Origin: Candidatus Aminicenantota bacterium
GTDB taxonomy: Bacteria; Acidobacteriota; Aminicenantia; S016-38
Direction of reading: 5' to 3'
Length of the DNA stretch: 64,000 bases
Assembly: GCA_027068075.1 (NCBI GenBank)
Contig: JAMOUJ010000002.1
Span: 1 to 64,000 of the forward strand
The notes under the pieces are model-generated. The model was not told the DNA's origin. It saw only the letters and a program-made list of their open reading frames with translations, and did not search any database. Within the stretch, counting starts at the first letter, position 1, and each line of letters opens with the position of its first letter. Made by a program: the position numbers and the translations under genes. This document shows, piece by piece, positions 1-64,000 of this stretch.

Positions 1-159
1 CGGCCCCCCCTTAGTGGGGATGTCCTCAAAGACAACAAGCCTTCCCTCTTTTATCGCCTCCTTGACCGCCGACTTTGACCATTCCTTCCCCTCTCCTCTG
101 CGCCACAACTCCCTCCCCTCCTCATCATAAACCACCATCATCCTCACTTTTTCCAGCAT
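1..159 (-). CDS. sigma-54 activator, third copy, N-terminal part only (runs off left edge)
   Basis: The first 53 codons of a GAF-AAA+ sigma-54-dependent activator are present; the rest lies beyond position 1. The ATG at 159 follows an AGGAGG with about six bases between. The residues match the two complete copies at 5544-6881 and 8527-9864 except for a few changes near the start (MMVVYDEEG where they have LMVVCDEEG). It sits directly downstream of the ABC exporter, as the other two copies sit downstream of exporter remnants. That fits repeated cassettes of exporter plus activator. Its DNA-binding end and target promoter are outside the window. Confidence 0.85.
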   Translation of the reverse strand, partial: MLEKVRMMVVYDEEGRELWRRGEGKEWSKSAVKEAIKEGRLVVFEDIPTKGGP

Positions 160-183
160 CCCTGACCTCCTCAAGAAAATATT

Positions 184-1851
184 TTATACCGCATGCTTTC
201 CTCCGTCAAGGAAAAGAACCTTGAAGGAAGGGCTGTAGCGGAGGAAGGAGAAGGCCTCCCTGTGGGAGATGGCAATTATTATCCGGTCTTTGAATAGGTG
301 CCAGACCCTCTCTTCTATTTCCCTCTGAAGGTCCGGGGGAAGGGAGGAGCCTGCCTCATCAAGGATTATAACATCAGGGCGCTTCAAAACTGCCCTCGCT
401 ATTGCAAGACGCTGGCGCTGACCTGCCGAAAGACTGAGACCCCTCTCACCTACCACCGTGTTCATACCCTCAGGAAGGCTCTCTATAAATTCCATCGCCC
501 CTGAAAGGCGAGCCGCCTCCTCTATCTCTTCCTCACTCACACCCTCCTTCCCAAAGGCTATGTTCCTCTCCACTGTATCATCAAATAAAAAAAGGTCCTG
601 CGAAACATAACCTATCCTCTCACGAAGCCACTTCAAATCCAGATCCTTCAGCGAGACCCCATTGTAAAGTATCTCCCCCTCGGCGGGCCTGTAAAGACCA
701 AGCAGCAACTTTACAAGGGTGCTCTTTCCCGCACCCGAAGGTCCCTTTATAAGAAGAACTTCACCCCTTCTGATTTTAAAATTCAGCCCTTTAAGTAAAG
801 GCCTGCGCCCATCATAACTGAAACTTAAATTCCTCACCTCTATCTCGTCTATCCGAGAAAGCCTCCTTTCCCCTCCCTCCTCAGGCACAACCCGCAAAAG
901 CTCCTTCACCCTCTCCCACGCCGCCCGGGCATGTTGTATCATTATGGAAAAGGATGAAATCCTCTGCGAGGGTCCGTAAAGATAGTATAAATAACCCTGA
1001 AACGCAAATAATGTCCCTATGGTCATGGTTCCCGAAAGTATCTGTTTTATTCCAAAATATAAAAGCAATCCCTCCCCTGCGTAGGAAAGAGCCATTACTA
1101 TTCCCTGATTCTTGTAAACCACAAGGTTCTGATTTATGCTTTTTTCCATGTAGCGCCTCAACGCTTGGCTGCATTTGGCTTTGCACTCCTCCTCCCGGGC
1201 GTTCTCCTTCACCTGGCTTATCCCCATAAACACATCCGAGAGAACCCTCTCCACCTTCGCATTCTCCTCCATAACTTCCTTAGTCGCACCTTTATAACGC
1301 TTCGCCCAATAAAGGGAATTGGCTATAAAAAATGGCACAGGCACAAGGCATACAAGGGTAAGGGACGGATTGAGTTTAAGCAGGATACCTATCCCTATGG
1401 CGAATCTTAAAATATCGGTTGCCGCAAGAACCAAAGAGTGGGAGAAAAGAACCTGAAGGCCCTCTGTATCCCTCCTTATCCTTGAGAGAAGCTCCCCTGT
1501 CTGGGTGGAGGAGAAAAAGCTCAGCGGATAGGAGAGAACCCTTCCCACAAGCTCGCTCTGCATGTCCGTAATTATGATGTGCTGTGCCTTGAAGAAAAGA
1601 AGGTCTTTGAGGTAGGAAATCAGGACAAAGGATAGGGTAAAGGCTGCGAAGGCTGCGATGGCTATGGGAAGAAACTCAGCCTTTCTCTCTCCCACAACTT
1701 TGTCTATGGCGAATTTGGAGATAAGGGGAAGGGGTGAGGAAAGGAGGGTTACAAGAAGGGTAAGAAGGATGGGGAGGGTTAATTTTTTCAGATTAACTTT
1801 AAATAAAAATAAAGGCCCTTTAGTCTTTCCATTCACCTTTGTATGGGTCAT
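184..1851 (-). CDS. ABC exporter, fused membrane and ATPase domains
   Basis: A 555-residue half-transporter of the type that exports peptides or lipids. The membrane domain covers about residues 1-320 and includes the ABC_membrane motif region around SYPLSFFSSTQTGELLSRI. The ATPase covers about 335-555, with Walker A GPSGAGKST, signature LSAGQRQR and Walker B VIILDEA. There is no N-terminal C39 peptidase domain, so any leader cleavage must occur elsewhere. The start overlaps the upstream SPASM-protein fragment by 32 bases, suggesting translational coupling in one operon with the peptide, radical SAM and propeller genes. Its first about 85 and last about 35 codons recur almost unchanged in the remnant at 9894-10232. 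This is the only intact copy here. Substrate is inferred, not shown. Confidence 0.9.
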   Translation of the reverse strand: MTHTKVNGKTKGPLFLFKVNLKKLTLPILLTLLVTLLSSPLPLISKFAIDKVVGERKAEFLPIAIAAFAAFTLSFVLISYLKDLLFFKAQHIIITDMQSELVGRVLSYPLSFFSSTQTGELLSRIRRDTEGLQVLFSHSLVLAATDILRFAIGIGILLKLNPSLTLVCLVPVPFFIANSLYWAKRYKGATKEVMEENAKVERVLSDVFMGISQVKENAREEECKAKCSQALRRYMEKSINQNLVVYKNQGIVMALSYAGEGLLLYFGIKQILSGTMTIGTLFAFQGYLYYLYGPSQRISSFSIMIQHARAAWERVKELLRVVPEEGGERRLSRIDEIEVRNLSFSYDGRRPLLKGLNFKIRRGEVLLIKGPSGAGKSTLVKLLLGLYRPAEGEILYNGVSLKDLDLKWLRERIGYVSQDLFLFDDTVERNIAFGKEGVSEEEIEEAARLSGAMEFIESLPEGMNTVVGERGLSLSAGQRQRLAIARAVLKRPDVIILDEAGSSLPPDLQREIEERVWHLFKDRIIIAISHREAFSFLRYSPSFKVLFLDGGKHAV

Positions 1852-2107
1852 ATTTACAATAAGGAGATGGAGAATATAAATCTCCAGTTTCCCTTAAAGG
1901 AATTTCTCTGCAATCAAAACATATATATCTCAACTCGCAGTCTTTACATTTTTGTATCTTATCTTTATTAATATGCCAATAATATTGCAATTTCCTTTCT
2001 AATTCATTGGGAAATTTATTGTTTCTTAACCTTGCAATTTTTATAGAACTATATATACATGGCTTTACAAAACCGTCTTTTGACAAAGCGATTTTTTTCC
2101 CCAACAA
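1820..2107 (-). CDS. C-terminal part of grasp-with-spasm-like SPASM protein (out of frame with 2065-2607)
   Basis: Carries the Cys-rich end typical of the grasp-with-spasm SPASM peptide maturases: CKDCELRYICFDCR followed by a final YCKYDPYKGEW-like block. It lacks the radical SAM CxxxCxxC. The apparent start is a TTG with no convincing ribosome site, and the N-terminal residues continue the homology of the neighbouring ORF 2065-2607. I therefore read the two as one protein of about 262 residues split by a -1 shift at a G4A7 run (2092-2102 on the plus strand). It overlaps the ABC exporter start. Whether the shift is a decay mutation, a sequencing error or productive slippage cannot be told from sequence. 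Confidence 0.75.
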   Translation of the reverse strand: MLGKKIALSKDGFVKPCIYSSIKIARLRNNKFPNELERKLQYYWHINKDKIQKCKDCELRYICFDCREIPLRETGDLYSPSPYCKYDPYKGEWKD

Positions 2108-2607
2108 GTATTGAAAATCATGTTGAACTTATAAAAATTTAGTTCTACTTTCCCAAATTCACCTTCTATATGATTTATTTGTATACAATTTTTAAAATTC
2201 TTTGTTTTCCTTTCTAACTTTACCCCCAATTTTAAAAGCGAACGGAGTTCTAAAGGACAGGTTTTCCCATAATAAGTTATTTTACTGATCCCGAAGGTTT
2301 CTATAATGCTTTTTACTATAGCTAAATCAACTCCCTCCTCTATCTCTAACTCTATATTTTCAAATTCCTCTTCTTTTGGTTTAATCTCAATATAAGGAAC
2401 CCATCGATTTTCTTCAATACTTATTATAAGTTTTTCTTTTTTTAGAAATTCCAATATTCCTTTTATTCTTTGATATTTTCTTTCATAAAAATGTTCTAAA
2501 TAAGAGTTTTTTATTTGATATACATCTCCTTTCAAAAAGTCAACTATCGCAGTATTTACCGGCCCCCTTTCCAAAAAGACAAACTGATGGAATTTCCAAA
2601 CTTTCAT
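2065..2607 (-). CDS. N-terminal part of grasp-with-spasm-like SPASM protein (frameshifted)
   Basis: A 180-residue ORF whose opening (RGPVNTAIVDFLKGDVYQI) resembles the start of SPASM-domain maturases of grasp-with-spasm systems, where a pVkG..R..I.DL-type segment is usual. The part after about residue 172 (SLCQKTVL) does not fit the family, whereas the -1 frame does (IALSKDGFVKPC, then the CKDCELRYIC block). The ATG lies 4 bases into the end of the preceding propeller lipoprotein gene, so it is translationally coupled. No ATP-grasp ligase, the usual partner, is found in this window. Confidence 0.7.
   Translation of the reverse strand: MKVWKFHQFVFLERGPVNTAIVDFLKGDVYQIKNSYLEHFYERKYQRIKGILEFLKKEKLIISIEENRWVPYIEIKPKEEEFENIELEIEEGVDLAIVKSIIETFGISKITYYGKTCPLELRSLLKLGVKLERKTKNFKNCIQINHIEGEFGKVELNFYKFNMIFNTCWGKKSLCQKTVL
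2092..2102 (-). other. G4A7 run at the frame change in the SPASM gene
   Basis: On the minus strand the sequence reads GGGGAAAAAAA. The upstream frame reads GGA AAA AAA TCG and the downstream frame GGG AAA AAA ATC. A single -1 slip on the A-run joins the two halves into a continuous family-like protein. Runs of this kind permit polymerase or ribosome slippage but are also common sites of indel error. Confidence 0.6.
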
Positions 2608-3785
2608 TTCAGTTTGAATTTTATTATTCTTGTGGTGAATATATCAAGTTCTTCGTCCCAATCCTGGTATATGTAAATGCCTTTGTCAAGATTTAAGAAA
2701 TTCCTATAAGGAAGCTGGCCATGATATGTTCCTGTGGCCTGAAGAAAAACTTTTCCGAAGGGAAGCCAAAGACTCTCTAAATAATTTCCTGTCTCTGCCT
2801 CTATAACATCTATTCGGTATTTTTTCTCCTTAACATTCACGAGTGTAACCAACCCTAATTTTCCCTTTCCAACATCAAAAATGGTGAAAAAGCAAACTGG
2901 TGACGGGTAAGGTTCATAGATAAATTTATAACCATGTTCAAGAAGCCACCGTGTGTAATTGCTTTCTGGAAAAAATTTACTAATTTCTTCTGCTTCTTTT
3001 TTAGAATATTTTTTACACTTCAGATAAGGGAGATGAATTATCACTTCTTTCCTCGTCGCTATTTTGTAATACCTATATTCTTTCTTTTCTCCGTAAAAAT
3101 AATATAGACTTCCCTCTTTTTCAAATCCGAAAGGGGTTACCCAAAGCACGGGTTGGTAAATATTCTTATTTTTTTCCGTATTTTTGTAATAATTATCTTT
3201 TGCCTCAAATTTCACTAATTTCTCCACCAATTTGGGTTTTCTGTTGGGAATTATTTTATATATTTCCCCGCTTATTTTGTTTATCTTTCCAGTGAAGTTA
3301 TTTATCCCAATGAAAAAGTAATAGGAACCATCTTTTTCAAAAAAATCCAAAAAATACCTTCTTAGGGAGTGAAACATAACTGGATACAAAAATTTGAAGT
3401 TTTGGTCATAAACAAGTATTTTTGTAAAAAGGTCAACCAAAAAATATCTTCTCTTTACATATTTCATAAAGAAAAGGGCTGACATTTTATCAGGAAATTC
3501 CTCTCCCCCAGCAGAGACCCTCAGAACCCTTTTGGGCTGCAATTTGGTTAAATCATAAATTATTACTTTATGATATTTTTTTCCACTTAACTCATCTTCA
3601 AAGTAAAGCTCTCCTTTCTCAAAGTTTACCCCTAACAAATACCCCTTCACCTCTCTTTTTTCAATATCTACACACTCTTTTATGGTTAAGCCGACACTTT
3701 CTCCCCTTCTTTTCTCCACATTACGCTCTTCAAGACAGCCTAACAACCAAAATATCAAAAATAAAACAGCAAATTTCCTACTCAT
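2604..3785 (-). CDS. six-bladed beta-propeller-like lipoprotein
   Basis: A 393-residue secreted lipoprotein: the N-terminus MSRKFAVLFLIFWLLGC has a basic start, hydrophobic core and lipobox LLGC. The remainder is a run of short beta-rich segments (KILVYDQNFKFLYPV, GIYIYQDWDEELDIFTTRIIKF) like the other propeller proteins of this locus, although the usual GxGPxE motif is degenerate. The ATG overlaps the radical SAM stop by 8 bases, so it is coupled to the maturase. The C-terminal pattern resembles the propeller end found in the chimera at 13299-13841. Role unknown; a surface binding or sensing protein is a reasonable guess. Confidence 0.75.
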   Translation of the reverse strand: MSRKFAVLFLIFWLLGCLEERNVEKRRGESVGLTIKECVDIEKREVKGYLLGVNFEKGELYFEDELSGKKYHKVIIYDLTKLQPKRVLRVSAGGEEFPDKMSALFFMKYVKRRYFLVDLFTKILVYDQNFKFLYPVMFHSLRRYFLDFFEKDGSYYFFIGINNFTGKINKISGEIYKIIPNRKPKLVEKLVKFEAKDNYYKNTEKNKNIYQPVLWVTPFGFEKEGSLYYFYGEKKEYRYYKIATRKEVIIHLPYLKCKKYSKKEAEEISKFFPESNYTRWLLEHGYKFIYEPYPSPVCFFTIFDVGKGKLGLVTLVNVKEKKYRIDVIEAETGNYLESLWLPFGKVFLQATGTYHGQLPYRNFLNLDKGIYIYQDWDEELDIFTTRIIKFKLK

Positions 3786-5061
3786 CTTCTAACAACTTAT
3801 TTTTAATTTTAACATATAATTCCAAAATTTTCAAAATTTTTTCTTTTTTCTCCTGACAAAAGTCAGGATCAATAGAAAAGCCGGTTTTATCTGCAAAAGT
3901 AGCATAGCACCTATTACAAAGAAATCTTACGGGACAAGAGAAACACTTCTCTTTTATTAAATTTTGAAAAATATCTATTATCTCAGACATTCTCTTAAAA
4001 TCCAAACCATTTCCAACCTGCCCGATTGGAAGATTATTCCCCATCTTTTCGCAAATATAAAATTTGGCATCCGCTCCTATATAAATTTTATCTGTAAACA
4101 AACAAGAATTTGCTAAAAATGTAAAGTTTTTTTTTCCTATATCTTCTCCTATTTTCATAACAGTATTTAATATTTGCTCTTCAATAGGTTTAATTTCCCT
4201 TCCCTTTTTAATTTTACAGATTATTTTATCCAAAATCGTCAGAAAGGATTCTTGGAACTCTTTTCTTTTATTGGAATAAAAGTCATAATAGCTTGTTTTA
4301 TTTGAATTTACAAATCCTAATAATATCGGTATTTCGGAAATCAATCTATCCGAAATAAAAAAATCATAAAGCTTTTGAAACGATAAATCCATAGAAAAAA
4401 CCGTAGATATAGTAACATTATGTAAAAAATATTTTTTGCTTCTTTCTTTTATCAATGCAAGATTCCGATAAACTCGGTCAAAACTTCCTTTTCCTGAAGG
4501 AAAAACCCTTTTCATGTCATGATTTTCTTTAGGGCCGTCTAAACTTATCATTAACTTGAAATCGTGTTTAATAAAAAAATCTAAAATTTCCTTAGAGAGC
4601 AAAGTTCCATTTGAAGTTAGATAAAATTCCAATTTCCAATTATTGAATTTTTTGAGTAAGTATTTAACTATTCTTGTCATCCGGTCAAAGTATAATAGCG
4701 GCTCTCCACCATAAAACCCTATATGCAGCCTTTTATTTCCCCGACCTTTCAATAGTTCAAAGATAAAGTCAATTGCCTCTCGAGCGGCCCTTTCTTCTAA
4801 AGTTCGGAAAGAATGATTTCTATGAAAAGGATAGAAATCTCCATATACGCAATATTTACATCTCATATTGCACGCTTGAGTTATTTCAAACACTATTTGC
4901 TTCAAGTGTTTCATTCTTATTTTTAACTCTTTCTCGCTGAAATAGACTCGTTCTATTTTTATTTTATTGCTGTGCTTCAAGAAAAGGGTTAAAATTTCTT
5001 TATTTAGAAGTTCGTTATGATCTGGTAAATAAAAGTAATCTTTTATTTTTATAACTTTCAT
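3778..5061 (-). CDS. radical SAM/SPASM peptide-maturase-type enzyme
   Basis: A 427-residue protein with the S-adenosylmethionine 4Fe-4S motif CNMRCKYC near residue 65, the SAM-binding YGGEPLL, the SNGTLL segment, and a C-terminal SPASM/twitch region (CEKMG, then CFSCPVRFLCNRC and a final DFC). This arrangement is typical of anaerobic sulfatase-maturase-like enzymes and RiPP maturases, which modify Cys or other side chains of a peptide or protein. The gene directly follows a sigma-54-driven 46-residue Cys-containing peptide gene and is coupled to a propeller lipoprotein gene. This makes a peptide substrate more likely than a sulfatase. The A/T-rich coding contrasts with the right half of the window. 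Confidence 0.88.
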   Translation of the reverse strand: MKVIKIKDYFYLPDHNELLNKEILTLFLKHSNKIKIERVYFSEKELKIRMKHLKQIVFEITQACNMRCKYCVYGDFYPFHRNHSFRTLEERAAREAIDFIFELLKGRGNKRLHIGFYGGEPLLYFDRMTRIVKYLLKKFNNWKLEFYLTSNGTLLSKEILDFFIKHDFKLMISLDGPKENHDMKRVFPSGKGSFDRVYRNLALIKERSKKYFLHNVTISTVFSMDLSFQKLYDFFISDRLISEIPILLGFVNSNKTSYYDFYSNKRKEFQESFLTILDKIICKIKKGREIKPIEEQILNTVMKIGEDIGKKNFTFLANSCLFTDKIYIGADAKFYICEKMGNNLPIGQVGNGLDFKRMSEIIDIFQNLIKEKCFSCPVRFLCNRCYATFADKTGFSIDPDFCQEKKEKILKILELYVKIKNKLLEDE

Positions 5062-5136
5062 CCTACATTTTTATTTTTTCTCCGGTCTCTTCCACTATTT
5101 TGCTTTTAGTATTTTGCTTTAAAACGACAAGCCCCT

Positions 5137-5277
5137 TCAATACATTGCAGGATAATCTCGCATAAATACATCTGAGTTTGGCCTCCAGCCACATACCCGA
5201 CATGCACTTTTACACATTAACCTATATTCATGTTTTCTCCGATGAGTTTGTTTTTTTACCGACAGCTTCTTCATCAT
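5137..5277 (-). CDS. small Cys-containing peptide (46 aa), candidate maturase substrate
   Basis: Starts with ATGATG after AAGGAGGTGT in a leader block almost identical to that of the 60-residue peptide at 8079-8261, so the start is well supported. The peptide is basic at the N-terminus (MMKKLSVKKQTHRRKHEYR) and carries MCKSACRVCGW followed by RPNSDVFMRDYPAMY. There is no hydrophobic signal, unlike its counterpart. The three Cys are spaced CxxxCxxC. It lies just upstream of the radical SAM/SPASM gene (3778-5061) under a sigma-54 promoter. A precursor role is inferred from context. Another overlapping frame (5063-5203) is also open; see findings. Confidence 0.6.
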   Translation of the reverse strand: MMKKLSVKKQTHRRKHEYRLMCKSACRVCGWRPNSDVFMRDYPAMY

Positions 5278-5300
5278 ACACCTCCTTATAGTTTTTTTCT

Positions 5301-5332
5301 TGCCCCCTCAGGGGTCGGACCTGAAAGGGGCA
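5301..5332 (-). promoter_or_regulatory. strong hairpin at the 5' end of the peptide mRNA
   Basis: On the minus strand the sequence runs TGCCCC..TCAGG, a short loop, then CCcCTGAgGGGGCA, giving a G/C-rich stem. From the -12 GC of the sigma-54 promoter the start of transcription should fall at or next to its first base, so the mRNA would begin with this stem. It is followed by an A-rich stretch and AAGGAGG, so it is not a terminator in this direction. In the plus direction it is followed by T5 and would look like one. Confidence 0.6.
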
Positions 5333-5342
5333 TTTTTATTAT

Positions 5343-5360
5343 AGCAATTTCCATGCCAAA
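5343..5360 (-). promoter_or_regulatory. sigma-54 (-24/-12) promoter of the 46-aa peptide operon
   Basis: The minus strand reads TTTGGCATGGAAATTGCT. GG (-24) and GC (-12) are 12 positions apart, as the sigma-54 consensus TTGGCAY-N5-TTGCW requires. An identical site precedes the second peptide gene. A sigma-54 activator gene ends about 180 bp upstream, with three palindromes between. Confidence 0.88.
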
Positions 5361-5419
5361 TTTCCCAACCCATTGCCCCCGCTCTATAAGCCTTGTTAAG
5401 CAATGGCTGAAATATTGTG

Positions 5420-5437
5420 GTTACGGAGTAGCGTAAT
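5420..5437. promoter_or_regulatory. activator-site palindrome A1
   Basis: GTTACGGAGTAGCGTAAT, an 18-bp dyad (GTTACG-N6-CGTAAY), 60 bp upstream of the sigma-54 promoter. It is one of three alike sites in this gap, the arrangement expected of an enhancer for a bacterial enhancer-binding protein. Confidence 0.82.
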
Positions 5438-5499
5438 TTTTTGTTTAGTCTTTCCTAAAATGTGCACCCTAAATCCAATGCAGAATTGAATTTATCTTA

Positions 5500-5517
5500 G
5501 TTACGACATAGCGTAAC
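5500..5517. promoter_or_regulatory. activator-site palindrome A2
   Basis: GTTACGACATAGCGTAAC, a perfect-arm 18-bp dyad, 80 bp from A1 (start to start) and 21 bp from A3, i.e. two helical turns, which would place dimers on the same DNA face. Confidence 0.85.
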
Positions 5518-5520
5518 AAA

Positions 5521-5538
5521 ATTACGGGCTTCCGTAAC
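5521..5538. promoter_or_regulatory. activator-site palindrome A3
   Basis: ATTACGGGCTTCCGTAAC, an 18-bp dyad with the same ACG/CGT arms, ending 5 bp from the stop codon of the activator gene. A2 and A3 form a close pair. Confidence 0.82.
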
Positions 5539-5543
5539 TTTCC

Positions 5544-6881
5544 TCACGGCTTAAGGCTCTGCTCATGGATGAATCTCATAAATTTGTGGTATTCTTCCGG
5601 GGAAAGGTTGACCATTTCACACAGTTCCTTCCAACACCACCCTGACTTTATAAGACCACGGCGGAGAAATTCTTTAACCTGGGAACGATTCAAGTCCCTG
5701 GCCAAAAATGGTTTCTTTACCACCTCCCAGAAATTCCCTCCCCGCTCTATCTTCGCCCAGAGTTCATCTATCTCATCCTTCTTTTCTTCAGGCTCAGCCC
5801 TGCGGAAAAGGGAAAGTTCCTTCTCCACTTCCTCCGCAGAGACCTCCTCAGGTTCCCTCCTTGCCCCTAACCGCTGAAGAAGCGTCAAAAGTTCACGAAC
5901 ATTCCCAGGAAAGGAATAGGCTTTTATACGGGAAAGAGCCCCCTTGCTGAGCCTCCTTCCACGAAGTAGCCCCCCGTAATACTCCAATAGCGCATCTATG
6001 TCTTCCTTCCTCTTCCTAAGAGGAGGTATCACTATGTGATGCTGGCTCAGGCGGTAAAATAGATCAGGGCGAAGACGCCCTTCACTTATGGCTTTCCCTA
6101 CAGCCCGGTTCGTAGCAGCTATTATCCGAACCTCAACGCCCCTTTCCCTCGTCTCCCCAAGACGCCTGAACCTCCCTGTCTCTACAAAGCGAAGTAGTTT
6201 CCCCTGAAGATCTAAGGGAACCTCGGTTATTTCGTCTAAAAAAAGCGTCCCACCTGCCGCCGCCTCCACAAGTCCTATCTTCTCCTCCTTCGCATCGGTA
6301 AAGGCTCCCCTCCTATGGCCAAATAATTCGCTTTCAAACAGGGAATGGGGAAGAGAAGCACAGTTCACATGGACGAATTTCCCTTTATGCTCTGATACCT
6401 CGTGAATAAGTCTCGCAACGACCCCCTTTCCCGTCCCTGTCTCCCCCTCTATAAACACATGGCCCCCTTGCGCAGCCTCCAATATCTTACGCTTCACCTC
6501 CTCCGCCGCAACGCTTCTTCCTACAAACAACCTCCCAGCCTCCTTCTCCTTCTCCTTCTCCTCCTCCCTTATCACCCACCTGGCCATACCAACTATCTGC
6601 CATATCTCCTCCTGGCTGAAACGGACCTTCTCACCTGAGTCAAAATATACATAAAACCTCTTTCCTCCTTCCTCCACTGGAATAACTACTACCGACTTCA
6701 GAAGAAGCCTCACCGCTGTCTCCGGCCCCCCCTTAGTGGGGATGTCCTCAAAGACAACAAGCCTTCCCTCTTTTATCGCCTCCTTGACCGCCGACTTTGA
6801 CCATTCCTTCCCCTCTCCTCTGCGCCACAACTCCCTCCCCTCCTCATCACAAACAACCATAAGCCTGACTTTTTCCAGCAC
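5544..6881 (-). CDS. GAF-AAA+ sigma-54-dependent activator, copy A
   Basis: A 445-residue enhancer-binding protein. GAF-like sensor about 1-105; AAA+ domain about 120-345 with Walker A GETGTGKG, Walker B GTLFLDE, arginine-finger region RPDLFYRLS and FPGNVREL. The sigma-54 contact loop reads GAFTDA rather than GAFTGA. A C-terminal DNA-binding segment follows, with a helix-turn-helix-like end (WKELCEMVNLSPEEYHKF, then MRFIHEQSLKP). I chose the GTG at 6881 because AGGAGG lies six bases upstream and length then equals copy B; a TTG at 6896 is possible. The activator probably binds palindromes A1-A3 beyond its stop codon and drives the peptide operon. About 850 bp are identical to copy B as far as I can see. 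Confidence 0.92.
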   Translation of the reverse strand: MLEKVRLMVVCDEEGRELWRRGEGKEWSKSAVKEAIKEGRLVVFEDIPTKGGPETAVRLLLKSVVVIPVEEGGKRFYVYFDSGEKVRFSQEEIWQIVGMARWVIREEEKEKEKEAGRLFVGRSVAAEEVKRKILEAAQGGHVFIEGETGTGKGVVARLIHEVSEHKGKFVHVNCASLPHSLFESELFGHRRGAFTDAKEEKIGLVEAAAGGTLFLDEITEVPLDLQGKLLRFVETGRFRRLGETRERGVEVRIIAATNRAVGKAISEGRLRPDLFYRLSQHHIVIPPLRKRKEDIDALLEYYGGLLRGRRLSKGALSRIKAYSFPGNVRELLTLLQRLGARREPEEVSAEEVEKELSLFRRAEPEEKKDEIDELWAKIERGGNFWEVVKKPFLARDLNRSQVKEFLRRGLIKSGWCWKELCEMVNLSPEEYHKFMRFIHEQSLKP

Positions 6882-6905
6882 TCCTGACCTCCTCAAGAAA
6901 ATATT

Positions 6906-7133
6906 TTACGGCAATTGCCCTTGCCGGTCAAGGGAAAGAACTTTGAAGGAAGGGCTGTAGCGGAGGAAGGAGAAGGCCTCCCTGTGGGAGATGGCGATGC
7001 TATCCTTGAAACAAAAGATAAAAATAATAGAACGACCATTTCCGGGTCTAAAGCCATAGGAAGTATTTTCCGAGGAGCAAGAATAAAATAAAAACCAAAG
7101 AACTAAAAACAAAATTTTCCTTTTACCAGCCAT
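6906..7133 (-). pseudogene. lipoprotein start fused to the last codons of an ABC exporter
   Basis: A 75-residue ORF. The first about 44 residues are a lipoprotein signal (lipobox-like FYSC) and a short unknown stretch. The last about 30 (IAISHREAFSFLRYSPSFKVL) copy the very end of the ABC exporter at 184-1851. Everything between is missing, so this is a deletion product. The ATG overlaps the end of the preceding propeller gene by 31 bases. The tail, not the front, is homologous to the exporter, so an exporter gene once stood between the propeller gene and the activator here, as at the left end. Probably non-functional. Confidence 0.65.
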
Positions 7134-8089
7134 AATTTTTCCCCATCGTCTAACATACCTACGAAGTTTTTGCCCCTTAAGTTAAGCATCTCAATCTTAC
7201 TTCTTCCCGAAAAATATCTTATCCTGGAATGGTTTGGGTTGAAATATTCATAAAAGTAAACTTTTTCATAACCTAATCGGTAAATTACCAAAATCCAATT
7301 TCCACTTCCCAACAATTTATACACATTAGTCCACTTGCTCATCCACTTTCTATGGGCTTCGTCATCAAATTTTTCTACACGATACTTGGAAGGCATGGGT
7401 TTGTAAAAAGGAGGATTAAACTTCACTTTTCTTTCAAATGAACATTCCTTAGAAAAAATTGAAATCTCATTAAGAATGCTCTGATTTGCCACAATGTTTC
7501 CATTTAAAACCAAAATATTTCCTTCATTTACATTAAACTTTTTCATTAAAGGTATAAAATATCTTTTTCCACAAGCCTTAACAATTTCGGCCTTCTCTAA
7601 ATCTAAGATCTTTACCAAATTATCCTTCCAGTAGGGATTTATAATCACCAACCAGTTTCTATTTATTTGGAAATCATCAAAATAAAAAGGGGATCCCAAA
7701 GAAACTCTTTCCAATTCATTGTTTTCTGAATTAAGTTTATAGATATAACTTAAAGGATAGTAGGAATTTATCCAGCACGCTTTCCCCGTGCAATGGATTT
7801 TGTTTGGGGCATATACTTCTTCAGGCCCTACTCCTTCATTTATGATTTTTTCTAATCTTTCTCCTAATGTCACTTTCCAGATTCCATTTCTAACAAAGAA
7901 AATAGTATTTTCGCTAATGCTCGCCCAATTGTAATAAAAATCTCCTTTTCCTATCATCAATTTTTGAATAATTTTAATAGACATCTTTTTATAGACTATC
8001 TTTTCTTTCCTACATGAAATTGCCACTGTTCCTATTAATAGGAAAAAAAGGAGGGAGGAAAACCTCCCTCCTAAATTTTTATTTGACAA
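7103..8089 (-). CDS. beta-propeller-like lipoprotein following the 60-aa peptide
   Basis: A predicted secreted lipoprotein of about 328 residues. I place the start at the TTG at 8089, preceded by GGGGAGG six bases upstream; this gives an N-terminus SNKNLGGRFSSLLFFLLIGTVAISC with a basic start, hydrophobic core and lipobox AISC. Starts further upstream would run through the peptide gene in another frame. The body has the GxGPEE motif (NEGVGPEEVYAPNKI) and repeated beta-strand segments of the propeller family. It overlaps the last 11 bases of the 60-residue peptide gene. A terminator-like hairpin lies inside its signal-peptide codons (8043-8071), so its expression may be much lower than that of the peptide. 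Confidence 0.75.
   Translation of the reverse strand: MSNKNLGGRFSSLLFFLLIGTVAISCRKEKIVYKKMSIKIIQKLMIGKGDFYYNWASISENTIFFVRNGIWKVTLGERLEKIINEGVGPEEVYAPNKIHCTGKACWINSYYPLSYIYKLNSENNELERVSLGSPFYFDDFQINRNWLVIINPYWKDNLVKILDLEKAEIVKACGKRYFIPLMKKFNVNEGNILVLNGNIVANQSILNEISIFSKECSFERKVKFNPPFYKPMPSKYRVEKFDDEAHRKWMSKWTNVYKLLGSGNWILVIYRLGYEKVYFYEYFNPNHSRIRYFSGRSKIEMLNLRGKNFVGMLDDGEKLWLVKGKFCF
8043..8071 (-). terminator. intrinsic terminator or attenuator between peptide and propeller
   Basis: On the minus strand GGAGGGAGG-TTTT-CCTCCCTCC is followed by T7, a textbook intrinsic terminator starting just past the stop of the 60-residue peptide gene. The same bases are codons of the following lipoprotein's signal peptide (GGRFSSLLFF). 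Partial read-through would give abundant peptide mRNA and less propeller mRNA. Confidence 0.8.
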
Positions 8090-8261
8090 GATCGCCTCCC
8101 CACTTACAATCATCCCCTGGCGAAACACATCCTTTGTGACTCCCATCTTTGCCATATACCCAATGTCCTCTTCCACTGTCACCAAGTGCTCGCCATCCTA
8201 AAAAACCTAAAGTCAAAAGTAACAAGAGTAAACTTAGAATCTGTTTAAGTTTATTCATCAT
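8079..8261 (-). CDS. 60-aa secreted or membrane-anchored small peptide
   Basis: Starts with ATGATG after AAGGAGGTGT in the same leader as the 46-residue peptide. Residues 1-24 form a signal-like segment (MMNKLKQILSLLLLLLTLGFLGW). The rest is Gly/Asp-rich with two Cys: HKGCVSPGDDCKWGG. Short leader, small-residue region and Cys near the C-terminus recall Bacteroidota NVEALA-type small secreted peptides, which are also found beside six-bladed propeller genes; this is a resemblance, not a family assignment. The sigma-54 promoter (8327-8344) and activator copy B upstream suggest strong, switched expression. Confidence 0.7.
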   Translation of the reverse strand: MMNKLKQILSLLLLLLTLGFLGWRALGDSGRGHWVYGKDGSHKGCVSPGDDCKWGGDLVK

Positions 8262-8285
8262 ACACCTCCTTATAGTTTTTTTCTT

Positions 8286-8315
8286 ACCCCCTCAGGGGTC
8301 GGACCTGAAAGGGGC
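8286..8315 (-). promoter_or_regulatory. 5' leader hairpin of the 60-aa peptide mRNA
   Basis: Same stem as at 5301-5332. The single base difference lies at the edge of the stem (G to A on the plus strand), so pairing of the inner CCCC/GGGG arms is kept. It should sit at the transcription start. Confidence 0.55.
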
Positions 8316-8326
8316 ATTTTTATTAT

Positions 8327-8344
8327 AGCAATTTCCATGCCAAA
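8327..8344 (-). promoter_or_regulatory. sigma-54 (-24/-12) promoter of the 60-aa peptide gene
   Basis: TTTGGCATGGAAATTGCT on the minus strand, identical to the site at 5343-5360, with GG and GC 12 positions apart. Confidence 0.88.
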
Positions 8345-8406
8345 TTTGCTAAATCCCAAAAAAGTAAATAATACAATGCTTTTTAGCCAAAACTAAAATA
8401 TCCGGG

Positions 8407-8424
8407 GTTAGACTGTTTCCTAAC
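8407..8424. promoter_or_regulatory. activator-site palindrome B1
   Basis: GTTAGACTGTTTCCTAAC, an 18-bp dyad with arms GTTAG/CTAAC, 63 bp upstream of the sigma-54 promoter, matching the place of A1 but with G instead of C at the fifth base of the arm. Confidence 0.82.
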
Positions 8425-8486
8425 TGCTTGACTTCTTTTTACATTATCTCGCATCAAAAAGCCTTTCTATAAGCCGTTTCTCGTCA

Positions 8487-8504
8487 GTTAGAAAATAATC
8501 TAAC
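8487..8504. promoter_or_regulatory. activator-site palindrome B2
   Basis: GTTAGAAAATAATCTAAC, arms GTTAGA/TCTAAC, 80 bp from B1, exactly the A1-A2 distance. Confidence 0.85.
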
Positions 8505-8507
8505 TTT

Positions 8508-8525
8508 CTTAGATAATAGCCTAAC
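8508..8525. promoter_or_regulatory. activator-site palindrome B3
   Basis: CTTAGATAATAGCCTAAC, 21 bp from B2 as A3 is from A2, and next to the activator stop codon. Confidence 0.8.
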
Positions 8526-8526
8526 T

Positions 8527-9864
8527 TCAGGGCTTAAGTTTGTAGTCGTGAAGGAAGGTCATAAATTTATGATATTCTTCAGGGGAAAGGTTGACCATTT
8601 CACACAGTTCCTTCCAACACCACCCTGACTTGAGAAGACCACGGCGGAGAAACTCTTTAACCTGGGAGCGATTCAGGTCCCTGGACAAAAATGGCTTCTT
8701 TACCACCTCCCAGAAATTCCCTCCCCGCTCTATCTTCGCCCAAAGAACCTCTATCTCATCCTTCCTCTCTTCAGGCTCAGCCCTGCGGAAAAGGGAAAGT
8801 TCCTTCTCCACTTCCTCCGCAGAGACCTCCTCAGGTTCCCTCCTCGCCCCTAACCGCTGAAGAAGCGTCAAAAGTTCACGAACATTCCCCGGAAAGGAAT
8901 AGGCTTTTATACGGGAAAGAGCCCCCTTGCTGAGCCTCCTTCCACGAAGTAGTCCCCCGTAATATTCTAAAAGCGCATCTATGTCCTCCCGTCTTTCTCT
9001 CAGTGGAGGTATCACTATGTGATGCTGGCTCAGGCGGTAAAATAGATCAGGGCGAAGACGCCCTTCACTTATGGCTTTCCCTACAGCCCGGTTCGTAGCA
9101 GCTATTATCCGAACCTCAACGCCCCTTTCCCTCGTCTCCCCAAGACGCCTGAACCTCCCTGTCTCTACAAAGCGAAGTAGTTTCCCCTGAAGATCTAAGG
9201 GAACCTCGGTTATTTCGTCTAAAAAAAGCGTCCCACCTGCCGCCGCCTCCACAAGTCCTATCTTCTCCTCCTTCGCATCGGTAAAGGCTCCCCTCCTATG
9301 GCCAAATAATTCGCTTTCAAACAGGGAATGGGGAAGAGAAGCACAGTTCACATGGACGAATTTCCCTTTATGCTCTGATACCTCGTGAATAAGTCTCGCA
9401 ACGACCCCCTTTCCCGTCCCTGTCTCCCCCTCTATAAACACATGGCCCCCTTGCGCAGCCTCCAATATCTTACGCTTCACCTCCTCCGCCGCAACGCTTC
9501 TTCCTACAAACAACCTCCCAGCCTCCTTCTCCTTCTCCTTCTCCTCCTCCCTTATCACCCACCTGGCCATACCAACTATCTGCCATATCTCCTCCTGGCT
9601 GAAACGGACCTTCTCACCTGAGTCAAAATATACATAAAACCTCTTTCCTCCTTCCTCCACTGGAATAACTACTACCGACTTCAGAAGAAGCCTCACCGCT
9701 GTCTCCGGCCCCCCCTTAGTGGGGATGTCCTCAAAGACAACAAGCCTTCCCTCTTTTATCGCCTCCTTGACCGCCGACTTTGACCATTCCTTCCCCTCTC
9801 CTCTGCGCCACAACTCCCTCCCCTCCTCATCACAAACAACCATAAGCCTGACTTTCTCCACCAT
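8527..9864 (-). CDS. GAF-AAA+ sigma-54-dependent activator, copy B
   Basis: A 445-residue paralogue of copy A with the same GAF, AAA+ (GETGTGKG, GTLFLDE, GAFTDA) and C-terminal layout. The ATG at 9864 gives the same length. As far as I can see, the first about 285 residues are identical to copy A after the second residue. Differences cluster towards the C-terminus, with five in the last eleven residues (MTFLHDYKLKP against MRFIHEQSLKP), the likely recognition-helix region. The adjoining palindromes differ correspondingly (GTTAG arms rather than GTTACG). It likely controls the 60-residue peptide promoter. Upstream neighbours are an exporter remnant and an ABC-2 pair. Confidence 0.92.
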   Translation of the reverse strand: MVEKVRLMVVCDEEGRELWRRGEGKEWSKSAVKEAIKEGRLVVFEDIPTKGGPETAVRLLLKSVVVIPVEEGGKRFYVYFDSGEKVRFSQEEIWQIVGMARWVIREEEKEKEKEAGRLFVGRSVAAEEVKRKILEAAQGGHVFIEGETGTGKGVVARLIHEVSEHKGKFVHVNCASLPHSLFESELFGHRRGAFTDAKEEKIGLVEAAAGGTLFLDEITEVPLDLQGKLLRFVETGRFRRLGETRERGVEVRIIAATNRAVGKAISEGRLRPDLFYRLSQHHIVIPPLRERREDIDALLEYYGGLLRGRRLSKGALSRIKAYSFPGNVRELLTLLQRLGARREPEEVSAEEVEKELSLFRRAEPEERKDEIEVLWAKIERGGNFWEVVKKPFLSRDLNRSQVKEFLRRGLLKSGWCWKELCEMVNLSPEEYHKFMTFLHDYKLKP

Positions 9865-9893
9865 CTCTGCCTCTTCTAAGTCAAGACAATATT

Positions 9894-10232
9894 TTACGGC
9901 AATCGCCTCCCCCCGTCAAGGGAAAGAAGTTTGAAGGAATGGGTGCGACCAAGGAAGGAGAACGCCTCCCTGTGGGAAATGGCGATGATTATGCGGTCTT
10001 TGAAGAAGAAAAGCCTTCTTAATGTAGAAAAGAGGAGAACAAAGGATAGGGTAAAGGCTGCGAAGGCTGCGATGGCTATGGGAAGAAACTCAGCCTTTCT
10101 CTCCCCCACAACCTTGTCTATGGCGAATTTGGAGATAAGGGGAAGGGGTGAGGAAAGGAGGACGATTACAAAAGTCAGAATCGAAGGAAAAATCAAAACT
10201 CTTAGTCTTTTCAAGAAAATTTTTTTAAACAT
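9894..10232 (-). pseudogene. ABC exporter with a large in-frame internal deletion
   Basis: A 112-residue ORF made of the exporter's N-terminal membrane segment (SSPLPLISKFAIDKVVGE onward) joined after FFKDRIIIAISH to its final residues. The nucleotide match to 184-1851 is nearly perfect over 10042-10165. The join falls where the intact gene has TTCTTCAAGG (about 1590) and ATTCAAAGAC (about 290), so deletion across a short TTCAA repeat removed some 430 codons including all ATPase motifs. The reading frame survived. The ATG overlaps the preceding permease stop by 8 bases. It cannot work as a transporter. Confidence 0.75.
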
Positions 10233-11895
10233 CCCTAAGCCCTAAGTCCATAACTACTGATTCAGGAGATTCCTCGTAAATAATCTCCCACTGATTTATT
10301 GATACTTTCTTTAAAATAAAAACCAAAATCCCCATCGAGAAATAAATAAGGAGAAAGTATGCCTCTTCTCCTGAAGCCAACTTTCCTATGAGGCCCAAAA
10401 GATAGGTGTAAATGTAAATACCCAGAGTATAGAAAAACCAGAAAATATGAAGTTTCATTTTCCCTGGAACGGTCAAACAGGAAAAAGGAATTTTCCTGAA
10501 TTTTATAAAAGCCAATTCAAGAAGAACCAAGGAACTCAAAAGCCCATAAAAACCTTCCATAAGGGCGAGTTTAGTTCCCCAGAGAAAGGAATATAGAACT
10601 GAAATGGTTAGAAAACTGGGAAAAAGATAAAGAAGGAAGATGGATTTTTTTATCCCTTTGAGATAATCGCCCTTTTGCTCATTTTCCGTTACTCTGAAAA
10701 CCCAGTTACCCTCAATGAACCAGGGGATATTTATTACCATTCTAAATCCGAGGACTATGGCAAGAAAACACAGGTGTATGAATTGATAAAAAAATGTAGA
10801 CTGGACTAAGCCAGAATATAAAAGCCCTGCTATTTTTAAACTAAAAATCCCCACCACTGCTGATATATAGAAGGAAAATACTAAACGGTGTCTTCGGCTT
10901 CTGCCCATTACTGTCTTTATAAATTGAAAAATTGCCCTTTGAAGAGGAGTCGTAAAGAACCATCTGTTCAAAATAGACTCTAATTTACTTACCATTGGGG
11001 AAAGGTGGATTGCTTTTCTTGACATAACTCTTATTACCTTTCTGTAAAGGAGAAAATATTCAAGGATGAAAATTAGCATTAAACAAACTATGGCACCGAG
11101 TCCCTTAAGAAAAAGTCCATAGAAAGCCTTTCCGTTTATTCCCACTATTTCCTCGTATAATCCTGTGAACCATGTAGGAGGGAAAAGGGAAATAGGAAAT
11201 TTATTTACATTCGCAAGGGAAATTTCAGAGTATAATTTATTAAAAACTCCGAAAAAGGAAAGGAAAAGAACGATAGCCAGTGCTTGAAAATACACAGAGA
11301 ATTTTTCTGCTTTTCTTTCTCCCATTACTAAAATGAGAAGCCCACTAAGGCACATTATAAACAGAAAGACGAACAGATTTGAGGCAAAAACGCTTATCCC
11401 ATGGGCAAAGGAAATCTTAAGAAAGAGTCCTATAGAATTTCCATAAGCCTTCGCCCTCCCTAAGCCGAAAATAGGGGAGGAAAAAATGGTCATGGAAAAT
11501 GTAAAAAGGCCCACAAACCCTGCTAAACTGAGAAGTTTAGAAGCAAATATGGTAATTCCCTTTATGGGAAGAAGGGAAAGATTGGCAAGGTCGTGTTTTT
11601 TGAGGAAGATTTCATCCCATTCTATCAAGGAAACAAGTCCCATTATAATCATAGAGAAACTTAAAAATATTAAATTTTCCTTCCACGATGTATCCCTCAT
11701 CCCAACCACATACGGGAAAAGAAGGGGGGCTACTATGTATTTCAAATTTTCCCAATAGGCAAGAGCACCGCTTACAACTGTCAGTATGCTTAACAGGGAA
11801 ACCACTTTTGCCATGGCGGCTTCTTTAAAGGGAATCGTTTCGTTTTGGAAAAATCTATTAAAAAAATGAAAAGTCAAGATTTTAAGCGCCCTCAT
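10225..11895 (-). CDS. ABC-2-like transporter membrane protein
   Basis: A 556-residue protein with many hydrophobic segments, about ten or more by eye (for example GVFSLKIAGLLY, FFYTLGIYIYTYLLGLIG). No enzyme motifs were seen. It overlaps the ATPase gene 11882-12664 by 14 bases and has GGAGAAG before its ATG, so the two form a transporter pair. The substrate is unknown. Its place between the small-peptide cassettes suggests export of, or self-protection against, a locus product, but that is inference. Confidence 0.75.
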   Translation of the reverse strand: MRALKILTFHFFNRFFQNETIPFKEAAMAKVVSLLSILTVVSGALAYWENLKYIVAPLLFPYVVGMRDTSWKENLIFLSFSMIIMGLVSLIEWDEIFLKKHDLANLSLLPIKGITIFASKLLSLAGFVGLFTFSMTIFSSPIFGLGRAKAYGNSIGLFLKISFAHGISVFASNLFVFLFIMCLSGLLILVMGERKAEKFSVYFQALAIVLFLSFFGVFNKLYSEISLANVNKFPISLFPPTWFTGLYEEIVGINGKAFYGLFLKGLGAIVCLMLIFILEYFLLYRKVIRVMSRKAIHLSPMVSKLESILNRWFFTTPLQRAIFQFIKTVMGRSRRHRLVFSFYISAVVGIFSLKIAGLLYSGLVQSTFFYQFIHLCFLAIVLGFRMVINIPWFIEGNWVFRVTENEQKGDYLKGIKKSIFLLYLFPSFLTISVLYSFLWGTKLALMEGFYGLLSSLVLLELAFIKFRKIPFSCLTVPGKMKLHIFWFFYTLGIYIYTYLLGLIGKLASGEEAYFLLIYFSMGILVFILKKVSINQWEIIYEESPESVVMDLGLRDV

Positions 11896-12664
11896 CTTCT
11901 CCTAACTTTTTAAGAAATCTTGAAGCGATCTCTGCTGGGTCCATTTCAACCACAAGATTTTTAAAAACATCCTCCAAGGAAGCGCTCCTTTGAAGTTCCT
12001 TTAATTTTTCCACCTTTTCATCTGCGAGAATCTTCCCACGATTTATTATTATCACCCTTGAGCACAATCTCTCCACAACCTCCAGAATGTGGGAAGCATA
12101 GATGATTATTTTTCCCCTGGAAGCCAGTCCTTTTATGATTTCCTTTAGGATGAACACTGTAAAGGAATCAAGACCGGAAAGAGGTTCATCAAGAAGGATA
12201 ATTTCAGGATTGTGAATAAGGGCAGAGGCGATTAAAACTTTTTGCTTCATACCTTTAGAATAACCATCCATGGAAAGATGCATGTAATTTTCAAGGCCGA
12301 GAAGGGAGAGCATGGCCTCCGCCTTTCTTTTAAGCGCCCTTTCCTCAATTCCCCGGAGCCTTCCCACAAAAAGGAGATACTCATATCCGCTCATATATGG
12401 GTAAAGGGCTGCATCCTCAGGAACATAGCCAACCTTTGCTTTGTATGAATAAACATCATCCCCCACTTCCTTTCCGTTAAAAAGAATCTTTCCTGCGGTG
12501 GGTCTCAATATCCCAGCAAGGGCTTTGAGGGTGCTTGTCTTGCCAGCTCCATTGGGTCCTAAATAACCGATTATTTCCCCGCCTTTCACCCGGAAACTTA
12601 CATTATCCACCGCCCTCAAAGCGCCATATCTAATTTCTAAGTTTTCTACAATTAAGCCCTCCAT
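11882..12664 (-). CDS. ABC transporter ATP-binding protein
   Basis: A 260-residue ATPase of the drug/antibiotic export type (CcmA-like): Walker A GPNGAGKTST, Q-loop region GYVPEDAALYPYMSGYEYL, signature YSKGMKQK and Walker B IILLDEPLSGLD. A short tail follows the switch His region (YASHILEVVERL). It is coupled to the membrane protein 10225-11895. A weak possible promoter (TTGCAT, 18 bp, TAATAT) lies in the A/T-rich gap upstream. Confidence 0.9.
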   Translation of the reverse strand: MEGLIVENLEIRYGALRAVDNVSFRVKGGEIIGYLGPNGAGKTSTLKALAGILRPTAGKILFNGKEVGDDVYSYKAKVGYVPEDAALYPYMSGYEYLLFVGRLRGIEERALKRKAEAMLSLLGLENYMHLSMDGYSKGMKQKVLIASALIHNPEIILLDEPLSGLDSFTVFILKEIIKGLASRGKIIIYASHILEVVERLCSRVIIINRGKILADEKVEKLKELQRSASLEDVFKNLVVEMDPAEIASRFLKKLGEDEGA

Positions 12665-12682
12665 TTTCCACCTTTTTTCAGT

Positions 12683-12704
12683 AAAAACGATGTTTCAAAA
12701 CATC
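12683..12704 (-). terminator. weak hairpin with T-run upstream of the ATPase gene
   Basis: Minus strand GATGTTTTGAAACATC followed by GTTTTT. It lies between the barrel-like gene 12854-13270 and the ATPase start and could end the upstream operon. The stem is A/T-rich, so confidence is low. Confidence 0.35.
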
Positions 12705-12853
12705 CCATATTCTCTCCTGTATCCCACTTTTTTCTAATAATCTAATAAAATGAAAATAGCCATTCATACGAGAAAATTATATTAACATTCCTAAAACGTG
12801 ATATGCAAGTAAAGATTCAAGGCAAGAACTGCGAGAAAGAGAGGGGATTATTG

Positions 12854-13270
12854 CTACATATGGTATACAAGTCCTACACCTCCCCAAAAGAGAGGTGGGT
12901 CGTTTTCAAAAATCATGGGGGAGATAACTGCCCTGAGCCAAAGTTTCTTAGATACTCTGCGCCTCAATCCGGCAAAAACTGAAAAGATGAATTTCTCTCT
13001 TTCATGGCCAGGAACATATATGGCCCCTGCACCAAACTCTGTCTTCCAATTGCGGCCTCCCCATATAAATCCCATATTGAGGGGAATAGAAAAATAGGCC
13101 TCTTCCCCTGGAACTATGGAAAACCCTGTTCTTACAAAGAAGGACTCAGCAGTCCTCTCGTATTGGATAGAACATAATCCTGCCTCTCCTCCCAAGGTAA
13201 AAAGCAGTCCATTAGCCTTAAATAATGCAGGGATTAGAAGCAGAAGAAAAAGGACCCTGAGTTTCCTCAT
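12854..13270 (-). CDS. small secreted, outer-membrane barrel-like protein
   Basis: A 138-residue protein with a signal peptide (MRKLRVLFLLLLIPALFKANG) and alternating beta-strand segments ending GVGLVYHM; the aromatic-near-C-terminus ending fits an outer-membrane barrel. It is too short for a standard 8-stranded porin-like protein with long loops but could be a minimal barrel. GGAGGTT precedes the ATG. It is the last gene of the operon that begins with the ABC-2 pair at 18285. Function unknown. Confidence 0.6.
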   Translation of the reverse strand: MRKLRVLFLLLLIPALFKANGLLFTLGGEAGLCSIQYERTAESFFVRTGFSIVPGEEAYFSIPLNMGFIWGGRNWKTEFGAGAIYVPGHEREKFIFSVFAGLRRRVSKKLWLRAVISPMIFENDPPLFWGGVGLVYHM

Positions 13271-13298
13271 TTTTTAACCTCCACGGTTTTTACAAGGT

Positions 13299-13841
13299 TT
13301 AAAATTCATCCACATCCCATCTTTCAAGATAGATTTTTTCTTCATTTTCGTCTTCTCTAATTAAAAATAGATAACCATTGCGAAAATACTTTTTTACATA
13401 ATGTAAAAAGCCAGACTGGGAAAAATAAATAAGAGAAAAACAGGGAAGCATAACCTTACCCAAAGGTTTAAGGTCCCAAGTAAAATAATCACCTTCTGAG
13501 AATTTCTCACAATTCCAGGTGTATTTCTTTCTCCTGACTACTATGAAACCTTTCTCCAAGGGAACAAACCTGGAGGCAGGATAAACATAATCTGGAAGGC
13601 CAACTTTCTTATTCCCCCAGGATAAATTGCTAACCCATTCTCTTTCTTCTGCTGAGGCGGTTGGAATTTTCTTAAATTTCGCTTTCACTCCTTGCTTAGT
13701 CATATTACTCTTAATTTTCAATATATGGAGGGGAACATTTTTGCCATACCATTTACAAATCATTCTTAAACAAGTGGGTCCGCAATCAGAAGAGTCGTAT
13801 TGCATTTCGAAAGGAAAAGTTTTAAACTTGAGGAACTTCAT
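13299..13841 (-). pseudogene. chimera: start of a C39 peptidase domain joined to a propeller end
   Basis: Residues 1 to about 50 match the opening of bacteriocin-type C39 peptidase domains of ABC exporters, with the catalytic-Cys motif DCGPTCLRMICKWYGK followed by the usual TKQGV. After that the sequence switches to a propeller-like C-terminal half (PLGKVMLPCF, NGYLFLIREDENEEKIYLERW) resembling the end of the lipoprotein at 2604-3785. The His/Asp part of the protease and all of the transporter are missing. This is probably the scar of a deletion between an exporter gene and a propeller gene. The ORF is open and coupled (ATGA overlap) to its upstream neighbour. Confidence 0.65.
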
Positions 13842-14863
13842 TTCCAGGCGAAAATATATAGATAATTATCATTGGCGAAAACAAATTTTTTATTGTTATA
13901 TGACTTAAAATATAAGATTTTCTCTTCTGTATCAAACTTGATTTTTTCTACATTAATTATTTTCCCCCTGCCTTGATCCACCTCTCCCAAGTAAAAATGA
14001 ATCTTTTCCTCTTTTTTATCCCTTATTAAGATATAAATCTTATTCTCTTTCTCTCTCTTAAATAACCAGAATTGACTTGACTTAGTTGATTTTATTCTCG
14101 TTATTACATATTCCCCTTGATAAATTTTCTTGATAAAGGCTTTATTTTTCTTCAACCAGGAGAAATTCGTGCTTATTTTGCTAAGAAGCCTTCCCTCTAT
14201 AGAAAATATTCTTAAAAAATCAGGTTGGTCATAAACAATATATATATATTTTCCATCTGCTATCATTCTTCCTTCCCCATATTCTCCTCGCAAAAACATT
14301 AATTTGCTTCTGTCTTCAATTTTAAAATCGAAAAATCTTCGCAGCACCCTTCTTGTTGATAAATCGTAAAGATATAATAAATTTATTTTTCTAACTTTAT
14401 CTTCTAAAACAGGAGGAATATTCCTTAAAATCAAAATTTTATCCTCGTTCACCGGAACTACCTGAGAAGGATAATATACTTTGTGCTTTATTCTACCGAT
14501 AAATCTACATCGCCTATTTTTTATCTCCACTATGTAAAATTCACTTGGTCCATTTAAGAATAGCACTCTTTTATTATTTAAAAAGAAAAAATTATAAGGA
14601 TACTTCAATTCGCATGGACCTTCTCCTTTTCTCAACAACTCTGTTGGCCTTTCTTTCTTGGTTGAAATTTCCCAAAAGTTTCCTTTCTTTATTGACAAAA
14701 CATATAGTTTGCCAGAGTAAAGCTTGATCTTGTCTATAGAAGGAACGACGACCAAATTATTATTGAGGAAAGCTTCTATTTTTTGTTCGTAATGAAGGGT
14801 TAATCCCCATAAAGAATTAAATAGAGATAAAATAAGGAAAAATCTCTTACATTTTTTCATCAT
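13838..14863 (-). CDS. six-bladed beta-propeller protein
   Basis: A 341-residue secreted protein with an N-terminal signal (KCKRFFLILSLFNSLWGL) and the family motif GEGPCELKYPYNF at about residue 80, followed by repeated strand-turn units (VLFLNGPSEFYIVEIKN, KYIYIVYDQPDFLRIFSIEGRLL). This is the architecture of the 6-bladed propeller proteins often found as lipoproteins in Bacteroidota. GGAGGAG precedes ATGATG. It is one of nine such genes in the window. Ligand unknown. Confidence 0.75.
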   Translation of the reverse strand: MMKKCKRFFLILSLFNSLWGLTLHYEQKIEAFLNNNLVVVPSIDKIKLYSGKLYVLSIKKGNFWEISTKKERPTELLRKGEGPCELKYPYNFFFLNNKRVLFLNGPSEFYIVEIKNRRCRFIGRIKHKVYYPSQVVPVNEDKILILRNIPPVLEDKVRKINLLYLYDLSTRRVLRRFFDFKIEDRSKLMFLRGEYGEGRMIADGKYIYIVYDQPDFLRIFSIEGRLLSKISTNFSWLKKNKAFIKKIYQGEYVITRIKSTKSSQFWLFKREKENKIYILIRDKKEEKIHFYLGEVDQGRGKIINVEKIKFDTEEKILYFKSYNNKKFVFANDNYLYIFAWK

Positions 14864-14878
14864 TTCTCTCTCCTCCTA

Positions 14879-15889
14879 TTATTGAATTAATAAAAAAAAC
14901 CAAAGGGTTTTGATATAGATACACCCAGCCTTATTTATTTGGTTATATGAATTTATTCCATCGATAACACACCCACCTCTGCAAAATCCTACTATGGGAC
15001 ATTTAAGGCAATTTTTAATTATAGTCTCCATTCTTTGTTTCATAAAACTTATCTGACGCTTAAGTAGAAAGCTATCAAAAATGTTTTTTATATTATCCCC
15101 TGAGATATAAGCGCCTGGAACATATTGACAAATATAAGAAAACATATCTCTTGAGATGTTATAATAGAGAATTGATTGTCCTATATTGGCACCTAACCCG
15201 TTGCAAAAAGGGGCATATTTTAAAAAAGAACCTTTTAGAACATTATTAAATAAGTCAAAGATATTATCAGTTATTAAAAAATTCTTCTTAGAGCTATAAT
15301 CCACTAACTCAAAAAATTTAAAAGCTATTTTTTCCCCTTCGCTTTCTTCTTTTCCCAGCAGATTTGGCGAAATTCTTGCGGAAGAAAATCCTATTTTTTG
15401 AAAAAAACCTATTTTTTCTTTATCAATCAATTCAAATTTTTCTATGGTTCCTTGAAAAGAAGTTCCTAACAAATTATTTTTTCTCAAAAGTTCTACTTTT
15501 CCTAAAATATCTTCAAAACTTTTTTTCCCGTTTTTATATCTCCTGGTAAAATTATGGTGTCTTTCATTCAAATCTATGCTTATATTTATAATTACACCGT
15601 TCTTCTTGAAGAATTTTACTAGTTCAGGCGTAAGTAGTGTAGCATTTGAATTAATTGAGATCTTTGCTTTTTGGGTGTAATCGCATACATAAAGTTCGCT
15701 AAATTCCTCTGACCATCCGCAGATGTGTTGGGGATATGAAGTTTCAAACTTCAGTGAAAAATTCAAAAAGTTCGCAGGTTCCTTTATGGAGACCTTAATT
15801 GATTCCTTGACATTTTGTTTCTCCCTTTTGTGATTACATGAGATAGTGAGAGGCAGGAAAAGAAGCAATATAAAGCCAACTCTTCTCAT
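14879..15889 (-). pseudogene. chimera: propeller lipoprotein start joined to a radical SAM/SPASM end
   Basis: The first about 80 residues are a lipoprotein signal (lipobox-like TISC) and the YPQHICGWSEEF...CDYTQKAK segment also found in the propeller at 23018-24232; the DNA match covers about 15,675-15,770. It then switches to radical SAM sequence: SINSNATLL, SIDLNERHHNF, and a SPASM end CLKCPIVGFCRGGC. The CxxxCxxC cluster motif and the N-terminal half of the SAM barrel are absent, so no SAM chemistry is possible. It has its own good ribosome site (AAGGAGGGAA). I read it as the product of a deletion that fused two neighbours in frame. Confidence 0.7.
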
Positions 15890-15899
15890 TTCCCTCCTT

Positions 15900-16943
15900 T
15901 TACCGGATAATTTTCCATTTTATTATGCTCCATTTATCTTCTTTCTTAGAGTAATGTAAAGAATAGAGAAAGGGCCAAGTCAATTTAAAACCCGAATTTA
16001 TATGAAGAGGGGATGGGACAACATCATATTGGGCATATAACAGGGGAATTTCCTCCCTGCCGAGAATCCTCTTCCTCCTCCAATCCCACAATTCAATTAC
16101 CGTCTTTTTTCGCCCAATTCCTTCGTTTAGAGCAACTGCTATATAGTCCCCATCCAAACTTATAGCAAAAATAGGCGGAAGAAACCCTGGATATTCTGCT
16201 TTATAGGAGTATTCCTTAGGTATTACTTCCTCTTTTAGCCTCTCGTATTCTTTCCCCCATTTTTTCTTCTCAAATTCCTTTTCAAGCAAAACATTTATTT
16301 CAAAATTGCCTTTAACGATTTTTCCAACTTCTATTTTATATTCCGTGTTCTTGGCAAAGGCTATATTTTTGCCATCAGAAGATACCAATAAAAAATCCCT
16401 GTTTAAATTTATCCTCTCCCCCTTTCTCCACTCCCCTGAGACCTCCTTCAGGACCTTTTGCCTGCCTTTCAATAAAATCAGGGCTTGCTCAGAAGCGATT
16501 ATTTCCCCTCCTCTTTTCTTAAAAACCGTCCCCAAAAGCAATGGGCTTTCCAAATCCCCCATAAAGTTTACCAGAAAAGGAAATTTAAGTTTAAAGCGAT
16601 ATTTTGCCTCTCCGATAAATTTTCCTTCTAAATCGAAAATTTGAACCGCTGATTTTAGTCTATCAAAAATCACAATTTTATTCTCCCAAAAAAGAGCCGC
16701 TGTGGGAATTAATATCTCACCTGGCCCTTCTCCTTTACGGACAAAAAATTCTTTCTTCTCCTTATCTAAAAACAGCTTAATTAAATATCCCTTGGCTTTT
16801 CCTGTTATTACTCCTAAGTTTTCTCCCTTCGCAAAGAATATTACTTCCTGATTGAAAGAATATTCCTCCGTCTTTAACAAATGTATAGCAAAAAGAAATC
16901 GGGCTGAGAGCAAGATTAAAAAAGTAAGGCAGATTTTTTTCAT
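15900..16943 (-). CDS. six-bladed beta-propeller protein
   Basis: A 347-residue protein with signal peptide (MKKICLTFLILLSARFLFA) and the motif VRKGEGPGEI at about residue 70, then IVIFDRLKSAVQIFDLEGKFIGEA, a typical blade. AAAGGAGGTTTAGG precedes the ATG. It overlaps the ABC-2 permease stop by four bases, so the propeller genes and the transporter share an operon. Confidence 0.78.
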   Translation of the reverse strand: MKKICLTFLILLSARFLFAIHLLKTEEYSFNQEVIFFAKGENLGVITGKAKGYLIKLFLDKEKKEFFVRKGEGPGEILIPTAALFWENKIVIFDRLKSAVQIFDLEGKFIGEAKYRFKLKFPFLVNFMGDLESPLLLGTVFKKRGGEIIASEQALILLKGRQKVLKEVSGEWRKGERINLNRDFLLVSSDGKNIAFAKNTEYKIEVGKIVKGNFEINVLLEKEFEKKKWGKEYERLKEEVIPKEYSYKAEYPGFLPPIFAISLDGDYIAVALNEGIGRKKTVIELWDWRRKRILGREEIPLLYAQYDVVPSPLHINSGFKLTWPFLYSLHYSKKEDKWSIIKWKIIR

Positions 16944-17590
16944 CCTAAACCTCCTTTAATAGTTTTTTCAATTGCCTTCCTAAAAGCAAACAACGAAAGC
17001 AAATTCAAGATAAGGAACAACGCCCAGAACTTCAGCGAAAGCTCCTTAACCACAGGGTCAAGGAAGGCGGATAGAGGAAACTCCTTGGTAAGGGAGGTTG
17101 CGAAAATCATAAGAACCACAAGAAAAACATTCAGGTTGCCAGGGAGGAAGGAGGAGAAGAAAAGGGAATAACTCAGGACCAAAAGCAAGGTAAGGAGGTA
17201 TCCCCAGAGGACCTCCTCGCCAACGAGTCCAAATTTGAACTTGAAATAAATGTATACAGGGAGAAGTAAGGCCACTATGGGCACAAGGGTATAGAGGAGA
17301 TAACTCACCCACCAGGACCCCATGTAGGAGGCGGCGGATATGGGCCTCGTAAACAGCATTTCGGTGTACCCTGCCTGGCGGTCCCTTCCCGCAGAATCAA
17401 GGGTTGCGATAAGGGCAAAATACAGGGAGAAAGCAAGGAAGCGCCCCCAGAAGGACCTGAAAAGGGCCTTCTCTGCCGGAGGAGAGTAAAAGGCCATGAA
17501 AAGCCAAAGTATTCCGCCTATAAGAAGAAGGGTTATATACCCCCTATTCCGCATTTTAGCAAGGAGTGTGTATTGGAGGAGTCCCTTCAT
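16940..17590 (-). CDS. ABC-2 transporter permease
   Basis: A 216-residue membrane protein with about six hydrophobic segments and the RDRQAGYTEMLFTRPIS segment typical of ABC-2 permeases (short cytoplasmic loop after the second helix). It overlaps the ATPase gene 17587-18285 by four bases. Substrate unknown. It stands at the head of an operon of propeller and chimeric genes reaching to 12854. Confidence 0.82.
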   Translation of the reverse strand: MKGLLQYTLLAKMRNRGYITLLLIGGILWLFMAFYSPPAEKALFRSFWGRFLAFSLYFALIATLDSAGRDRQAGYTEMLFTRPISAASYMGSWWVSYLLYTLVPIVALLLPVYIYFKFKFGLVGEEVLWGYLLTLLLVLSYSLFFSSFLPGNLNVFLVVLMIFATSLTKEFPLSAFLDPVVKELSLKFWALFLILNLLSLFAFRKAIEKTIKGGLG

Positions 17591-18285
17591 TTTTCTCCCC
17601 TTGTTATTTCAAGATAAATGGCCTCTATCTCATCGCCTGTTTTTCCCTTGGCCTTAACCTCTGCCACTGCCTTCCCCTTCCTTATAAAAACTATACGGTC
17701 GGTCACCTTGGGAAGGTTAGCAAGGGAATGGGAACTTAAAAGGACGGTTCTTTTTCCCCTCTGCTGGTTTATAAACTCCCTGAAATTGACCACCGTCTCA
17801 GGGTCAAGTCCATCAAAGGGCTCGTCCAAGATGATAAGATTCGCTCTTTTGTAATTCAGGAGAGAGGCGGCAGCAAAGGCTCTCCTTCGCAGGCCCTTGG
17901 AAAGCGAACCCAAGGATTTTCCCAGCCACCCTGCGAGGTCAAATCTTTCTATGAGTTCGCTGACTTCATTCTCCGCATGGTAAAAGGAGGCGTGAATGCT
18001 GAGGAGCTCCTTTACCTTTATTCCTTCGGGAAAGGCAGGGTTTTCCGGAAGATAGCAGATCGCAGACAAAACCTCCCTTCCCCTGGCCTTCCCCCAATAC
18101 AAAACTTCTCCTCCGTCCTCTTTGAGGTATTTTGCAAGTATCCTGAAGAAGGTGGTCTTTCCTGCGCCGTTGGGGCCTATGAGGGCCACGGTCTCCCCTT
18201 CGTAGGCGATGAAATCAAAACCGTCCAGGGCTTTGCTTCTACCAAAGGATTTAACCACACCTCTGGCCTTTAGAATCGCTCTCAT
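17587..18285 (-). CDS. ABC transporter ATP-binding protein
   Basis: A 232-residue ATPase with Walker A GPNGAGKTT, signature LSKGLRRR, Walker B LIILDEPFDGLD and a switch His in LLSSHSLANL. It partners the permease 16940-17590. A TATAAT lies just upstream of the start on this strand in the short gap to the divergent gene at 18323, so it is probably the first gene of the operon. Confidence 0.9.
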   Translation of the reverse strand: MRAILKARGVVKSFGRSKALDGFDFIAYEGETVALIGPNGAGKTTFFRILAKYLKEDGGEVLYWGKARGREVLSAICYLPENPAFPEGIKVKELLSIHASFYHAENEVSELIERFDLAGWLGKSLGSLSKGLRRRAFAAASLLNYKRANLIILDEPFDGLDPETVVNFREFINQQRGKRTVLLSSHSLANLPKVTDRIVFIRKGKAVAEVKAKGKTGDEIEAIYLEITRGEK

Positions 18286-18322
18286 ACCATTATTATAGCA
18301 TTCTGTGCTAAAATTTAAAGCG

Positions 18323-18853
18323 ATGAGAAAACTTTACGAGAAAATAGGAAGACCCTGGGTGGTTCTGGTTTCAGGGGCAACGGCAGGAGTCTGCATGGTG
18401 GCCCTCTCGGTTCTCATGGCAAGGGAACTTCCTCCCCACGCTCCGGGGATAATCCCCATGGAACTGGCCTTCACAAAGGGAAAACTGGTCCAGATATTAA
18501 ACTCCTGGGGAAAGGCCCTGAATACCTACTTGAAAATCATGTGGATAGATTACCTCTACGCCCTGGCCTACGGAGTATTTCTGGCGGGCCTTTTCTCTAT
18601 GGTCTCCAGGGAACAGGGTAAACCGCCCGGAAGGGGAAAAATCCTCTTCTTTTCCCTGCCCTTCCTGGCTGGGGTTTTAGATTGGGTGGAAAATACCCTT
18701 CATCTTGCCCTTCTTCCTGGATATCGCTCCCTCTCCGCTCCCACCGTGTTTGCCCTGTCCCTTATCTCCCTGGTGAAGTGGTTGGCGGCCCTGGTTTCTA
18801 TTCTCGCTATTGCTTTCTTTCTGGTGAAAAGGATCAAAAGGCTATTATTCTGA
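18323..18853 (+). CDS. membrane protein of unknown function
   Basis: A 176-residue protein with four or five hydrophobic segments (VLVSGATAGVCMVALSVLM, YLYALAYGVFLAGLF, ILFFSLPFLAGVLDWVENTLHLALL, LVKWLAALVSILAIAFFL). I choose the ATG at 18323; a GTG at 18305 is in frame but overlaps the promoter-like TGCTAAAAT. No ribosome site is seen. It is the only plus-strand gene in the first 26 kb and its end overlaps the convergent propeller gene by 9 bases. Not recognised. Confidence 0.7.
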   Translation: MRKLYEKIGRPWVVLVSGATAGVCMVALSVLMARELPPHAPGIIPMELAFTKGKLVQILNSWGKALNTYLKIMWIDYLYALAYGVFLAGLFSMVSREQGKPPGRGKILFFSLPFLAGVLDWVENTLHLALLPGYRSLSAPTVFALSLISLVKWLAALVSILAIAFFLVKRIKRLLF

Positions 18854-19816
18854 GCATGCGGGTGCATTGATCTCGTGGAGGATTATTTCGTTGCCGTCGT
18901 CGGTTTCGTTTACCTGTATCCAGTAGGGATAAATGAATTTAATGGCCGACTCCTTCAGGGTGAGTTTTTTAACCTCCTTCCCCTCGGCGGTGTATATGTG
19001 GTAAATGTGGGGAGCATCAGGGGTCCACTCCTTGACCACAAAGCACCTTCCAAAGGAATAGGTTTTCTCTATCTTGGGGAATTCGTCCCTGAAGGTTAGT
19101 TTCATGCCCCGGGCTTTTACCATCTCCACGAATCTCTTCTCCTCCTCAAGGAATTTCTTCTTCCATTCTTTGGTAACCTTGTGGTGGGAAAGGGGAAGTT
19201 CAAAGGCTCTGAGAAGGCTTCCGTCCTTTTTGTAAATCTTTACCCTGGCAGGGCCAAGTTCCACTAAGGCGACCGCATCCCCTACCCTAACCAAAGCGGG
19301 GAAACTTTCCGGAGGATAAACTAATTCCATTCCCTTAAGCGCAGGCCCCGGAACCTTGATTATTTCCTTCTCCTCCTTTCCCTTGCGGTAGACGGTTATA
19401 ATCATCTTCCTGTCCGGCCCAAAACTGGAGGTGGAAAAGAATATAACATCTTTGAAGGGAACAGCGCTCACTATGGGAAAGTGCTCAAAGACTATGGACC
19501 TTTTGAAGTTTCCCGAAAGGTCAAAGACCTGAAACCTCTTGTTCAGGGTATCGGAAAGGTAAAGTTCCCCGTCCACGATGTAAATCCTGTAGGAATGCTT
19601 GAAATCCCCTGGCCCTGTGCCTTTTTTTCCGAACTCTTTTATAAGTTTTCCGTCCATGGTGTAGATATAAACTTTGTATAGTTTTCGGGAAAGGACGAAA
19701 ATCTTGCCCTTGGTCAGGGCCAGGTCTGTTATCTCAGGGGCCGAGACCTTCACGGTCAGGGCAAAGGCTCCCGCTGCCATTAAAACAAAAGCCAGGGTCT
19801 TAAAAATCCTTCTCAT
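18845..19816 (-). CDS. six-bladed beta-propeller protein
   Basis: About 323 residues from the ATG at 19816, chosen because AAAGGAGGTAATC precedes it. Signal peptide MRRIFKTLAFVLMAAGAFA; family motif GKKGTGPGDFKHSYRIYI; a blade-like LYLSDTLNKRFQVFDLSGNFKRSI follows. It is the last gene of the operon that starts at 24232, downstream of four more propellers. Confidence 0.8.
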   Translation of the reverse strand: MRRIFKTLAFVLMAAGAFALTVKVSAPEITDLALTKGKIFVLSRKLYKVYIYTMDGKLIKEFGKKGTGPGDFKHSYRIYIVDGELYLSDTLNKRFQVFDLSGNFKRSIVFEHFPIVSAVPFKDVIFFSTSSFGPDRKMIITVYRKGKEEKEIIKVPGPALKGMELVYPPESFPALVRVGDAVALVELGPARVKIYKKDGSLLRAFELPLSHHKVTKEWKKKFLEEEKRFVEMVKARGMKLTFRDEFPKIEKTYSFGRCFVVKEWTPDAPHIYHIYTAEGKEVKKLTLKESAIKFIYPYWIQVNETDDGNEIILHEINAPACSE

Positions 19817-20969
19817 GATTACCTCCTTTGTATTTTGCTTCATCTATGGCTATTTCAAAAATTTTCCCGGGTTTCAGGGAAACGGAATAAAATTTTATGC
19901 CGTCGCAAAAAACCGGCAAGCCCGGGACGGATATAACGGAAAACTCCCTGGTTTTCAGGTCAATTCTTATTATAAAATGGGATAGGTTCTCCTCGGAAGG
20001 CGGATTTATCCTGTTTCTTTCAAGAATTGCATATAGAAAATGGTCTTTCGCAAAAAGCCCGCTTACGGCGTAGATGGTTTCTACTCCCCCTTTCAGAAGT
20101 TCCTCGTAATTCAACCACGCAGTTGGAAAATTGTATTCCTCATCAAAGTTAAGTTTAAACTTCCTCGTGGGCTTCCCGTCCAGGGAGCATTGGTAAATTT
20201 CAAGGGTTCCCTGCAGGGGATAGACAAAGGCGAGGTAAAGCCCCTTTTCCCCCACGGTAAAGACGGTATCCTGAAGGAGCAGGTTCGCCTCCCTGCCCTT
20301 CGCCTTCCTTGATTTTACAAAAATTTCTTTTACTCCCTTGCCCCTAATTTGAACCGCAGGAATATGAGGAACCAGCCTCCTTCTCTGAACAAATATGCGT
20401 CCGTTATAAGCGATTAAATTTTGAACCAGCATGTCCTTCAAATCCAGAGTTTTTACAATGTGGAAAGAATGGTCTAAAAAATTAAATAGGTTTATTCTCC
20501 TCAAACCTATCAATTGGCCGGAGGGGGAAGCGACCAAATAGGAAAACTTTGTCTTCATGAGTTCTTTACAGGTTTCAGCATCGTAAATTGTCCTTATAAG
20601 GGACATGCCCTCCAGTTTTTCCGTCAAAAAGTAAATTTTGCCTTTATTCTTGAACACGCTCTTTAATTTGTCTTCAAAGGGACAAAGCAATTTCTGCCTC
20701 AATTTCCCCCTGGCTTTCATCCTCTTTAAGGCAACAGTTTCTGGAAATTCATCTCTTCTATCCCTGGCCAAATTCATTTGCTTTTTCTGGTATTCCGCAA
20801 AAAGGTCTGGCATGGTTTTTACCCATATGGAAATAATCATCCTGTATTTGAGGGAGGCCTTGCTCCTTTTTTCAACTTCTTTTTCAAGGGCAAAATAATG
20901 AAAAAGCGCCCTTACATCCGCAAAAAGCAAGAAGGAAAATACGAGGAGGGAAAATAATTTACTTCTCAT
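19800..20969 (-). CDS. secreted propeller-like protein with a helical insert
   Basis: 389 residues with a signal peptide (KLFSLLVFSFLLFADVRA). Residues about 25-95 are charged and helical in appearance; the rest has strand repeats (NGRIFVQRRRLVPHI, FYSVSLKPGKIFEIAIDEA) like the neighbouring propellers, but no GxGPxE motif is seen. It overlaps both neighbours by 11-17 bases. Family membership is inferred from context and strand pattern. Confidence 0.65.
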   Translation of the reverse strand: MRSKLFSLLVFSFLLFADVRALFHYFALEKEVEKRSKASLKYRMIISIWVKTMPDLFAEYQKKQMNLARDRRDEFPETVALKRMKARGKLRQKLLCPFEDKLKSVFKNKGKIYFLTEKLEGMSLIRTIYDAETCKELMKTKFSYLVASPSGQLIGLRRINLFNFLDHSFHIVKTLDLKDMLVQNLIAYNGRIFVQRRRLVPHIPAVQIRGKGVKEIFVKSRKAKGREANLLLQDTVFTVGEKGLYLAFVYPLQGTLEIYQCSLDGKPTRKFKLNFDEEYNFPTAWLNYEELLKGGVETIYAVSGLFAKDHFLYAILERNRINPPSEENLSHFIIRIDLKTREFSVISVPGLPVFCDGIKFYSVSLKPGKIFEIAIDEAKYKGGNHEKDF

Positions 20970-21969
20970 AACTCATCCTCCATATCTGAAAAATCTCATC
21001 TTCGTCTTCCATGTTTTTCAATAAAACATCACATCCCTTCACATCGTAAACCCTCCAAACTCCCTGAAGGACTTTTTTGGATAAAACCTTTCCTTCCTCA
21101 GATAGGATTATAAGAAGGGTCTCGTTCTGAATGGCCTTTTTTCTTTCCATTTCCTTTTTTAAAAGAACTATTAAAAAATCCCCTCTGTCCAGCACATGGA
21201 GAGACTCCACTAAAATCTGCACGCTTCTTGGAGGATATTTCAATGGAACCCTGAGGAGGAAATCCGGGAATTTGTAGTTTTTTATAAAATTAAGGGGGAT
21301 GATTTTTGCATCCGTTTTTCCCGGCGAAAAAACATATAGAAAATTGCGAGGGTCGTATCCCCTGAAGGTAACTGCCGCAATTTTCAAATTGCGGTTGTAG
21401 CCGAGAAGCATAAAACCGAATCTTACCTTATTTAGGAACAGCCATTTATCCTTTCTGAGATAGGGTGGGAGGCCTGGAAGTATTTTCCTTAAGACCTTGC
21501 CCTTCATATCTATTACAAAAATATTGGCCAATTCATGAGGGGAAGAAACAGAGGCGTATATTTTACCCTGGTGTAAAAAGAAATCGTTTATGTTGAAGGG
21601 CAAATGGTAAGAATCCATGTAGTTTAAATGGGCATCAAAGACCGAAAGTCTTTTCAAATTAATATCCCAAACATAAACACGCCCTCCTTCAACGAAAATT
21701 TTGAAGGGTGCCCTGAACTCTCCAGGCCCGTTCCCCTTTCTCCCTGCTTCCCCAAGGAATTTCCCTTCCCTTGAATATTTCCTCAAAAAACACCCTCTAA
21801 AATCAAGGACATAAACATTTCCTTTCTCATCAAACTTCATGTCCGAGGGAAGATAAAGGGTGTAATGGGGGCTGGCTTGCTGCTTTAAATCCAAAATCTT
21901 AGTCCATTTTTTGCTCTGCCCACTGTAAAGGAAAAGTGCCGTAAAAATCCAAATCAACGCTTTCTTCAT
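20959..21969 (-). CDS. six-bladed beta-propeller protein
   Basis: 336 residues with signal peptide (KKALIWIFTALFLYSG). A first blade (SDMKFDEKGNVYVLDFRG) is followed by the motif GRKGNGPGEFRAPFKIFV and VYVWDINLKRLSVFDAHL, a clear match to the 6-bladed propeller pattern. It overlaps neighbours by 4 and 11 bases, within the operon 24232-18845. Confidence 0.82.
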   Translation of the reverse strand: MKKALIWIFTALFLYSGQSKKWTKILDLKQQASPHYTLYLPSDMKFDEKGNVYVLDFRGCFLRKYSREGKFLGEAGRKGNGPGEFRAPFKIFVEGGRVYVWDINLKRLSVFDAHLNYMDSYHLPFNINDFFLHQGKIYASVSSPHELANIFVIDMKGKVLRKILPGLPPYLRKDKWLFLNKVRFGFMLLGYNRNLKIAAVTFRGYDPRNFLYVFSPGKTDAKIIPLNFIKNYKFPDFLLRVPLKYPPRSVQILVESLHVLDRGDFLIVLLKKEMERKKAIQNETLLIILSEEGKVLSKKVLQGVWRVYDVKGCDVLLKNMEDEDEIFQIWRMSYEK

Positions 21970-23021
21970 GGCAGTTTAAGTTTAAACTCGGTTAATTTAA
22001 ATTCGTCGCCCTCGGAAGTGAGGAAGAATAGATCGTTTCTTTCCCGGTTAAAATAGGTGAGTATTTCCGATTCTGAGCCTGCCCCGGTATGGAGAACCCT
22101 TAACTCCCTCAGAAATTCCCCGCTGCTTCGGTAAATCTGAAGGTAAATGTCCCGTCCCTCTCCCGCCGGGGAGGAAAAGATAAGGAGTATCTCTCCTTTT
22201 TTAGTGCAGAAAAGTCCTTCCACGAAGGAAAATTTACTAAGAAGTCCAGCAAGTTTTGCATCCTGCCTGTTCCACACCGCCCTTTTCATTTCCTTTGTCA
22301 CGAAGGGAGGATTGAATTTCTCGCTTTTCCTTCCGAAGAATTTCACCCTGCCTTCCTTATCCCTCTTTAGGATGCGGAAATCCACGGCGGAGGCGAAATA
22401 AATTTCCCCTCGGCACTCATCGGCATAGTTTTCTGGAGAGAGTATTACCAACTCCTCCAAGAATTTCCTTCCGTATTCTTCCTCGTTTTTTACCCCATAA
22501 CAAACGAGGGAAGGCAAAATGTATTGGTATCTTCCTTTTTTCAAATTAAACTTGAAAACACTGTAAGTTTTATTTCCTTCTTTTTCCTGTGAATGCCCTG
22601 AAACTAACAGTTCTTCAGAGTTAAGGAATTTAAAATGGAAGGCAAAGTCGTAAAATTTGGCGGACTTGTAAAATTGCAACCCCATTTCTGGAGTGATTTT
22701 GTAGAGAAAAAGTTTCTTTTTCTTGAAATCGTAAACCAACAAAAAATCCTGCCAGGAAGATAAAGCCATTGGATTCAAAAACTCATCAGGTCCCTGCCCC
22801 CTTCTTCCGAAGACTCTGACGAGTTTCCCTGTTCGGTCGTATATTTTTACATTCCCCGCCCTGCGGTCAAGAACGAAGGCTATCCCTCCTTTCACCACGA
22901 AGGCCACGGGTTCCTTCAATATGACCTTTTTCTGGTGAAAAAGCAACTCCCTAACTTTCCTAACATCAAAGGAAAGCAAAAGTGGAAAAACAAGGAAAAA
23001 ACCCACAAGCCTCGTTTTCAT
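21966..23021 (-). CDS. six-bladed beta-propeller protein
   Basis: 351 residues: signal-like start (RLVGFFLVFPLLLSF), first blade IAFVLDRRAGNVKIYDRTGKLVRVF, and motif GRRGQGPDEFLNPMAL. Overlaps of four bases on either side show a tightly packed operon. Function unknown. Confidence 0.82.
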   Translation of the reverse strand: MKTRLVGFFLVFPLLLSFDVRKVRELLFHQKKVILKEPVAFVVKGGIAFVLDRRAGNVKIYDRTGKLVRVFGRRGQGPDEFLNPMALSSWQDFLLVYDFKKKKLFLYKITPEMGLQFYKSAKFYDFAFHFKFLNSEELLVSGHSQEKEGNKTYSVFKFNLKKGRYQYILPSLVCYGVKNEEEYGRKFLEELVILSPENYADECRGEIYFASAVDFRILKRDKEGRVKFFGRKSEKFNPPFVTKEMKRAVWNRQDAKLAGLLSKFSFVEGLFCTKKGEILLIFSSPAGEGRDIYLQIYRSSGEFLRELRVLHTGAGSESEILTYFNRERNDLFFLTSEGDEFKLTEFKLKLP

Positions 23022-24232
23022 TTTTCTTTCCCTATGGAGCGTATAGAATAGACATTTACGAGGTTCTCGTCCTTCTCTTCGTCAAAGGTCCCATAGGCGA
23101 AAAATTTCTCTTCCATATTTAAATAAATCTGAGAAAAACTACCCTTATGCTCCCATAAACTAAAGAGAAAATGGGTTCCTATGGGAAGCCTTATCCTCCA
23201 ACTCCTCTGCCCATTTATATCTACCAAAATTCCCTCCCCCTCCATCTTCTCTAAATCTAAATCCGTAAGGAAAAGGAGTTTTCCCTTCCCTGCAGGGAGC
23301 ATGTAAAGATAATATAAACTTTCGTTCGGAATCACCTTAAACTCAAGCACAGTTCTCTTTAGTTTAAGAAGTAGTTCAGACCATCCAATCTCCCCCATTT
23401 TCTTTATCTCATCCTTTGAAAACACCAGGGGTTTTAAAAATGGAAGTTCGTAATAATAAAGTCGCCCATCGTTTTTCAGAGCGTAAAAACCAGCAATGTT
23501 GCTCATGCTAAAGAAAATCTCTCCCCCTCCCTCGTAAACAAAGGGCTTTGGACCTAACCAAACTAAAAAAATGGCCCGGCCTCTCCTATCCTTCCCCCCG
23601 TAATATAAAACCCCTTTGTAATTGGCCTTGAATACCTTCAATTTCTCCTTGAGTTTCAATCTCCCCACCTTCTTCATCCTTTCAAACCTTACTTCATAAT
23701 CCCTCTCAGCATCCTCCTTATCGTCATAGACCATGGCAAAAACCTCATCCCCTCTGAAGTCCAAACCCCCTATGCGAAACTCTCCTTCTATAAAATTAGC
23801 CCATTCCACTTCTCCCCCCTCACCTAAGCACGCTATCTTAAATCCATTGAATATGTAATATTTTTCTCCTATTTTCTTCACCCTGGCGATTATCTCCGTG
23901 AATTCATCCGGGGCCGAGGGCTCTCCCCTCTTAAGCAAAATTTCTCTTTTCAAACCACCATCCGTCGTATTTATCACTTTCACCTTGATAAGATTTTTCG
24001 CCTTTTGGGTGTAATCGCATACATAGAGTTCGCTAAATTCCTCCGACCATCCGCAGATGTGCTGGGGATACGAGGCTTCCGGTTTCAGGGAAAAGTCCAG
24101 GGTTTCCTCCGGGGGTTTTACGGGAAGGATGGCCCCGGGAGAATTATCCCCCTCGCTGGGGTGAGCACAGCAAAATAAGAACAGCGCAAGAAAAACGAGG
24201 AGAAAAGGATGAATCCTTGAGGTTAACCTCAC
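23018..24232 (-). CDS. beta-propeller lipoprotein, first gene of the propeller operon
   Basis: 404 residues from a GTG at 24232 with GGGAGG six bases upstream. Lipoprotein signal ending LFLFCCAHP; then YPQHICGWSEEFSELYVCDY, which is shared with the chimera at 14879-15889, and LLKRGEPSAPDEF, a variant of the family motif. The two Cys-containing stretches could form a disulfide. This is the head of a five-gene run of propeller proteins. A sigma-70-like promoter lies at 24328-24356. Confidence 0.8.
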   Translation of the reverse strand: MRLTSRIHPFLLVFLALFLFCCAHPSEGDNSPGAILPVKPPEETLDFSLKPEASYPQHICGWSEEFSELYVCDYTQKAKNLIKVKVINTTDGGLKREILLKRGEPSAPDEFTEIIARVKKIGEKYYIFNGFKIACLGEGGEVEWANFIEGEFRIGGLDFRGDEVFAMVYDDKEDAERDYEVRFERMKKVGRLKLKEKLKVFKANYKGVLYYGGKDRRGRAIFLVWLGPKPFVYEGGGEIFFSMSNIAGFYALKNDGRLYYYELPFLKPLVFSKDEIKKMGEIGWSELLLKLKRTVLEFKVIPNESLYYLYMLPAGKGKLLFLTDLDLEKMEGEGILVDINGQRSWRIRLPIGTHFLFSLWEHKGSFSQIYLNMEEKFFAYGTFDEEKDENLVNVYSIRSIGKEK

Positions 24233-24327
24233 GGCGTCCTCCCTTTTTGGAAACCTCTGGAGGAGTAAATCCCCACCACCGGCCCACCTCCAGGCCCCGT
24301 TCTCGTTAAAGGCCTCATTATAATCTT

Positions 24328-24356
24328 ATTTTAGGTTAAAGATTGCCAAATTTCAA
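24328..24356 (-). promoter_or_regulatory. sigma-70-type promoter of the propeller operon
   Basis: Minus strand TTGAAA, 17-bp spacer, TAAAAT. A TTTGGCA inside the spacer recalls a sigma-54 -24 element, but no TTGC follows at the right distance. Confidence 0.45.
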
Positions 24357-24398
24357 CATAAGGGAATTGTCGCCCCCAAAGGGAGGGAAAACTGGTCA

Positions 24399-25274
24399 TC
24401 ACACCTGACCGCCTTCTCCGTCCTCCCTGCATTTCTCCCACTCAAACTCCAGGGTAGAGTGAACGATGTTGAACTTCTCCCTTAAGGTGGCCTTTATCCT
24501 TTTTTTAAGGTCCTCCAGAAGGGACGCCTGGGTACATCCCGTTAAAATGTGGGCCTCCATGGCCGTTATGTTTGAGCAAAGGCTCCATATGTGTATGTGG
24601 TGAACATCCTTCACCCCCTCCAGTTCCATCAGGGCGGCGGCAATCTTCTCCGGCTCCAGGCCAGGAGGAGCGAATTCAAGAAGGATTCTCAGGGTCTCTT
24701 TCAGCAAAGCCAGGGAGGAGAAAAGGACGAAAAGGGAGATGGCCATGGCCAGGAGGGGATCAATCTTCGGGGTGGCTCCGGCCCAGATGAGGACCGAACC
24801 CACCACCACCGCCAACGAGGACAGGGTATCGGAAAGGACATGAAGAAAGGCTCCCTTTATGTTGATGTCTTCCTTCTCACCGTGGAGCAAAAAGGCCACC
24901 ACCAGATTCACCACAAGACCCACCATGGCCACGGCAAACATGAGGGGAGCCTTAACCGGAGAAGGTTTTTTCAACCTTCCCAGGGCGCTGAAAAAGATCC
25001 AGAAACTCACCGCCAGCAAAAGAACCCCGTTGAGGAAGGCCGCCAGAATTTCGTAGCGGTGATATCCGAAGGTTTTTCTTCCCGAGGGGGGCCTCCTGGA
25101 GATTTTAACCGCCGCAAAGGATATGAGGAGCGAAAAGAAATCTCTGAGCATGTGAAAGGAATCCCCCAGGAGGGAAAGGGAGCCTGAGAGAATTCCCCCT
25201 GCCAACTCCAGAACGAAAAAGGCCAGGGTTAGGTATATGGAAAGCCGAAGGGCCCTTTCCCTGGATTCACCCAT
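24399..25274 (-). CDS. cation diffusion facilitator (Zn/Cd/Co efflux)
   Basis: A 291-residue CDF transporter that exchanges divalent metal for protons. Metal-site motif SFHMLRDFFSLL in helix 2 (first Asp of the usual HxxxD read as H..RD), FLHVLSDTLSSLAVVVGSVLI in helix 5, and a cytoplasmic C-terminal domain with VHHIHIWSL. The usual HxxxD of helix 5 is intact (HVLSD). The ATG at 25274 overlaps the stop of the small gene upstream. Confidence 0.9.
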   Translation of the reverse strand: MGESRERALRLSIYLTLAFFVLELAGGILSGSLSLLGDSFHMLRDFFSLLISFAAVKISRRPPSGRKTFGYHRYEILAAFLNGVLLLAVSFWIFFSALGRLKKPSPVKAPLMFAVAMVGLVVNLVVAFLLHGEKEDINIKGAFLHVLSDTLSSLAVVVGSVLIWAGATPKIDPLLAMAISLFVLFSSLALLKETLRILLEFAPPGLEPEKIAAALMELEGVKDVHHIHIWSLCSNITAMEAHILTGCTQASLLEDLKKRIKATLREKFNIVHSTLEFEWEKCREDGEGGQV

Positions 25275-25471
25275 CACTTCTTTTCCTTGAAGTAAGCGTG
25301 CTCCTTCCTGAGTTCCTCTATCAGGTCCTTAACCTTCCATTCCAGGGATGTGGGGGTGGTGACGGCGGGAATGAGGTCCACATCCCTCCCCAGGGCCGAC
25401 TTCAACGCCCTAAGAACCCGGTCCAGTTCCTCCCGGGTGAAACCGTGAAAAATAACGACCCGTTCCTCCAT
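25274..25471 (-). CDS. DUF3783-type small protein
   Basis: A 65-residue protein matching the DUF3783 pattern: VIFHGFTREELDRVLRAL, a central AVTTPTSLEWKVKDLIEEL and the closing REHAYFKE-like end (here RKEHAYFKEKK). GGGAGGCGTC precedes the ATG. Function unknown; coupled to the CDF gene. Confidence 0.75.
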   Translation of the reverse strand: MEERVVIFHGFTREELDRVLRALKSALGRDVDLIPAVTTPTSLEWKVKDLIEELRKEHAYFKEKK

Positions 25472-25480
25472 GACGCCTCC

Positions 25481-26083
25481 CTATCCGATTTTCAGCAAGT
25501 ATAATCCCAGGGAGAAGAAAAAACTCCCGAGAAAAAGGGCCAGGGAAACGACCTTTAGGAAAATTTCCTTTCTCTTTTCCTCGGAAACGCTGAAGAAGTA
25601 GAGAAGACCGAAACCCATGGCGGCCAGAAAAACCGCCCCCGCCGAGAACCAAAGGAATCCCCGACCCGCCGTCCCCCGTCCCACCATGACCACGGGGAGG
25701 ATAAAGATGCTCATGCCCGCCCCGGCGTGGACCAGGGCCACGGCAAAACTCCCCCAGTCCTTGGAATAGGTGTGGGCTAAAAGTATGAATAACAGCCCAA
25801 AAAAGGCGAAGGCGGAAAAAAGGGTGGTTCTTTCCGGGGCGAAGTTGGCCACCAGCCCAAGGTTCACCCCCAGGGGATAAAGGCACGAAAAAAGAACGAA
25901 GGCCTTCTTCCAGAGGATGGAAGTGCCCCGATTAAAGAGCAGGAAGGACAACATCGCAGAAACCGCAAAACCCGACCCCATGAACCACCGAACGGCCCCT
26001 TGAAACAAAAGGAAAGAGAGCCCCAGGGAAACCAGAGAAAAAATTCCGGCCAAGCCGAAAAAAAATCTATCCATGGTCTTCAT
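25481..26083 (-). CDS. membrane protein of unknown function
   Basis: 200 residues with six hydrophobic segments (for example FGLAGIFSLVSLGLSFLLF, AVFLAAMGFGLLYFF). No motif recognised. It is probably co-transcribed with the DUF3783 and CDF genes downstream. Confidence 0.65.
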   Translation of the reverse strand: MKTMDRFFFGLAGIFSLVSLGLSFLLFQGAVRWFMGSGFAVSAMLSFLLFNRGTSILWKKAFVLFSCLYPLGVNLGLVANFAPERTTLFSAFAFFGLLFILLAHTYSKDWGSFAVALVHAGAGMSIFILPVVMVGRGTAGRGFLWFSAGAVFLAAMGFGLLYFFSVSEEKRKEIFLKVVSLALFLGSFFFSLGLYLLKIG

Positions 26084-26217
26084 CAGGTATATTCTATTGA
26101 AACGGCAATAATTTTCAAGGGCAAAGGAAACATTTTAGGACATCATAAATCAAAAAACCGGTGAAAAACGGTTGCATTTTTGTTCTTCTTGTGGTAAGAA
26201 TTGGGAGGAGGTGAGCC

Positions 26218-26904
26218 TTGAGTGTAACTAAGAGATATTTTTTGAGTGTGTTAATCGTCTTAATGGCAACCCCTCTTTTTCCGTCCACTAAGGAACACAA
26301 ATACGCAGTGATTACGGTCTCCGCCGCCAACATCAGGGAAAAACCCACCACCAAAGCCGCCGTCCTCACCATCGGCAGATACGGCTTCAGATATCCCCTT
26401 CTGGAAGACCTGGGACCCTGGCTGAAGATAAAACTCCCCGACGGAAGGACCGGGTTCGTCTACTCTCCCCTGGCCAGAATAGAGGGGGAAAAGGTGATAA
26501 TCAAGAAGGTTGCGGTCCCTTCAAAGCCTCCCAAGGCCCAGCCGAAACCCATAGGTCCACTTCCCACCACCGCCGAAGGAAAGTTCAACCTTGGGAAAAA
26601 ACTTTATTATCAGGACCGCTACAAGGAAGCCATCCAGGTGCTGGAAAAAGCCCTGGTGGACGCTTCGGCCATAGTCAACGAAGGGAAAAGAAGGCAAGTT
26701 TCAGGAGACGCCTATTTCTTCATGGGGCTGTCTTATCTCGGACTGAAGGATTACTCCAGGGCCAAGGAGGCCTTCAAGAAAACCCTGAGGCTGGTGCCCG
26801 ACTACTCCCTTAATGTAACGCCGGAAAAATACGGCGACGAAGTAATCCTGTGGTGGAAAAGGGCGGAAAAGGAAGTGGAAAGGGAAATCATGGAGGGGAA
26901 ATAA
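26218..26904 (+). CDS. secreted SH3-domain protein with TPR-like repeats
   Basis: 228 residues from a TTG start with GGGAGGAGGTGAG just upstream. Signal-like segment (YFLSVLIVLMATPLF), bacterial SH3 domain about 25-90 (VSAANIREKPTTKAAVL, WLKIKLPDGRTGFVY), Pro/Lys linker, then TPR-like helices about 120-200 (KLYYQDRYKEAIQVLEKAL, GLSYLGLKDYSRAKEAFKK). A periplasmic binding or scaffolding role is likely. It heads a plus-strand run of four secreted proteins, three of which have SH3 domains. Confidence 0.78.
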   Translation: MSVTKRYFLSVLIVLMATPLFPSTKEHKYAVITVSAANIREKPTTKAAVLTIGRYGFRYPLLEDLGPWLKIKLPDGRTGFVYSPLARIEGEKVIIKKVAVPSKPPKAQPKPIGPLPTTAEGKFNLGKKLYYQDRYKEAIQVLEKALVDASAIVNEGKRRQVSGDAYFFMGLSYLGLKDYSRAKEAFKKTLRLVPDYSLNVTPEKYGDEVILWWKRAEKEVEREIMEGK

Positions 26905-27038
26905 TTTCCCTTTAAGCCCTGCTTCCCAGGGAATTCGTGGGGGTGAAAATGTCCATTAATCGCCGGGGAATTCCTTCCTTCTTTCTGGAAGGGAAAAACC
27001 TCCCGTGGCAATCAATGAGAACAAAAAGGAGGTATAAA

Positions 27039-28208
27039 ATGAGAAAGACCGTTTTGATTTTTATGGGTCTGGTCCTTCTTCTGGGCTCAGGCTTTGCCCA
27101 GGAGAAGGTGGTGGAGAAGAAATACGCCGTGGCCGTCAGGGAGGCTAACATCCGCTCCATGCCCTCCACCCAGGGCGAAATCATATATGTGGCCCGGGTG
27201 GGGGAGAAAATGGAAATCTTGGAGGAGATGGGACAGTGGCTCAAGGTGAAAACCCCTTCCGGGGCGGTGGGTTATGTATGGGGCAATTTGGTGAGGGTTG
27301 AGGTGGAAAGGACGGTGAAAGAGGAGGCCCCTCCGCAGCCAAAGCCTCCTGCTCCTAAACCCCAAACTCCTGCCAAGCCCCAGGCACCTGCCAAACCCCA
27401 GGCTCCACCGGTTCCCACCACTTCAGGGGTCTCCAAGCCCTTTGGGTTCAACCTCTCCTTCAACTTCGCCATGGTAAACCCCAGGGAATTCAACGCCATA
27501 TCCAGTTTCTACAACGGCGTGTTTTCCTACTTCGCTAATAATCCCTCAACCTCCCTGGATCACCCCCTGGATCTGGTAAAACACACCCTTGGGGGTGAAG
27601 GGGAATTCGTTTACAGGCTAAGCGAAAAATTCGGCATCGGCCTCGGTTTTTCCTACGAAAGCGTAAACCAGAAGGGAGACTCCACCGTCTCCTCCGGCAC
27701 CTCTTATTTCAAAGTTGACCAGGAACTCAACTCCTCAATTTACGGTCCGCAGGTTTCCTTCCATCTATTCGTGCCGGCCCAGATGGTTGGCCTGGACCTT
27801 TTTGCCAGAGCAGGCTATTATTTCGGGAACTTCTCCCTTGATTACAACTTCTCAAGGTCCTCCGGTTCTCCCTGGTATTACAAATACGACCAAATATCCA
27901 AGTCCACGGTGGGCTTTGGCGGGGGAGCGCGGGTTAGCATGGCCGTGGGGGAAACCGCCAGTTTGTTCCTGGGAGCGGGATACAGATTCATCAAGTTTAC
28001 CAACATGGAAGCCACTTATCTCTCCGGTGGTGGCCATCCCTATACCGCTGACCTCTACTTCGCAGAGGTGGAAACCCCGGCAGGATATCTTGACGACCTC
28101 TTCGTAACCAGCAGTGCCCCATCGGGTCGTGGAATCAGAAACGCTCACCGGGCGGAGTTCAATTTCTCGGGCTTCTACATGAACGCAGGCCTGAGTTTCA
28201 GATTTTAA
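27039..28208 (+). CDS. SH3 domain plus outer-membrane barrel protein, copy 1
   Basis: 389 residues. The ATG at 27039 is preceded by AAAAAGGAGGTATAAA. Signal peptide ending GSGFAQ; SH3 domain about 25-90 (VREANIRSMPSTQGEI, WLKVKTPSGAVGYVWG); Pro/Ala/Lys linker with repeats of PAKPQAP; then a beta-rich region to the C-terminal GFYMNAGLSFRF, an aromatic ending typical of outer-membrane barrels. The SH3 part is nearly identical in DNA to the paralogue at 28710, while the barrel is diverged. Likely links peptidoglycan or a periplasmic partner with the outer membrane. Confidence 0.8.
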   Translation: MRKTVLIFMGLVLLLGSGFAQEKVVEKKYAVAVREANIRSMPSTQGEIIYVARVGEKMEILEEMGQWLKVKTPSGAVGYVWGNLVRVEVERTVKEEAPPQPKPPAPKPQTPAKPQAPAKPQAPPVPTTSGVSKPFGFNLSFNFAMVNPREFNAISSFYNGVFSYFANNPSTSLDHPLDLVKHTLGGEGEFVYRLSEKFGIGLGFSYESVNQKGDSTVSSGTSYFKVDQELNSSIYGPQVSFHLFVPAQMVGLDLFARAGYYFGNFSLDYNFSRSSGSPWYYKYDQISKSTVGFGGGARVSMAVGETASLFLGAGYRFIKFTNMEATYLSGGGHPYTADLYFAEVETPAGYLDDLFVTSSAPSGRGIRNAHRAEFNFSGFYMNAGLSFRF

Positions 28209-28218
28209 GGAGGTCCCC

Positions 28219-28674
28219 ATGGGTAAAAAATGGCTGGTACTTCCCTTTTTAGCCTTCCTTCTATCCCAGTGTCAGATAGCCCAGAGGCTGGCCATAGCCA
28301 ATTGCAAATACAAATTTCTGAATGTCTATCCAGTCCGGGTTGGCCTGACCTCCATGGACCTAAAACTCTCCATTCAGGTAGACAACCCCAACCCCATTGA
28401 TGTGGTGCTGGATAGATTGGGATTTGACCTCTTCGTCAACGGCTCCATGGTGAGTTCCGGCGAAATAGCCCAGCCCATAACCATTCCCGCCGGCGGCAGA
28501 ACCGTCCTTGAGCCTACGGTCAAAATATCCTACATAAGGGCAGGAATTTCCATCGTAAAGGCCATAAAAAGAAACCAGGCGGACTACGAAATCAGAGGCA
28601 GGGCCACCTACCTGGTAGGGGGAAGGGAATTCACCTTTCCGGTGAAGATACTTTCAGGGGAGGTGCTAAGATAA
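28219..28674 (+). CDS. LEA14-like (WHy domain) lipoprotein
   Basis: 151 residues with a lipoprotein signal (lipobox-like LLSQC) and the WHy pattern: LKLSIQVDNPNPIDVVLDRLGFDLFVNG, then ITIPAGG and FPVKILSGEV at the end. Members are periplasmic or stress-related proteins of unclear function. It sits between the two SH3-barrel paralogues. Confidence 0.8.
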   Translation: MGKKWLVLPFLAFLLSQCQIAQRLAIANCKYKFLNVYPVRVGLTSMDLKLSIQVDNPNPIDVVLDRLGFDLFVNGSMVSSGEIAQPITIPAGGRTVLEPTVKISYIRAGISIVKAIKRNQADYEIRGRATYLVGGREFTFPVKILSGEVLR

Positions 28675-28709
28675 AGGCAAGATAGAATAAACTTAAAGGA
28701 GGCTTGCCT

Positions 28710-29807
28710 ATGGGAAGGGGGAAGTTTATTTTATCTCTTCTGGCCTTAATCATTCTTCTGGGCTCAGGCTTTGCCCAGGAGAAGGTGGTGGAGAAGAAAT
28801 ACGCCGTGGCCGTCAGGGAGGCCAATGTCCGCTCCATGCCCTCCACCCAGGGCGAAATCGTACATGTGGCCCGGGTGGGGGAGAAGATGGAAATCCTGGA
28901 GGAGATGGGACAGTGGCTCAAGGTGAAAACCCCCTCCGGGGCGGTGGGTTATGTATGGGGCAATTCGGTGAGGGTTCAAAAAATAATAAGGAAAATCCCT
29001 GCTTCTCCAAAACTCCCCAATCCTCCGCCATTCCCGGTCAAAGATTCAAAACCCTTCAACTTCAATTTCGGATTCAATTATGCCTCGGTAAACCCAGGCG
29101 ACTTCAACGCAGAGACAAGGCTGAACAATTTTATGGCCACCTTTTTCGGTCTCAGCAACTCCGGGGATTTAGACCATCCCCTGGAAGAACTGACCCGAAC
29201 CATCGGTGGACAGGGGGAATTCACATACTACTTCAAAGAAAACCTCGGCATGGGACTGGGATTTTCCTTTGAAAAGGGAAACCTGGAGGGGAGCGCCACC
29301 GTCTCAGGAAATAGCGGTTTCGCTAAACTCTCCCAGGACCTTAAAGCCTCCATCTACGGTCCTTACCTTATCCTTTACATTCTTATTCCCTCCACGAAGC
29401 CACCTGTGGAATTCTACGCCAGAGCCGGTTATTCTCTGGGGAAGTTTTCTCTGGATTACCTCCAGACCGACTCCACCGGTGGAAATTCCTATAAGCAGAT
29501 AAAGGACATTACTAAGGGAGCGTTAAACTTCGCAGCGGGGATTCAGACGAAGATATTTTTAAGCCCCGGAGCGGGAATTTTCCTGAGCGGAGGTTACAGA
29601 TTCCTCAAGTTCAAAAAAATGAAGGCCACCGTCACCACCCCATCGGGCTCTTCCAGCGGAAATCTGTACTATGTAGAATACCTCACCCTTCCGTTTTTGG
29701 AGGTGGGCAACACCCCACCCCGGGGACCGGATGTGTCGCAGTCTCGGCCAGCGGTGTTTGACTTCTCAGGCATCTATCTCAACGCAGGTTTTTACCTGAA
29801 CTTCTAA
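28710..29807 (+). CDS. SH3 domain plus outer-membrane barrel protein, copy 2
   Basis: 365 residues from the ATG at 28710, seven bases after AAAGGAGG. Same signal and SH3 domain as copy 1 almost base for base (28758-28975 against 27085-27298), a shorter linker, and a barrel-like C-terminal region ending GIYLNAGFYLNF. Tandem duplication with the SH3 part kept alike, by selection or gene conversion. Confidence 0.8.
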   Translation: MGRGKFILSLLALIILLGSGFAQEKVVEKKYAVAVREANVRSMPSTQGEIVHVARVGEKMEILEEMGQWLKVKTPSGAVGYVWGNSVRVQKIIRKIPASPKLPNPPPFPVKDSKPFNFNFGFNYASVNPGDFNAETRLNNFMATFFGLSNSGDLDHPLEELTRTIGGQGEFTYYFKENLGMGLGFSFEKGNLEGSATVSGNSGFAKLSQDLKASIYGPYLILYILIPSTKPPVEFYARAGYSLGKFSLDYLQTDSTGGNSYKQIKDITKGALNFAAGIQTKIFLSPGAGIFLSGGYRFLKFKKMKATVTTPSGSSSGNLYYVEYLTLPFLEVGNTPPRGPDVSQSRPAVFDFSGIYLNAGFYLNF

Positions 29808-29812
29808 CTCGT

Positions 29813-29856
29813 CCCCCCTTCTTTCCGCTTAGTTGAAAGAAGGGGGGTTTTGGTTT
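29813..29856 (+). terminator. intrinsic terminator after the SH3-barrel operon
   Basis: CCCCCCTTCTTTC, a 9-base loop, GAAAGAAGGGGGG, then TTTTGGTTT: a 13-bp perfect stem. Confidence 0.92.
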
Positions 29857-29895
29857 AATATATTTGGTGAAGTTTCATAACAAAAGGAGGGCGTC

Positions 29896-31041
29896 ATGAT
29901 AAAGAAACTATACCTCGTATCTCCCGGTCCGGTTCCCATACCGGAAGAGGCCCTGGTGGAGGCCGCAAAACCTATAATCCACCACAGAACGGAACTTTTC
30001 TCCGAAATGTTTATGGATGTGGCCGAAGGGATGAAGTATGTATTCGGCACCAAGCAGGATGTCTTCATCCTTGCATCCTCCGGCACAGGGGCCATGGAGG
30101 CGGCGGTGGCAAACCTTCTTTCGCCGGGGGACGAAGTTATAACCATCAACGGCGGAAAATTTGGGGAAAGGTGGGGAGAAATAGCCAGGGCCTGGGGCCT
30201 TAAGGTTCACGAGATAAAACTGGAATGGGGAGAACCCTTTACCGGGGAACAACTGGCAGAAGAGTTGAAGAAGCATCCCGGAACCAAGGCGGTCTTCTCC
30301 ACCCTGAGCGAAACCTCCTCCGGCTCCGTTTACGACATCAAGTCCTTTGCCCGGGCCACGGCGGAGACCCAGGCGGTGCTGGTGGTGGACGGGATAAGCG
30401 GTCTGGGGGCCACCCCCTGTCCCATGGACGAATGGGGCGTGGATGTGCTGGTGGCAGGCTCCCAGAAGGCCCTTATGGTCCCCCCGGGGATAGCCTACAT
30501 AGCCCTTTCGGAAAAGGCATGGAAACTCACCGAATCCTCCACCCTTCCCAAATACTATTTTGACCTCAAGGCCTACAAGAAAAGTCTGGGCAAGAACACT
30601 ACCCCCTACACCCCTGCCATAACCCTGATAATTCAGCAGAGAAAAACCCTGGAATTCATAAAGAAAATAGGGCTGGAGACCCTCTTTGAACACCACAGAA
30701 TTCTGGCGGACGCCACCCGGGCCGGCGTAAAGGCCATGGGACTTGAACTTCTCTCCAAAATTCCCGGAAACATAGCCACGGCGGTGAAGGTTCCCGAGGG
30801 GGTGGATGGCGTCCAGTTGGTGAAGACCGTCCAGAAAAAATACGGCGTTTACATCGCCGGTGGACAGAGTCAGTACAAGGGCAAAATCTTCCGGATAGCC
30901 CACCTGGGGTACATGGGGGCCTTTGACATAATAACCGCCCTTTCTGCGGTGGAAATGGCCCTGGCGGAGCAGGGATACAAATTTGAAATGGGTGCCGGGG
31001 TAAAGGCAGCCATGGAAGTCTTCAGGAGGGAATGGAAATGA
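29896..31041 (+). CDS. class V aminotransferase (alanine-glyoxylate/serine-pyruvate family), probable serine pathway
   Basis: 381 residues, PLP-dependent. The N-terminus LVSPGPVPIPEEAL and the cofactor lysine region AGSQKALMVPPG are typical; VVDGISGLGA contains the PLP-binding Asp. It overlaps the following serA-type gene (ATGA). In many thermophiles and archaea this aminotransferase acts as the phosphoserine aminotransferase, and the pairing with 3-phosphoglycerate dehydrogenase supports that here. GGAGGGCGTC lies before the ATG. Confidence 0.88.
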   Translation: MIKKLYLVSPGPVPIPEEALVEAAKPIIHHRTELFSEMFMDVAEGMKYVFGTKQDVFILASSGTGAMEAAVANLLSPGDEVITINGGKFGERWGEIARAWGLKVHEIKLEWGEPFTGEQLAEELKKHPGTKAVFSTLSETSSGSVYDIKSFARATAETQAVLVVDGISGLGATPCPMDEWGVDVLVAGSQKALMVPPGIAYIALSEKAWKLTESSTLPKYYFDLKAYKKSLGKNTTPYTPAITLIIQQRKTLEFIKKIGLETLFEHHRILADATRAGVKAMGLELLSKIPGNIATAVKVPEGVDGVQLVKTVQKKYGVYIAGGQSQYKGKIFRIAHLGYMGAFDIITALSAVEMALAEQGYKFEMGAGVKAAMEVFRREWK

Positions 31042-31934
31042 AGATTCTGATCTGCGATAAAATCGCTCCGGAGGTGGTGGAGGAACTCAAAAAATTGGGG
31101 GATGTGGTTTATAAAACCGGCATGGATCCCGAGGAATTAAAGCGGGAAATTGCCGACGCCCATGTGGCCGTGGTCCGCTCTGCCACGAAACTCCGCCGGG
31201 AAATTCTCCAGGAAGCCAAGAACCTGAAACTCATAGTGAGGGCAGGTGTGGGCCTGGACAACATAGACCTGGAAGCGGCCAGGGAACTGGGAATTGAGGT
31301 GAGAAACACCCCGGCTGCCACCTCCATATCCGTGGCGGAACTCGTTCTCGGGCTCATGCTTTCCGCCGCCCGGATGATCCCCATGGCCTACGCCTCCATG
31401 AAGGAGCACAAATGGGAGAAGAAAAAATTTCAGGGGACGGAACTCTACGGAAAAACCCTGGGGGTCATCGGTTTCGGAAGGATTGGAAGGGAAGTGGCCA
31501 AAAGGGCCCTGGGCTTCGGAATGAAGGTCCTGTGGTTTGATGTAATGGATGTAAAGACCGATTTGCCGGTGGAAAGGGCTGATTTTGACACCCTCCTCTC
31601 CTCCAGCGATTTTATAACCCTACATGTTCCCCTCATTCCCCAGACCAAATATCTGATAAACTCGGAAGCCATTTCAAAGATGAAGGACGGAGCCGTGCTG
31701 GTAAACGCCGCCCGGGGAGGGGTGGTGGAAGAAAGGGCCGTCCTGGAGGCCCTGGAGTCCGGAAAACTCGGCTTTTACTGCGTGGATGTTTACGAAAAGG
31801 AGCCCACGGACAACTTCGCCCTCGTTGACCATCCCAGGGTTATACCCACCCCCCACATAGGGGCTTCCACCCGGGAAGGCCAACTGCGGGCAGGCATGGA
31901 AGTGGTAAAAATAGTAAAAGAGTTCTTCGCCTGA
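31038..31934 (+). CDS. serA: D-3-phosphoglycerate dehydrogenase, short form
   Basis: 298 residues: Rossmann motif GVIGFGRIGREVAKRA, substrate region VVRSATKL and RAGVGLDNID, catalytic His in TPHIGAST with Glu in the EKEP segment. It lacks the C-terminal ACT regulatory domain of long SerA, so serine feedback via ACT is not expected. I prefer the ATG at 31038 (seven bases after AGGAGGG, overlapping the upstream stop) over 31032. First step of serine synthesis from 3-phosphoglycerate. Confidence 0.88.
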   Translation: MKILICDKIAPEVVEELKKLGDVVYKTGMDPEELKREIADAHVAVVRSATKLRREILQEAKNLKLIVRAGVGLDNIDLEAARELGIEVRNTPAATSISVAELVLGLMLSAARMIPMAYASMKEHKWEKKKFQGTELYGKTLGVIGFGRIGREVAKRALGFGMKVLWFDVMDVKTDLPVERADFDTLLSSSDFITLHVPLIPQTKYLINSEAISKMKDGAVLVNAARGGVVEERAVLEALESGKLGFYCVDVYEKEPTDNFALVDHPRVIPTPHIGASTREGQLRAGMEVVKIVKEFFA

Positions 31935-33349
31935 TGGAGGAAAAGGACCTTCTATTTGAAACCCAGAGGGTCTACACAGTAAAGCAGATAAGTCTCCTGA
32001 TAAAGGGCGAAATAGAAAAGATCGGGTATGTTTTCGTGAGGGGAGAGGTGTCCAACGCACACCTCTCCCACTCCGGCCACTTCTATTTTGACCTCAGGGA
32101 GGAGAACCACACCCTGGCGGTGGTCCTCTTCAAGAACCGCACCCGGGGCATGCTCAGACTTCCCAAGGACGGGGAGAAGGTGGAGGTGGGAGGAAGGCTC
32201 ACCACCTACGAGGGGAAAAGTCAATACCAGATAATAGCCGATGTGGTGGTTCAGCGGGGGATCGGTGAACTGCGGGAGGCGGTGGAGAAACTCAAGAAAA
32301 AACTCATGGCCGAGGGACTTTTTGAGCCGGAGCACAAGAAACCCCTGCCCCTCCTCCCCAGGAGAATCGGGGTGGTAACCTCCCCACACGGGGCCGCCAT
32401 CATGGACATCATAAGAACCATAAGACGGAGGAATTCTTCGGTCCACATATTCCTCTACCCTGCCCGGGTTCAGGGGGAAGGGGCCGAGGATGACATAGTC
32501 CGGGGCATTGAAGCCTTCAACAGATGGGGGGAGGTGGATGTAATAATCGTGGGAAGGGGCGGAGGAAGTTTTGAAGACCTCATGGCCTTCAATTCCGAAA
32601 GGGTAGCCCGGGCCATATTTGCCTCCAGGATCCCCGTTATATCGGCGGTGGGACACGAGGTTGACTTCACCATAGCGGACTTCGTGGCGGACCTGAGGGC
32701 AGCCACCCCCACGGCGGCGGCGGAACTGGTTATAAAGAGCCGGGAGGAACTGGCGGAAAAACTCAACTCCCTCCACAGGGCCCTTTCTTCCTCCCTGGAA
32801 GCCCTGGTCAACCGAAGAACCCGCCAACTCCTGGAATTGGAACGGGCCCTAAGGCGCTCCGAGGTGCTTTTCTACAACACATTCCGGGATTTTGACCGCA
32901 TCTACGAAGGACTCTTGAACTCCCTGGGAAGATTCGTGGAGGCCAAGAGGAGAAAACTTTCCTCCCTGAGCATGAGAATACTTAAAACAAGTCCGGTGGT
33001 GGGGGCGGAAAAGAGGGTGAGAAACCTCAAGGAACGCCTCCTCAAACTCTCCCCCGCCGGGAGGGTAAAACTTCTCCGGGAAAAGGTAGAAGGCTCCCAC
33101 CTCAGGTTAAACCGCGGAATGCGGGAAAAACTGGAACGCAGTAAGGCGACGGTGGAGTCCCTGGAAAAGAACCTGAGGATGCTGAGCCCCTATTCGGTCC
33201 TGGAGAGGGGATACTCCATAGTTATGAAGGACGGTAAGGTGGTGAGGGATGCGGCCCAACTGGGAAAGGGCGATAGGGTAAAGGTGAAACTTCACCGGGG
33301 CGGATTCCTCTCCAGGGTGGAGGACCTCTGGTCCCTTCCCCTGGACTAA
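31934..33349 (+). CDS. xseA: exodeoxyribonuclease VII large subunit
   Basis: 471 residues: OB-fold N-terminal region about 1-100 (GEVSNAHLSHSGHFYFDLR), catalytic domain with RRIGVVTSPHGAAIMDI and VGRGGGSFEDLMAFNSE, AVGHEVDFTIADFVADLRAATPTAAAE, and a long coiled-coil tail. The start overlaps the serA stop by one base. No small subunit gene (xseB) follows; the gene is convergent with the symporter, their stops overlapping. Confidence 0.93.
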   Translation: MEEKDLLFETQRVYTVKQISLLIKGEIEKIGYVFVRGEVSNAHLSHSGHFYFDLREENHTLAVVLFKNRTRGMLRLPKDGEKVEVGGRLTTYEGKSQYQIIADVVVQRGIGELREAVEKLKKKLMAEGLFEPEHKKPLPLLPRRIGVVTSPHGAAIMDIIRTIRRRNSSVHIFLYPARVQGEGAEDDIVRGIEAFNRWGEVDVIIVGRGGGSFEDLMAFNSERVARAIFASRIPVISAVGHEVDFTIADFVADLRAATPTAAAELVIKSREELAEKLNSLHRALSSSLEALVNRRTRQLLELERALRRSEVLFYNTFRDFDRIYEGLLNSLGRFVEAKRRKLSSLSMRILKTSPVVGAEKRVRNLKERLLKLSPAGRVKLLREKVEGSHLRLNRGMREKLERSKATVESLEKNLRMLSPYSVLERGYSIVMKDGKVVRDAAQLGKGDRVKVKLHRGGFLSRVEDLWSLPLD

Positions 33350-35106
33350 GTTTTTACCCTCACCTTCCAGTTCCTGGCCAGAAACCAGGCGGAAAAAACG
33401 GCCAGGGCGGAAACTATCAGCCCCGCCACCTGGTTTCCCGTAAGCCACAGGCCCACGGAAAACAGAAAACTGTAAACGAAGACGCACCCGAGGAAAATGT
33501 TCAGGAGACTTGATGGGACTTCCCAATCCCTCCGGGCCAGTTCCTCCCTGCCGAGTTTTTTGAGGAAACCCCTCCAGCCCGGACCTCCGGGCCTCACCCT
33601 TTCGTAAAACTTAAGAAGGGTCTCCTGGTCCGTAGGCCGGGACAGGTATGTGGCCAGGATCCAGGCCCCGGTGGTTATGGCCACCCCGATGGTGAACTCC
33701 TGCCACGGCTGGAGCCTGTGGTAGGCGGAAAAGAAAACCGCCACCAGAAAGGAAACCACCATGGCGGTGAGTTCGCTCACGGCGTTTATCCTCCACCAGA
33801 ACCACCGCAGGAGAAAAAGGAGGCCGGTTCCTGCACCTATCTGAAGTATCAGGTGAAAGGCCTGAAGGGCATTGTTCAGGAAGAGGGCGAAGGCTCCCGC
33901 CACCACCATCAGCAAAAGGGTGGAAACCCGCCCCACGAAAACCAGTTCCCTTTCGGAGGCTTCCGGCTTTATGAACCTCTTGTAGAAATCGTTGACTATG
34001 TAGGATGCTCCCCAGTTGAGGTGGGTGGATATGGTGGACATGTAGGCGGCGGTGAGGGAGGTAACCACCAGCCCCAGCAGGCCGTGGGGAAGAAAGGAAA
34101 CCATGGCCGGATAAGCCATGTCGTTTCTTATTATAGAGGGGTCCACATGGGGAAAGGCCTTTTTCAGGGCTCCCAGATCAGGGAAGACCAGCATGGAGGC
34201 CAGGGCAACTATTATCCAGGGCCAGGGCCTCAGGGCGTAATGGGTCACATTGAAGAGGAAGGTGGCTCCTATGGCGTGGTCCTCGTTCTTGGCGGCGAAC
34301 ATCCTCTGGGCTATGTAACCGCCTCCCCCGGGCTCCGCCCCCGGATACCAGGCGGCCCACCATTGCACCGCCAGGGGAATCACGAAAATGGCCATGAGGG
34401 TGTTGGGGTCCGAAAAATTCGGCAAAAGGGAAACCCTCTCCCTGACGATGGGATGGGTCAGGAGCCTATGAAGCCCCCCAACCTGCGGCAGTTTCACCGC
34501 ATATACCGCCACGGCAAAGGCGCCGAACATGGCAATGATAAATTGAAAAAAATCCGTAATTAAAACGCCGGTAAGTCCCCCCAGCATGCTGTAAAGGACC
34601 ACTATGGAACCGGCTATAACCACCGTGGCAAGGGGGGAAATTCCCAGAAGAACTCCCCCTATCTTGATGGCGGCCAGGGTCACCGAGGCCATTATCACTA
34701 TGTTGAAGAGGAGGCCCAGGTAGAGGGCTCTAAACCCCCGCAAAAAGGCGGCTATCTTACCGCTGTACCTCAGTTCGTAAAATTCTATGTCGGTTAGAAC
34801 CCCGGACCTCTTCCAGAGCCTGGCGTATACGAACACGGTGACCATACCGGTTATCAGGAAGGCGAACCATACCCAGTTTCCCGCCACCCCGTGGGTTCGG
34901 ACGATGTCCGTAACGAGGTTGGGGGTATCGGTGGAGAAGGTGGTGGCCACCATGGAAATCCCCAGAAGCCACCAGGGCATGCTCCTGCCGCTAACGAAGT
35001 AATCCTCGGCGCTTCTTCCCGCCTTTCTGGAGACGGCTAAGCCTATGGCCAGAGAGAGGAAGAAAAACGCTATCATAAAACCCCAATCCAGAGAGTTGAG
35101 AAGCAT
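33346..35106 (-). CDS. sodium/solute symporter (SSS family)
   Basis: 586 residues with about 13-14 membrane segments and SSS signatures such as SMPWWLLGISMVATTFSTDTP and LTAAYMSTISTHLNWGASYIVNDFY, the Na+-site region. The cytoplasmic segment near 520 precedes a last pair of helices. AGGAGGTTGC precedes the ATG. It is coupled with the hexosaminidase gene upstream, so an amino-sugar substrate is plausible but not shown. Confidence 0.9.
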   Translation of the reverse strand: MLLNSLDWGFMIAFFFLSLAIGLAVSRKAGRSAEDYFVSGRSMPWWLLGISMVATTFSTDTPNLVTDIVRTHGVAGNWVWFAFLITGMVTVFVYARLWKRSGVLTDIEFYELRYSGKIAAFLRGFRALYLGLLFNIVIMASVTLAAIKIGGVLLGISPLATVVIAGSIVVLYSMLGGLTGVLITDFFQFIIAMFGAFAVAVYAVKLPQVGGLHRLLTHPIVRERVSLLPNFSDPNTLMAIFVIPLAVQWWAAWYPGAEPGGGGYIAQRMFAAKNEDHAIGATFLFNVTHYALRPWPWIIVALASMLVFPDLGALKKAFPHVDPSIIRNDMAYPAMVSFLPHGLLGLVVTSLTAAYMSTISTHLNWGASYIVNDFYKRFIKPEASERELVFVGRVSTLLLMVVAGAFALFLNNALQAFHLILQIGAGTGLLFLLRWFWWRINAVSELTAMVVSFLVAVFFSAYHRLQPWQEFTIGVAITTGAWILATYLSRPTDQETLLKFYERVRPGGPGWRGFLKKLGREELARRDWEVPSSLLNIFLGCVFVYSFLFSVGLWLTGNQVAGLIVSALAVFSAWFLARNWKVRVKT

Positions 35107-35114
35107 GCAACCTC

Positions 35115-37106
35115 CTAATTCTTAACCGGAGATAAAATGAGTTTTTCAAGGGGAGAAACCACCAGGAGTTCCACCTCCGCCACCGGCTCCCGGGCCTTCT
35201 CCAGAAGGGCTTTTCCCGCCTCCAGCCATTCCTTATCCGGGGCCTCTCCCCGGGACCTCATCTCCATGGCCTGGAGGGCCAAGGCAGCCAGGCGGGAAAG
35301 GGACTCAGAAAGGGGAAGGATCTCCTTCACCACCGGGGAGAACCGGGAAAGTTCAACGATCCCTTCGTGGTTTTTCACCCACAGGGTGAGGAGAGTTTTC
35401 AATCTCTCCTCTGCTGCCCCATCCCCCTTCAAGTAGGCGTCCACCAGGGACGAAAACTCCCTGGGAAAGGGAGGATCCGGCACGGAGGCGTCCACGAAGC
35501 GGGTAAGGGGCGAAAATACGGTGTAATCGTGGAATTCGTGTCTTTTATATACCTGAATCGGTTGAACCAGGGCGACCAGAACCTCCAGGGGCCCGGGGTC
35601 TCCGTACCCCGCAAGGCGGCGGAGCATCATCCCCTGATTCTTTATGTGGGTGATGCCCAACTCCTCCAGTTCCTGGGAGACGACCCCGAGCCTTCTGTAC
35701 ATGTCCCCCAGATCCCTCACTTCGGGTGAGGACCACAGCCTTTCGGCTATGGCGGCGGTTCTGGGCCATATTCTGGAATCCACCGTCTCCGGACTGACCA
35801 GTTCCGCCCACATGGTGGCCTCTCCCCCCAGAACCCTCTTTTTCTCTTCCGGGGTCAGGTCCTGGGATTCCCAGAGGGGATCGTTTAGGTAGTGGAAAGA
35901 GGTGGGCTGGCATAGGTCTATGTAAAAACCGCTGGAAAGTATTGCGTAGAAGCCCTGTTTTACGGCGCTGTAAAGGGATTCCCTGCCCCTCCACGATTGG
36001 ATAACGACATTGCGGGGAAGGGCCGGATTTAAAATCTCGTCCCAGCCCACCATGGCTTTCCCGTGTTTTTTAAGGATTTTGTTTATCTTGAGGTTAAAAT
36101 AGGCCTGAAGTTCCTCAAAACTCTCCATGTGGTGCTTCCGCATGAACTCCGCCACCCTCCGGCTCTCCCCCCAGTGGACTCCGTTGACCTCGTCTCCCCC
36201 TATGTGAATGTAGGGGTCCGGAAAAAGGCGGGCCATTTCCCGGAAGAATCTGTCCAGAAATTTGTAAACCAGTTTCTTGGTGGGGTCCATGACGGGATCC
36301 GGGGTCCCGTAGTTCCTTTCCTTCTTGTAGGGACCGGGGAGAGTTCCCAGGGCGGGGTAGGCCACCAGCCAGGAGGTGGTGTGGGCGGGAACATCAAACT
36401 CCGGCACCACCCTTATCCCCCTCAGGTCCGCATACTTTATGAGTTTCTTTATCTCTTCCTGGGTAAAGTAATTCCCGTCGGAGGCCACCTGGTGAAGCCT
36501 CGGATAAACCTTGCTTTCAATGCGGAAACCCTGATCGTCGGTCAGGTGGAGGTGAAGAACATTCATCTTCACCGCCGCCATGGCGTCAATATTCCTTTTA
36601 AGAACCTCCATGGGCATGAAGTGACGCACCACATCAATCAAAAGCCCCCTCCAGGGAAACCGGGGATGGTCTTCTATCTGGACCGCCGGAAAGAAGTACC
36701 CATCCTCGTCGGCGGAAAGCAACTGCAGAAGGGTCTCCAATCCCCGGAGAATCCCTATGTCCGTGGAGGCCTTAACCAATATCTTCCCTTTCCCTACCCT
36801 CAGGACATAGGATTCGTCCATTTCAGGGGAAAGGGGGATGTGCTTCTGGTAAAGCAAAATCATGGAATCGCCTTCGGCCTCCGGGTTGAGAAAGAGGCCG
36901 GTCCTGCCCGACAGCCTTTTGAAAAATCTCAGCCTCGCCAGTTTCACCCTGGGGCTGAAGGGACCCTCTACCTTGAGGGCAAATCCCTCGCTCAGGCGGA
37001 ATTTTCCTTCCTGAAACTTAATCTTCCAGGGAAGAGGCATGAGGTTCACTCCATCCCCGGCCGTAAGCAGACACGCCAAAAGGATCAGCATCACCGTTTT
37101 CTTCAT
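35115..37106 (-). CDS. beta-N-acetylhexosaminidase (GH20)
   Basis: 663 residues, secreted (signal MKKTVMLILLACLLTAGDG). GH20b-like N-terminal domain about 25-150; catalytic barrel about 155-480 with WRGLLIDVVRHFMP, LHLHLTDDQGFR and the catalytic Asp-Glu in HIGGDEVNGVHW. A helical C-terminal extension follows. Releases terminal GlcNAc/GalNAc from chitin oligomers or glycans. Next to an SSS symporter, and the window also has glmS; together they suggest amino-sugar use. Confidence 0.92.
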   Translation of the reverse strand: MKKTVMLILLACLLTAGDGVNLMPLPWKIKFQEGKFRLSEGFALKVEGPFSPRVKLARLRFFKRLSGRTGLFLNPEAEGDSMILLYQKHIPLSPEMDESYVLRVGKGKILVKASTDIGILRGLETLLQLLSADEDGYFFPAVQIEDHPRFPWRGLLIDVVRHFMPMEVLKRNIDAMAAVKMNVLHLHLTDDQGFRIESKVYPRLHQVASDGNYFTQEEIKKLIKYADLRGIRVVPEFDVPAHTTSWLVAYPALGTLPGPYKKERNYGTPDPVMDPTKKLVYKFLDRFFREMARLFPDPYIHIGGDEVNGVHWGESRRVAEFMRKHHMESFEELQAYFNLKINKILKKHGKAMVGWDEILNPALPRNVVIQSWRGRESLYSAVKQGFYAILSSGFYIDLCQPTSFHYLNDPLWESQDLTPEEKKRVLGGEATMWAELVSPETVDSRIWPRTAAIAERLWSSPEVRDLGDMYRRLGVVSQELEELGITHIKNQGMMLRRLAGYGDPGPLEVLVALVQPIQVYKRHEFHDYTVFSPLTRFVDASVPDPPFPREFSSLVDAYLKGDGAAEERLKTLLTLWVKNHEGIVELSRFSPVVKEILPLSESLSRLAALALQAMEMRSRGEAPDKEWLEAGKALLEKAREPVAEVELLVVSPLEKLILSPVKN

Positions 37107-37178
37107 GTTAACCTCCGGAGAAATTTTACGATAAAGACCCCGAAATTTTAAAGGACAAATCCGAAGGGAAAGAAATCT

Positions 37179-38375
37179 TCATATAAGAGTCACCAGAAGG
37201 GCGTAGGAGGAACCGGCCATAAGACAGGTGAGGAAATTGGCAAAGGAATGGGTGGTGCAGGGTTTGAAATGGGCTTCGGTTAAATTACACAGGAGAACCA
37301 CCCCCAGGGCCAGGGGTAAATTCAGGTGGATTTTCATCGCGTGGGACAGTCCCAGAAGGGCAAGGGCTGCCAACCCTCCCCACAGGGTGCCCTTCACCGT
37401 CCAGAGCCCTTCCTCCCCTGGAAGTCCGGTCCTCAGGGTCCTGACATTGAGTCCCTTTCCCCGGCCAAGGCTGCCCACCTCCGTGGCCACCGTGTCAAAG
37501 GTGGCCTCTGCCAGGGCCACCGCCGCTGCCTGGGGAACCCCCAGAAGGCTGAAGAGAAGGGCCGGTCCCCCCTTTCCCCACACGCTGGAGGCCCCACGGC
37601 GGAAACCTTCCTTCTCCCGGGAGCGGTAAAGGGAGGCCGCTTCGGAGAGGAGGAGAAAGGCCATTAAAAGAAGGAAAAGCCTCCAGCCTCCGAAGAAGGC
37701 CACTCCCATCCCCACTGCCACCGCTGAGAGGCTCCCCCAGAGGTCAAAAAATCCCAGGGAGAAGGCTACGGCGAAAAGCAGGAAAACCGCTCCGGCGGAG
37801 ATGAGTTCCGCCTTTCCCAGGTGGAGGGTCGCCCTTCTCAGAGAGAAGAAAAAAACCACGAAGGAGGACGGAACGATGAGATTGTCGTCAAAGCCCAGAT
37901 CCAGGGATTCAAAGAGGGCTGAAAGGAAAACCGCCCCCTCCAGGGCAAGAAGGGTTTTAAGGTCCAGATTCCCGGCCACATACCAGTAAGCCAGGGGAAC
38001 CAGGAGGAAACCCGTCAGGATAAAGGCCCCGGTGCCGGTAAAACTTTTCCTTCGGTTCCAGGGAAGGGGATGCTTACCTCCGGCCACAGAGGCGACCCCA
38101 TCGGCAAAGGAAAGAAGGGCCCAGGCTCCTGCGGCCAGGGGAAGGTGATCCCTGAGGAGAAGAAGCATGAGGAGCACCGCCAGGGGATAATAAACTATCC
38201 CCCGGTCAAAGCCCCTTCTCCTCATTATTCCCCTACCGTATAGGGGCATGAGGAATATGTTGTGTAAAAGGGCCACCAGGGCTATGAGCACCACGGCCCA
38301 CCAGGGAAGAGCCGGTATAAGGAGTAGAGGAAGTCCGAAGAATATGTGAACGGCCTTTCTCAGACCCTCATTCAA
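37179..38375 (-). CDS. fused prenol-kinase-like and DUF92 (phytyl-phosphate-kinase-like) membrane protein
   Basis: About 398 residues from a TTG at 38375 with GGAGGAAGGAG upstream; a TTG at 38405 is also possible. The first half resembles dolichol/phytol kinase-type membrane proteins (LSFADGVASVAGGKHPLPW, KSFTGTGAFILTGFLL). The second half is DUF92 (LAEATFDTVATEVGSL, GLPGEEGLWTVKGTLWG). In plants VTE5 and VTE6, from these two families, successively phosphorylate phytol. The fusion suggests two-step phosphorylation of a prenol, but substrate is inferred. It overlaps the epimerase gene upstream by 8 bases. Confidence 0.75.
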   Translation of the reverse strand: MNEGLRKAVHIFFGLPLLLIPALPWWAVVLIALVALLHNIFLMPLYGRGIMRRRGFDRGIVYYPLAVLLMLLLLRDHLPLAAGAWALLSFADGVASVAGGKHPLPWNRRKSFTGTGAFILTGFLLVPLAYWYVAGNLDLKTLLALEGAVFLSALFESLDLGFDDNLIVPSSFVVFFFSLRRATLHLGKAELISAGAVFLLFAVAFSLGFFDLWGSLSAVAVGMGVAFFGGWRLFLLLMAFLLLSEAASLYRSREKEGFRRGASSVWGKGGPALLFSLLGVPQAAAVALAEATFDTVATEVGSLGRGKGLNVRTLRTGLPGEEGLWTVKGTLWGGLAALALLGLSHAMKIHLNLPLALGVVLLCNLTEAHFKPCTTHSFANFLTCLMAGSSYALLVTLI

Positions 38376-39282
38376 TCTCCTTCCTCCACCAGTTGAGGAT
38401 GTCAAGTAGGGTTTTTTCCATGGGAATGGAGGGAGTCCACCCGGTAACCCTGTTCAGTTTTCCTATGTCAGCCCAGACCAGGGGAACATCCGCCTTCCTT
38501 AGCCTGGACCGCTTGACTTCAACCTTAAATTCCAGTTCGGAGAAGGAAAAGAGAATTTCCAGAATTTCCCCAATGGAATACACCCTACCGGAGCCCAGGT
38601 TGTAAACCTGCCCCGTCTTGCCCCGGCGGGAAAGCAGAAACAGGGCCTCCACCCCATCGCGGACATCGGTGAAATCCCTTCTGGCCTGAAGATTCCCCAC
38701 CTCTATTACCGGCTTCCTTAACCCCTTTTCCGCCTCGGCTATGGCCCTGGCAAAGGCCGAAGCGGCAAAGGCCGGCCTCTGACCCGGCCCAATTTGATTG
38801 AAAAGCCTCACCACAATGCCCTTTATCCCGAAAACGCGGCGGTAAAACATGAGAACTTCCTCGGCGGAAAGTTTGGAAACCCCGTAGTGGGAAAGGGGCG
38901 CCGGAGGAACGCTCTCCTTAATGGGCTGCTTTTTGGGGGGCACGGCCCCGTAAACCGCCGCCGAAGAAGCCAGAAGGAATACGGGTTTCTGTTTAGCGCT
39001 GGCCAGGGCATCCAGGAGATGGACCGTGGCCAGAAAATTGTTTGAATAGGTTTCCTCAAGTTGCTCCCAACTCTTTCCCACATGGCTCTGACCCGCCAGA
39101 TGGAAAACCACATCCGGCTTAAACTCCACCACCTCCTCCAGGGAATCCCTGCCGATGACGAGTTGTCTCTGGCAGGAGGGACAGGTCTGACGGCATATCC
39201 CCATAACCTCCCCTTCCCGGGAAAGTTTCTCCGAAAGGTGGCGGCCTATGAACCCACAGGCGCCGGTGACCAGATACTTCAA
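38368..39282 (-). CDS. NAD-dependent epimerase/reductase, probable GDP-4-keto-6-deoxymannose reductase
   Basis: 304 residues, extended SDR: TGACGFIGRHL nucleotide motif, SSAAVYG and catalytic YGVSK, then RLFNQIGPGQ and DFTDVRDGVEAL. An N-terminal CPSCQ pair is unusual for the family. It directly follows a GDP-mannose 4,6-dehydratase-like gene with 4-base overlap, which favours a GDP-rhamnose/6-deoxy-talose type reductase. Confidence 0.8.
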   Translation of the reverse strand: MKYLVTGACGFIGRHLSEKLSREGEVMGICRQTCPSCQRQLVIGRDSLEEVVEFKPDVVFHLAGQSHVGKSWEQLEETYSNNFLATVHLLDALASAKQKPVFLLASSAAVYGAVPPKKQPIKESVPPAPLSHYGVSKLSAEEVLMFYRRVFGIKGIVVRLFNQIGPGQRPAFAASAFARAIAEAEKGLRKPVIEVGNLQARRDFTDVRDGVEALFLLSRRGKTGQVYNLGSGRVYSIGEILEILFSFSELEFKVEVKRSRLRKADVPLVWADIGKLNRVTGWTPSIPMEKTLLDILNWWRKEIE

Positions 39283-40235
39283 ATCCTCTCCCTCCAGTAG
39301 TTCAGGAGGTCTTCCAGGGTTTTTTCAAAGGGGATGCGGGGCTCCCATCCGGTTCTTTCCTTGAATTTGGAGTAATCTCCTATCAGGACAGGAACATCCG
39401 AAGGCCGAAGTCTGCTGGGATCCTGCTCCACCTTCACCTTGGCCCGGGAAAGGGAAAGCAGGTTCTGGAGCACCTCCGATATTTTGTAGCCCCTTCCGGA
39501 GCACAGGTTGTAAACCTCCCCGGCCTCTCCCCTGGTAGCCGCCAGCCAGTAGCCCCGGACCATGTCCCTAACATCGGTAAAGTCCCTTACCGCATCCAGG
39601 TTCCCCACCTTTATAACCGGTGGCCTGATGCCCTTTTCTATCTCCACTATCTGCTTGGCGAAGTTGGAGCACACGAATACCTCCCCCCGCCGTGGGCCGG
39701 TGTGGTTAAATCCCCTGGTCCTTACTATGTTCATGCGGTAACTCATGAAATACTGATACCCCAGGAAATCCTGGGCTATCTTGGAGACGGCGTAGGGACT
39801 CAGGGGCCTCAGGGGATTGGTTTCCTTTATGGGAACTTCGTCCTCCTTTACCAGGCCGTATTCTTCGCTGGAACCCGCTATTTGAATGGATGGGGAAAGT
39901 CCCAGTTCCCTAACCGCTTCAAATATGTTGGTCTGACCCAGAATGTTGGTGGTGAGGGTTTCCTGGGGAGCCCTCCAGGAGGTGGGGACGAAACTCTGGG
40001 CCGCCAGATGAAAGATGAGGTCAGGCCTCACCTCCTCAAGGACCTTTTTTACGGATATGTAGTCCCTTATGTCCCCTTCCACCAATTTTATTCTTCCCTC
40101 CAGGTGCTCTATGTTCTCCCGGCGGGACCTCCACCTTATTATCCCGTAAACCTCCACATCCGGGTGGTTCTCAACGATGTAATCGGCTAAATGGGACCCT
40201 GCGAAACCGGTGATGCCGGTAATCAATGCTTTCAT
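39279..40235 (-). CDS. gmd: GDP-mannose 4,6-dehydratase-like
   Basis: 318 residues: TGITGFAGSHLADYI, GSSEEYG, catalytic YAVSK, RGFNHTGPRRG and DFTDVRDMVRGY, all typical of GMD-type dehydratases. Makes GDP-4-keto-6-deoxymannose. Middle gene of a three-gene nucleotide-sugar set with 4-base overlaps. Confidence 0.85.
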   Translation of the reverse strand: MKALITGITGFAGSHLADYIVENHPDVEVYGIIRWRSRRENIEHLEGRIKLVEGDIRDYISVKKVLEEVRPDLIFHLAAQSFVPTSWRAPQETLTTNILGQTNIFEAVRELGLSPSIQIAGSSEEYGLVKEDEVPIKETNPLRPLSPYAVSKIAQDFLGYQYFMSYRMNIVRTRGFNHTGPRRGEVFVCSNFAKQIVEIEKGIRPPVIKVGNLDAVRDFTDVRDMVRGYWLAATRGEAGEVYNLCSGRGYKISEVLQNLLSLSRAKVKVEQDPSRLRPSDVPVLIGDYSKFKERTGWEPRIPFEKTLEDLLNYWRERI

Positions 40236-41230
40236 AAGGAACCTCCGTAAACCTTTTTATAATATTGCTGAAAATCCCCGGACTTCCTTTTTTCCCACCA
40301 ATCCCTGTGTGTTTTATACCACTCCACGGTTTTTTTAAGCCCGGCTTCAAAGCCCACCCTGGGCCTCCAGCCCAAACTCCGGATTCTGGAACTGTCCACG
40401 GAGTATCTTATGTCGTGGCCCGGGCGGTCCTTGACGAACTCTATCCATGCCTCGTCCATGCCCATTATTTCCAGTATTTTATGGGCCAATTCTAAGTTGC
40501 TCAGTTCAAAATTGGAGGAAAGGTTGTAACATCCCCCCACCTGGGCCTTCTGAAGAAGAAGCCACAGGCCCTCCACGCAGTCCTCCACGAAAACCCACTC
40601 CCTTATGTTTTCCCCGGTGCCGTAAAGGGGTATTTTCTTCCCCTCCAGGAGGTTGGTTATAAATAGAGGAATGGCCTTTTCCGGATGCTGGTAGGGACCG
40701 TAGTTGTTGGAGGGACGGACGATCACCACCGGAAGACCGTAGGTCCTGTGGAAGGCGAAGGCCAGCCTGTCGGCCCCTGCCTTGGAGGCGGCATAGGGGG
40801 AGGAGGGATTCAACGGATCACCCTCCCTGAAACTCCCCTCCTCTATGGGACCGTAGACCTCATCGGTGGAAATGTGAAGAAATCTTTTGATGTTTCCGGT
40901 CCTTCGGGCCGCTTCCAGGAGAACATATGTCCCGTAAACATCGGTGAGGACGAATTCTCCCCCCTCCAGAATTGACCTGTCCACATGTGTCTCGGCGGCG
41001 AAGTGGACCACGGAATCCACATCCTTCATGAGTTCCATCACCAGGTCCCTGTCCCTTATGTCTCCCTTCACGAACCGGTGGTTGGGATGCTCCAGGAAGT
41101 CCTCCATGGTGTCAAGTCCACCGGCATAGGTCAAAAGGTCAAGGTTCACCACCTCCGCTCCCTGTGCCAGGGCCTTCCTTACGAAATGGGAACCTATAAA
41201 ACCTGCACCCCCTGTTACGAGAAGTCTCAT
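40232..41230 (-). CDS. rfbB: dTDP-glucose 4,6-dehydratase
   Basis: 332 residues: TGGAGFIGSHFV, FAAETHVDRSI, STDEVYG, YAASKAGADRL, RPSNNYGPYQHPEKAIPLFI, all diagnostic of RmlB. First step from dTDP-glucose to rhamnose and other 6-deoxy sugars. rmlA, rmlC and rmlD are not in this window. Confidence 0.9.
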   Translation of the reverse strand: MRLLVTGGAGFIGSHFVRKALAQGAEVVNLDLLTYAGGLDTMEDFLEHPNHRFVKGDIRDRDLVMELMKDVDSVVHFAAETHVDRSILEGGEFVLTDVYGTYVLLEAARRTGNIKRFLHISTDEVYGPIEEGSFREGDPLNPSSPYAASKAGADRLAFAFHRTYGLPVVIVRPSNNYGPYQHPEKAIPLFITNLLEGKKIPLYGTGENIREWVFVEDCVEGLWLLLQKAQVGGCYNLSSNFELSNLELAHKILEIMGMDEAWIEFVKDRPGHDIRYSVDSSRIRSLGWRPRVGFEAGLKKTVEWYKTHRDWWEKRKSGDFQQYYKKVYGGSL

Positions 41231-41238
41231 TTCACCTC

Positions 41239-41589
41239 CTACCTTCTTATGGAAATGTCGTCTTCTGTACCCTCCAGCCCATCAGGGCCTTTGCTTATAA
41301 GTTGAAATCCGGACCCTTCCCTCCTGTAAATTATGGGGCGGCCCCAGGGATCCCGGGGTTGCCTTCCGAATACCTCCTCCAGGGAAGAGGGAAGGCCTCC
41401 GTGGTCAAGGCTCCAGGTCTGAATCTCCTGGGCCATAACCCTGAGGTCGTTTTTCACCATGACGGTGGCGGTCCTCTTGAGGCCCTTTATTCCTCCCCGG
41501 GCATCCTCCACCACCCCCTTGGTTTGAATATAGTGAAGGGCCAGATAAATGCCGGCCACCACAAGAACGATCAAAATTAAGGCTCTCAT
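41239..41589 (-). CDS. GspG-like secretion pseudopilin-type protein
   Basis: 116 residues: one N-terminal membrane helix (ALILIVLVVAGIYLALHYI) and the C-terminal T2SS GspG pattern RDPWGRPIIYRREG...SKGPDGLEGTEDDI, including the Ca2+-binding acidic end. The G/FTxxE prepilin cleavage site is missing, so it may be a membrane-anchored relative rather than a true pseudopilin. Confidence 0.75.
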   Translation of the reverse strand: MRALILIVLVVAGIYLALHYIQTKGVVEDARGGIKGLKRTATVMVKNDLRVMAQEIQTWSLDHGGLPSSLEEVFGRQPRDPWGRPIIYRREGSGFQLISKGPDGLEGTEDDISIRR

Positions 41590-41595
41590 AATTTC

Positions 41596-42264
41596 TTATT
41601 TTACCTTAGCCACCGTAAAACTGTAAAGAAGGATGCCGGCGGCCACGGAAACATTCAGGGAATCAAAATCCTCCCTCATGGGTATTTCCACGCGAAAATC
41701 GCAGAGGCTCAGAACCGATTTTCTCAGCCCCCTCCCCTCAGACCCCAGGACGAGGACGAACCTTTCAGGAGGGACAAATTCATTGAGGGGCTCTCCCGGA
41801 CGGAGGGCGGCCACGGTCCAGAGGCCGTCCTCCCGGGCCCTCCGCAGGAAGGCGGGAAGGGAGGTGGTCCTGTGGATTTTAGCCCGGAAAAGGGCCCCCG
41901 CCGAGGCCCGGGCCACGGTTTCGTTCAGCGGAGGGGAGTGCCGTTTTTCCATCACCACGGAAGCGCCGAAGGAAAAGGCGGTCCTTATTATGGCGCCCAG
42001 GTTCATGGGGTCCTCTACCCTGTCCAGGGCCACCACCTTTCCCGTTTGGAGAACCTCCTCTTCGCTGGCCAGTTTCACCTCCGCCACATGGGCCCTCCCC
42101 CTTTTTTCCGCCGGGGAGAAAAGGTAGGGAATCCCCCTTTCCCTGGCCATTTCCTTTATTTTTTCTATCCTGGGGTCCCTTCTCCTGGCGGGCAGGATTA
42201 TCTTCTCCACCTCCGCTCCGCTTAAGAGGGCCTCGGTTATCTCGTTCAGCCCCTGGACCACCAT
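41596..42264 (-). CDS. SpoU-family RNA 2'-O-methyltransferase (RlmB-like)
   Basis: 222 residues with an N-terminal substrate-binding domain (VQGLNEITEAL) and the SPOUT knot: ALDRVEDPMNLGAIIRTA, LVLGSEGRGL, RVEIPMREDFDSLNVSVAAGILLY. Likely methylates 23S rRNA G2251 or a tRNA ribose. Overlaps gltX by 19 bases. Confidence 0.88.
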   Translation of the reverse strand: MVVQGLNEITEALLSGAEVEKIILPARRRDPRIEKIKEMARERGIPYLFSPAEKRGRAHVAEVKLASEEEVLQTGKVVALDRVEDPMNLGAIIRTAFSFGASVVMEKRHSPPLNETVARASAGALFRAKIHRTTSLPAFLRRAREDGLWTVAALRPGEPLNEFVPPERFVLVLGSEGRGLRKSVLSLCDFRVEIPMREDFDSLNVSVAAGILLYSFTVAKVK

Positions 42265-43631
42265 TCTATGTACACCTTTATTCTCTCCAGGGGGGAAGAT
42301 GTGTATCCCCTGGAACTGCCCTCCTCTATGAGCCTGGCAAGAAATGAGAGGTCCGGTCCGGAGGACCTTCCCGTAAGGGCCACCCTCAGGGGATGGTAAA
42401 GGGCCCTGCCCCTTTTACCCGTTTTTTTGGAAACCCTTTTAAGGGCGGCGGAAAGGTCAAGGCCTTCGGAAAGTTCCTGATACAGGGCCCTGACCACCTC
42501 CATCTCCTCCGTGGAAAGCCTTTCTCCGGGAGCGTATCTCATCTCCCTTTCCACGGCCCGGGCCAGTTCCTTTAGGGTGTAAGCCTCTTCCCTGAGTTTA
42601 GAAACTGCCATGGCCAGGAACTCCAAATCGTAGGGGAGGCCCGAATACTCCTTGAGTTTTTCCGCCAGTTCCCGGGGAGGGAGAAGTTCCATGTGCTTGT
42701 GATTTATCCACCGGAGTTTTGCATGGTCAAACACCGCCCCGGAGCGGGAAACCCTGGACAGGTCAAAGCATTCCACCATCTCCTGGCGGGTCATGACCTC
42801 CTTTTCCCCGCAGGACCACCCCAGCAGGGCGAGGTAGTTGACCAGGGCCTCAGGCAGGAAGCCTTCCCGGCGGAACTGAAAAACCGCCGTGGCCCCGTGC
42901 CTTTTGGAAAGGCGGCTCCTGTCCGGCCCCAGGACCATGGGGAGGTGGGCAAACTCCGGGGGTTTCCATCCTAAGGCCTGGTAAAGTTTTATCTGTTTGG
43001 GAGTATTGGATATGTGGTCTTCCCCCCTTATCACATGGGTTATCCCCATCTCGTGATCGTCTATCACCACGGCGAAATTATAGGACGGAATGCCGCTGGA
43101 CCTCATGATGACGAAATCTCCGAAAAGGGAAAGGTCAAATTCCACATCACCCCTTATGAGGTCCCGGTAGGAGAAGACCTCGTCGTCCATCTTGAACCTT
43201 ACGGAAGCGGGTTCTCCGGCCTCCACCCTTTTCTTAGCCTCCTCCGGAGGGATGTTCCGGCATTTCCCGGAATACTTGTAGGGTCTCCCCTCGGCCATGG
43301 CCTTCTGCCTTTCGGCCTCCAGTTCTTCAGGGGTGCAAAAACAGTAATACGCCTTCCCCTCCTCCAGGAGTCTGCGGGCATAGCGCCGGTAAATCTCCAG
43401 GCGGCGGCTCTGATGGAAGGGGCCCTCGTCCCAATCAAGGCCCAGCCAATTCAGGTCCTCCAGGATGTGTTCCTCGTACTCCTTTTTTGACCTTTCGGGG
43501 TCGGTGTCCTCTATCCTCAGGACGAATTTCCCTCGGTTTTTTCTGGCAAAAAGCCAGTTGAAAAGGGCGGTCCTTGCCCCGCCCACATGGAGGTAACCGG
43601 TGGGCGAAGGTGCAAATCTGACTTTAATCAT
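42246..43631 (-). CDS. gltX: glutamyl-tRNA synthetase
   Basis: 461 residues: HIGH-type motif APSPTGYLHVGGART, GEDHISNTPKQ, and KMSKS-type SRLSKRHGA, with a helical anticodon-binding end. Charges tRNA-Glu (or Gln in a transamidation route; not decidable here). Overlaps the ispF stop by 8 bases. Confidence 0.95.
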   Translation of the reverse strand: MIKVRFAPSPTGYLHVGGARTALFNWLFARKNRGKFVLRIEDTDPERSKKEYEEHILEDLNWLGLDWDEGPFHQSRRLEIYRRYARRLLEEGKAYYCFCTPEELEAERQKAMAEGRPYKYSGKCRNIPPEEAKKRVEAGEPASVRFKMDDEVFSYRDLIRGDVEFDLSLFGDFVIMRSSGIPSYNFAVVIDDHEMGITHVIRGEDHISNTPKQIKLYQALGWKPPEFAHLPMVLGPDRSRLSKRHGATAVFQFRREGFLPEALVNYLALLGWSCGEKEVMTRQEMVECFDLSRVSRSGAVFDHAKLRWINHKHMELLPPRELAEKLKEYSGLPYDLEFLAMAVSKLREEAYTLKELARAVEREMRYAPGERLSTEEMEVVRALYQELSEGLDLSAALKRVSKKTGKRGRALYHPLRVALTGRSSGPDLSFLARLIEEGSSRGYTSSPLERIKVYIEWWSRG

Positions 43632-44139
43632 CCTTCCTCCTTAAAACGCATACGGCGTAGGCCTGTATAGCCTCTCCCCTTCCCACCTCCCCCATGCCTT
43701 CGGCGGTCTTTCCCTTTATACCCACGATTTCCGGAGAAATACCCAGAACTTCCCCTATGCGCCTTTTCATCCTCTCCTTGTGGGGGGAGATTCTGGGTTC
43801 CTGGGCCACTATTACGGTGTCTATTCCCGTTATTTCATACCCCCTTTCCCTGACCATTTCCCCGGCCTTCTTTAGAATCTCGGTGCTCCTGATCCCCTTG
43901 ATTTTTTCTTCAGAAGGAGGAAATAACTGCCCTATATCCGGCAGGGAAAGGGCCCCCAGCAGGGCATCGGCTATGGCGTGGAGGAGAACATCCCCGTCGG
44001 AATGACCCTCAAGCCCCTTTTCGTAGGGGATCTCCACCCCTCCCAGGAAAAGGGGGATTCCCTCCTTCAGGGGATGAACATCAAAACCGATACCTATTTT
44101 TATCACCTGGTCTATTATATCAGGAATTTGCCGCTTCAA
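43624..44139 (-). CDS. ispF: 2-C-methyl-D-erythritol 2,4-cyclodiphosphate synthase
   Basis: About 160-171 residues: metal site GFDVHPL, GHSDGDVLLHAIADALLGAL, and end KGKTAEGMGEVGRGEAIQAYAV. MEP-pathway isoprenoid synthesis. The TTG at 44139 has GAGAGG upstream; a GTG at 44106 gives the usual short N-terminus (VIKIGIGFDVH) but lacks a ribosome site. Confidence 0.93.
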   Translation of the reverse strand: MKRQIPDIIDQVIKIGIGFDVHPLKEGIPLFLGGVEIPYEKGLEGHSDGDVLLHAIADALLGALSLPDIGQLFPPSEEKIKGIRSTEILKKAGEMVRERGYEITGIDTVIVAQEPRISPHKERMKRRIGEVLGISPEIVGIKGKTAEGMGEVGRGEAIQAYAVCVLRRKDD

Positions 44140-45442
44140 TTCCCGGCCTCTCCAGAAGTCCCCCCATCCTCCTGTCTTCTCTTTTCAGGAGGAGGGCGAA
44201 GATGAATCCCACGAATCCCAGGGCGGCGAACATCACCATGCTGGCGGTGTAGGAATGGGTTACATCCCTGAGTTTTCCGTTCAAATACGGGAACAGCATG
44301 AGCCCGATGTTTTGAATCATGGTCATAAGACCGAAGGCAGTACCCACCCTCTCTTCCTTAACGATGAGGGGAACCGCAGGCCACATGGCCGCAGGCACCA
44401 GGGAGAAGGCCAGCCCCAGTATTATCATGGGCCAGGCGGGATAAATATCGGTAAACCCCATCACCAGGTAGGTGGGAATCATCATCAAAGAACCCACCAT
44501 CATGATGGTGGCCCTGCGCCCTATTCTGTCCACCATCCATCCGAATATGGGCGCCAGGATCGCCGATGCGATCATGATTATGCTGGTAATTCCCCCGGCG
44601 GTCTTTACTATGCCCACGAAGAAATTTTTAACCCCACCCAGAAACCCGGAGGCGGCGTGCTGAAGGGTCAGGGGAATACCCCACTTGGTGTGGAAGAAGT
44701 CCGTGGAGAGGGCCGAAAAGGGGAATATGGCAGAATAAAAGGTCACGCAAAGCAGAACCACATACCAGTAGGCCCTGGGAAATTCCTTTATGTCCCGGAG
44801 CCTTATCTTCTCCTCCACCCCCTCCTCCCGGAGGTTCAGGTATTTTTCCCCGTAGCGGTCCATAATCACATAAACGATGTTGGCCCCCAGGGAAACCAGG
44901 GTGAAAATGACGGCGGCCCAGAGGGCGGCCCGAAAACTGTGGAAGTGACGGGCTATGGAGGCCTCAAAATTGAAACTGAAAATGGTGCCCAGTCGGCTCA
45001 AGGTGAGGGCTATGCCGAAGGCCAGGGCCAGTTCCTTCCCCTTGAACCAGCGGGCGAGGATGGCGCTCTGGCAAACCACCAGGGCCTCGGAACCCATGCC
45101 GAAAATGATCCTTCCCACATAAATCATGGTCATGGAATTGGCCAGGGCCACCACCGTGGCTCCCAGAACCACCAGGGAGGAAAAAAGGAGGCTGGCCCTG
45201 CGGGTTCCTATTTTGTCTATTATCAAACCGCCGAGGAAAACGGTGAATATGGCGGCTATGCTGTAGGCGGAGTATGTGGCCCCTATCTGCTCCCTCCCGA
45301 TGCCCAGGGCCTTGATTAAAAGGGGAGCGATGGCCCCGAGACTGTCGTAGGCGAAATAACTCCCGTAGGTTAAAAGGGCGGCGAAGAACAACACCGCAAA
45401 TCTGTATGCGGGTTTAGAAGGGTCCAGAAACAATCTTCTCAC
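44120..45442 (-). CDS. MFS transporter
   Basis: 440 residues, 12 predicted helices, with the loop 2-3 motif GGLIIDKIGTRRASLLFS and its counterpart GWMVDRIGRRATIMM after helix 7. GTG start after AAAGGAGGTTAAG. Sugar-phosphate or organic-acid substrates are common for such MFS proteins; none can be assigned. Confidence 0.88.
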   Translation of the reverse strand: MRRLFLDPSKPAYRFAVLFFAALLTYGSYFAYDSLGAIAPLLIKALGIGREQIGATYSAYSIAAIFTVFLGGLIIDKIGTRRASLLFSSLVVLGATVVALANSMTMIYVGRIIFGMGSEALVVCQSAILARWFKGKELALAFGIALTLSRLGTIFSFNFEASIARHFHSFRAALWAAVIFTLVSLGANIVYVIMDRYGEKYLNLREEGVEEKIRLRDIKEFPRAYWYVVLLCVTFYSAIFPFSALSTDFFHTKWGIPLTLQHAASGFLGGVKNFFVGIVKTAGGITSIIMIASAILAPIFGWMVDRIGRRATIMMVGSLMMIPTYLVMGFTDIYPAWPMIILGLAFSLVPAAMWPAVPLIVKEERVGTAFGLMTMIQNIGLMLFPYLNGKLRDVTHSYTASMVMFAALGFVGFIFALLLKREDRRMGGLLERPGIEAANS

Positions 45443-45453
45443 CTTAACCTCCT

Positions 45454-47283
45454 TTATTCCACCGTCACCGACTTGGCGAGATTTCTGGGCTGGTCAACAT
45501 CGTGCCCCAGGAAATCCGCCGCATAATAGGCTATCAATTGAAGTGGAATTATGTTTATTATGGGGAAGAGATATTCGTCCACCTCGGGAACCTTTATCAC
45601 GGCGTCGGAAAGTTCCTCTATTTCCGGATGCTCCCCGGAAAGAAGGGATATTATTTTTCCCCTTCTGGACTTTATCTCCTCCATGTTTGAACGAACCTTG
45701 TCCAGAACCTTGCTTTCGGTGGCGATGAAGACCGTGGGCAGGTTTTCGTCTATGAGGGCTATGGGGCCGTGCTTCATCTCGCCGGCGGGATATCCTTCGG
45801 CGTGTATGTAGGATATCTCCTTCAGTTTCAGGGCCCCCTCCAGGGCTATGGGGTAATTGAGATGCCTCCCCAGGTAGAGGGCATCGGTGTATGCAGAAAT
45901 GTCCACCCCTATTTCCCTTATCCTCTCCTTCTCTTCCCTGAGCATCCGCTCTATTCTGGAGGGGAGGGATAGGATGCCGGAAACCAGCCTGGCCTCCTCC
46001 TTACGCTCAATTTTTCCCACCTCCCTGCCCAGGTAAACGGCCAGGAGGTAAAGAAGGGAAAGTTGGGTGGTAAAGGCCTTGGTGGAGGCCACGGAAATCT
46101 CAGGGCCGGCGTGGGTGTAGAGAACCGCATCCGCCTCCCGGGTTATGGAACTTCCCACCACATTGCACACGGCCAGAACCTTTCCCCCCAGGGACCGGGC
46201 CTTCCTCAGGGCCCCTATGGTATCGGCGGTTTCTCCCGACTGACTTATGGCTATAACCAGGGTGGAGGGGCTGAGGACGGGTTTGCGATATCTGAACTCC
46301 GAAGCGTAATCCACATCGGTCTTAATTCCGGCCAACTCTTCAAAATAAAACTTGCCCACCAGACCGGCATGATAGGAGGTGCCGCAGGCCAGGATGAGTA
46401 TGTCCTTGATTTTCCGAGGAGAAAGGGGAAGGTCCTCCATCACCACGGAATTGGAGTCCCTTTCTATCCTGGGCCCCACGGTATCCGAAATGGCCTTGGC
46501 CTGTTCGTGAATCTCCTTCAGCATAAAGTGCTTGTAGCCTCCCTTTTCGGCCTGGGCCAGACTCCAATTTATGATCTGGGGTTTTTTATCCCTTTTTCTT
46601 CCCTGGAAATCGTATATTTCCACGCTGGAAAGGGTGAGTTTTCCCATTTCTCCGTTTTCTATAAACACCACCCTGTTGGTCCAGGACAGGAAGGCTGGAA
46701 TGTCCGAAGCAACGAAGTTTTCTCCGTCGCCCAACCCCACCACCAGGGGGCTATCTTGCCTGGCTATGTAGAGGGCGTCTTCCCGGGAGTTGAGGACAAC
46801 CAGGGCAAAGGAACCTTCCAGTCGGCGCACCACCCTCCCCAGGGCCTCCATAAAACTACCTCCTTCCTTGAGTTCCTCCTCCAGTAGATGGGCAACCACC
46901 TCGGAATCCGTCTGGGAACGGAAACGATGTCCCTTCCGTCGGAGGTCCTCTTTAAGTTCCAGGTAGTTCTCTATTATCCCGTTGTGAACCAGGGTTATTT
47001 CCCCCCGGCAGTCGGTATGGGGATGGGAATTGGGGTCGTTGGGTTCACCGTGGGTGGCCCATCGGGTATGGCCCACCGCCGCCCTGGAAGAAATCCTCAG
47101 GTTCCGAAGTTCCTCCTCCAATTGGGAAACCTTGCCCTTTTTCTTCCTTATTAAAAGACCTTCTTCGGTTCTTAAGGCGATGCCGGCGGAATCGTAACCC
47201 CGGTATTCAAGCCTCTTGAGGCCCTCTATTACCCGATCCTTTAGATTGCCTTTATCTGAAACTATTCCTATTATTCCGCACAC
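45454..47283 (-). CDS. glmS: glutamine-fructose-6-phosphate aminotransferase (isomerizing)
   Basis: 609 residues from a GTG: N-terminal Gln amidotransferase with Cys nucleophile (CGIIGIV) and GHTRWATHG; two SIS domains (CGTSYHAGL, SQSGETADT) and the closing DQPRNLAKSVTVE. Makes GlcN-6-P for peptidoglycan and LPS precursors. Overlaps the small upstream gene by 32 bases. No glmS riboswitch seen before it. Confidence 0.96.
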   Translation of the reverse strand: MCGIIGIVSDKGNLKDRVIEGLKRLEYRGYDSAGIALRTEEGLLIRKKKGKVSQLEEELRNLRISSRAAVGHTRWATHGEPNDPNSHPHTDCRGEITLVHNGIIENYLELKEDLRRKGHRFRSQTDSEVVAHLLEEELKEGGSFMEALGRVVRRLEGSFALVVLNSREDALYIARQDSPLVVGLGDGENFVASDIPAFLSWTNRVVFIENGEMGKLTLSSVEIYDFQGRKRDKKPQIINWSLAQAEKGGYKHFMLKEIHEQAKAISDTVGPRIERDSNSVVMEDLPLSPRKIKDILILACGTSYHAGLVGKFYFEELAGIKTDVDYASEFRYRKPVLSPSTLVIAISQSGETADTIGALRKARSLGGKVLAVCNVVGSSITREADAVLYTHAGPEISVASTKAFTTQLSLLYLLAVYLGREVGKIERKEEARLVSGILSLPSRIERMLREEKERIREIGVDISAYTDALYLGRHLNYPIALEGALKLKEISYIHAEGYPAGEMKHGPIALIDENLPTVFIATESKVLDKVRSNMEEIKSRRGKIISLLSGEHPEIEELSDAVIKVPEVDEYLFPIINIIPLQLIAYYAADFLGHDVDQPRNLAKSVTVE

Positions 47284-47653
47284 CTCTTCTTCTCCGCCTT
47301 TCTATTCTCCAGTAAGGTACCCCTTCGTCGTTTCTTATGAGGATTTTTTTCCCGGAAACCTTTATCTCCTTGGCAAAAATGTAGTGGTCATCGTTTACCC
47401 TGACCACCATTCCCTTGACCCATATCTTAGAACCGAGGTCCAGAACAACTCCCTTCCTCTGGAGATACATCGGGGGAGCCACCTGAAGGTAGTAATTCTT
47501 TCCGTTCACATCCAGGACGAAGTAAAAACCCTTTTTAGCCGTTATTCTGCCCTCAAATTCTCTAATAGCGGAAGGGTCCCAGTCCAGGGAAACTATCACC
47601 TTCCCCGCCATTAAAAGAACTACACTAAAAAGAAAAACCGAGATTTTCTTCAT
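47252..47653 (-). CDS. small secreted protein of unknown function
   Basis: 133 residues with signal peptide (KKISVFLFSVVLLMAGK), an OB-like beta-rich body (EFEGRITAKKGFYFVLDVNGKNYYLQV, LGSKIWVKGMVVRV) and a very basic end (IERRRRRGVRNNR). GGAGGTTGAG precedes the ATG. The pattern resembles small periplasmic OB-fold proteins; not assigned. Its 3' end overlaps glmS. Confidence 0.7.
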   Translation of the reverse strand: MKKISVFLFSVVLLMAGKVIVSLDWDPSAIREFEGRITAKKGFYFVLDVNGKNYYLQVAPPMYLQRKGVVLDLGSKIWVKGMVVRVNDDHYIFAKEIKVSGKKILIRNDEGVPYWRIERRRRRGVRNNRNSFR

Positions 47654-47697
47654 CTCAACCTCCGGAGTGAATATTTTAACCCTAACGGGAAAAAAAG

Positions 47698-48423
47698 TTA
47701 AGGATTAAGGAGTTCCTCCACTATGGGATGGACCGGGGACCTCAAGAGTTCTTCCCAGGTCCCTTCCTGGATTATCCTTCCCTGGTGAAGCACCGCCACC
47801 CGATGGGAGATTATCCTCACATCCAGGGGGTCGTGGGTTACATAGAGGAGGGTCACATCCCTGCGGGCCTTAATTCTGAGAAGTTCCTCCCTCAACTGTT
47901 TTTTCCTGGGAAGGTCAAGGTTGGAGAGAGGCTCGTCCAGGAGCAGAAATTTAACCTGCTGGGCCATGGCCCTGGCAAAGGCCAGGCGCTGTTTTTCGCC
48001 ACCGGAAAGTTGATGGGGCCTTTTTTTCCTGTGTTTCCAGAGTCCGAAGAACTCCAGAATTTCCCTGATTTTATCCTCCGGATCCTTTATCCTTCTCAAG
48101 TTAAACACAAACCTCAGGTGCTCCTCCACGCTCATGTGTTGCCACAGGCCAAGGTTCTGGAATATGAAGCCCACCTGTCTCTCCCTGGGGGGAACCAGAA
48201 GGTCCGGACCCCGGGTGACCACCCTGCCGCCGACGAAAACCTCCCCCTCCTCCGGAACATCAAGGCCCGCTATAATCCTCAGAAGGGTGGTTTTTCCCGC
48301 CCCGGAGACCCCAAGCACCGCCAGGGTCTCCCCCTTCCTCACCGAAAGATTAACCCCACGGAGGACACTTTCCTCACCGAAGGATTTTACGACGCCCCTT
48401 AACTCAATGCCTTCAGAACTCAA
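47698..48423 (-). CDS. ABC importer ATP-binding protein (Fe3+/spermidine type)
   Basis: 241 residues: Walker A GVSGAGKTT, signature LSGGEKQR, Walker B FLLLDEPLSNLD, switch His in YVTHDPLDV. Its short length lacks the C-terminal TOBE domain of FbpC/PotA. TTG start overlapping the barrel-like gene by 11 bases. Pairs with the permease and binding protein upstream. Confidence 0.9.
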   Translation of the reverse strand: MSSEGIELRGVVKSFGEESVLRGVNLSVRKGETLAVLGVSGAGKTTLLRIIAGLDVPEEGEVFVGGRVVTRGPDLLVPPRERQVGFIFQNLGLWQHMSVEEHLRFVFNLRRIKDPEDKIREILEFFGLWKHRKKRPHQLSGGEKQRLAFARAMAQQVKFLLLDEPLSNLDLPRKKQLREELLRIKARRDVTLLYVTHDPLDVRIISHRVAVLHQGRIIQEGTWEELLRSPVHPIVEELLNP

Positions 48424-49090
48424 AGGTCCCCCCTACAACCACCAGATAAACCCCCGCTGTAAAATTTCTCCTCAGGGCAAAATCCAGGGAAAAATTCCTG
48501 AATTCCCGGACGAACCCCACCATGATGTAACCCTCCTCCTCACCCTCTACCCCTTCGTAGGTTATCTCCCCCACCGTCCTGGCTCCCAGGACCTGCGGGC
48601 CTTCAAGCCCAAAGCCCAGGAAATAGCCGGAGCCTGCCTCCAGACGGGGTCCAATGTTGAAATGCCAGGTGAGGGAGCGGAATTTGCCGGAAATGGCAGC
48701 GGTAAGGCCCGCACCGGAAAATTCCCCCGGGGAAAACTCCAGTCCCCCCTCCAGGGCCACGGAAACTCCCCCTTCTCCCTGAAGAGCACCCCTCCTGGCC
48801 AGCCATTTGGCCACGAGGTTCACATCCGAAAGGGCAACACCCCGGGGAAAAACACCCTCAAATCCGTGGTGTCCTCCCAGTTCCCCCGAAATCTCAAAAC
48901 TCCGGCCCACGCCGCAGTTGAGAACCACGGTGGGAAAATTGAAGGGACCCTCCTTGGAAAACTCCACTTCCAGAAGGCCCACTTCCAATTCCACCCTACC
49001 CTTTTCTTTAACATCCGCATCGGTGGAATAAAAGGGTCTATTGGCCAGGACCAACCCGTAGAAAAACAACAAAAACCACATTTTTTTCAT
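48413..49090 (-). CDS. outer-membrane barrel-like protein inside the ABC importer operon
   Basis: 225 residues with signal peptide (MKKMWFLLFFYGLVLA) and alternating beta strands rich in Gly to a final GGTFEF, ending in Phe as many outer-membrane barrels do. It lies between the permease and the ATPase of one importer, overlapping both by 4 and 11 bases. An outer-membrane route for the same substrate is an attractive inference. Confidence 0.65.
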   Translation of the reverse strand: MKKMWFLLFFYGLVLANRPFYSTDADVKEKGRVELEVGLLEVEFSKEGPFNFPTVVLNCGVGRSFEISGELGGHHGFEGVFPRGVALSDVNLVAKWLARRGALQGEGGVSVALEGGLEFSPGEFSGAGLTAAISGKFRSLTWHFNIGPRLEAGSGYFLGFGLEGPQVLGARTVGEITYEGVEGEEEGYIMVGFVREFRNFSLDFALRRNFTAGVYLVVVGGTFEF

Positions 49091-50568
49091 GATTGCCTCC
49101 TTAGCAGGAATGTGACGGCCATTAAGCCCAGGAGAGAATTCATCAGAGAAAGGGACGAAAGCACCCCGGGAAAATTGTTCACCGAAAGGGTGTAGATCCT
49201 AACCACCAGGGGCTCTCCCCCAGGGGGATAAAGCATGGAACCAAGGCCCAGATCGTTGGCGGAAAAAACGAAGACCAAAAGGAAGGCGGCCCCCAACCAT
49301 TTCTTCAAGGAGGGCACGGTTATTCTGCGGAAAGTGGTGAAGGGAGAAGCACCGGCCAGAAGGGCGGCTTCCTCCCCGGAGGGGTCCAGGTGAGAGTAAC
49401 CCAGTTCCACCACCTTAAAGGCCAAAAAATAATACCTGGCTACCATGGCCATTACGAGAAGAATCCCCGTGGAATACAGAAGGGTAAGACCTCCCCAGAC
49501 CTTCATAAAGCCCAGGGCCAGGGCGGGTTGCGGCGTGAGAAAACCCAGGAGAAGGATCAGGGAATAAAGGGGCGAGGTTTTTCTTGCGGAAAAAACGGAC
49601 CAGACCACCGCCACGGCTGCGGCCACGGAGGAATAGAAAAGGGTCCTCAGAAAACTACCTCCCCCCGCAGACACCGCCCGGAAAAAGGTCTTCGGTTCCA
49701 TGGCCCTGTGGAGAAGCCCACCCATGGGAAGGAGAAGAAAAAGCGAAAAACTCCCCACCAGAAAAACTAAAATCGGTATCCGGAACACCCCGGGAGAAAA
49801 CCGGAGGCCACCTTTCAAGGGAGAGAAAACCCTAAATCCCCTTCTAAGCAGGGAATACTCCACCGCCAGTATAACCATGCCCACCGCCAGAAGTGGCAGG
49901 GAAGCCGCCAACCCGGCCCTCATGTCGTAGAAGGCGGAAAATCGGACCAGAACCTGGTACGAAACGGTGTTCACCCCCAGGTAGGTGGGAACTCCCAGTT
50001 CAGAAAAGGCGAGAAGAAACACCAGCAGGGCTCCGGTGATGGCCCCTCCCCTGGACCTGGGGAGGGTTATCTTCCAGAGAACCCTGAGGGGAGAAGTCAA
50101 AAGCAAAGCCGCCTCTTCCTCCTCCCTGGAGACCGAGGAAAGGGCGGAAAGGACCAGCCAGAAAACCACAGGGTAAAAACACCCGGTGAGAACGAACACT
50201 ACTCCGGTTTTTGAAAAAAGCAAGGCGGAATACCGGGAGGGGATAAGGTAGGACCATCCTAAGGCAAATTGATAGGGAAGGAAGAAAAGGGGGATGGTAA
50301 GCAAAAGGCTCATCGTCCTTCTGTAGGGCAACAAAAGCCTGGAAACGAAGAGGGCCATGGCAATCCCCAGCCCGGAGGAAAGCAAAGAGGTGAAGCCCCC
50401 GATGATAAGACTGTTTTCCAGGGCCTGGAGGAAATCCTTCTGCTGAAAAAGGGTTTTAAGGGAAGAAAGGGTCCCGGGGAAGGAAAGAAAAACCCCTCCC
50501 AGGGGAAAAACTATGAGAAGAACCGGGAGGGCCCAGGAAAACCCTTTTTTCAGAAGTTTGAAACCCAT
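49087..50568 (-). CDS. ABC importer permease, FbpB/ThiP-like fused type
   Basis: About 493 residues. I prefer the ATG at 50568 (GFKLLKKGFSWALPVLLIV) over upstream starts that would lie in the binding-protein gene. About 12 helices in two permease halves, with EEEAALLLTSPLRVLWKITLPRSRGG and EEAALLAGASPFTTFRRITVPSLK as the two EAA loops. Typical of Fe3+, thiamine or polyamine importers. Confidence 0.88.
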   Translation of the reverse strand: MGFKLLKKGFSWALPVLLIVFPLGGVFLSFPGTLSSLKTLFQQKDFLQALENSLIIGGFTSLLSSGLGIAMALFVSRLLLPYRRTMSLLLTIPLFFLPYQFALGWSYLIPSRYSALLFSKTGVVFVLTGCFYPVVFWLVLSALSSVSREEEEAALLLTSPLRVLWKITLPRSRGGAITGALLVFLLAFSELGVPTYLGVNTVSYQVLVRFSAFYDMRAGLAASLPLLAVGMVILAVEYSLLRRGFRVFSPLKGGLRFSPGVFRIPILVFLVGSFSLFLLLPMGGLLHRAMEPKTFFRAVSAGGGSFLRTLFYSSVAAAVAVVWSVFSARKTSPLYSLILLLGFLTPQPALALGFMKVWGGLTLLYSTGILLVMAMVARYYFLAFKVVELGYSHLDPSGEEAALLAGASPFTTFRRITVPSLKKWLGAAFLLVFVFSANDLGLGSMLYPPGGEPLVVRIYTLSVNNFPGVLSSLSLMNSLLGLMAVTFLLRRQS

Positions 50569-51554
50569 CCCTTCAGCCAGGGCAAAATCTCCTCCATTTT
50601 TCTGCCCACGGCGGAGTAATTCACTTCCATGGTCTTTAGACGGGATATGGGGGGAAGCCCCCGGGGAGGTTCCACCCCGGGATGGAGGGGGATCTGCCGG
50701 CATGTGGCCCGGGCCAGCATACCTTCAACCTCCGGGGAAAGCAAAAAATCCACCATCATCCTGGCCTCCTCCGGATGGGGAGCCCCCTTTATCATGGCCA
50801 CGGCGTTGGGCATGAAAAGGGTCCCATCGCCGTCCTGGTCAGGGATTACCATCTTCACGGGATAGCCCTGCTCCACCGCGGAAAAGGCGTCATCGTTGTC
50901 CACGAAGCCGAATTTCACCTTGCCCAGGGCCACCCACCGGGCCACCTCCCCGTTGGAGGAAGCGAGACGAAGGCCGTTGGCCTTTATTTCTTCCAGAAAT
51001 TTCCTGGCCTTCCCGTCGCCCCAGAGGACGAAAAGGGCCGCCACATGGAAGGAGGTGGTGCCGAAAAGAGGATTGGCCAGGGCAAACTGACCCTTCCACC
51101 TTTCCTTCAGCATGTCTTCCATTCCCCGGGGATAATCTTCCTCCTTCACCAGGTCCGTGTTAACCAGAATAACCCTTATCCTTCCGGAAAAACCCGTCCA
51201 GTATCCCTCCGGGTCCCTGAACTTGTCAGGGATTCCGCTGGAATTTGGGGAAACATAAGGCTGAAGAATACCCTTCCTCTTCAAAATCTCCACCCTAAGG
51301 GGATCGTTGGACCAGAAAACATCGCAACGGGGGTGTTCTTTTTCGGCCAGAAGTCGGTTAACCAGCCCAGTGGACTTGGTTTCCTCGGTGTCGAAGACCA
51401 TCTTCACCCTGATCCCCGTTTTTTCCTGAAACCTCTTTAGAACGGGTTCGGAAAAGACCTGGTCGGTGGAGGTGTAAACCACCACCTCCCTATCCCTTTT
51501 TCCGCAACCCATAAAGAGCAGCCCAAGAAGAAAAAGAAGAACCAGTTTCTTCAT
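50550..51554 (-). CDS. ABC importer substrate-binding lipoprotein (Fe3+-type)
   Basis: 334 residues with lipobox LLFMGC. Follows the iron-binding-protein pattern: VVVYTSTDQVFSEPVLKRFQEKTGI near the start, WTGFSGRIRVILVN and FVDNDDAFSAVEQGY further on. Two-lobed periplasmic binding fold; iron or another metal complex is the likely ligand. GGAGGTTCA before the ATG. Confidence 0.88.
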   Translation of the reverse strand: MKKLVLLFLLGLLFMGCGKRDREVVVYTSTDQVFSEPVLKRFQEKTGIRVKMVFDTEETKSTGLVNRLLAEKEHPRCDVFWSNDPLRVEILKRKGILQPYVSPNSSGIPDKFRDPEGYWTGFSGRIRVILVNTDLVKEEDYPRGMEDMLKERWKGQFALANPLFGTTSFHVAALFVLWGDGKARKFLEEIKANGLRLASSNGEVARWVALGKVKFGFVDNDDAFSAVEQGYPVKMVIPDQDGDGTLFMPNAVAMIKGAPHPEEARMMVDFLLSPEVEGMLARATCRQIPLHPGVEPPRGLPPISRLKTMEVNYSAVGRKMEEILPWLKGWVSNF

Positions 51555-52198
51555 TGAACCTCCTCAACCTTCAGGTCGTCAAACCTGGTGCTGGCATCGG
51601 CCTTGGTCCAGAGACCGAATTTCCCCGGCTCATTGAAGATCCGGACGGTGGCCTGAAGTTTCAGTTCCCCATCAAAATAACATTTTATCTGGTCGCCCCT
51701 GTGGACCACCCTCACGGTATGCCAGGCCTGAGGATCGGCCTTGAGCCTCGCCGAGCGGAGCATTCTCCTGTGGCCGTTTCTCACATAGTAAAGCCTGAAA
51801 TTGTCCTCCAGGGGGTTCCAGCGCACCACATAGTAGTTGTCTTTGTCCTTCGCCCTCCACATGACTCCGCCTCCCTGGTCCTCCCTGCCTTTGAAGGCCT
51901 TGAGATGAACCGAAATGTCCAGGTCCTTCAGGGAAGCATTTTCGTAAATCAAAAGGTTGAAGCAGGCCCCGTGGTTGGTGCGGGGGTCGGGTTTTACAAG
52001 GAGGGCGTTGGGCTGAGAGGGGGCAGTGGGGTCTTTGATTACCTCCCATTGGGAAAGGGTCCCACGATCGGCGGTTTGGGCAGGGGAAAACCCCGGAGGC
52101 AGAGCGTTGCCTTCGTCAAAGTTGAAATACAACCGGGTGCCTCCAAAAACGGTGAAGACCAGAAACATGGATAAAGCCAGCAGGCCCATTTTTTTCAT
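51551..52198 (-). CDS. secreted concanavalin/LamG-like domain protein
   Basis: 215 residues: signal peptide and a single jelly-roll-like domain (FKGREDQGGGVMWRAKDKDNYYVVRWNP, WHTVRVVHRGDQIKCYFDGE, KFGLWTKADASTRFDDLKV) like DUF1080/3-keto-disaccharide hydrolase-type and LamG carbohydrate-binding domains. No enzymatic residues assigned. First gene of the Fe3+-type ABC run, 4-base overlap. Confidence 0.75.
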   Translation of the reverse strand: MKKMGLLALSMFLVFTVFGGTRLYFNFDEGNALPPGFSPAQTADRGTLSQWEVIKDPTAPSQPNALLVKPDPRTNHGACFNLLIYENASLKDLDISVHLKAFKGREDQGGGVMWRAKDKDNYYVVRWNPLEDNFRLYYVRNGHRRMLRSARLKADPQAWHTVRVVHRGDQIKCYFDGELKLQATVRIFNEPGKFGLWTKADASTRFDDLKVEEVQ

Positions 52199-52301
52199 CC
52201 TGCACCTCCGTATAAATTTAAGGAATGCGAGGAAAATTCCTCCCCCTCATTTAACCAGCAAAACTTTGGAATTTCAAGTGGGATCACTATAATAAAAAAC
52301 T

Positions 52302-54272
52302 ATGAAGAAAACGGCTCTGAGCCTCCTGATCCTTTTACTCCTTCTGGGATGCGGCGGAAAACCAGAACTTCCCCAGGACCACCTCACATGGACATGGGAG
52401 GAGGACCAGACCTGCGCCGGCGGCGAGAACATATGGGGAGGCTTCGTGGAAACCCAGGAGGGTTACCGGGCCAGGAAAACCATATCGGCCTTTGCCCTGT
52501 GGAGAAAAACCCCTCCCCGAAAAATCACCCTGGTCTACAAAAACCGGGGCAAGTTTCCCGTGAAGTTAACGGTGAACGGTGCAGAGGTAACCAGCCTTCC
52601 CCCCTCCTCCACCTTCAGGAAAATAACGGTATCCTCCCCCCTCCTTCAACGGGGCCTGAACATCGTGGGATTCATAAGGAGGAAGAACCGGGAATTCGTG
52701 GTGAAAAAACTTTGCTTTTCAGAAGGGCGGGGAAAAAACTTCGTCCTGGAAAGGAACGAAGTCCTTTTCATACCCTCTGAGGGGGGAACCCTATCCTTTA
52801 AACTCTCCGGAAGGGGAAGGGCCCGGGTGGTGGTCCACGGGGGAAGGGATTTTCAGGAGGAGAAGGTCTCTGCGGTGAAATGCCCCGTGGGATTTTTTCC
52901 CCGAAAATTTGAGTTCACGGAAGGGGAACCCTTCCTGCTGGAAATAAGGGTGGAGAAGGGAAGTTTTAAACTCATGGATTTCTCCCGGAAAGTTTCGGAA
53001 AGGAACCCTGCCCCTCTTCCCCGACGCCTTTTCCGAAAACCCTATCCCGACATATACATTTTTCTGATAGACGCCTGCCAGGCCTCCCACCTGAGCCTTT
53101 ACGGCTATCCCAGGAAGACCTCCCCCAACATTGACCGCCTGGGTGAGGAAAGTCTGGTGTTTGAAAACGCCTACACCACGGCTTCCTTCACCAGGGCCGC
53201 GGTGGCCTCCATTTTTTCCGGATTCTTTCCCGATCACCACAAGGTGCGGGTCCTTAGGGCGGCCCTGGATCCCCGCCTCCTTCTCCTCCCGGAATTTCTT
53301 AAGGCCAGGAGATACACCACCTCCATCTTCACCGCCTCGGCCAATGTTTCCGCCAGTTTTGGCTTCTCCCAGGGTATAGACGAATTCTTCGGTTATTACG
53401 GCAGGTGGAGCAACAAAACCAGCGGTAAAATGGCAGAGGACTTCCTGAACTGGATTTTTCGCCGGCCCTCGCCGAAGTTCTCCTACATCCACTTCATGGA
53501 ACCGCACTTCCCCATAATTCCTCCTCCCCCCTTCAAAAACATGTTCAAAAAAAGACCCTCAAAAAAGCCGGTCCTTAAGAGTCTGCGCCTAAAAAAGGAT
53601 TTCACCCCGGAGGAGGTTCAGGATGTGGTAGACGACTACGACTCCGCCATAGCATACATAGACAGCGTTCTGGGAAAAATCTGGGACAGGATGAGGAGAA
53701 GGGGATCGTTTAAAAACTCCATGATCTTTTTCCTTTCTGACCACGGAGAAGCCCTCTACGAACACGGAGCCTTCGGTCACGGTGCCGTGGTTTACGAGGA
53801 GATGACCCACATCCCCCTGGTGGTTAAATTCCCCTCCTACATGGGAATAAAGGGAAGGGTGAAGGCCCTGGTCCAGCCCACGGACATCTTTCCCACCGTA
53901 GCCTCCCTCTTCGGCGTGAACCTTCCCCTGGACGGAAGGTCCCTCCTGGAGGCCAAGGCCAGAAGGGAGGTGGGAAATGAAATTGCCGTGGTCAGGAACT
54001 TCTTGAATCCGGGAGCCTACGGTCTAAGGTGGAGGAATTACTACTACATCATTGACATGAACGGGTTTAAGGAAAAACTCTTTAAAATTCAAGGGCATCC
54101 GCAGAGGTCCTATACCTACAAAAACCCTCTGCTTACCCTATATCTGCGGGGAAGGTTTTTTAGGTGGTTGAAAAAATATCAGAACCTTTCTCTGACCGGA
54201 AGAAAACTCAGCCTTAAGAAACTATCCCACCGGGAACTTGAGAACCTAAGGTCCCTGGGCTACATAAAATAA
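52302..54272 (+). CDS. sulfatase-family (alkaline-phosphatase-like) lipoprotein
   Basis: 656 residues with lipobox LLLGC. An N-terminal beta domain about 20-240 precedes the alkaline-phosphatase fold: DACQASHLSLYGYPRKTSPNIDRL, then SDHGEALYEHGAFGHG with the metal-site Asp-His. Where sulfatases have CxPxR, this reads ASFTR, so no formylglycine Cys/Ser is in place; a phosphoesterase or phosphotransferase role should be considered. TTGGAA-16-TATAAT lies just upstream; no ribosome site is seen. Confidence 0.82.
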   Translation: MKKTALSLLILLLLLGCGGKPELPQDHLTWTWEEDQTCAGGENIWGGFVETQEGYRARKTISAFALWRKTPPRKITLVYKNRGKFPVKLTVNGAEVTSLPPSSTFRKITVSSPLLQRGLNIVGFIRRKNREFVVKKLCFSEGRGKNFVLERNEVLFIPSEGGTLSFKLSGRGRARVVVHGGRDFQEEKVSAVKCPVGFFPRKFEFTEGEPFLLEIRVEKGSFKLMDFSRKVSERNPAPLPRRLFRKPYPDIYIFLIDACQASHLSLYGYPRKTSPNIDRLGEESLVFENAYTTASFTRAAVASIFSGFFPDHHKVRVLRAALDPRLLLLPEFLKARRYTTSIFTASANVSASFGFSQGIDEFFGYYGRWSNKTSGKMAEDFLNWIFRRPSPKFSYIHFMEPHFPIIPPPPFKNMFKKRPSKKPVLKSLRLKKDFTPEEVQDVVDDYDSAIAYIDSVLGKIWDRMRRRGSFKNSMIFFLSDHGEALYEHGAFGHGAVVYEEMTHIPLVVKFPSYMGIKGRVKALVQPTDIFPTVASLFGVNLPLDGRSLLEAKARREVGNEIAVVRNFLNPGAYGLRWRNYYYIIDMNGFKEKLFKIQGHPQRSYTYKNPLLTLYLRGRFFRWLKKYQNLSLTGRKLSLKKLSHRELENLRSLGYIK

Positions 54273-54275
54273 GGT

Positions 54276-55187
54276 TTAAATCCCCAGGTTTTCCAGTATG
54301 TAGAGAAGGGGATTTACCGCCTTCCCGTAAACATGAACCTCGTAATGGAGGTGGGGACCGGTGCTTCTTCCGCTGGAACCAACATAACCTATGACATCGC
54401 CCCTCTTAACCCTCTGTCCGGGTTTAACCAGAATGCGGGAAAGGTGACCGTAGAAGGTGGTGAAGCCGAAGCCGTGGTCCACTTCCACCCAGCGGCCCAA
54501 CCCACCCCTCTGATAGCCGGTTCTGAGCACTATTCCCTTGGCGGTAACATAAACCTTCTGACCTATGGGGGCTGAGATGTCTATGCCCTTGTGGAACATC
54601 CTCCTTCCGGTGAAGGGGTCCCTGCGGTAACCGAAGCCCGAGGTCAAGTATCCCCGGGTGGGCCATATGGAGGGGGTGGACGAAAGCAGGTCCTGTTGCT
54701 CCTTGAAGAATTTGTAGAGAATTTCAAAGTTAACATCCAGATCCTGGGCCATTTTCTTGAGTTTTTTCATCTTTACCACTACTTTCTGAGGGTCCGTATT
54801 GGCCGGAAGGGGCTTGGTGATGGCCCCGATGTCCAGGCCTCCACCTATTCCGCCCACTTCCCTGAGCGCATAGGGCGCTTCCAGTCCAGCAATGGTGTTC
54901 AATTTCTTGGCGTAATCCTTGAAAACGGAAAGTTTGAAGTGAAGTTCCTGGGCGTCCTTCTGGAGTTTGACCACGGTGTTCTTTAATTTTAAGTTTTCAG
55001 ACTCCAGCATCTTCAGCCTTGCCCTTCTGAAACTCAGGCCCAGATAGTCCACGAACATCACCAGGCCCGCCAGCACTGCGATTCCTGCAACCACGAGGAT
55101 TCTTTTAAGTTTCTTTCTTTCAATGGAATAAACCCTGGGGGAGGCATCTTCTTTGGGTATTATCCATATACTTAAATAGTCCTTCAT
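54276..55187 (-). CDS. M23 (LytM-type) metallopeptidase, membrane anchored
   Basis: 303 residues: one membrane helix about 30-50, a coiled coil about 55-90, and a C-terminal M23 domain with HKGIDISAP, GHLSRI and HLHYEV (Zn-site His/Asp/His). All metal residues are present, so it may be an active cross-bridge endopeptidase or an EnvC-like activator. Confidence 0.92.
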   Translation of the reverse strand: MKDYLSIWIIPKEDASPRVYSIERKKLKRILVVAGIAVLAGLVMFVDYLGLSFRRARLKMLESENLKLKNTVVKLQKDAQELHFKLSVFKDYAKKLNTIAGLEAPYALREVGGIGGGLDIGAITKPLPANTDPQKVVVKMKKLKKMAQDLDVNFEILYKFFKEQQDLLSSTPSIWPTRGYLTSGFGYRRDPFTGRRMFHKGIDISAPIGQKVYVTAKGIVLRTGYQRGGLGRWVEVDHGFGFTTFYGHLSRILVKPGQRVKRGDVIGYVGSSGRSTGPHLHYEVHVYGKAVNPLLYILENLGI

Positions 55188-55258
55188 AGTTTCCTTTTTA
55201 CCACAAGGAATATCTTATTGTCAACTATATTATAATCTTTATCTGGAGGTGCTAAAAA

Positions 55259-56566
55259 ATGACTCAGATGGAAAGGGCCAGAAAAGGGGAAATAACCCCT
55301 GAAATGAAGGAAATATCCCGGCAGGAGCAAATAGATGTGGAGGTTCTGGCTGAGAGGGTTGCCCGGGGCACGGTGGTGATCCCCGCCAACATAAACCACA
55401 AAAACCTCAAGCCCATAGGCATAGGCCAGGGGCTTAAAACCAAGGTGAACGCCAACCTGGGAACCTCCATGGACTTTCCCCGCATAGAACCGGAACTGCG
55501 CAAGTTGAAAATAGCCCTGGAAGCCGGGGCCGATACTGTAATGGACCTGTCCACCGGCGGGAACCTCAACCGAAACAGGAAGAAAATTATTGAAGAATCC
55601 TGGAGGCCGGTGGGAACGGTGCCCATATATCAGGCGGCCATAGTGGGAATTTCCCGGCGAGGCTCAATAGTTGAGATGACCCCCGACGATCTCTTTGAGG
55701 TCATTGAAATGCACGGCAGAGACGGGGTGGACTTCATCACGGTCCACGCAGGACTTACCCTCTCGGGTTTGGAAAAAATCCGGAGGAAGGAGAGGGTCAT
55801 GGACATAGTCTCCCGGGGAGGAGCCTTCCTGGCGGGATGGATGCTCCACAACGGCAAGGAAAATCCCCTTTATACCGAGTTTGACAGGCTCCTGGAAATA
55901 GCGAAGAAATACGATATGACCTTAAGCCTGGGGGATGGGCTGCGGCCCGGGGCCATAGCCGACGCCACCGATGCCGCCCAGTTGGACGAACTCATGGTCC
56001 TGGGAGAACTGGTGAAAAGGTCCAGGGAGGCCGGCGTTCAGGCCATGGTGGAAGGCCCCGGCCATGTTCCCATGGACCAGATTGAGGTGAACATAAAACT
56101 TCAGAAAAGGCTGTGCCACGGGGCTCCCTTCTATGTCCTCGGTCCCCTGGTAACGGATATAGCCCCGGGCTACGACCACATAACCTCCGCCATAGGGGGA
56201 GCCATCGCCGCCGCCGCCGGGGCTGACTTCCTCTGCTATGTAACCCCGGCGGAGCACCTGGGACTTCCCGACGAAGAGGCGGTAAAGGAAGGGGTCATAG
56301 CCGCAAGAATAGCCGCCCACGCCGCAGACCTGGTGAAGGGAGTAAAGGGAGCCTGGGAATGGGACCTGGAAATGTCCAAAGCACGGAGGGCCCTGGATTG
56401 GGAAACCCAGAGAAAACTCTCCATTGACCCCCAGAAGTTTGACCTTATAAGGTCCCAGAGGGGAACCCAAACCGACGCCTGCTCCATGTGCGGAGACTAC
56501 TGCGCCCTCAAAATAGTGGACTTCTACCTGGGCATCAAAAGGGACAAGTACACCGCCCAATTGTGA
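55259..56566 (+). CDS. thiC: phosphomethylpyrimidine synthase
   Basis: 435 residues: N-terminal region [11 protein letters not shown], then NLGTSMDF and MDLSTGGNL, and the C-terminal radical-SAM cluster motif CSMCGDYC. Converts AIR to HMP-P in thiamine synthesis. Only about 70 bases separate it from the divergent M23 gene, too little for a complete TPP riboswitch; CTGGAGGTG precedes the ATG. thiD is at 61012-61737. Confidence 0.96.
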
Positions 56567-57363
56567 TGGAAGTAAGGTTTCTGGGGGTTCGGGGAAGTTA
56601 CCCCGTGAGCGGTCCCAGGTTCAGTAAGTACGGCGGAAACACTACATCCATATTGATAAACTCCGGCGATACTTCCTTGATAATAGACGCAGGAACCGGC
56701 ATCACCGGGCTGGCCGATAAAAACAACTTCCGGGAGAATGTGGTCCTCCTCTTCACCCACTACCATCTGGACCACATCCTCGGCCTTCCCTTCGCCTCTC
56801 TCCTCTACTCCGAAGGTTTCCGGAGAAAAATGTTCGGCCCGAACTTCGGGAATTTCTCAGTAAAGGAGGCCCTGGAGGTCCTTTCCAACCCCAAACTCCT
56901 TCCCTTCAAAATCTCGGACCGGATGCTGGAGACCCGAATACTCCCCGTGGAGGGAAAATTTTCGGAGGGGAACTTCAGGGTTTTTCCACTGTATTCCAGA
57001 AACCACCCCCTGGACGGGGTTATGCTCTACCGAATTGAAGCCGAAGGGAAAAGTCTGGGCATTGCCACGGATTACGAGGTGGGGAAGGACCGCTCCGGCG
57101 TGTCTGAATTCTTCTCCGGGATGGACCTCCTGATCCACGACGCCCAGTACACCCAGGAGGAATACACAACCCGTAAGGGCTACGGCCACAGCACCGAAAT
57201 CACCGCAGCGGAAATGGCCGCCGAAAGCCGGGTATCCAAACTCGTCCTGTTTCATTTTGACCCGTTCCACACGGACTCCTGCGTGGATGCCCAGGAGAGA
57301 AGAGCCCGGGAGGTCTTCCCAGAAACTCTGGCGGCCCGGGAAAATATGAAGATAGAACTTTAA
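56566..57363 (+). CDS. MBL-fold metallo-hydrolase
   Basis: 265 residues: LGVRGSYPVSG start, DAGTGI, metal motif THYHLDH, then TDYEVG, HDAQYT and HFDPFHTD. Of the PhnP/phosphodiesterase-like MBL group. The start overlaps the thiC stop by one base (TGATG), so it is co-expressed with thiC. Substrate unknown. Confidence 0.85.
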   Translation: MEVRFLGVRGSYPVSGPRFSKYGGNTTSILINSGDTSLIIDAGTGITGLADKNNFRENVVLLFTHYHLDHILGLPFASLLYSEGFRRKMFGPNFGNFSVKEALEVLSNPKLLPFKISDRMLETRILPVEGKFSEGNFRVFPLYSRNHPLDGVMLYRIEAEGKSLGIATDYEVGKDRSGVSEFFSGMDLLIHDAQYTQEEYTTRKGYGHSTEITAAEMAAESRVSKLVLFHFDPFHTDSCVDAQERRAREVFPETLAARENMKIEL

Positions 57364-57364
57364 A

Positions 57365-60300
57365 ATGTCTTCCTCCCCGGTGAGGCTCACGAACTGCTCT
57401 CCTCAACTGGCCCTGATTTACGCAGGAAAATTTCCAGGAAAACTCCTCCTCATAGTTCCCAACGATTACCGCTTTGAGGAAGAATACGCCCTTTTTGGGG
57501 GAAGAAGGGCGGTTTTTATTCCTTCCCCCAGGGAGGAATTCTTCTCCCCCCTCCCCCAATCTCCCCGGGCAGTGGCAAAAAAATTAAAGGTCCTCTGGAG
57601 GGTTTCCCAGGGTCTGGAAGACCTGGTTGTTGCCACGGTCTCCTCCCTTTTCCACCTTCCTTCTCTGGAAAAAATCTCATCCTCGGTCCTATCCCTGCAT
57701 CGCAACGAAGAATTTGAACAGGAACTTCTTGTCCTTCACCTCCAGGAACTGGGATACAGGGAGGTGGACTTCGTCAGGGAAATAGGGGAGTTCAGCGTGA
57801 GGGGTGGAATCCTGGATTATTTTTCCGGATGGGAAGATGCCCCCACCAGGCTGGAATTTTCCGGAGACAGGGTGCTTTCCATAAGGGAATTCAACCCCTC
57901 CACCCAGATTTCGGACCGGGAACTCAAGGAGGCGATAATAGGACCCTACCGGGAATTCGGAAGGGACGAACTTGAAAAAATCCAACGGGAATTCGCTCAT
58001 TTCACCTCCGCCGGCGAGGAAAATGGGGAAATAATAGGACTCCTCTCCCGTTATTCAAAAAAATACCCCGAAGTCTTCAAGGATTTTGCCACGGGAATTT
58101 TCAACCGCACGGATATAGAAAACTACCTTGAAGAGGAAAGGGAAAGGGCCGAAAAAAGCCCTCTGCCCTATCCTGACCCCTTCTCCCTCCTTCCCCTTCC
58201 CGATGAGCCTGCCATGGAATTCTGCTGTCAGGAAGGGTCAGTGGAGGATTTCTCCCTCCTTCCCAGGGCCAGGGGCGGAATGGAAGCATGGAGAAAATGG
58301 TTGTCCTCGGAAAAAAATGCGGGAAAAAGGATAATCCTTGCTGCGGAATTTAGGGGCCTTGAATTTGCGGAAAAATCCCCCGTAAAACTGAAAAGGGGCT
58401 TTCACCTGGGAAACCTCCTGGTTATAGGCGAAGAAAACATACCCGGCCCCAGACAGGCTCCCACGGAAAAGATAAAAAGGCTTCGGAGGGCGGTTTTCAA
58501 TCTGGAGGCGGGCAGGCCCGTGGTTCACGAAGACTACGGAATAGGAATTTTCCAGGGTTTGGTTTCGTATCAGGGAGAACTGGAGGGGGATTTCCTGGAG
58601 GTGGAGTTCGCCGGAGGAGAAAAACTCTACATACCCGTGGAAAAATCCTTCAAACTCCACCCCTATAACCTGCCTCCGGAGGCGGAGGTAAAACTTGACA
58701 GACTATCCTCTCCCCGCTGGAAAAACCTCAAGGCCAGGGTGCGGCGCAGCATCCAGGCCCTGGTGGAATCCATGGTGAGGCTCTACGCCGAAAGGAAAGC
58801 CAGGGAAGGCTTCGCCTTCAAAGACGACCCCATGCTTCAAGATTTCGTCTCCGACTTTCCCTACGAGGAGACTCCGGACCAGACCAGGGCATGGATGGAG
58901 GTCAAAGAGGACCTCATGGCCCCCTACCCCATGGACAGGTTAATCGTGGGGGATGTGGGCTTTGGAAAAACGGAGATAGCCATGAGGGCAGCCTTCATGG
59001 CGGTGCTCAACGGAAGACAGGTGGCCCTTCTGGCTCCCACCACGGTCCTGGCCCTTCAGCACTACAGAACCTTTTCAGAGAGGTTTAGAAGGTTTCCGGT
59101 AAAAATCGCCATGCTCTCAAGAATGGTCACGAAAGCCCGCCAAAGGAAAATTCTGGACGAACTGGCCCGGGGAGAAATAGACATAATAATCGGAACCCAC
59201 AAACTCCTCGCCCAGGAGGTGGGTTTTAAAAACCTGGGGCTTTTAGTGATAGACGAAGAGCAAAGGTTCGGGGTGAAGCAAAAGGAAAAACTCCGACAGA
59301 TGAAAAAGGATGTTAACTGCCTCACCCTCACCGCCACTCCCATCCCCAGGACCCTGAGTTTGGCTCTTTTCTCGGTGTGGGACATCTCCTTGATCCAGAC
59401 TCCTCCCCGGGGCAGAAAGAGCGTGGAAACCTTCGTTCTGCCCTTCAGAAAGGAGGTCTTCACCCGGGCCATAAAGCACGAACTGGAAAGGGAAGGCCAG
59501 GTTTACATAGTGATGAACCGCATTGAAGAAATTCCATTCTGGCAGAGGTTTATTCAGGAAGAATTTCCTCATCTTCCTCTTCTGATTCTTCACGGACAGA
59601 TGAAACCCACGGAAATAGAGAGGGGAATCATTGATTTTATGGAAGGCAAGCACCCCGTTCTTCTCACCACAACCATAATAGAAAACGGAATAGACATTCC
59701 CAATGTGAACACCCTCATAGTCCTCAGGGCCGAAAATCTGGGGCTTGCCCAACTCCACCAATTGAGGGGAAGGGTGGGAAGGTCCCACCGAAAGGCCTAT
59801 GCGTATTTTTTCGTCCACGGCACTTCCCACGGGGAAAAGGCCCGGCGGAGGCTCAGGGCCATAAGGGAACACGCCTCGCTGGGGTCGGGTTTTGCCATTT
59901 CCATGGCGGACTTGAACATAAGGGGAGGGGGCACCCTGTTTGGGACAGCCCAGCACGGGCACTTAGCGGAACTGGGCTACGATTATTACCTAAAACTTCT
60001 GGAAGAGGAGATAAGCAGGGTTTCCGGGGAATCCCCCCGTCCGCAGATAAACCTGGGCTTCAACCTGAGGATTCCTCCGGATTATATAAAGGATCCTCTG
60101 GAAAGGGTTAACTACTACCGGGAAATAACCTCAGTGAGGAGCGAAGAGCAACTGGAGGAAATAAGAAAAGAAATGGAAGACAAATACGGAAAAATTCCTC
60201 CCCCGGCCCGGGAAATCCTCTCCCTGGGAAGGGTTTCCGCCCTGGCCACCACCTGCGGAATCGCCCTACTGGAAAAAAGGGGCAGGGAACTGTTTATAGA

Positions 60301-60451
60301 ATTCAGAGAGGAACCCGATCCCTCCAGGTTATATCAATTCCTTAAAGAACGGGACGGTCGGTTTTACGAAAGAGGAATAATTCTCCCCGGACCCTCCTCT
60401 GTATTTCAGGTGGAGGAAATCCTCAGGGCTCTCGTGAAAGCATTAACATAA
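57365..60451 (+). CDS. mfd: transcription-repair coupling factor
   Basis: 1028 residues, slightly short for Mfd. UvrB-like N-terminus with GGILDYFS, RNA-polymerase-interaction (CarD-like) region VHEDYGIGIFQG, then the SF2 translocase: GDVGFGKTE, DEEQRFGVKQKE, LRGRVGRS, and a C-terminal domain. Displaces stalled RNA polymerase and recruits UvrA. Starts one base after the MBL stop. Confidence 0.95.
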   Translation: MSSSPVRLTNCSPQLALIYAGKFPGKLLLIVPNDYRFEEEYALFGGRRAVFIPSPREEFFSPLPQSPRAVAKKLKVLWRVSQGLEDLVVATVSSLFHLPSLEKISSSVLSLHRNEEFEQELLVLHLQELGYREVDFVREIGEFSVRGGILDYFSGWEDAPTRLEFSGDRVLSIREFNPSTQISDRELKEAIIGPYREFGRDELEKIQREFAHFTSAGEENGEIIGLLSRYSKKYPEVFKDFATGIFNRTDIENYLEEERERAEKSPLPYPDPFSLLPLPDEPAMEFCCQEGSVEDFSLLPRARGGMEAWRKWLSSEKNAGKRIILAAEFRGLEFAEKSPVKLKRGFHLGNLLVIGEENIPGPRQAPTEKIKRLRRAVFNLEAGRPVVHEDYGIGIFQGLVSYQGELEGDFLEVEFAGGEKLYIPVEKSFKLHPYNLPPEAEVKLDRLSSPRWKNLKARVRRSIQALVESMVRLYAERKAREGFAFKDDPMLQDFVSDFPYEETPDQTRAWMEVKEDLMAPYPMDRLIVGDVGFGKTEIAMRAAFMAVLNGRQVALLAPTTVLALQHYRTFSERFRRFPVKIAMLSRMVTKARQRKILDELARGEIDIIIGTHKLLAQEVGFKNLGLLVIDEEQRFGVKQKEKLRQMKKDVNCLTLTATPIPRTLSLALFSVWDISLIQTPPRGRKSVETFVLPFRKEVFTRAIKHELEREGQVYIVMNRIEEIPFWQRFIQEEFPHLPLLILHGQMKPTEIERGIIDFMEGKHPVLLTTTIIENGIDIPNVNTLIVLRAENLGLAQLHQLRGRVGRSHRKAYAYFFVHGTSHGEKARRRLRAIREHASLGSGFAISMADLNIRGGGTLFGTAQHGHLAELGYDYYLKLLEEEISRVSGESPRPQINLGFNLRIPPDYIKDPLERVNYYREITSVRSEEQLEEIRKEMEDKYGKIPPPAREILSLGRVSALATTCGIALLEKRGRELFIEFREEPDPSRLYQFLKERDGRFYERGIILPGPSSVFQVEEILRALVKALT

Positions 60452-60475
60452 AAAAAGGGGGGGCAATGCCCCCCG
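60450..60475 (-). terminator. intrinsic terminator of the Hsp20 gene
   Basis: Minus strand GGGGGGC-ATT-GCCCCCC followed by T7. Its T-run abuts the mfd stop codon; it ends Hsp20 transcription. Confidence 0.9.
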
Positions 60476-60491
60476 CCGTCGGTAAGGGAGG

Positions 60492-60929
60492 TTACTCCTT
60501 AACTTCTATCTTTATCTGCTTGGGCTTGGCCTGCTCCTTCTTGGGCATGATCACCTTCAAAATTCCCTTCTTGTATTCGGCCTTGATCTTGTCGGTCTTG
60601 ATGTTGGGAGGAAGGGTAAAGGACCTCTGGAAGGCTCCGTAGAACCTCTCCATTCTGTAGTAATTCTCCTCCTTCCTCTCCTCCTCAAACTTCCTCTCGC
60701 CGCGGATGGTAAGAACATTGTCCTCCACCTTGATCTCTATGTCCTTCTCGTTCATCCCGGGAAGTTCCGCTTCCAGCACTATGGCATCGTCGGTCTCGTA
60801 GATATCCACCGCCGGGGTCCAGGTGGCGGCTGCCAGTTCCCTTCCCCTGAGGCTTTCCTCAAAAAGTTGGTCTATCCTATCCTGAAGTGCCTGAAGTTCC
60901 TTGAAAGGATCCCATTTGAGAATCGCCAT
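60492..60929 (-). CDS. Hsp20/alpha-crystallin small heat-shock protein
   Basis: 145 residues: WDPFKELQALQDRIDQLFEE start, crystallin domain with AELPGMNEKDIEIKVEDNVLTIRGER and RSFTLPPNI, and KKGILKVIMPK end. ATP-independent holdase. GGAGGTGAG before the ATG; strong consensus promoter at 60968-60996; no CIRCE element seen. Confidence 0.95.
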   Translation of the reverse strand: MAILKWDPFKELQALQDRIDQLFEESLRGRELAAATWTPAVDIYETDDAIVLEAELPGMNEKDIEIKVEDNVLTIRGERKFEEERKEENYYRMERFYGAFQRSFTLPPNIKTDKIKAEYKKGILKVIMPKKEQAKPKQIKIEVKE

Positions 60930-60967
60930 GACTCACCTCCTTTTTCTTATTTTCTTAGTCCATTTAT

Positions 60968-60996
60968 ATTATATAACCTTAGTCTGATTTTGTCAA
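60968..60996 (-). promoter_or_regulatory. consensus sigma-70 promoter of the Hsp20 gene
   Basis: Minus strand TTGACA, 17-bp spacer, TATAAT: a perfect match to both hexamers and spacing, predicting very strong vegetative expression. Confidence 0.9.
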
Positions 60997-61011
60997 GTCT
61001 TTTTTTGATTT

Positions 61012-61737
61012 TTACCGGAATATCCTCTTTCCCTTGCCCAGGGAAAGGGCGGACCGGTATTTCTCCAGAAGAAATTTTCTGGCCTCCTCCACGGCCCACC
61101 GGACCTCCCTTCCCCTCACCATCAGGGCGAGGATTGCCGACGAGAGCAGACAACCCGTGCCGTGGACTTCGTAGGGGAAAACCACCTCCGGAGGAAACTT
61201 TACGACCTCTCCACGGTGGCACAGATAGTCCACCTTATCCCTGCTGTGTCCCCCCTTCAGAAATACGCTTATCCCGAATTTCCGGTGGAGGCCCGTGCAG
61301 AGTTCCTGGGGGGAACCCTCTTTCCCCAGGAGTTCTGCCGCCTCGGGAATGTTGGGGGTTACCAGATCAAACCTGGAAATCAATCCCCTCAGCCTTGAAA
61401 CCGGGGAAACCTTTAGACCCCCTGCCCGGATTATCGGATCCAGAACCCGGGGCCCCTCCACCCTCTCCATAATCTCTTCCAGGATTCTCCACGAATTCCC
61501 CACAATACTGACCTTCAGGCCGGAGAACTTCATTTCCCTGAGGGGTTCAAATCCCTCACTTATCCACCGCCCGGGAAAGAAGATGGCCTTCTTTACTCCG
61601 GAAGGGTCCTGGGGAAGGATCCCCGTGGGAATTCCCACGGCCTTGACCCCGAAACCCTGAAGAACCCCGAGGTCCAGGGTAAACCCGGCCCCGTTTAAGG
61701 GGTCTATCGCCGATAGGACGAAGGCAATTTTAACCAC
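61012..61737 (-). CDS. thiD: hydroxymethylpyrimidine/phosphomethylpyrimidine kinase
   Basis: About 241 residues from a GTG at 61737 (VKIAFVLSAIDPLNGAGFTLDLGVL matches the usual ThiD start; longer reading would run into the upstream gene). VTPNIPEAAELLG and HGTGCLLSSAILALM are the ribokinase-like signatures. Phosphorylates HMP to HMP-PP for thiamine; partner of thiC in this window. Confidence 0.9.
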   Translation of the reverse strand: MVKIAFVLSAIDPLNGAGFTLDLGVLQGFGVKAVGIPTGILPQDPSGVKKAIFFPGRWISEGFEPLREMKFSGLKVSIVGNSWRILEEIMERVEGPRVLDPIIRAGGLKVSPVSRLRGLISRFDLVTPNIPEAAELLGKEGSPQELCTGLHRKFGISVFLKGGHSRDKVDYLCHRGEVVKFPPEVVFPYEVHGTGCLLSSAILALMVRGREVRWAVEEARKFLLEKYRSALSLGKGKRIFR

Positions 61738-61940
61738 AGATAAACATCCTCCATGTGTCTGGCGTAAAAATCGGCCCTGCACCTCCCCGCTTCCAGCAAT
61801 CCCCGGGGGGTAAGCACCAGAATCTTCACGGCCCCGGGTCGGGCGAGAAAGTCCTCGCACTGGTCCGTTATCATCACCTCAGAGTCAAGGTTTATCTCCC
61901 TTATCTTTTGAGGCAAAGAAAATCTTGAAAAAACTCTCAC
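61704..61940 (-). CDS. small protein coupled between lpd and thiD, unknown
   Basis: 78 residues from a GTG that overlaps the lpd stop (GTGA) and ending 34 bases inside thiD. The sequence (SEVMITDQCEDFLARPGAVKILVLTPRG onward) has a protein-like look, with a Cys-containing short strand-helix pattern, but no recognised domain. Coupling on both sides favours a real gene. Confidence 0.5.
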   Translation of the reverse strand: MRVFSRFSLPQKIREINLDSEVMITDQCEDFLARPGAVKILVLTPRGLLEAGRCRADFYARHMEDVYLWLKLPSSYRR

Positions 61941-63292
61941 CGGTTCAAAATGTGTATGGCCCTGCCCTCCACGGCCATGGCCGCTTCCATGAGGGCTTCG
62001 CTCACGGTGGGGTGAACATGAACGCTCTCAGCCAATTGAGATACCTTCAAGCCCTCCTTTATGGCCAGGGATGCCTCGTTTACGATCTCCGAGGCCCCGG
62101 GTCCAAGGATCTGAACCCCCAGAAGTTTCCCGTCCTCCCCGGCCAGCACCTTCACCATACCGGATCCTTCTCCCACGGAAACCGCCCTGCCGTTGGCCCC
62201 CATGGGGAATTTTGCCTTTTTGAAGGCCAACCCGCGACGCCTGGCCTCGGTTTCGGTAAGGCCCACGGAGGAAAACTCAGGATGGGAGAAAACCGCCATG
62301 GGAATTACCTCCGGCCGGGAGACTTCCCTTCCCGCCAGGGATTCCACCACGAAAACCCCTTCGTGATGGGCCTTGTGGGCCAGGAGCGGCGGACCGGCCA
62401 GGTCCCCTATGGCAAAAACCCCCTCCAGGGAAGTCCCAAGGCGGTGGTCTGTAAGTACAAAGCCCCTGGGATCAAGGTCCACCCTGCCCTGAAGTTCCCT
62501 TGAATTGGGCTTTCTGCCCACCGCCACCAGAACATATTCCCCCTCCAGGGTTCTATCCCCCTTCAACCAGAGCCTTACCCCATCCCTTCCCACCTCTGCC
62601 CTTTCCACCGGCGATGAAGTAAGGACCTCCACCCCTATGTCCTTCATGGCCCTGATGAGGAAGGAGGCCATGTCCCTGTCCATGGCTCCGCCCAAGGGAG
62701 TGGTCAGGGCTTCCACCACCGTAACTTCAGAGCCCAGAAGGGAAAAGGCCGTGGCCATTTCCAGACCTATGGCCCCTGCCCCCACCACTAAAAGCCTCCG
62801 GGGAATCTTCTGGAAGAAAAGAAGTTGGGAGGAAGAAAGGACCCTATCGCCGAAGGGAAGCACGGGGAGTTCTGCGGGATGGGCCCCCGTGGCAAGAATA
62901 ACCCACCTGCCCTCCAGAATTCTGCCTTCCACCTCCACCTTCCCGGAACTCACCAGGCTTCCTTCCCCTTTTACCACCTCCACGCCGCTGCGCTCCAGCA
63001 AATACTCCACACCTCCCACCAGTTTTTCCACGGCTCCCCTCACATGGCCCTGGATTTTCTCCCAATCCACCCCGAAATTTCCCACCACCAGGCCAAGATC
63101 CTCTCCCCTCTTGAGGGTAAGAATCCCCTCGGCGGCATGAAGAAGGGCCTTGGTGGGAATACACCCTTCGTTGAGACAAACCCCTCCCACCCTTTTTCTC
63201 TCCACCAGGGTAACTTCCATTCCCAGTTGAGTTGCCCGCAGGGCTGCGGAGTAACCCCCGGGACCTCCGCCCAGAATTACGAGGTCTTTCAT
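61937..63292 (-). CDS. lpd: dihydrolipoyl dehydrogenase
   Basis: 451 residues from the ATG at 63292 (TTCAAGGAGGACGA upstream). FAD motif ILGGGPGGYSAAL, redox disulfide GGVCLNEGCIPTKAL, NAD motif VVGAGAIGLEMA, FAIGDLAG and the C-terminal HVHPTVSEALMEA with the catalytic His. E3 of 2-oxoacid dehydrogenase or glycine cleavage complexes; no E1/E2 genes nearby. Confidence 0.95.
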   Translation of the reverse strand: MKDLVILGGGPGGYSAALRATQLGMEVTLVERKRVGGVCLNEGCIPTKALLHAAEGILTLKRGEDLGLVVGNFGVDWEKIQGHVRGAVEKLVGGVEYLLERSGVEVVKGEGSLVSSGKVEVEGRILEGRWVILATGAHPAELPVLPFGDRVLSSSQLLFFQKIPRRLLVVGAGAIGLEMATAFSLLGSEVTVVEALTTPLGGAMDRDMASFLIRAMKDIGVEVLTSSPVERAEVGRDGVRLWLKGDRTLEGEYVLVAVGRKPNSRELQGRVDLDPRGFVLTDHRLGTSLEGVFAIGDLAGPPLLAHKAHHEGVFVVESLAGREVSRPEVIPMAVFSHPEFSSVGLTETEARRRGLAFKKAKFPMGANGRAVSVGEGSGMVKVLAGEDGKLLGVQILGPGASEIVNEASLAIKEGLKVSQLAESVHVHPTVSEALMEAAMAVEGRAIHILNR

Positions 63293-64000
63293 TCGTCCTC
63301 CTTGAAAACTATGGCCCTGAAGGAATACAGCCTGGCCCCCTTCCTCCAGCAATCCCTTTCCACTCCCGCCTTGAGGCAAACCGCCGAGAGAAAGGTTATA
63401 CGATCCCAGCCCTCCTCCACCGGAACCTGGGGAAGGAGAACGCCCTGGGCTCCCCGGTAATTGACTATCAAACCGTCCCTTCCCACCACCACCTGGGAGG
63501 GTTTCACGGGCTCCGGCGGAGTTAGAACGGAAATCTCTATTTTTACCCGGGGAAACTCTTTTTTGGTCAACGGGGGAAACCTGGGGTCCCTGAAGGCAGC
63601 GGCCCGGGCCACTTCGGCGGTGGCCCTATAAAGGGGCTTGACGGGTAAAATGTATCCGATGCACCCCCTAAGTTTTCCCTTTATTTTCAGGGTGACAAAG
63701 ACCCCCCGGGGCTCCTTCAAAGCCTCCCAGGGAGGAGGCGGTGGTTCGTAGGTTTTTCCCTCCAGGGCCGTTTTAATGGCCTCCCGGGCCAATTTTATAA
63801 GGTAGTTCTTTTGTTCCTTCGTAAGGGAAAATCCGGTGGAGGGCCTTTCGCCCCTGCTGGCCTTCAGAAAGGCCACCGAAGAGTATCCCACCACCCTCCG
63901 GGTGCCGGCTCCAGCATCGGCGGAGGTTCCGTGCTTCAGAAGCACTGCACTGTTCACCCCCAATTTGAGCAGGATCTCTTCCCCCAGGGCTATGGCCGAG
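63289..64000 (-). CDS. MEMO-AMMECR1 fusion protein, C-terminal part (cut by right edge)
   Basis: The visible part opens with SAIALGEEILLKLGVNSAVLLK and GTRRVVGYSSVAF, the C-terminal pattern of MEMO/AmrB proteins. It then continues into AMMECR1 (AmrA): LRGCIGYILPVKPLYRATAEVA, DPRFPPLTKKEF, WDRITFLSAVCLKAG. Such fusions occur in AmmeMemoRadiSam systems together with a radical SAM protein that is not visible here. It overlaps lpd by four bases. Function of the system is unclear. Confidence 0.82.
   Translation of the reverse strand, partial: SAIALGEEILLKLGVNSAVLLKHGTSADAGAGTRRVVGYSSVAFLKASRGERPSTGFSLTKEQKNYLIKLAREAIKTALEGKTYEPPPPPWEALKEPRGVFVTLKIKGKLRGCIGYILPVKPLYRATAEVARAAAFRDPRFPPLTKKEFPRVKIEISVLTPPEPVKPSQVVVGRDGLIVNYRGAQGVLLPQVPVEEGWDRITFLSAVCLKAGVERDCWRKGARLYSFRAIVFKEDE

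Follow-up and report, generated by a model that had tools for sequence, protein, structure and literature searches.

Identification of the peptide gene

A short Cys-containing open reading frame lies upstream of a radical SAM (rSAM)/SPASM enzyme gene in Candidatus Aminicenantota bacterium (GenBank assembly GCA_027068075.1), and the question that this locus raises is whether the frame encodes a substrate of the enzyme and, if so, what kind of product would be made from it. We analyzed the frame in its surroundings, namely, the first 64,000 nucleotides of contig JAMOUJ010000002.1 (hereafter the window). The coordinates given by the initial annotation are correct; the frame is read from the minus strand, where it runs for 46 codons from an ATG at 5277 to 5137. 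Its product is MMKKLSVKKQTHRRKHEYRLMCKSACRVCGWRPNSDVFMRDYPAMY, and the frame is separated from the downstream rSAM gene by 75 bp. The initial annotation had also described a strong ribosome site, and this was found immediately 5′ of the ATG (TAAGGAGGTGT); AAGGAGGTGT is located ahead of the start codon. The features of the locus are listed in Table 1.

Table 1 Features of the Cys-peptide cassette (cassette A) and its surroundings in the window
Feature	Position	Strand	Remark
ABC exporter (ABC_membrane and ABC_tran)	184..1851	-	Domain matches
RRE-SPASM partner (RRE predicted)	1820..2607	-	C-terminus matches TIGR04193; split into 2607-2065 and 2107-1820
Predicted beta-propeller protein	2604..3785	-	Lipoprotein-type N-terminus MSRKFAVLFLIFWLLGC; predicted model and Foldseek
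rSAM/SPASM maturase, 427 amino acids	3778..5061	-	Nearest NCBIfam model TIGR04068 (CcpM)
Probable precursor peptide, 46 amino acids	5137..5277	-	Leader MMKKLSVKK..., core CKSACRVC; distance between first Cys and C-terminus, 25 residues
Ribosome-binding site	5284..5292 (approximate)	-	AAGGAGGTG region
5′ UTR hairpin, T-loop-like apex	5302..5335	-	Conserved ahead of Cys-peptide genes in three genomes
Sigma-54 promoter (-24/-12)	5343..5359	-	TTGGCATGGAAATTGCT
Three TTACG-N6-CGTAA palindromes, putative enhancer sites	5421-5436, 5501-5516, 5522-5537	.	0.02 expected in window
Sigma-54 enhancer-binding protein (Sigma54_activat), 450 amino acids	5544..6896	-	96% identical copy at 8527-9864
Paralogous cassette B, Sec-type 60-amino acid Cys peptide	8079..8261	-	Same 100-bp promoter/leader block, 97% identical

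Using a profile built from 23 relatives with the window peptide excluded, we found that the peptide ranked first among 513 local small frames, with 12.4 bits against 4.8 bits for the runner-up. This score was matched by 2 of 10,000 shuffled sequences, or by 23 of 10,000 when the Cys positions were kept fixed, and with an earlier profile, built from 16 relatives, the peptide reached 11.5 bits, which 3 of 2000 shuffles also attained. Judged by these sequence scores, the peptide has a modest similarity to the family that clearly exceeds chance, and the position of the gene adds to it. When the peptide alone was used for homology searches, only the peptide itself was found in its own genome, and only chance matches were found at the order level (E 0.2-0.4, at loci L002 and L003); the host lineage has a single known copy of the gene, with no close relative. 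Short open frames are common, and a second 46-amino acid frame (5203-5063), which overlaps the first and stops a single base short of the rSAM start, is likewise open. This overlapping frame was rejected as a gene because it has neither a ribosome site nor a counterpart in relatives, whereas the frame at 5277-5137 has a ribosome site, a promoter, the expected position, and family similarity. The latter is very probably a gene, and we consider it extremely improbable that it is open by chance or that the overlapping frame is the real gene.

Conservation of the peptide family in Aminicenantia

Cys peptides of one family precede rSAM homologues at loci L101, L134-L136, L138-L148, L150, and L152, and the short frames ahead of the rSAM relatives carry strong ribosome sites. 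About 40 copies are spread over 10 of 142 genomes of the class Aminicenantia; one genome (G471) accounts for 25 matches, some of them in tandem (L145). The family alignment shows a leader starting with M[LIM]KK[LMIV][ST], often an ERxA element, a C-x3-C-x3-C core, and then a tail, and the distance from the first Cys to the end is 25-32 residues in 22 of the 23 motif-bearing members, the window peptide having 25. For example, the leader at L135 begins with MLKKLTTKK, compared with MMKKLSVKK in the window; the peptide at L137 is MIRTLKRLTDNN...CAEKCDWFC, and this locus and the window have the rSAM-propeller gene order in common. The peptide at L101 is a CX2CC variant, and its gene is accompanied by genes for an rSAM enzyme, a propeller, a partner, one additional protein, and an ABC protein, in this order. 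The window peptide deviates from the family in having CX3CX2C spacing and in lacking the ERxA element ahead of the core. The very basic front and the radical-SAM-like Cys spacing noted by the initial annotation are both present in this peptide, but they are features of this member; the family shares the leader start given above and has CX3CX3C as its norm.

The dN/dS ratios of the leaders, calculated between relatives with the window gene outside the comparison, were about 0.05-0.34 in seven pairs, and an eighth pair gave zero on too few changes; the cores vary. Frameshifted homologues or an absence of purifying selection had been named at the outset as grounds for discarding the frame, and neither the leader ratios, all below 1, nor the Cys pattern, which is conserved in homologous cassettes, gave such grounds. 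The proposal of the initial annotation that the peptide is a precursor for the adjacent maturase is well supported by conserved synteny, leader, and Cys core and by dN/dS values below 1 in homologous cassettes. As is general for rSAM-modified RiPPs, a short precursor gene adjoins an rSAM/SPASM enzyme gene across genomes, and in the relatives the leader is under purifying selection and the core is divergent. The layout is also that of the sactipeptide type, with donor Cys residues clustered N-terminally in the core and acceptors possible C-terminally. We also looked for thuricin-like acceptor positions, but the tails show no conserved acceptor column.

The initial annotation had offered a small metal-binding, zinc-knuckle-like peptide as its other reading, which would make the product a zinc knuckle or Fe-S ligand serving the rSAM enzyme or regulating the operon. 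The CX3CX2C spacing is indeed that of radical SAM cluster motifs, and the very basic N-terminus suggests contact with nucleic acid or membrane. However, this spacing is particular to the window member, and the CX3CX3C norm, conserved leaders, divergent cores, and tandem copies (L145) of the family are characteristic of substrates rather than of proteins that carry a cofactor. In addition, the peptides matched no model in Pfam or NCBIfam, metal-binding models included, at E values up to 1 and 5. We consider a metal-binding role very unlikely. The frame is very probably a real precursor gene, whose family is unmatched in Pfam and NCBIfam and would fall within the known rSAM/SPASM-modified Cys RiPPs.

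The rSAM/SPASM enzyme

The rSAM motif CX3CX2C of the enzyme consists of Cys 64, 68, and 71 and is joined by seven SPASM Cys residues, and these 3 + 7 Cys are invariant in 12 homologues. Several genomes of the class contain homologues with 35-41% identity over nearly the full length. The enzyme scored 238.6 bits against TIGR04068 (CcpM), below the cut-off of 500, and the tested relatives scored 234-241 bits; the next matches, likewise all below cut-off, were TIGR04148 (radical SAM peptide maturase family), RumMC, and the ranthipeptide model PapB (NF047865; 151.5 bits, cut-off 340). The nearest families are all peptide maturases, and the closest solved structure was 5wgg (E 6e-20), the entry title of which refers to thioether formation in sactipeptides. 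The precursor could also undergo a different chemistry, giving a C-C or ether cyclophane or an epimerized residue, with the three Cys residues disulfide-bonded or free. The cyclophane and epimerase families YhhB, FxsB, and GrrM also score, though lower than CcpM, RumMC, and PapB, and aromatic residues are frequent in the family tails; against this, Cys is the most conserved feature of the core, and the best-matching families and the solved structure are thioether makers. We therefore regard a non-thioether product as unlikely. The rSAM core is preceded by about 50 residues, a stretch too short to accommodate the usual recognition domain, so that the enzyme has no room for an RRE of its own; distant homologues are 490-530 residues long.

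Partner, propeller, and exporter

The C-terminus of the partner matched TIGR04193 (grasp-with-SPASM maturase) and SPASM, with 67.4 bits in the window and 86-90 bits in fused relatives, below the cut-off of 175, and the partner proteins examined have no CX3CX2C motif. The partner is fused C-terminally to the rSAM enzyme at L138, L140, L142, L144, L146, and L148, and in most other cassettes its gene directly follows the rSAM or the propeller gene. In an AlphaFold model of the partner homologue at L145 (mean pLDDT 72.6), the N-terminus resembles the RRE-leader complex of TbiB1 (5v1v; probability 0.99, TM 0.56 of target), and the whole chain gave a weak match to RRE-rSAM-SPASM enzymes (Foldseek E about 1e-3, TM 0.35). 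This predicted fold fits the idea that the partner would supply the recognition domain absent from the rSAM enzyme. The partner frame in the window is broken by one base in an A7 run (GGGGAAAAAAATCG) near 2090, downstream of the RRE half, and is intact in relatives. The break may be a real mutation, but in such a run slippage, or an error made in sequencing or assembly, is also plausible.

The predicted model of the propeller protein (pLDDT 84.5, pTM 0.82) matched beta-propellers in Foldseek with a probability of 1.00, and a homologue adjoins the rSAM gene at L137, L143, and L151. A C39 peptidase domain was not found in the ABC exporter, nor was a dedicated leader peptidase found in cassette A. 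Genes for HxxEH (M16 peptidase-like) proteins follow the partner gene at L134 (2790-4773), L136 (25-1834), and L145 (6402-7286) and are absent from cassette A; they are possible candidates for the leader peptidases of these relatives.

Sigma-54 promoter, palindromes, and 5′ UTR

The initial annotation had proposed a sigma-54 promoter, and such an element (TTGGCATG-GAAA-TTGCT) begins 82 bp upstream of the ATG, with none of 300 shuffles scoring as well. Across the 1.9-Mb genome, the pattern was found at three sites, each ahead of a Cys-peptide cassette, and its reversed control does not occur at all in the same 1.9 Mb; the genome also contains a sigma-54 gene (PF04552, 188 bits). The three palindromes are perfect and lie between the enhancer-binding-protein gene and the promoter. 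They recur behind a homologous regulator in another genus (L210) with the same spacing of 80 + 21 bp; a search for them at cassette B found none. Sigma-54 promoters are present before the more distant cassettes L102, L103, L106, and L108. Because no convincing one was found before the cassettes of the closest relatives (L134-L152), sigma-54 control is a property of the host regulon, not of the precursor family.

A hairpin with the apex GGU[U/C]C[G/A]A is located right upstream of the ribosome site, and we observed 10 copies in three genomes: in the window (5302-5335 and 8287-8318, minus strand), L166 (11016-11050 and 11786-11815, minus strand), L209 (about 2045-2075, plus strand), L210 (about 10105-10135, minus strand), and L208 (near 14462, 11571, 10809, and 8882, minus strand). 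Some copies show compensatory pair changes, and some lie within operons without a promoter. An Rfam scan of the first 12 kb of the window gave nothing beyond a CsrC fragment attributable to chance (E 0.37), and the hairpin had no match.

Related cassettes and probable origin of the module

The 100 bp between promoter and start codon that cassettes A and B share recur at 94% on contig C4, where a longer secreted Cys protein follows them, and a partial copy precedes another Sec-type peptide. Contig C2 opens inside an enhancer-binding-protein gene (window 1-300), and on C4 a gene of this type lies immediately before the contig end (L166 end, C4:50019); the three cassettes are therefore probably in tandem, and the two contigs probably join across this repeat. 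Short Sec-type Cys peptides followed by beta-propeller genes were also seen at L166 (10565-11838, minus strand), L208, and L210 (9854-10078, minus strand), as in the window (8079-8261, minus strand). This Sec-type Cys-peptide family is under the same sigma-54 regulator and is NVEALA-like by appearance alone.

In the sister genome G001, Sec-type cassettes follow a regulator of 65% identity, and no close relative of the rSAM enzyme or the precursor was found. The G+C content is 29-33% in the rSAM-propeller-partner module, compared with 51% in the regulator and 54% in the rest of the window. Together with the absence from the sister species, this low G+C content suggests that the RiPP module joined a regulon that had previously served Sec-type Cys peptides, probably by insertion downstream of a promoter already in place; the direction and the source of this move are inferred.

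Three chimeric remnants lie nearby and are traces of recombination among repeated cassettes: 6906-7133 joins a propeller lipoprotein start to an ABC end, 9894-10232 an ABC start to an ABC end, and 14879-15889 a lipoprotein start to the second half of a protein of the rSAM/SPASM type. These remnants and the one-base break in the partner raise the possibility that cassette A is itself decaying, so that the peptide is a former precursor from which nothing is made today. By contrast, the peptide, ribosome site, promoter, palindromes, rSAM, propeller, and ABC genes are all open and motif-intact, and the break falls in a run of seven A residues with the RRE half upstream of it. We consider such decay rather unlikely.

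Discussion

We consider it quite probable, on the sequence evidence assembled here, that the frame encodes the precursor of an rSAM-modified RiPP of the CcpM/sactipeptide/ranthipeptide-like kind that is made as follows. The enhancer-binding protein (5544-6896) would bind the palindromes (5421-5537) and switch on the sigma-54 promoter, and the RRE-like N-terminal domain of the partner would grip the leader of the peptide. The rSAM/SPASM enzyme would then form thioether bonds between the three core Cys residues and residues in the C-terminal tail, so that the product would be a nested hairpin like those of sactipeptides or ranthipeptides. The ABC protein would export the modified peptide, and the lipoprotein-like propeller may act on it or receive it at the cell surface.

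The closest known systems resemble this cassette in part. CcpM is the best family for the window enzyme and all tested relatives, and in both systems a short Cys peptide adjoins the enzyme; however, the window enzyme reaches less than half of the cut-off, the peptide matches no model, and sigma-54 control and the RRE-SPASM partner are additional. The ranthipeptide maturase PapB and the enzyme of 5wgg/5why, which we take to be CteB, are rSAM/SPASM proteins with significant similarity to the window enzyme and perform thioether chemistry on Cys peptides, but they have their own N-terminal RRE, whereas in the window the predicted RRE sits on the partner. The grasp-with-SPASM maturase resembles the partner in its C-terminal SPASM part, although no ATP-grasp match was seen among the scanned genes of cassette A, and a complete rSAM enzyme is either fused to the partner or encoded beside it. 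The thuricin CD core has the CX3CX3C spacing of the family, and the stretch from its first Cys onward measures about 26 residues. As proposed for the window, two SPASM-type proteins (TrnC and TrnD) cooperate on peptides (TrnA and TrnB) with N-terminal Cys residues in the core. The two thuricin CD enzymes form a tight complex in which TrnC is the key catalyst and TrnD, in an AlphaFold model, mainly contacts the leader; in the product, three thioethers are nested (C13-S21), and their Cys residues lie N-terminally (PMC12093266). Unlike the window partner, which lacks CX3CX2C and carries a predicted RRE, TrnD is an rSAM enzyme, and thuricin CD comes from other bacteria; the parallel is one of working and not of membership.

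As a tentative idea, which we hold with less confidence than the precursor assignment, the sigma-54 regulator, palindromes, and structured leader RNA may form a "peptide slot" that drives exchangeable Cys-peptide modules. These modules would be either Sec-type peptides or, in cassette A, an rSAM RiPP with leader recognition moved to a catalytically inactive RRE-SPASM subunit, and surface propellers would read the products.

A literature search (Aminicenantes with RiPP; grasp-with-spasm; NVEALA) found no described RiPP for the class. The precursor family described here, for which the libraries searched contain no model, comes together with its enzyme pair from the little-studied Aminicenantia. 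The pair, an rSAM enzyme without an RRE and an RRE-SPASM partner, occurs in split and fused versions, through which leader recognition in trans can be tested, and the sigma-54 elements of the locus allow the timing of peptide production to be predicted.
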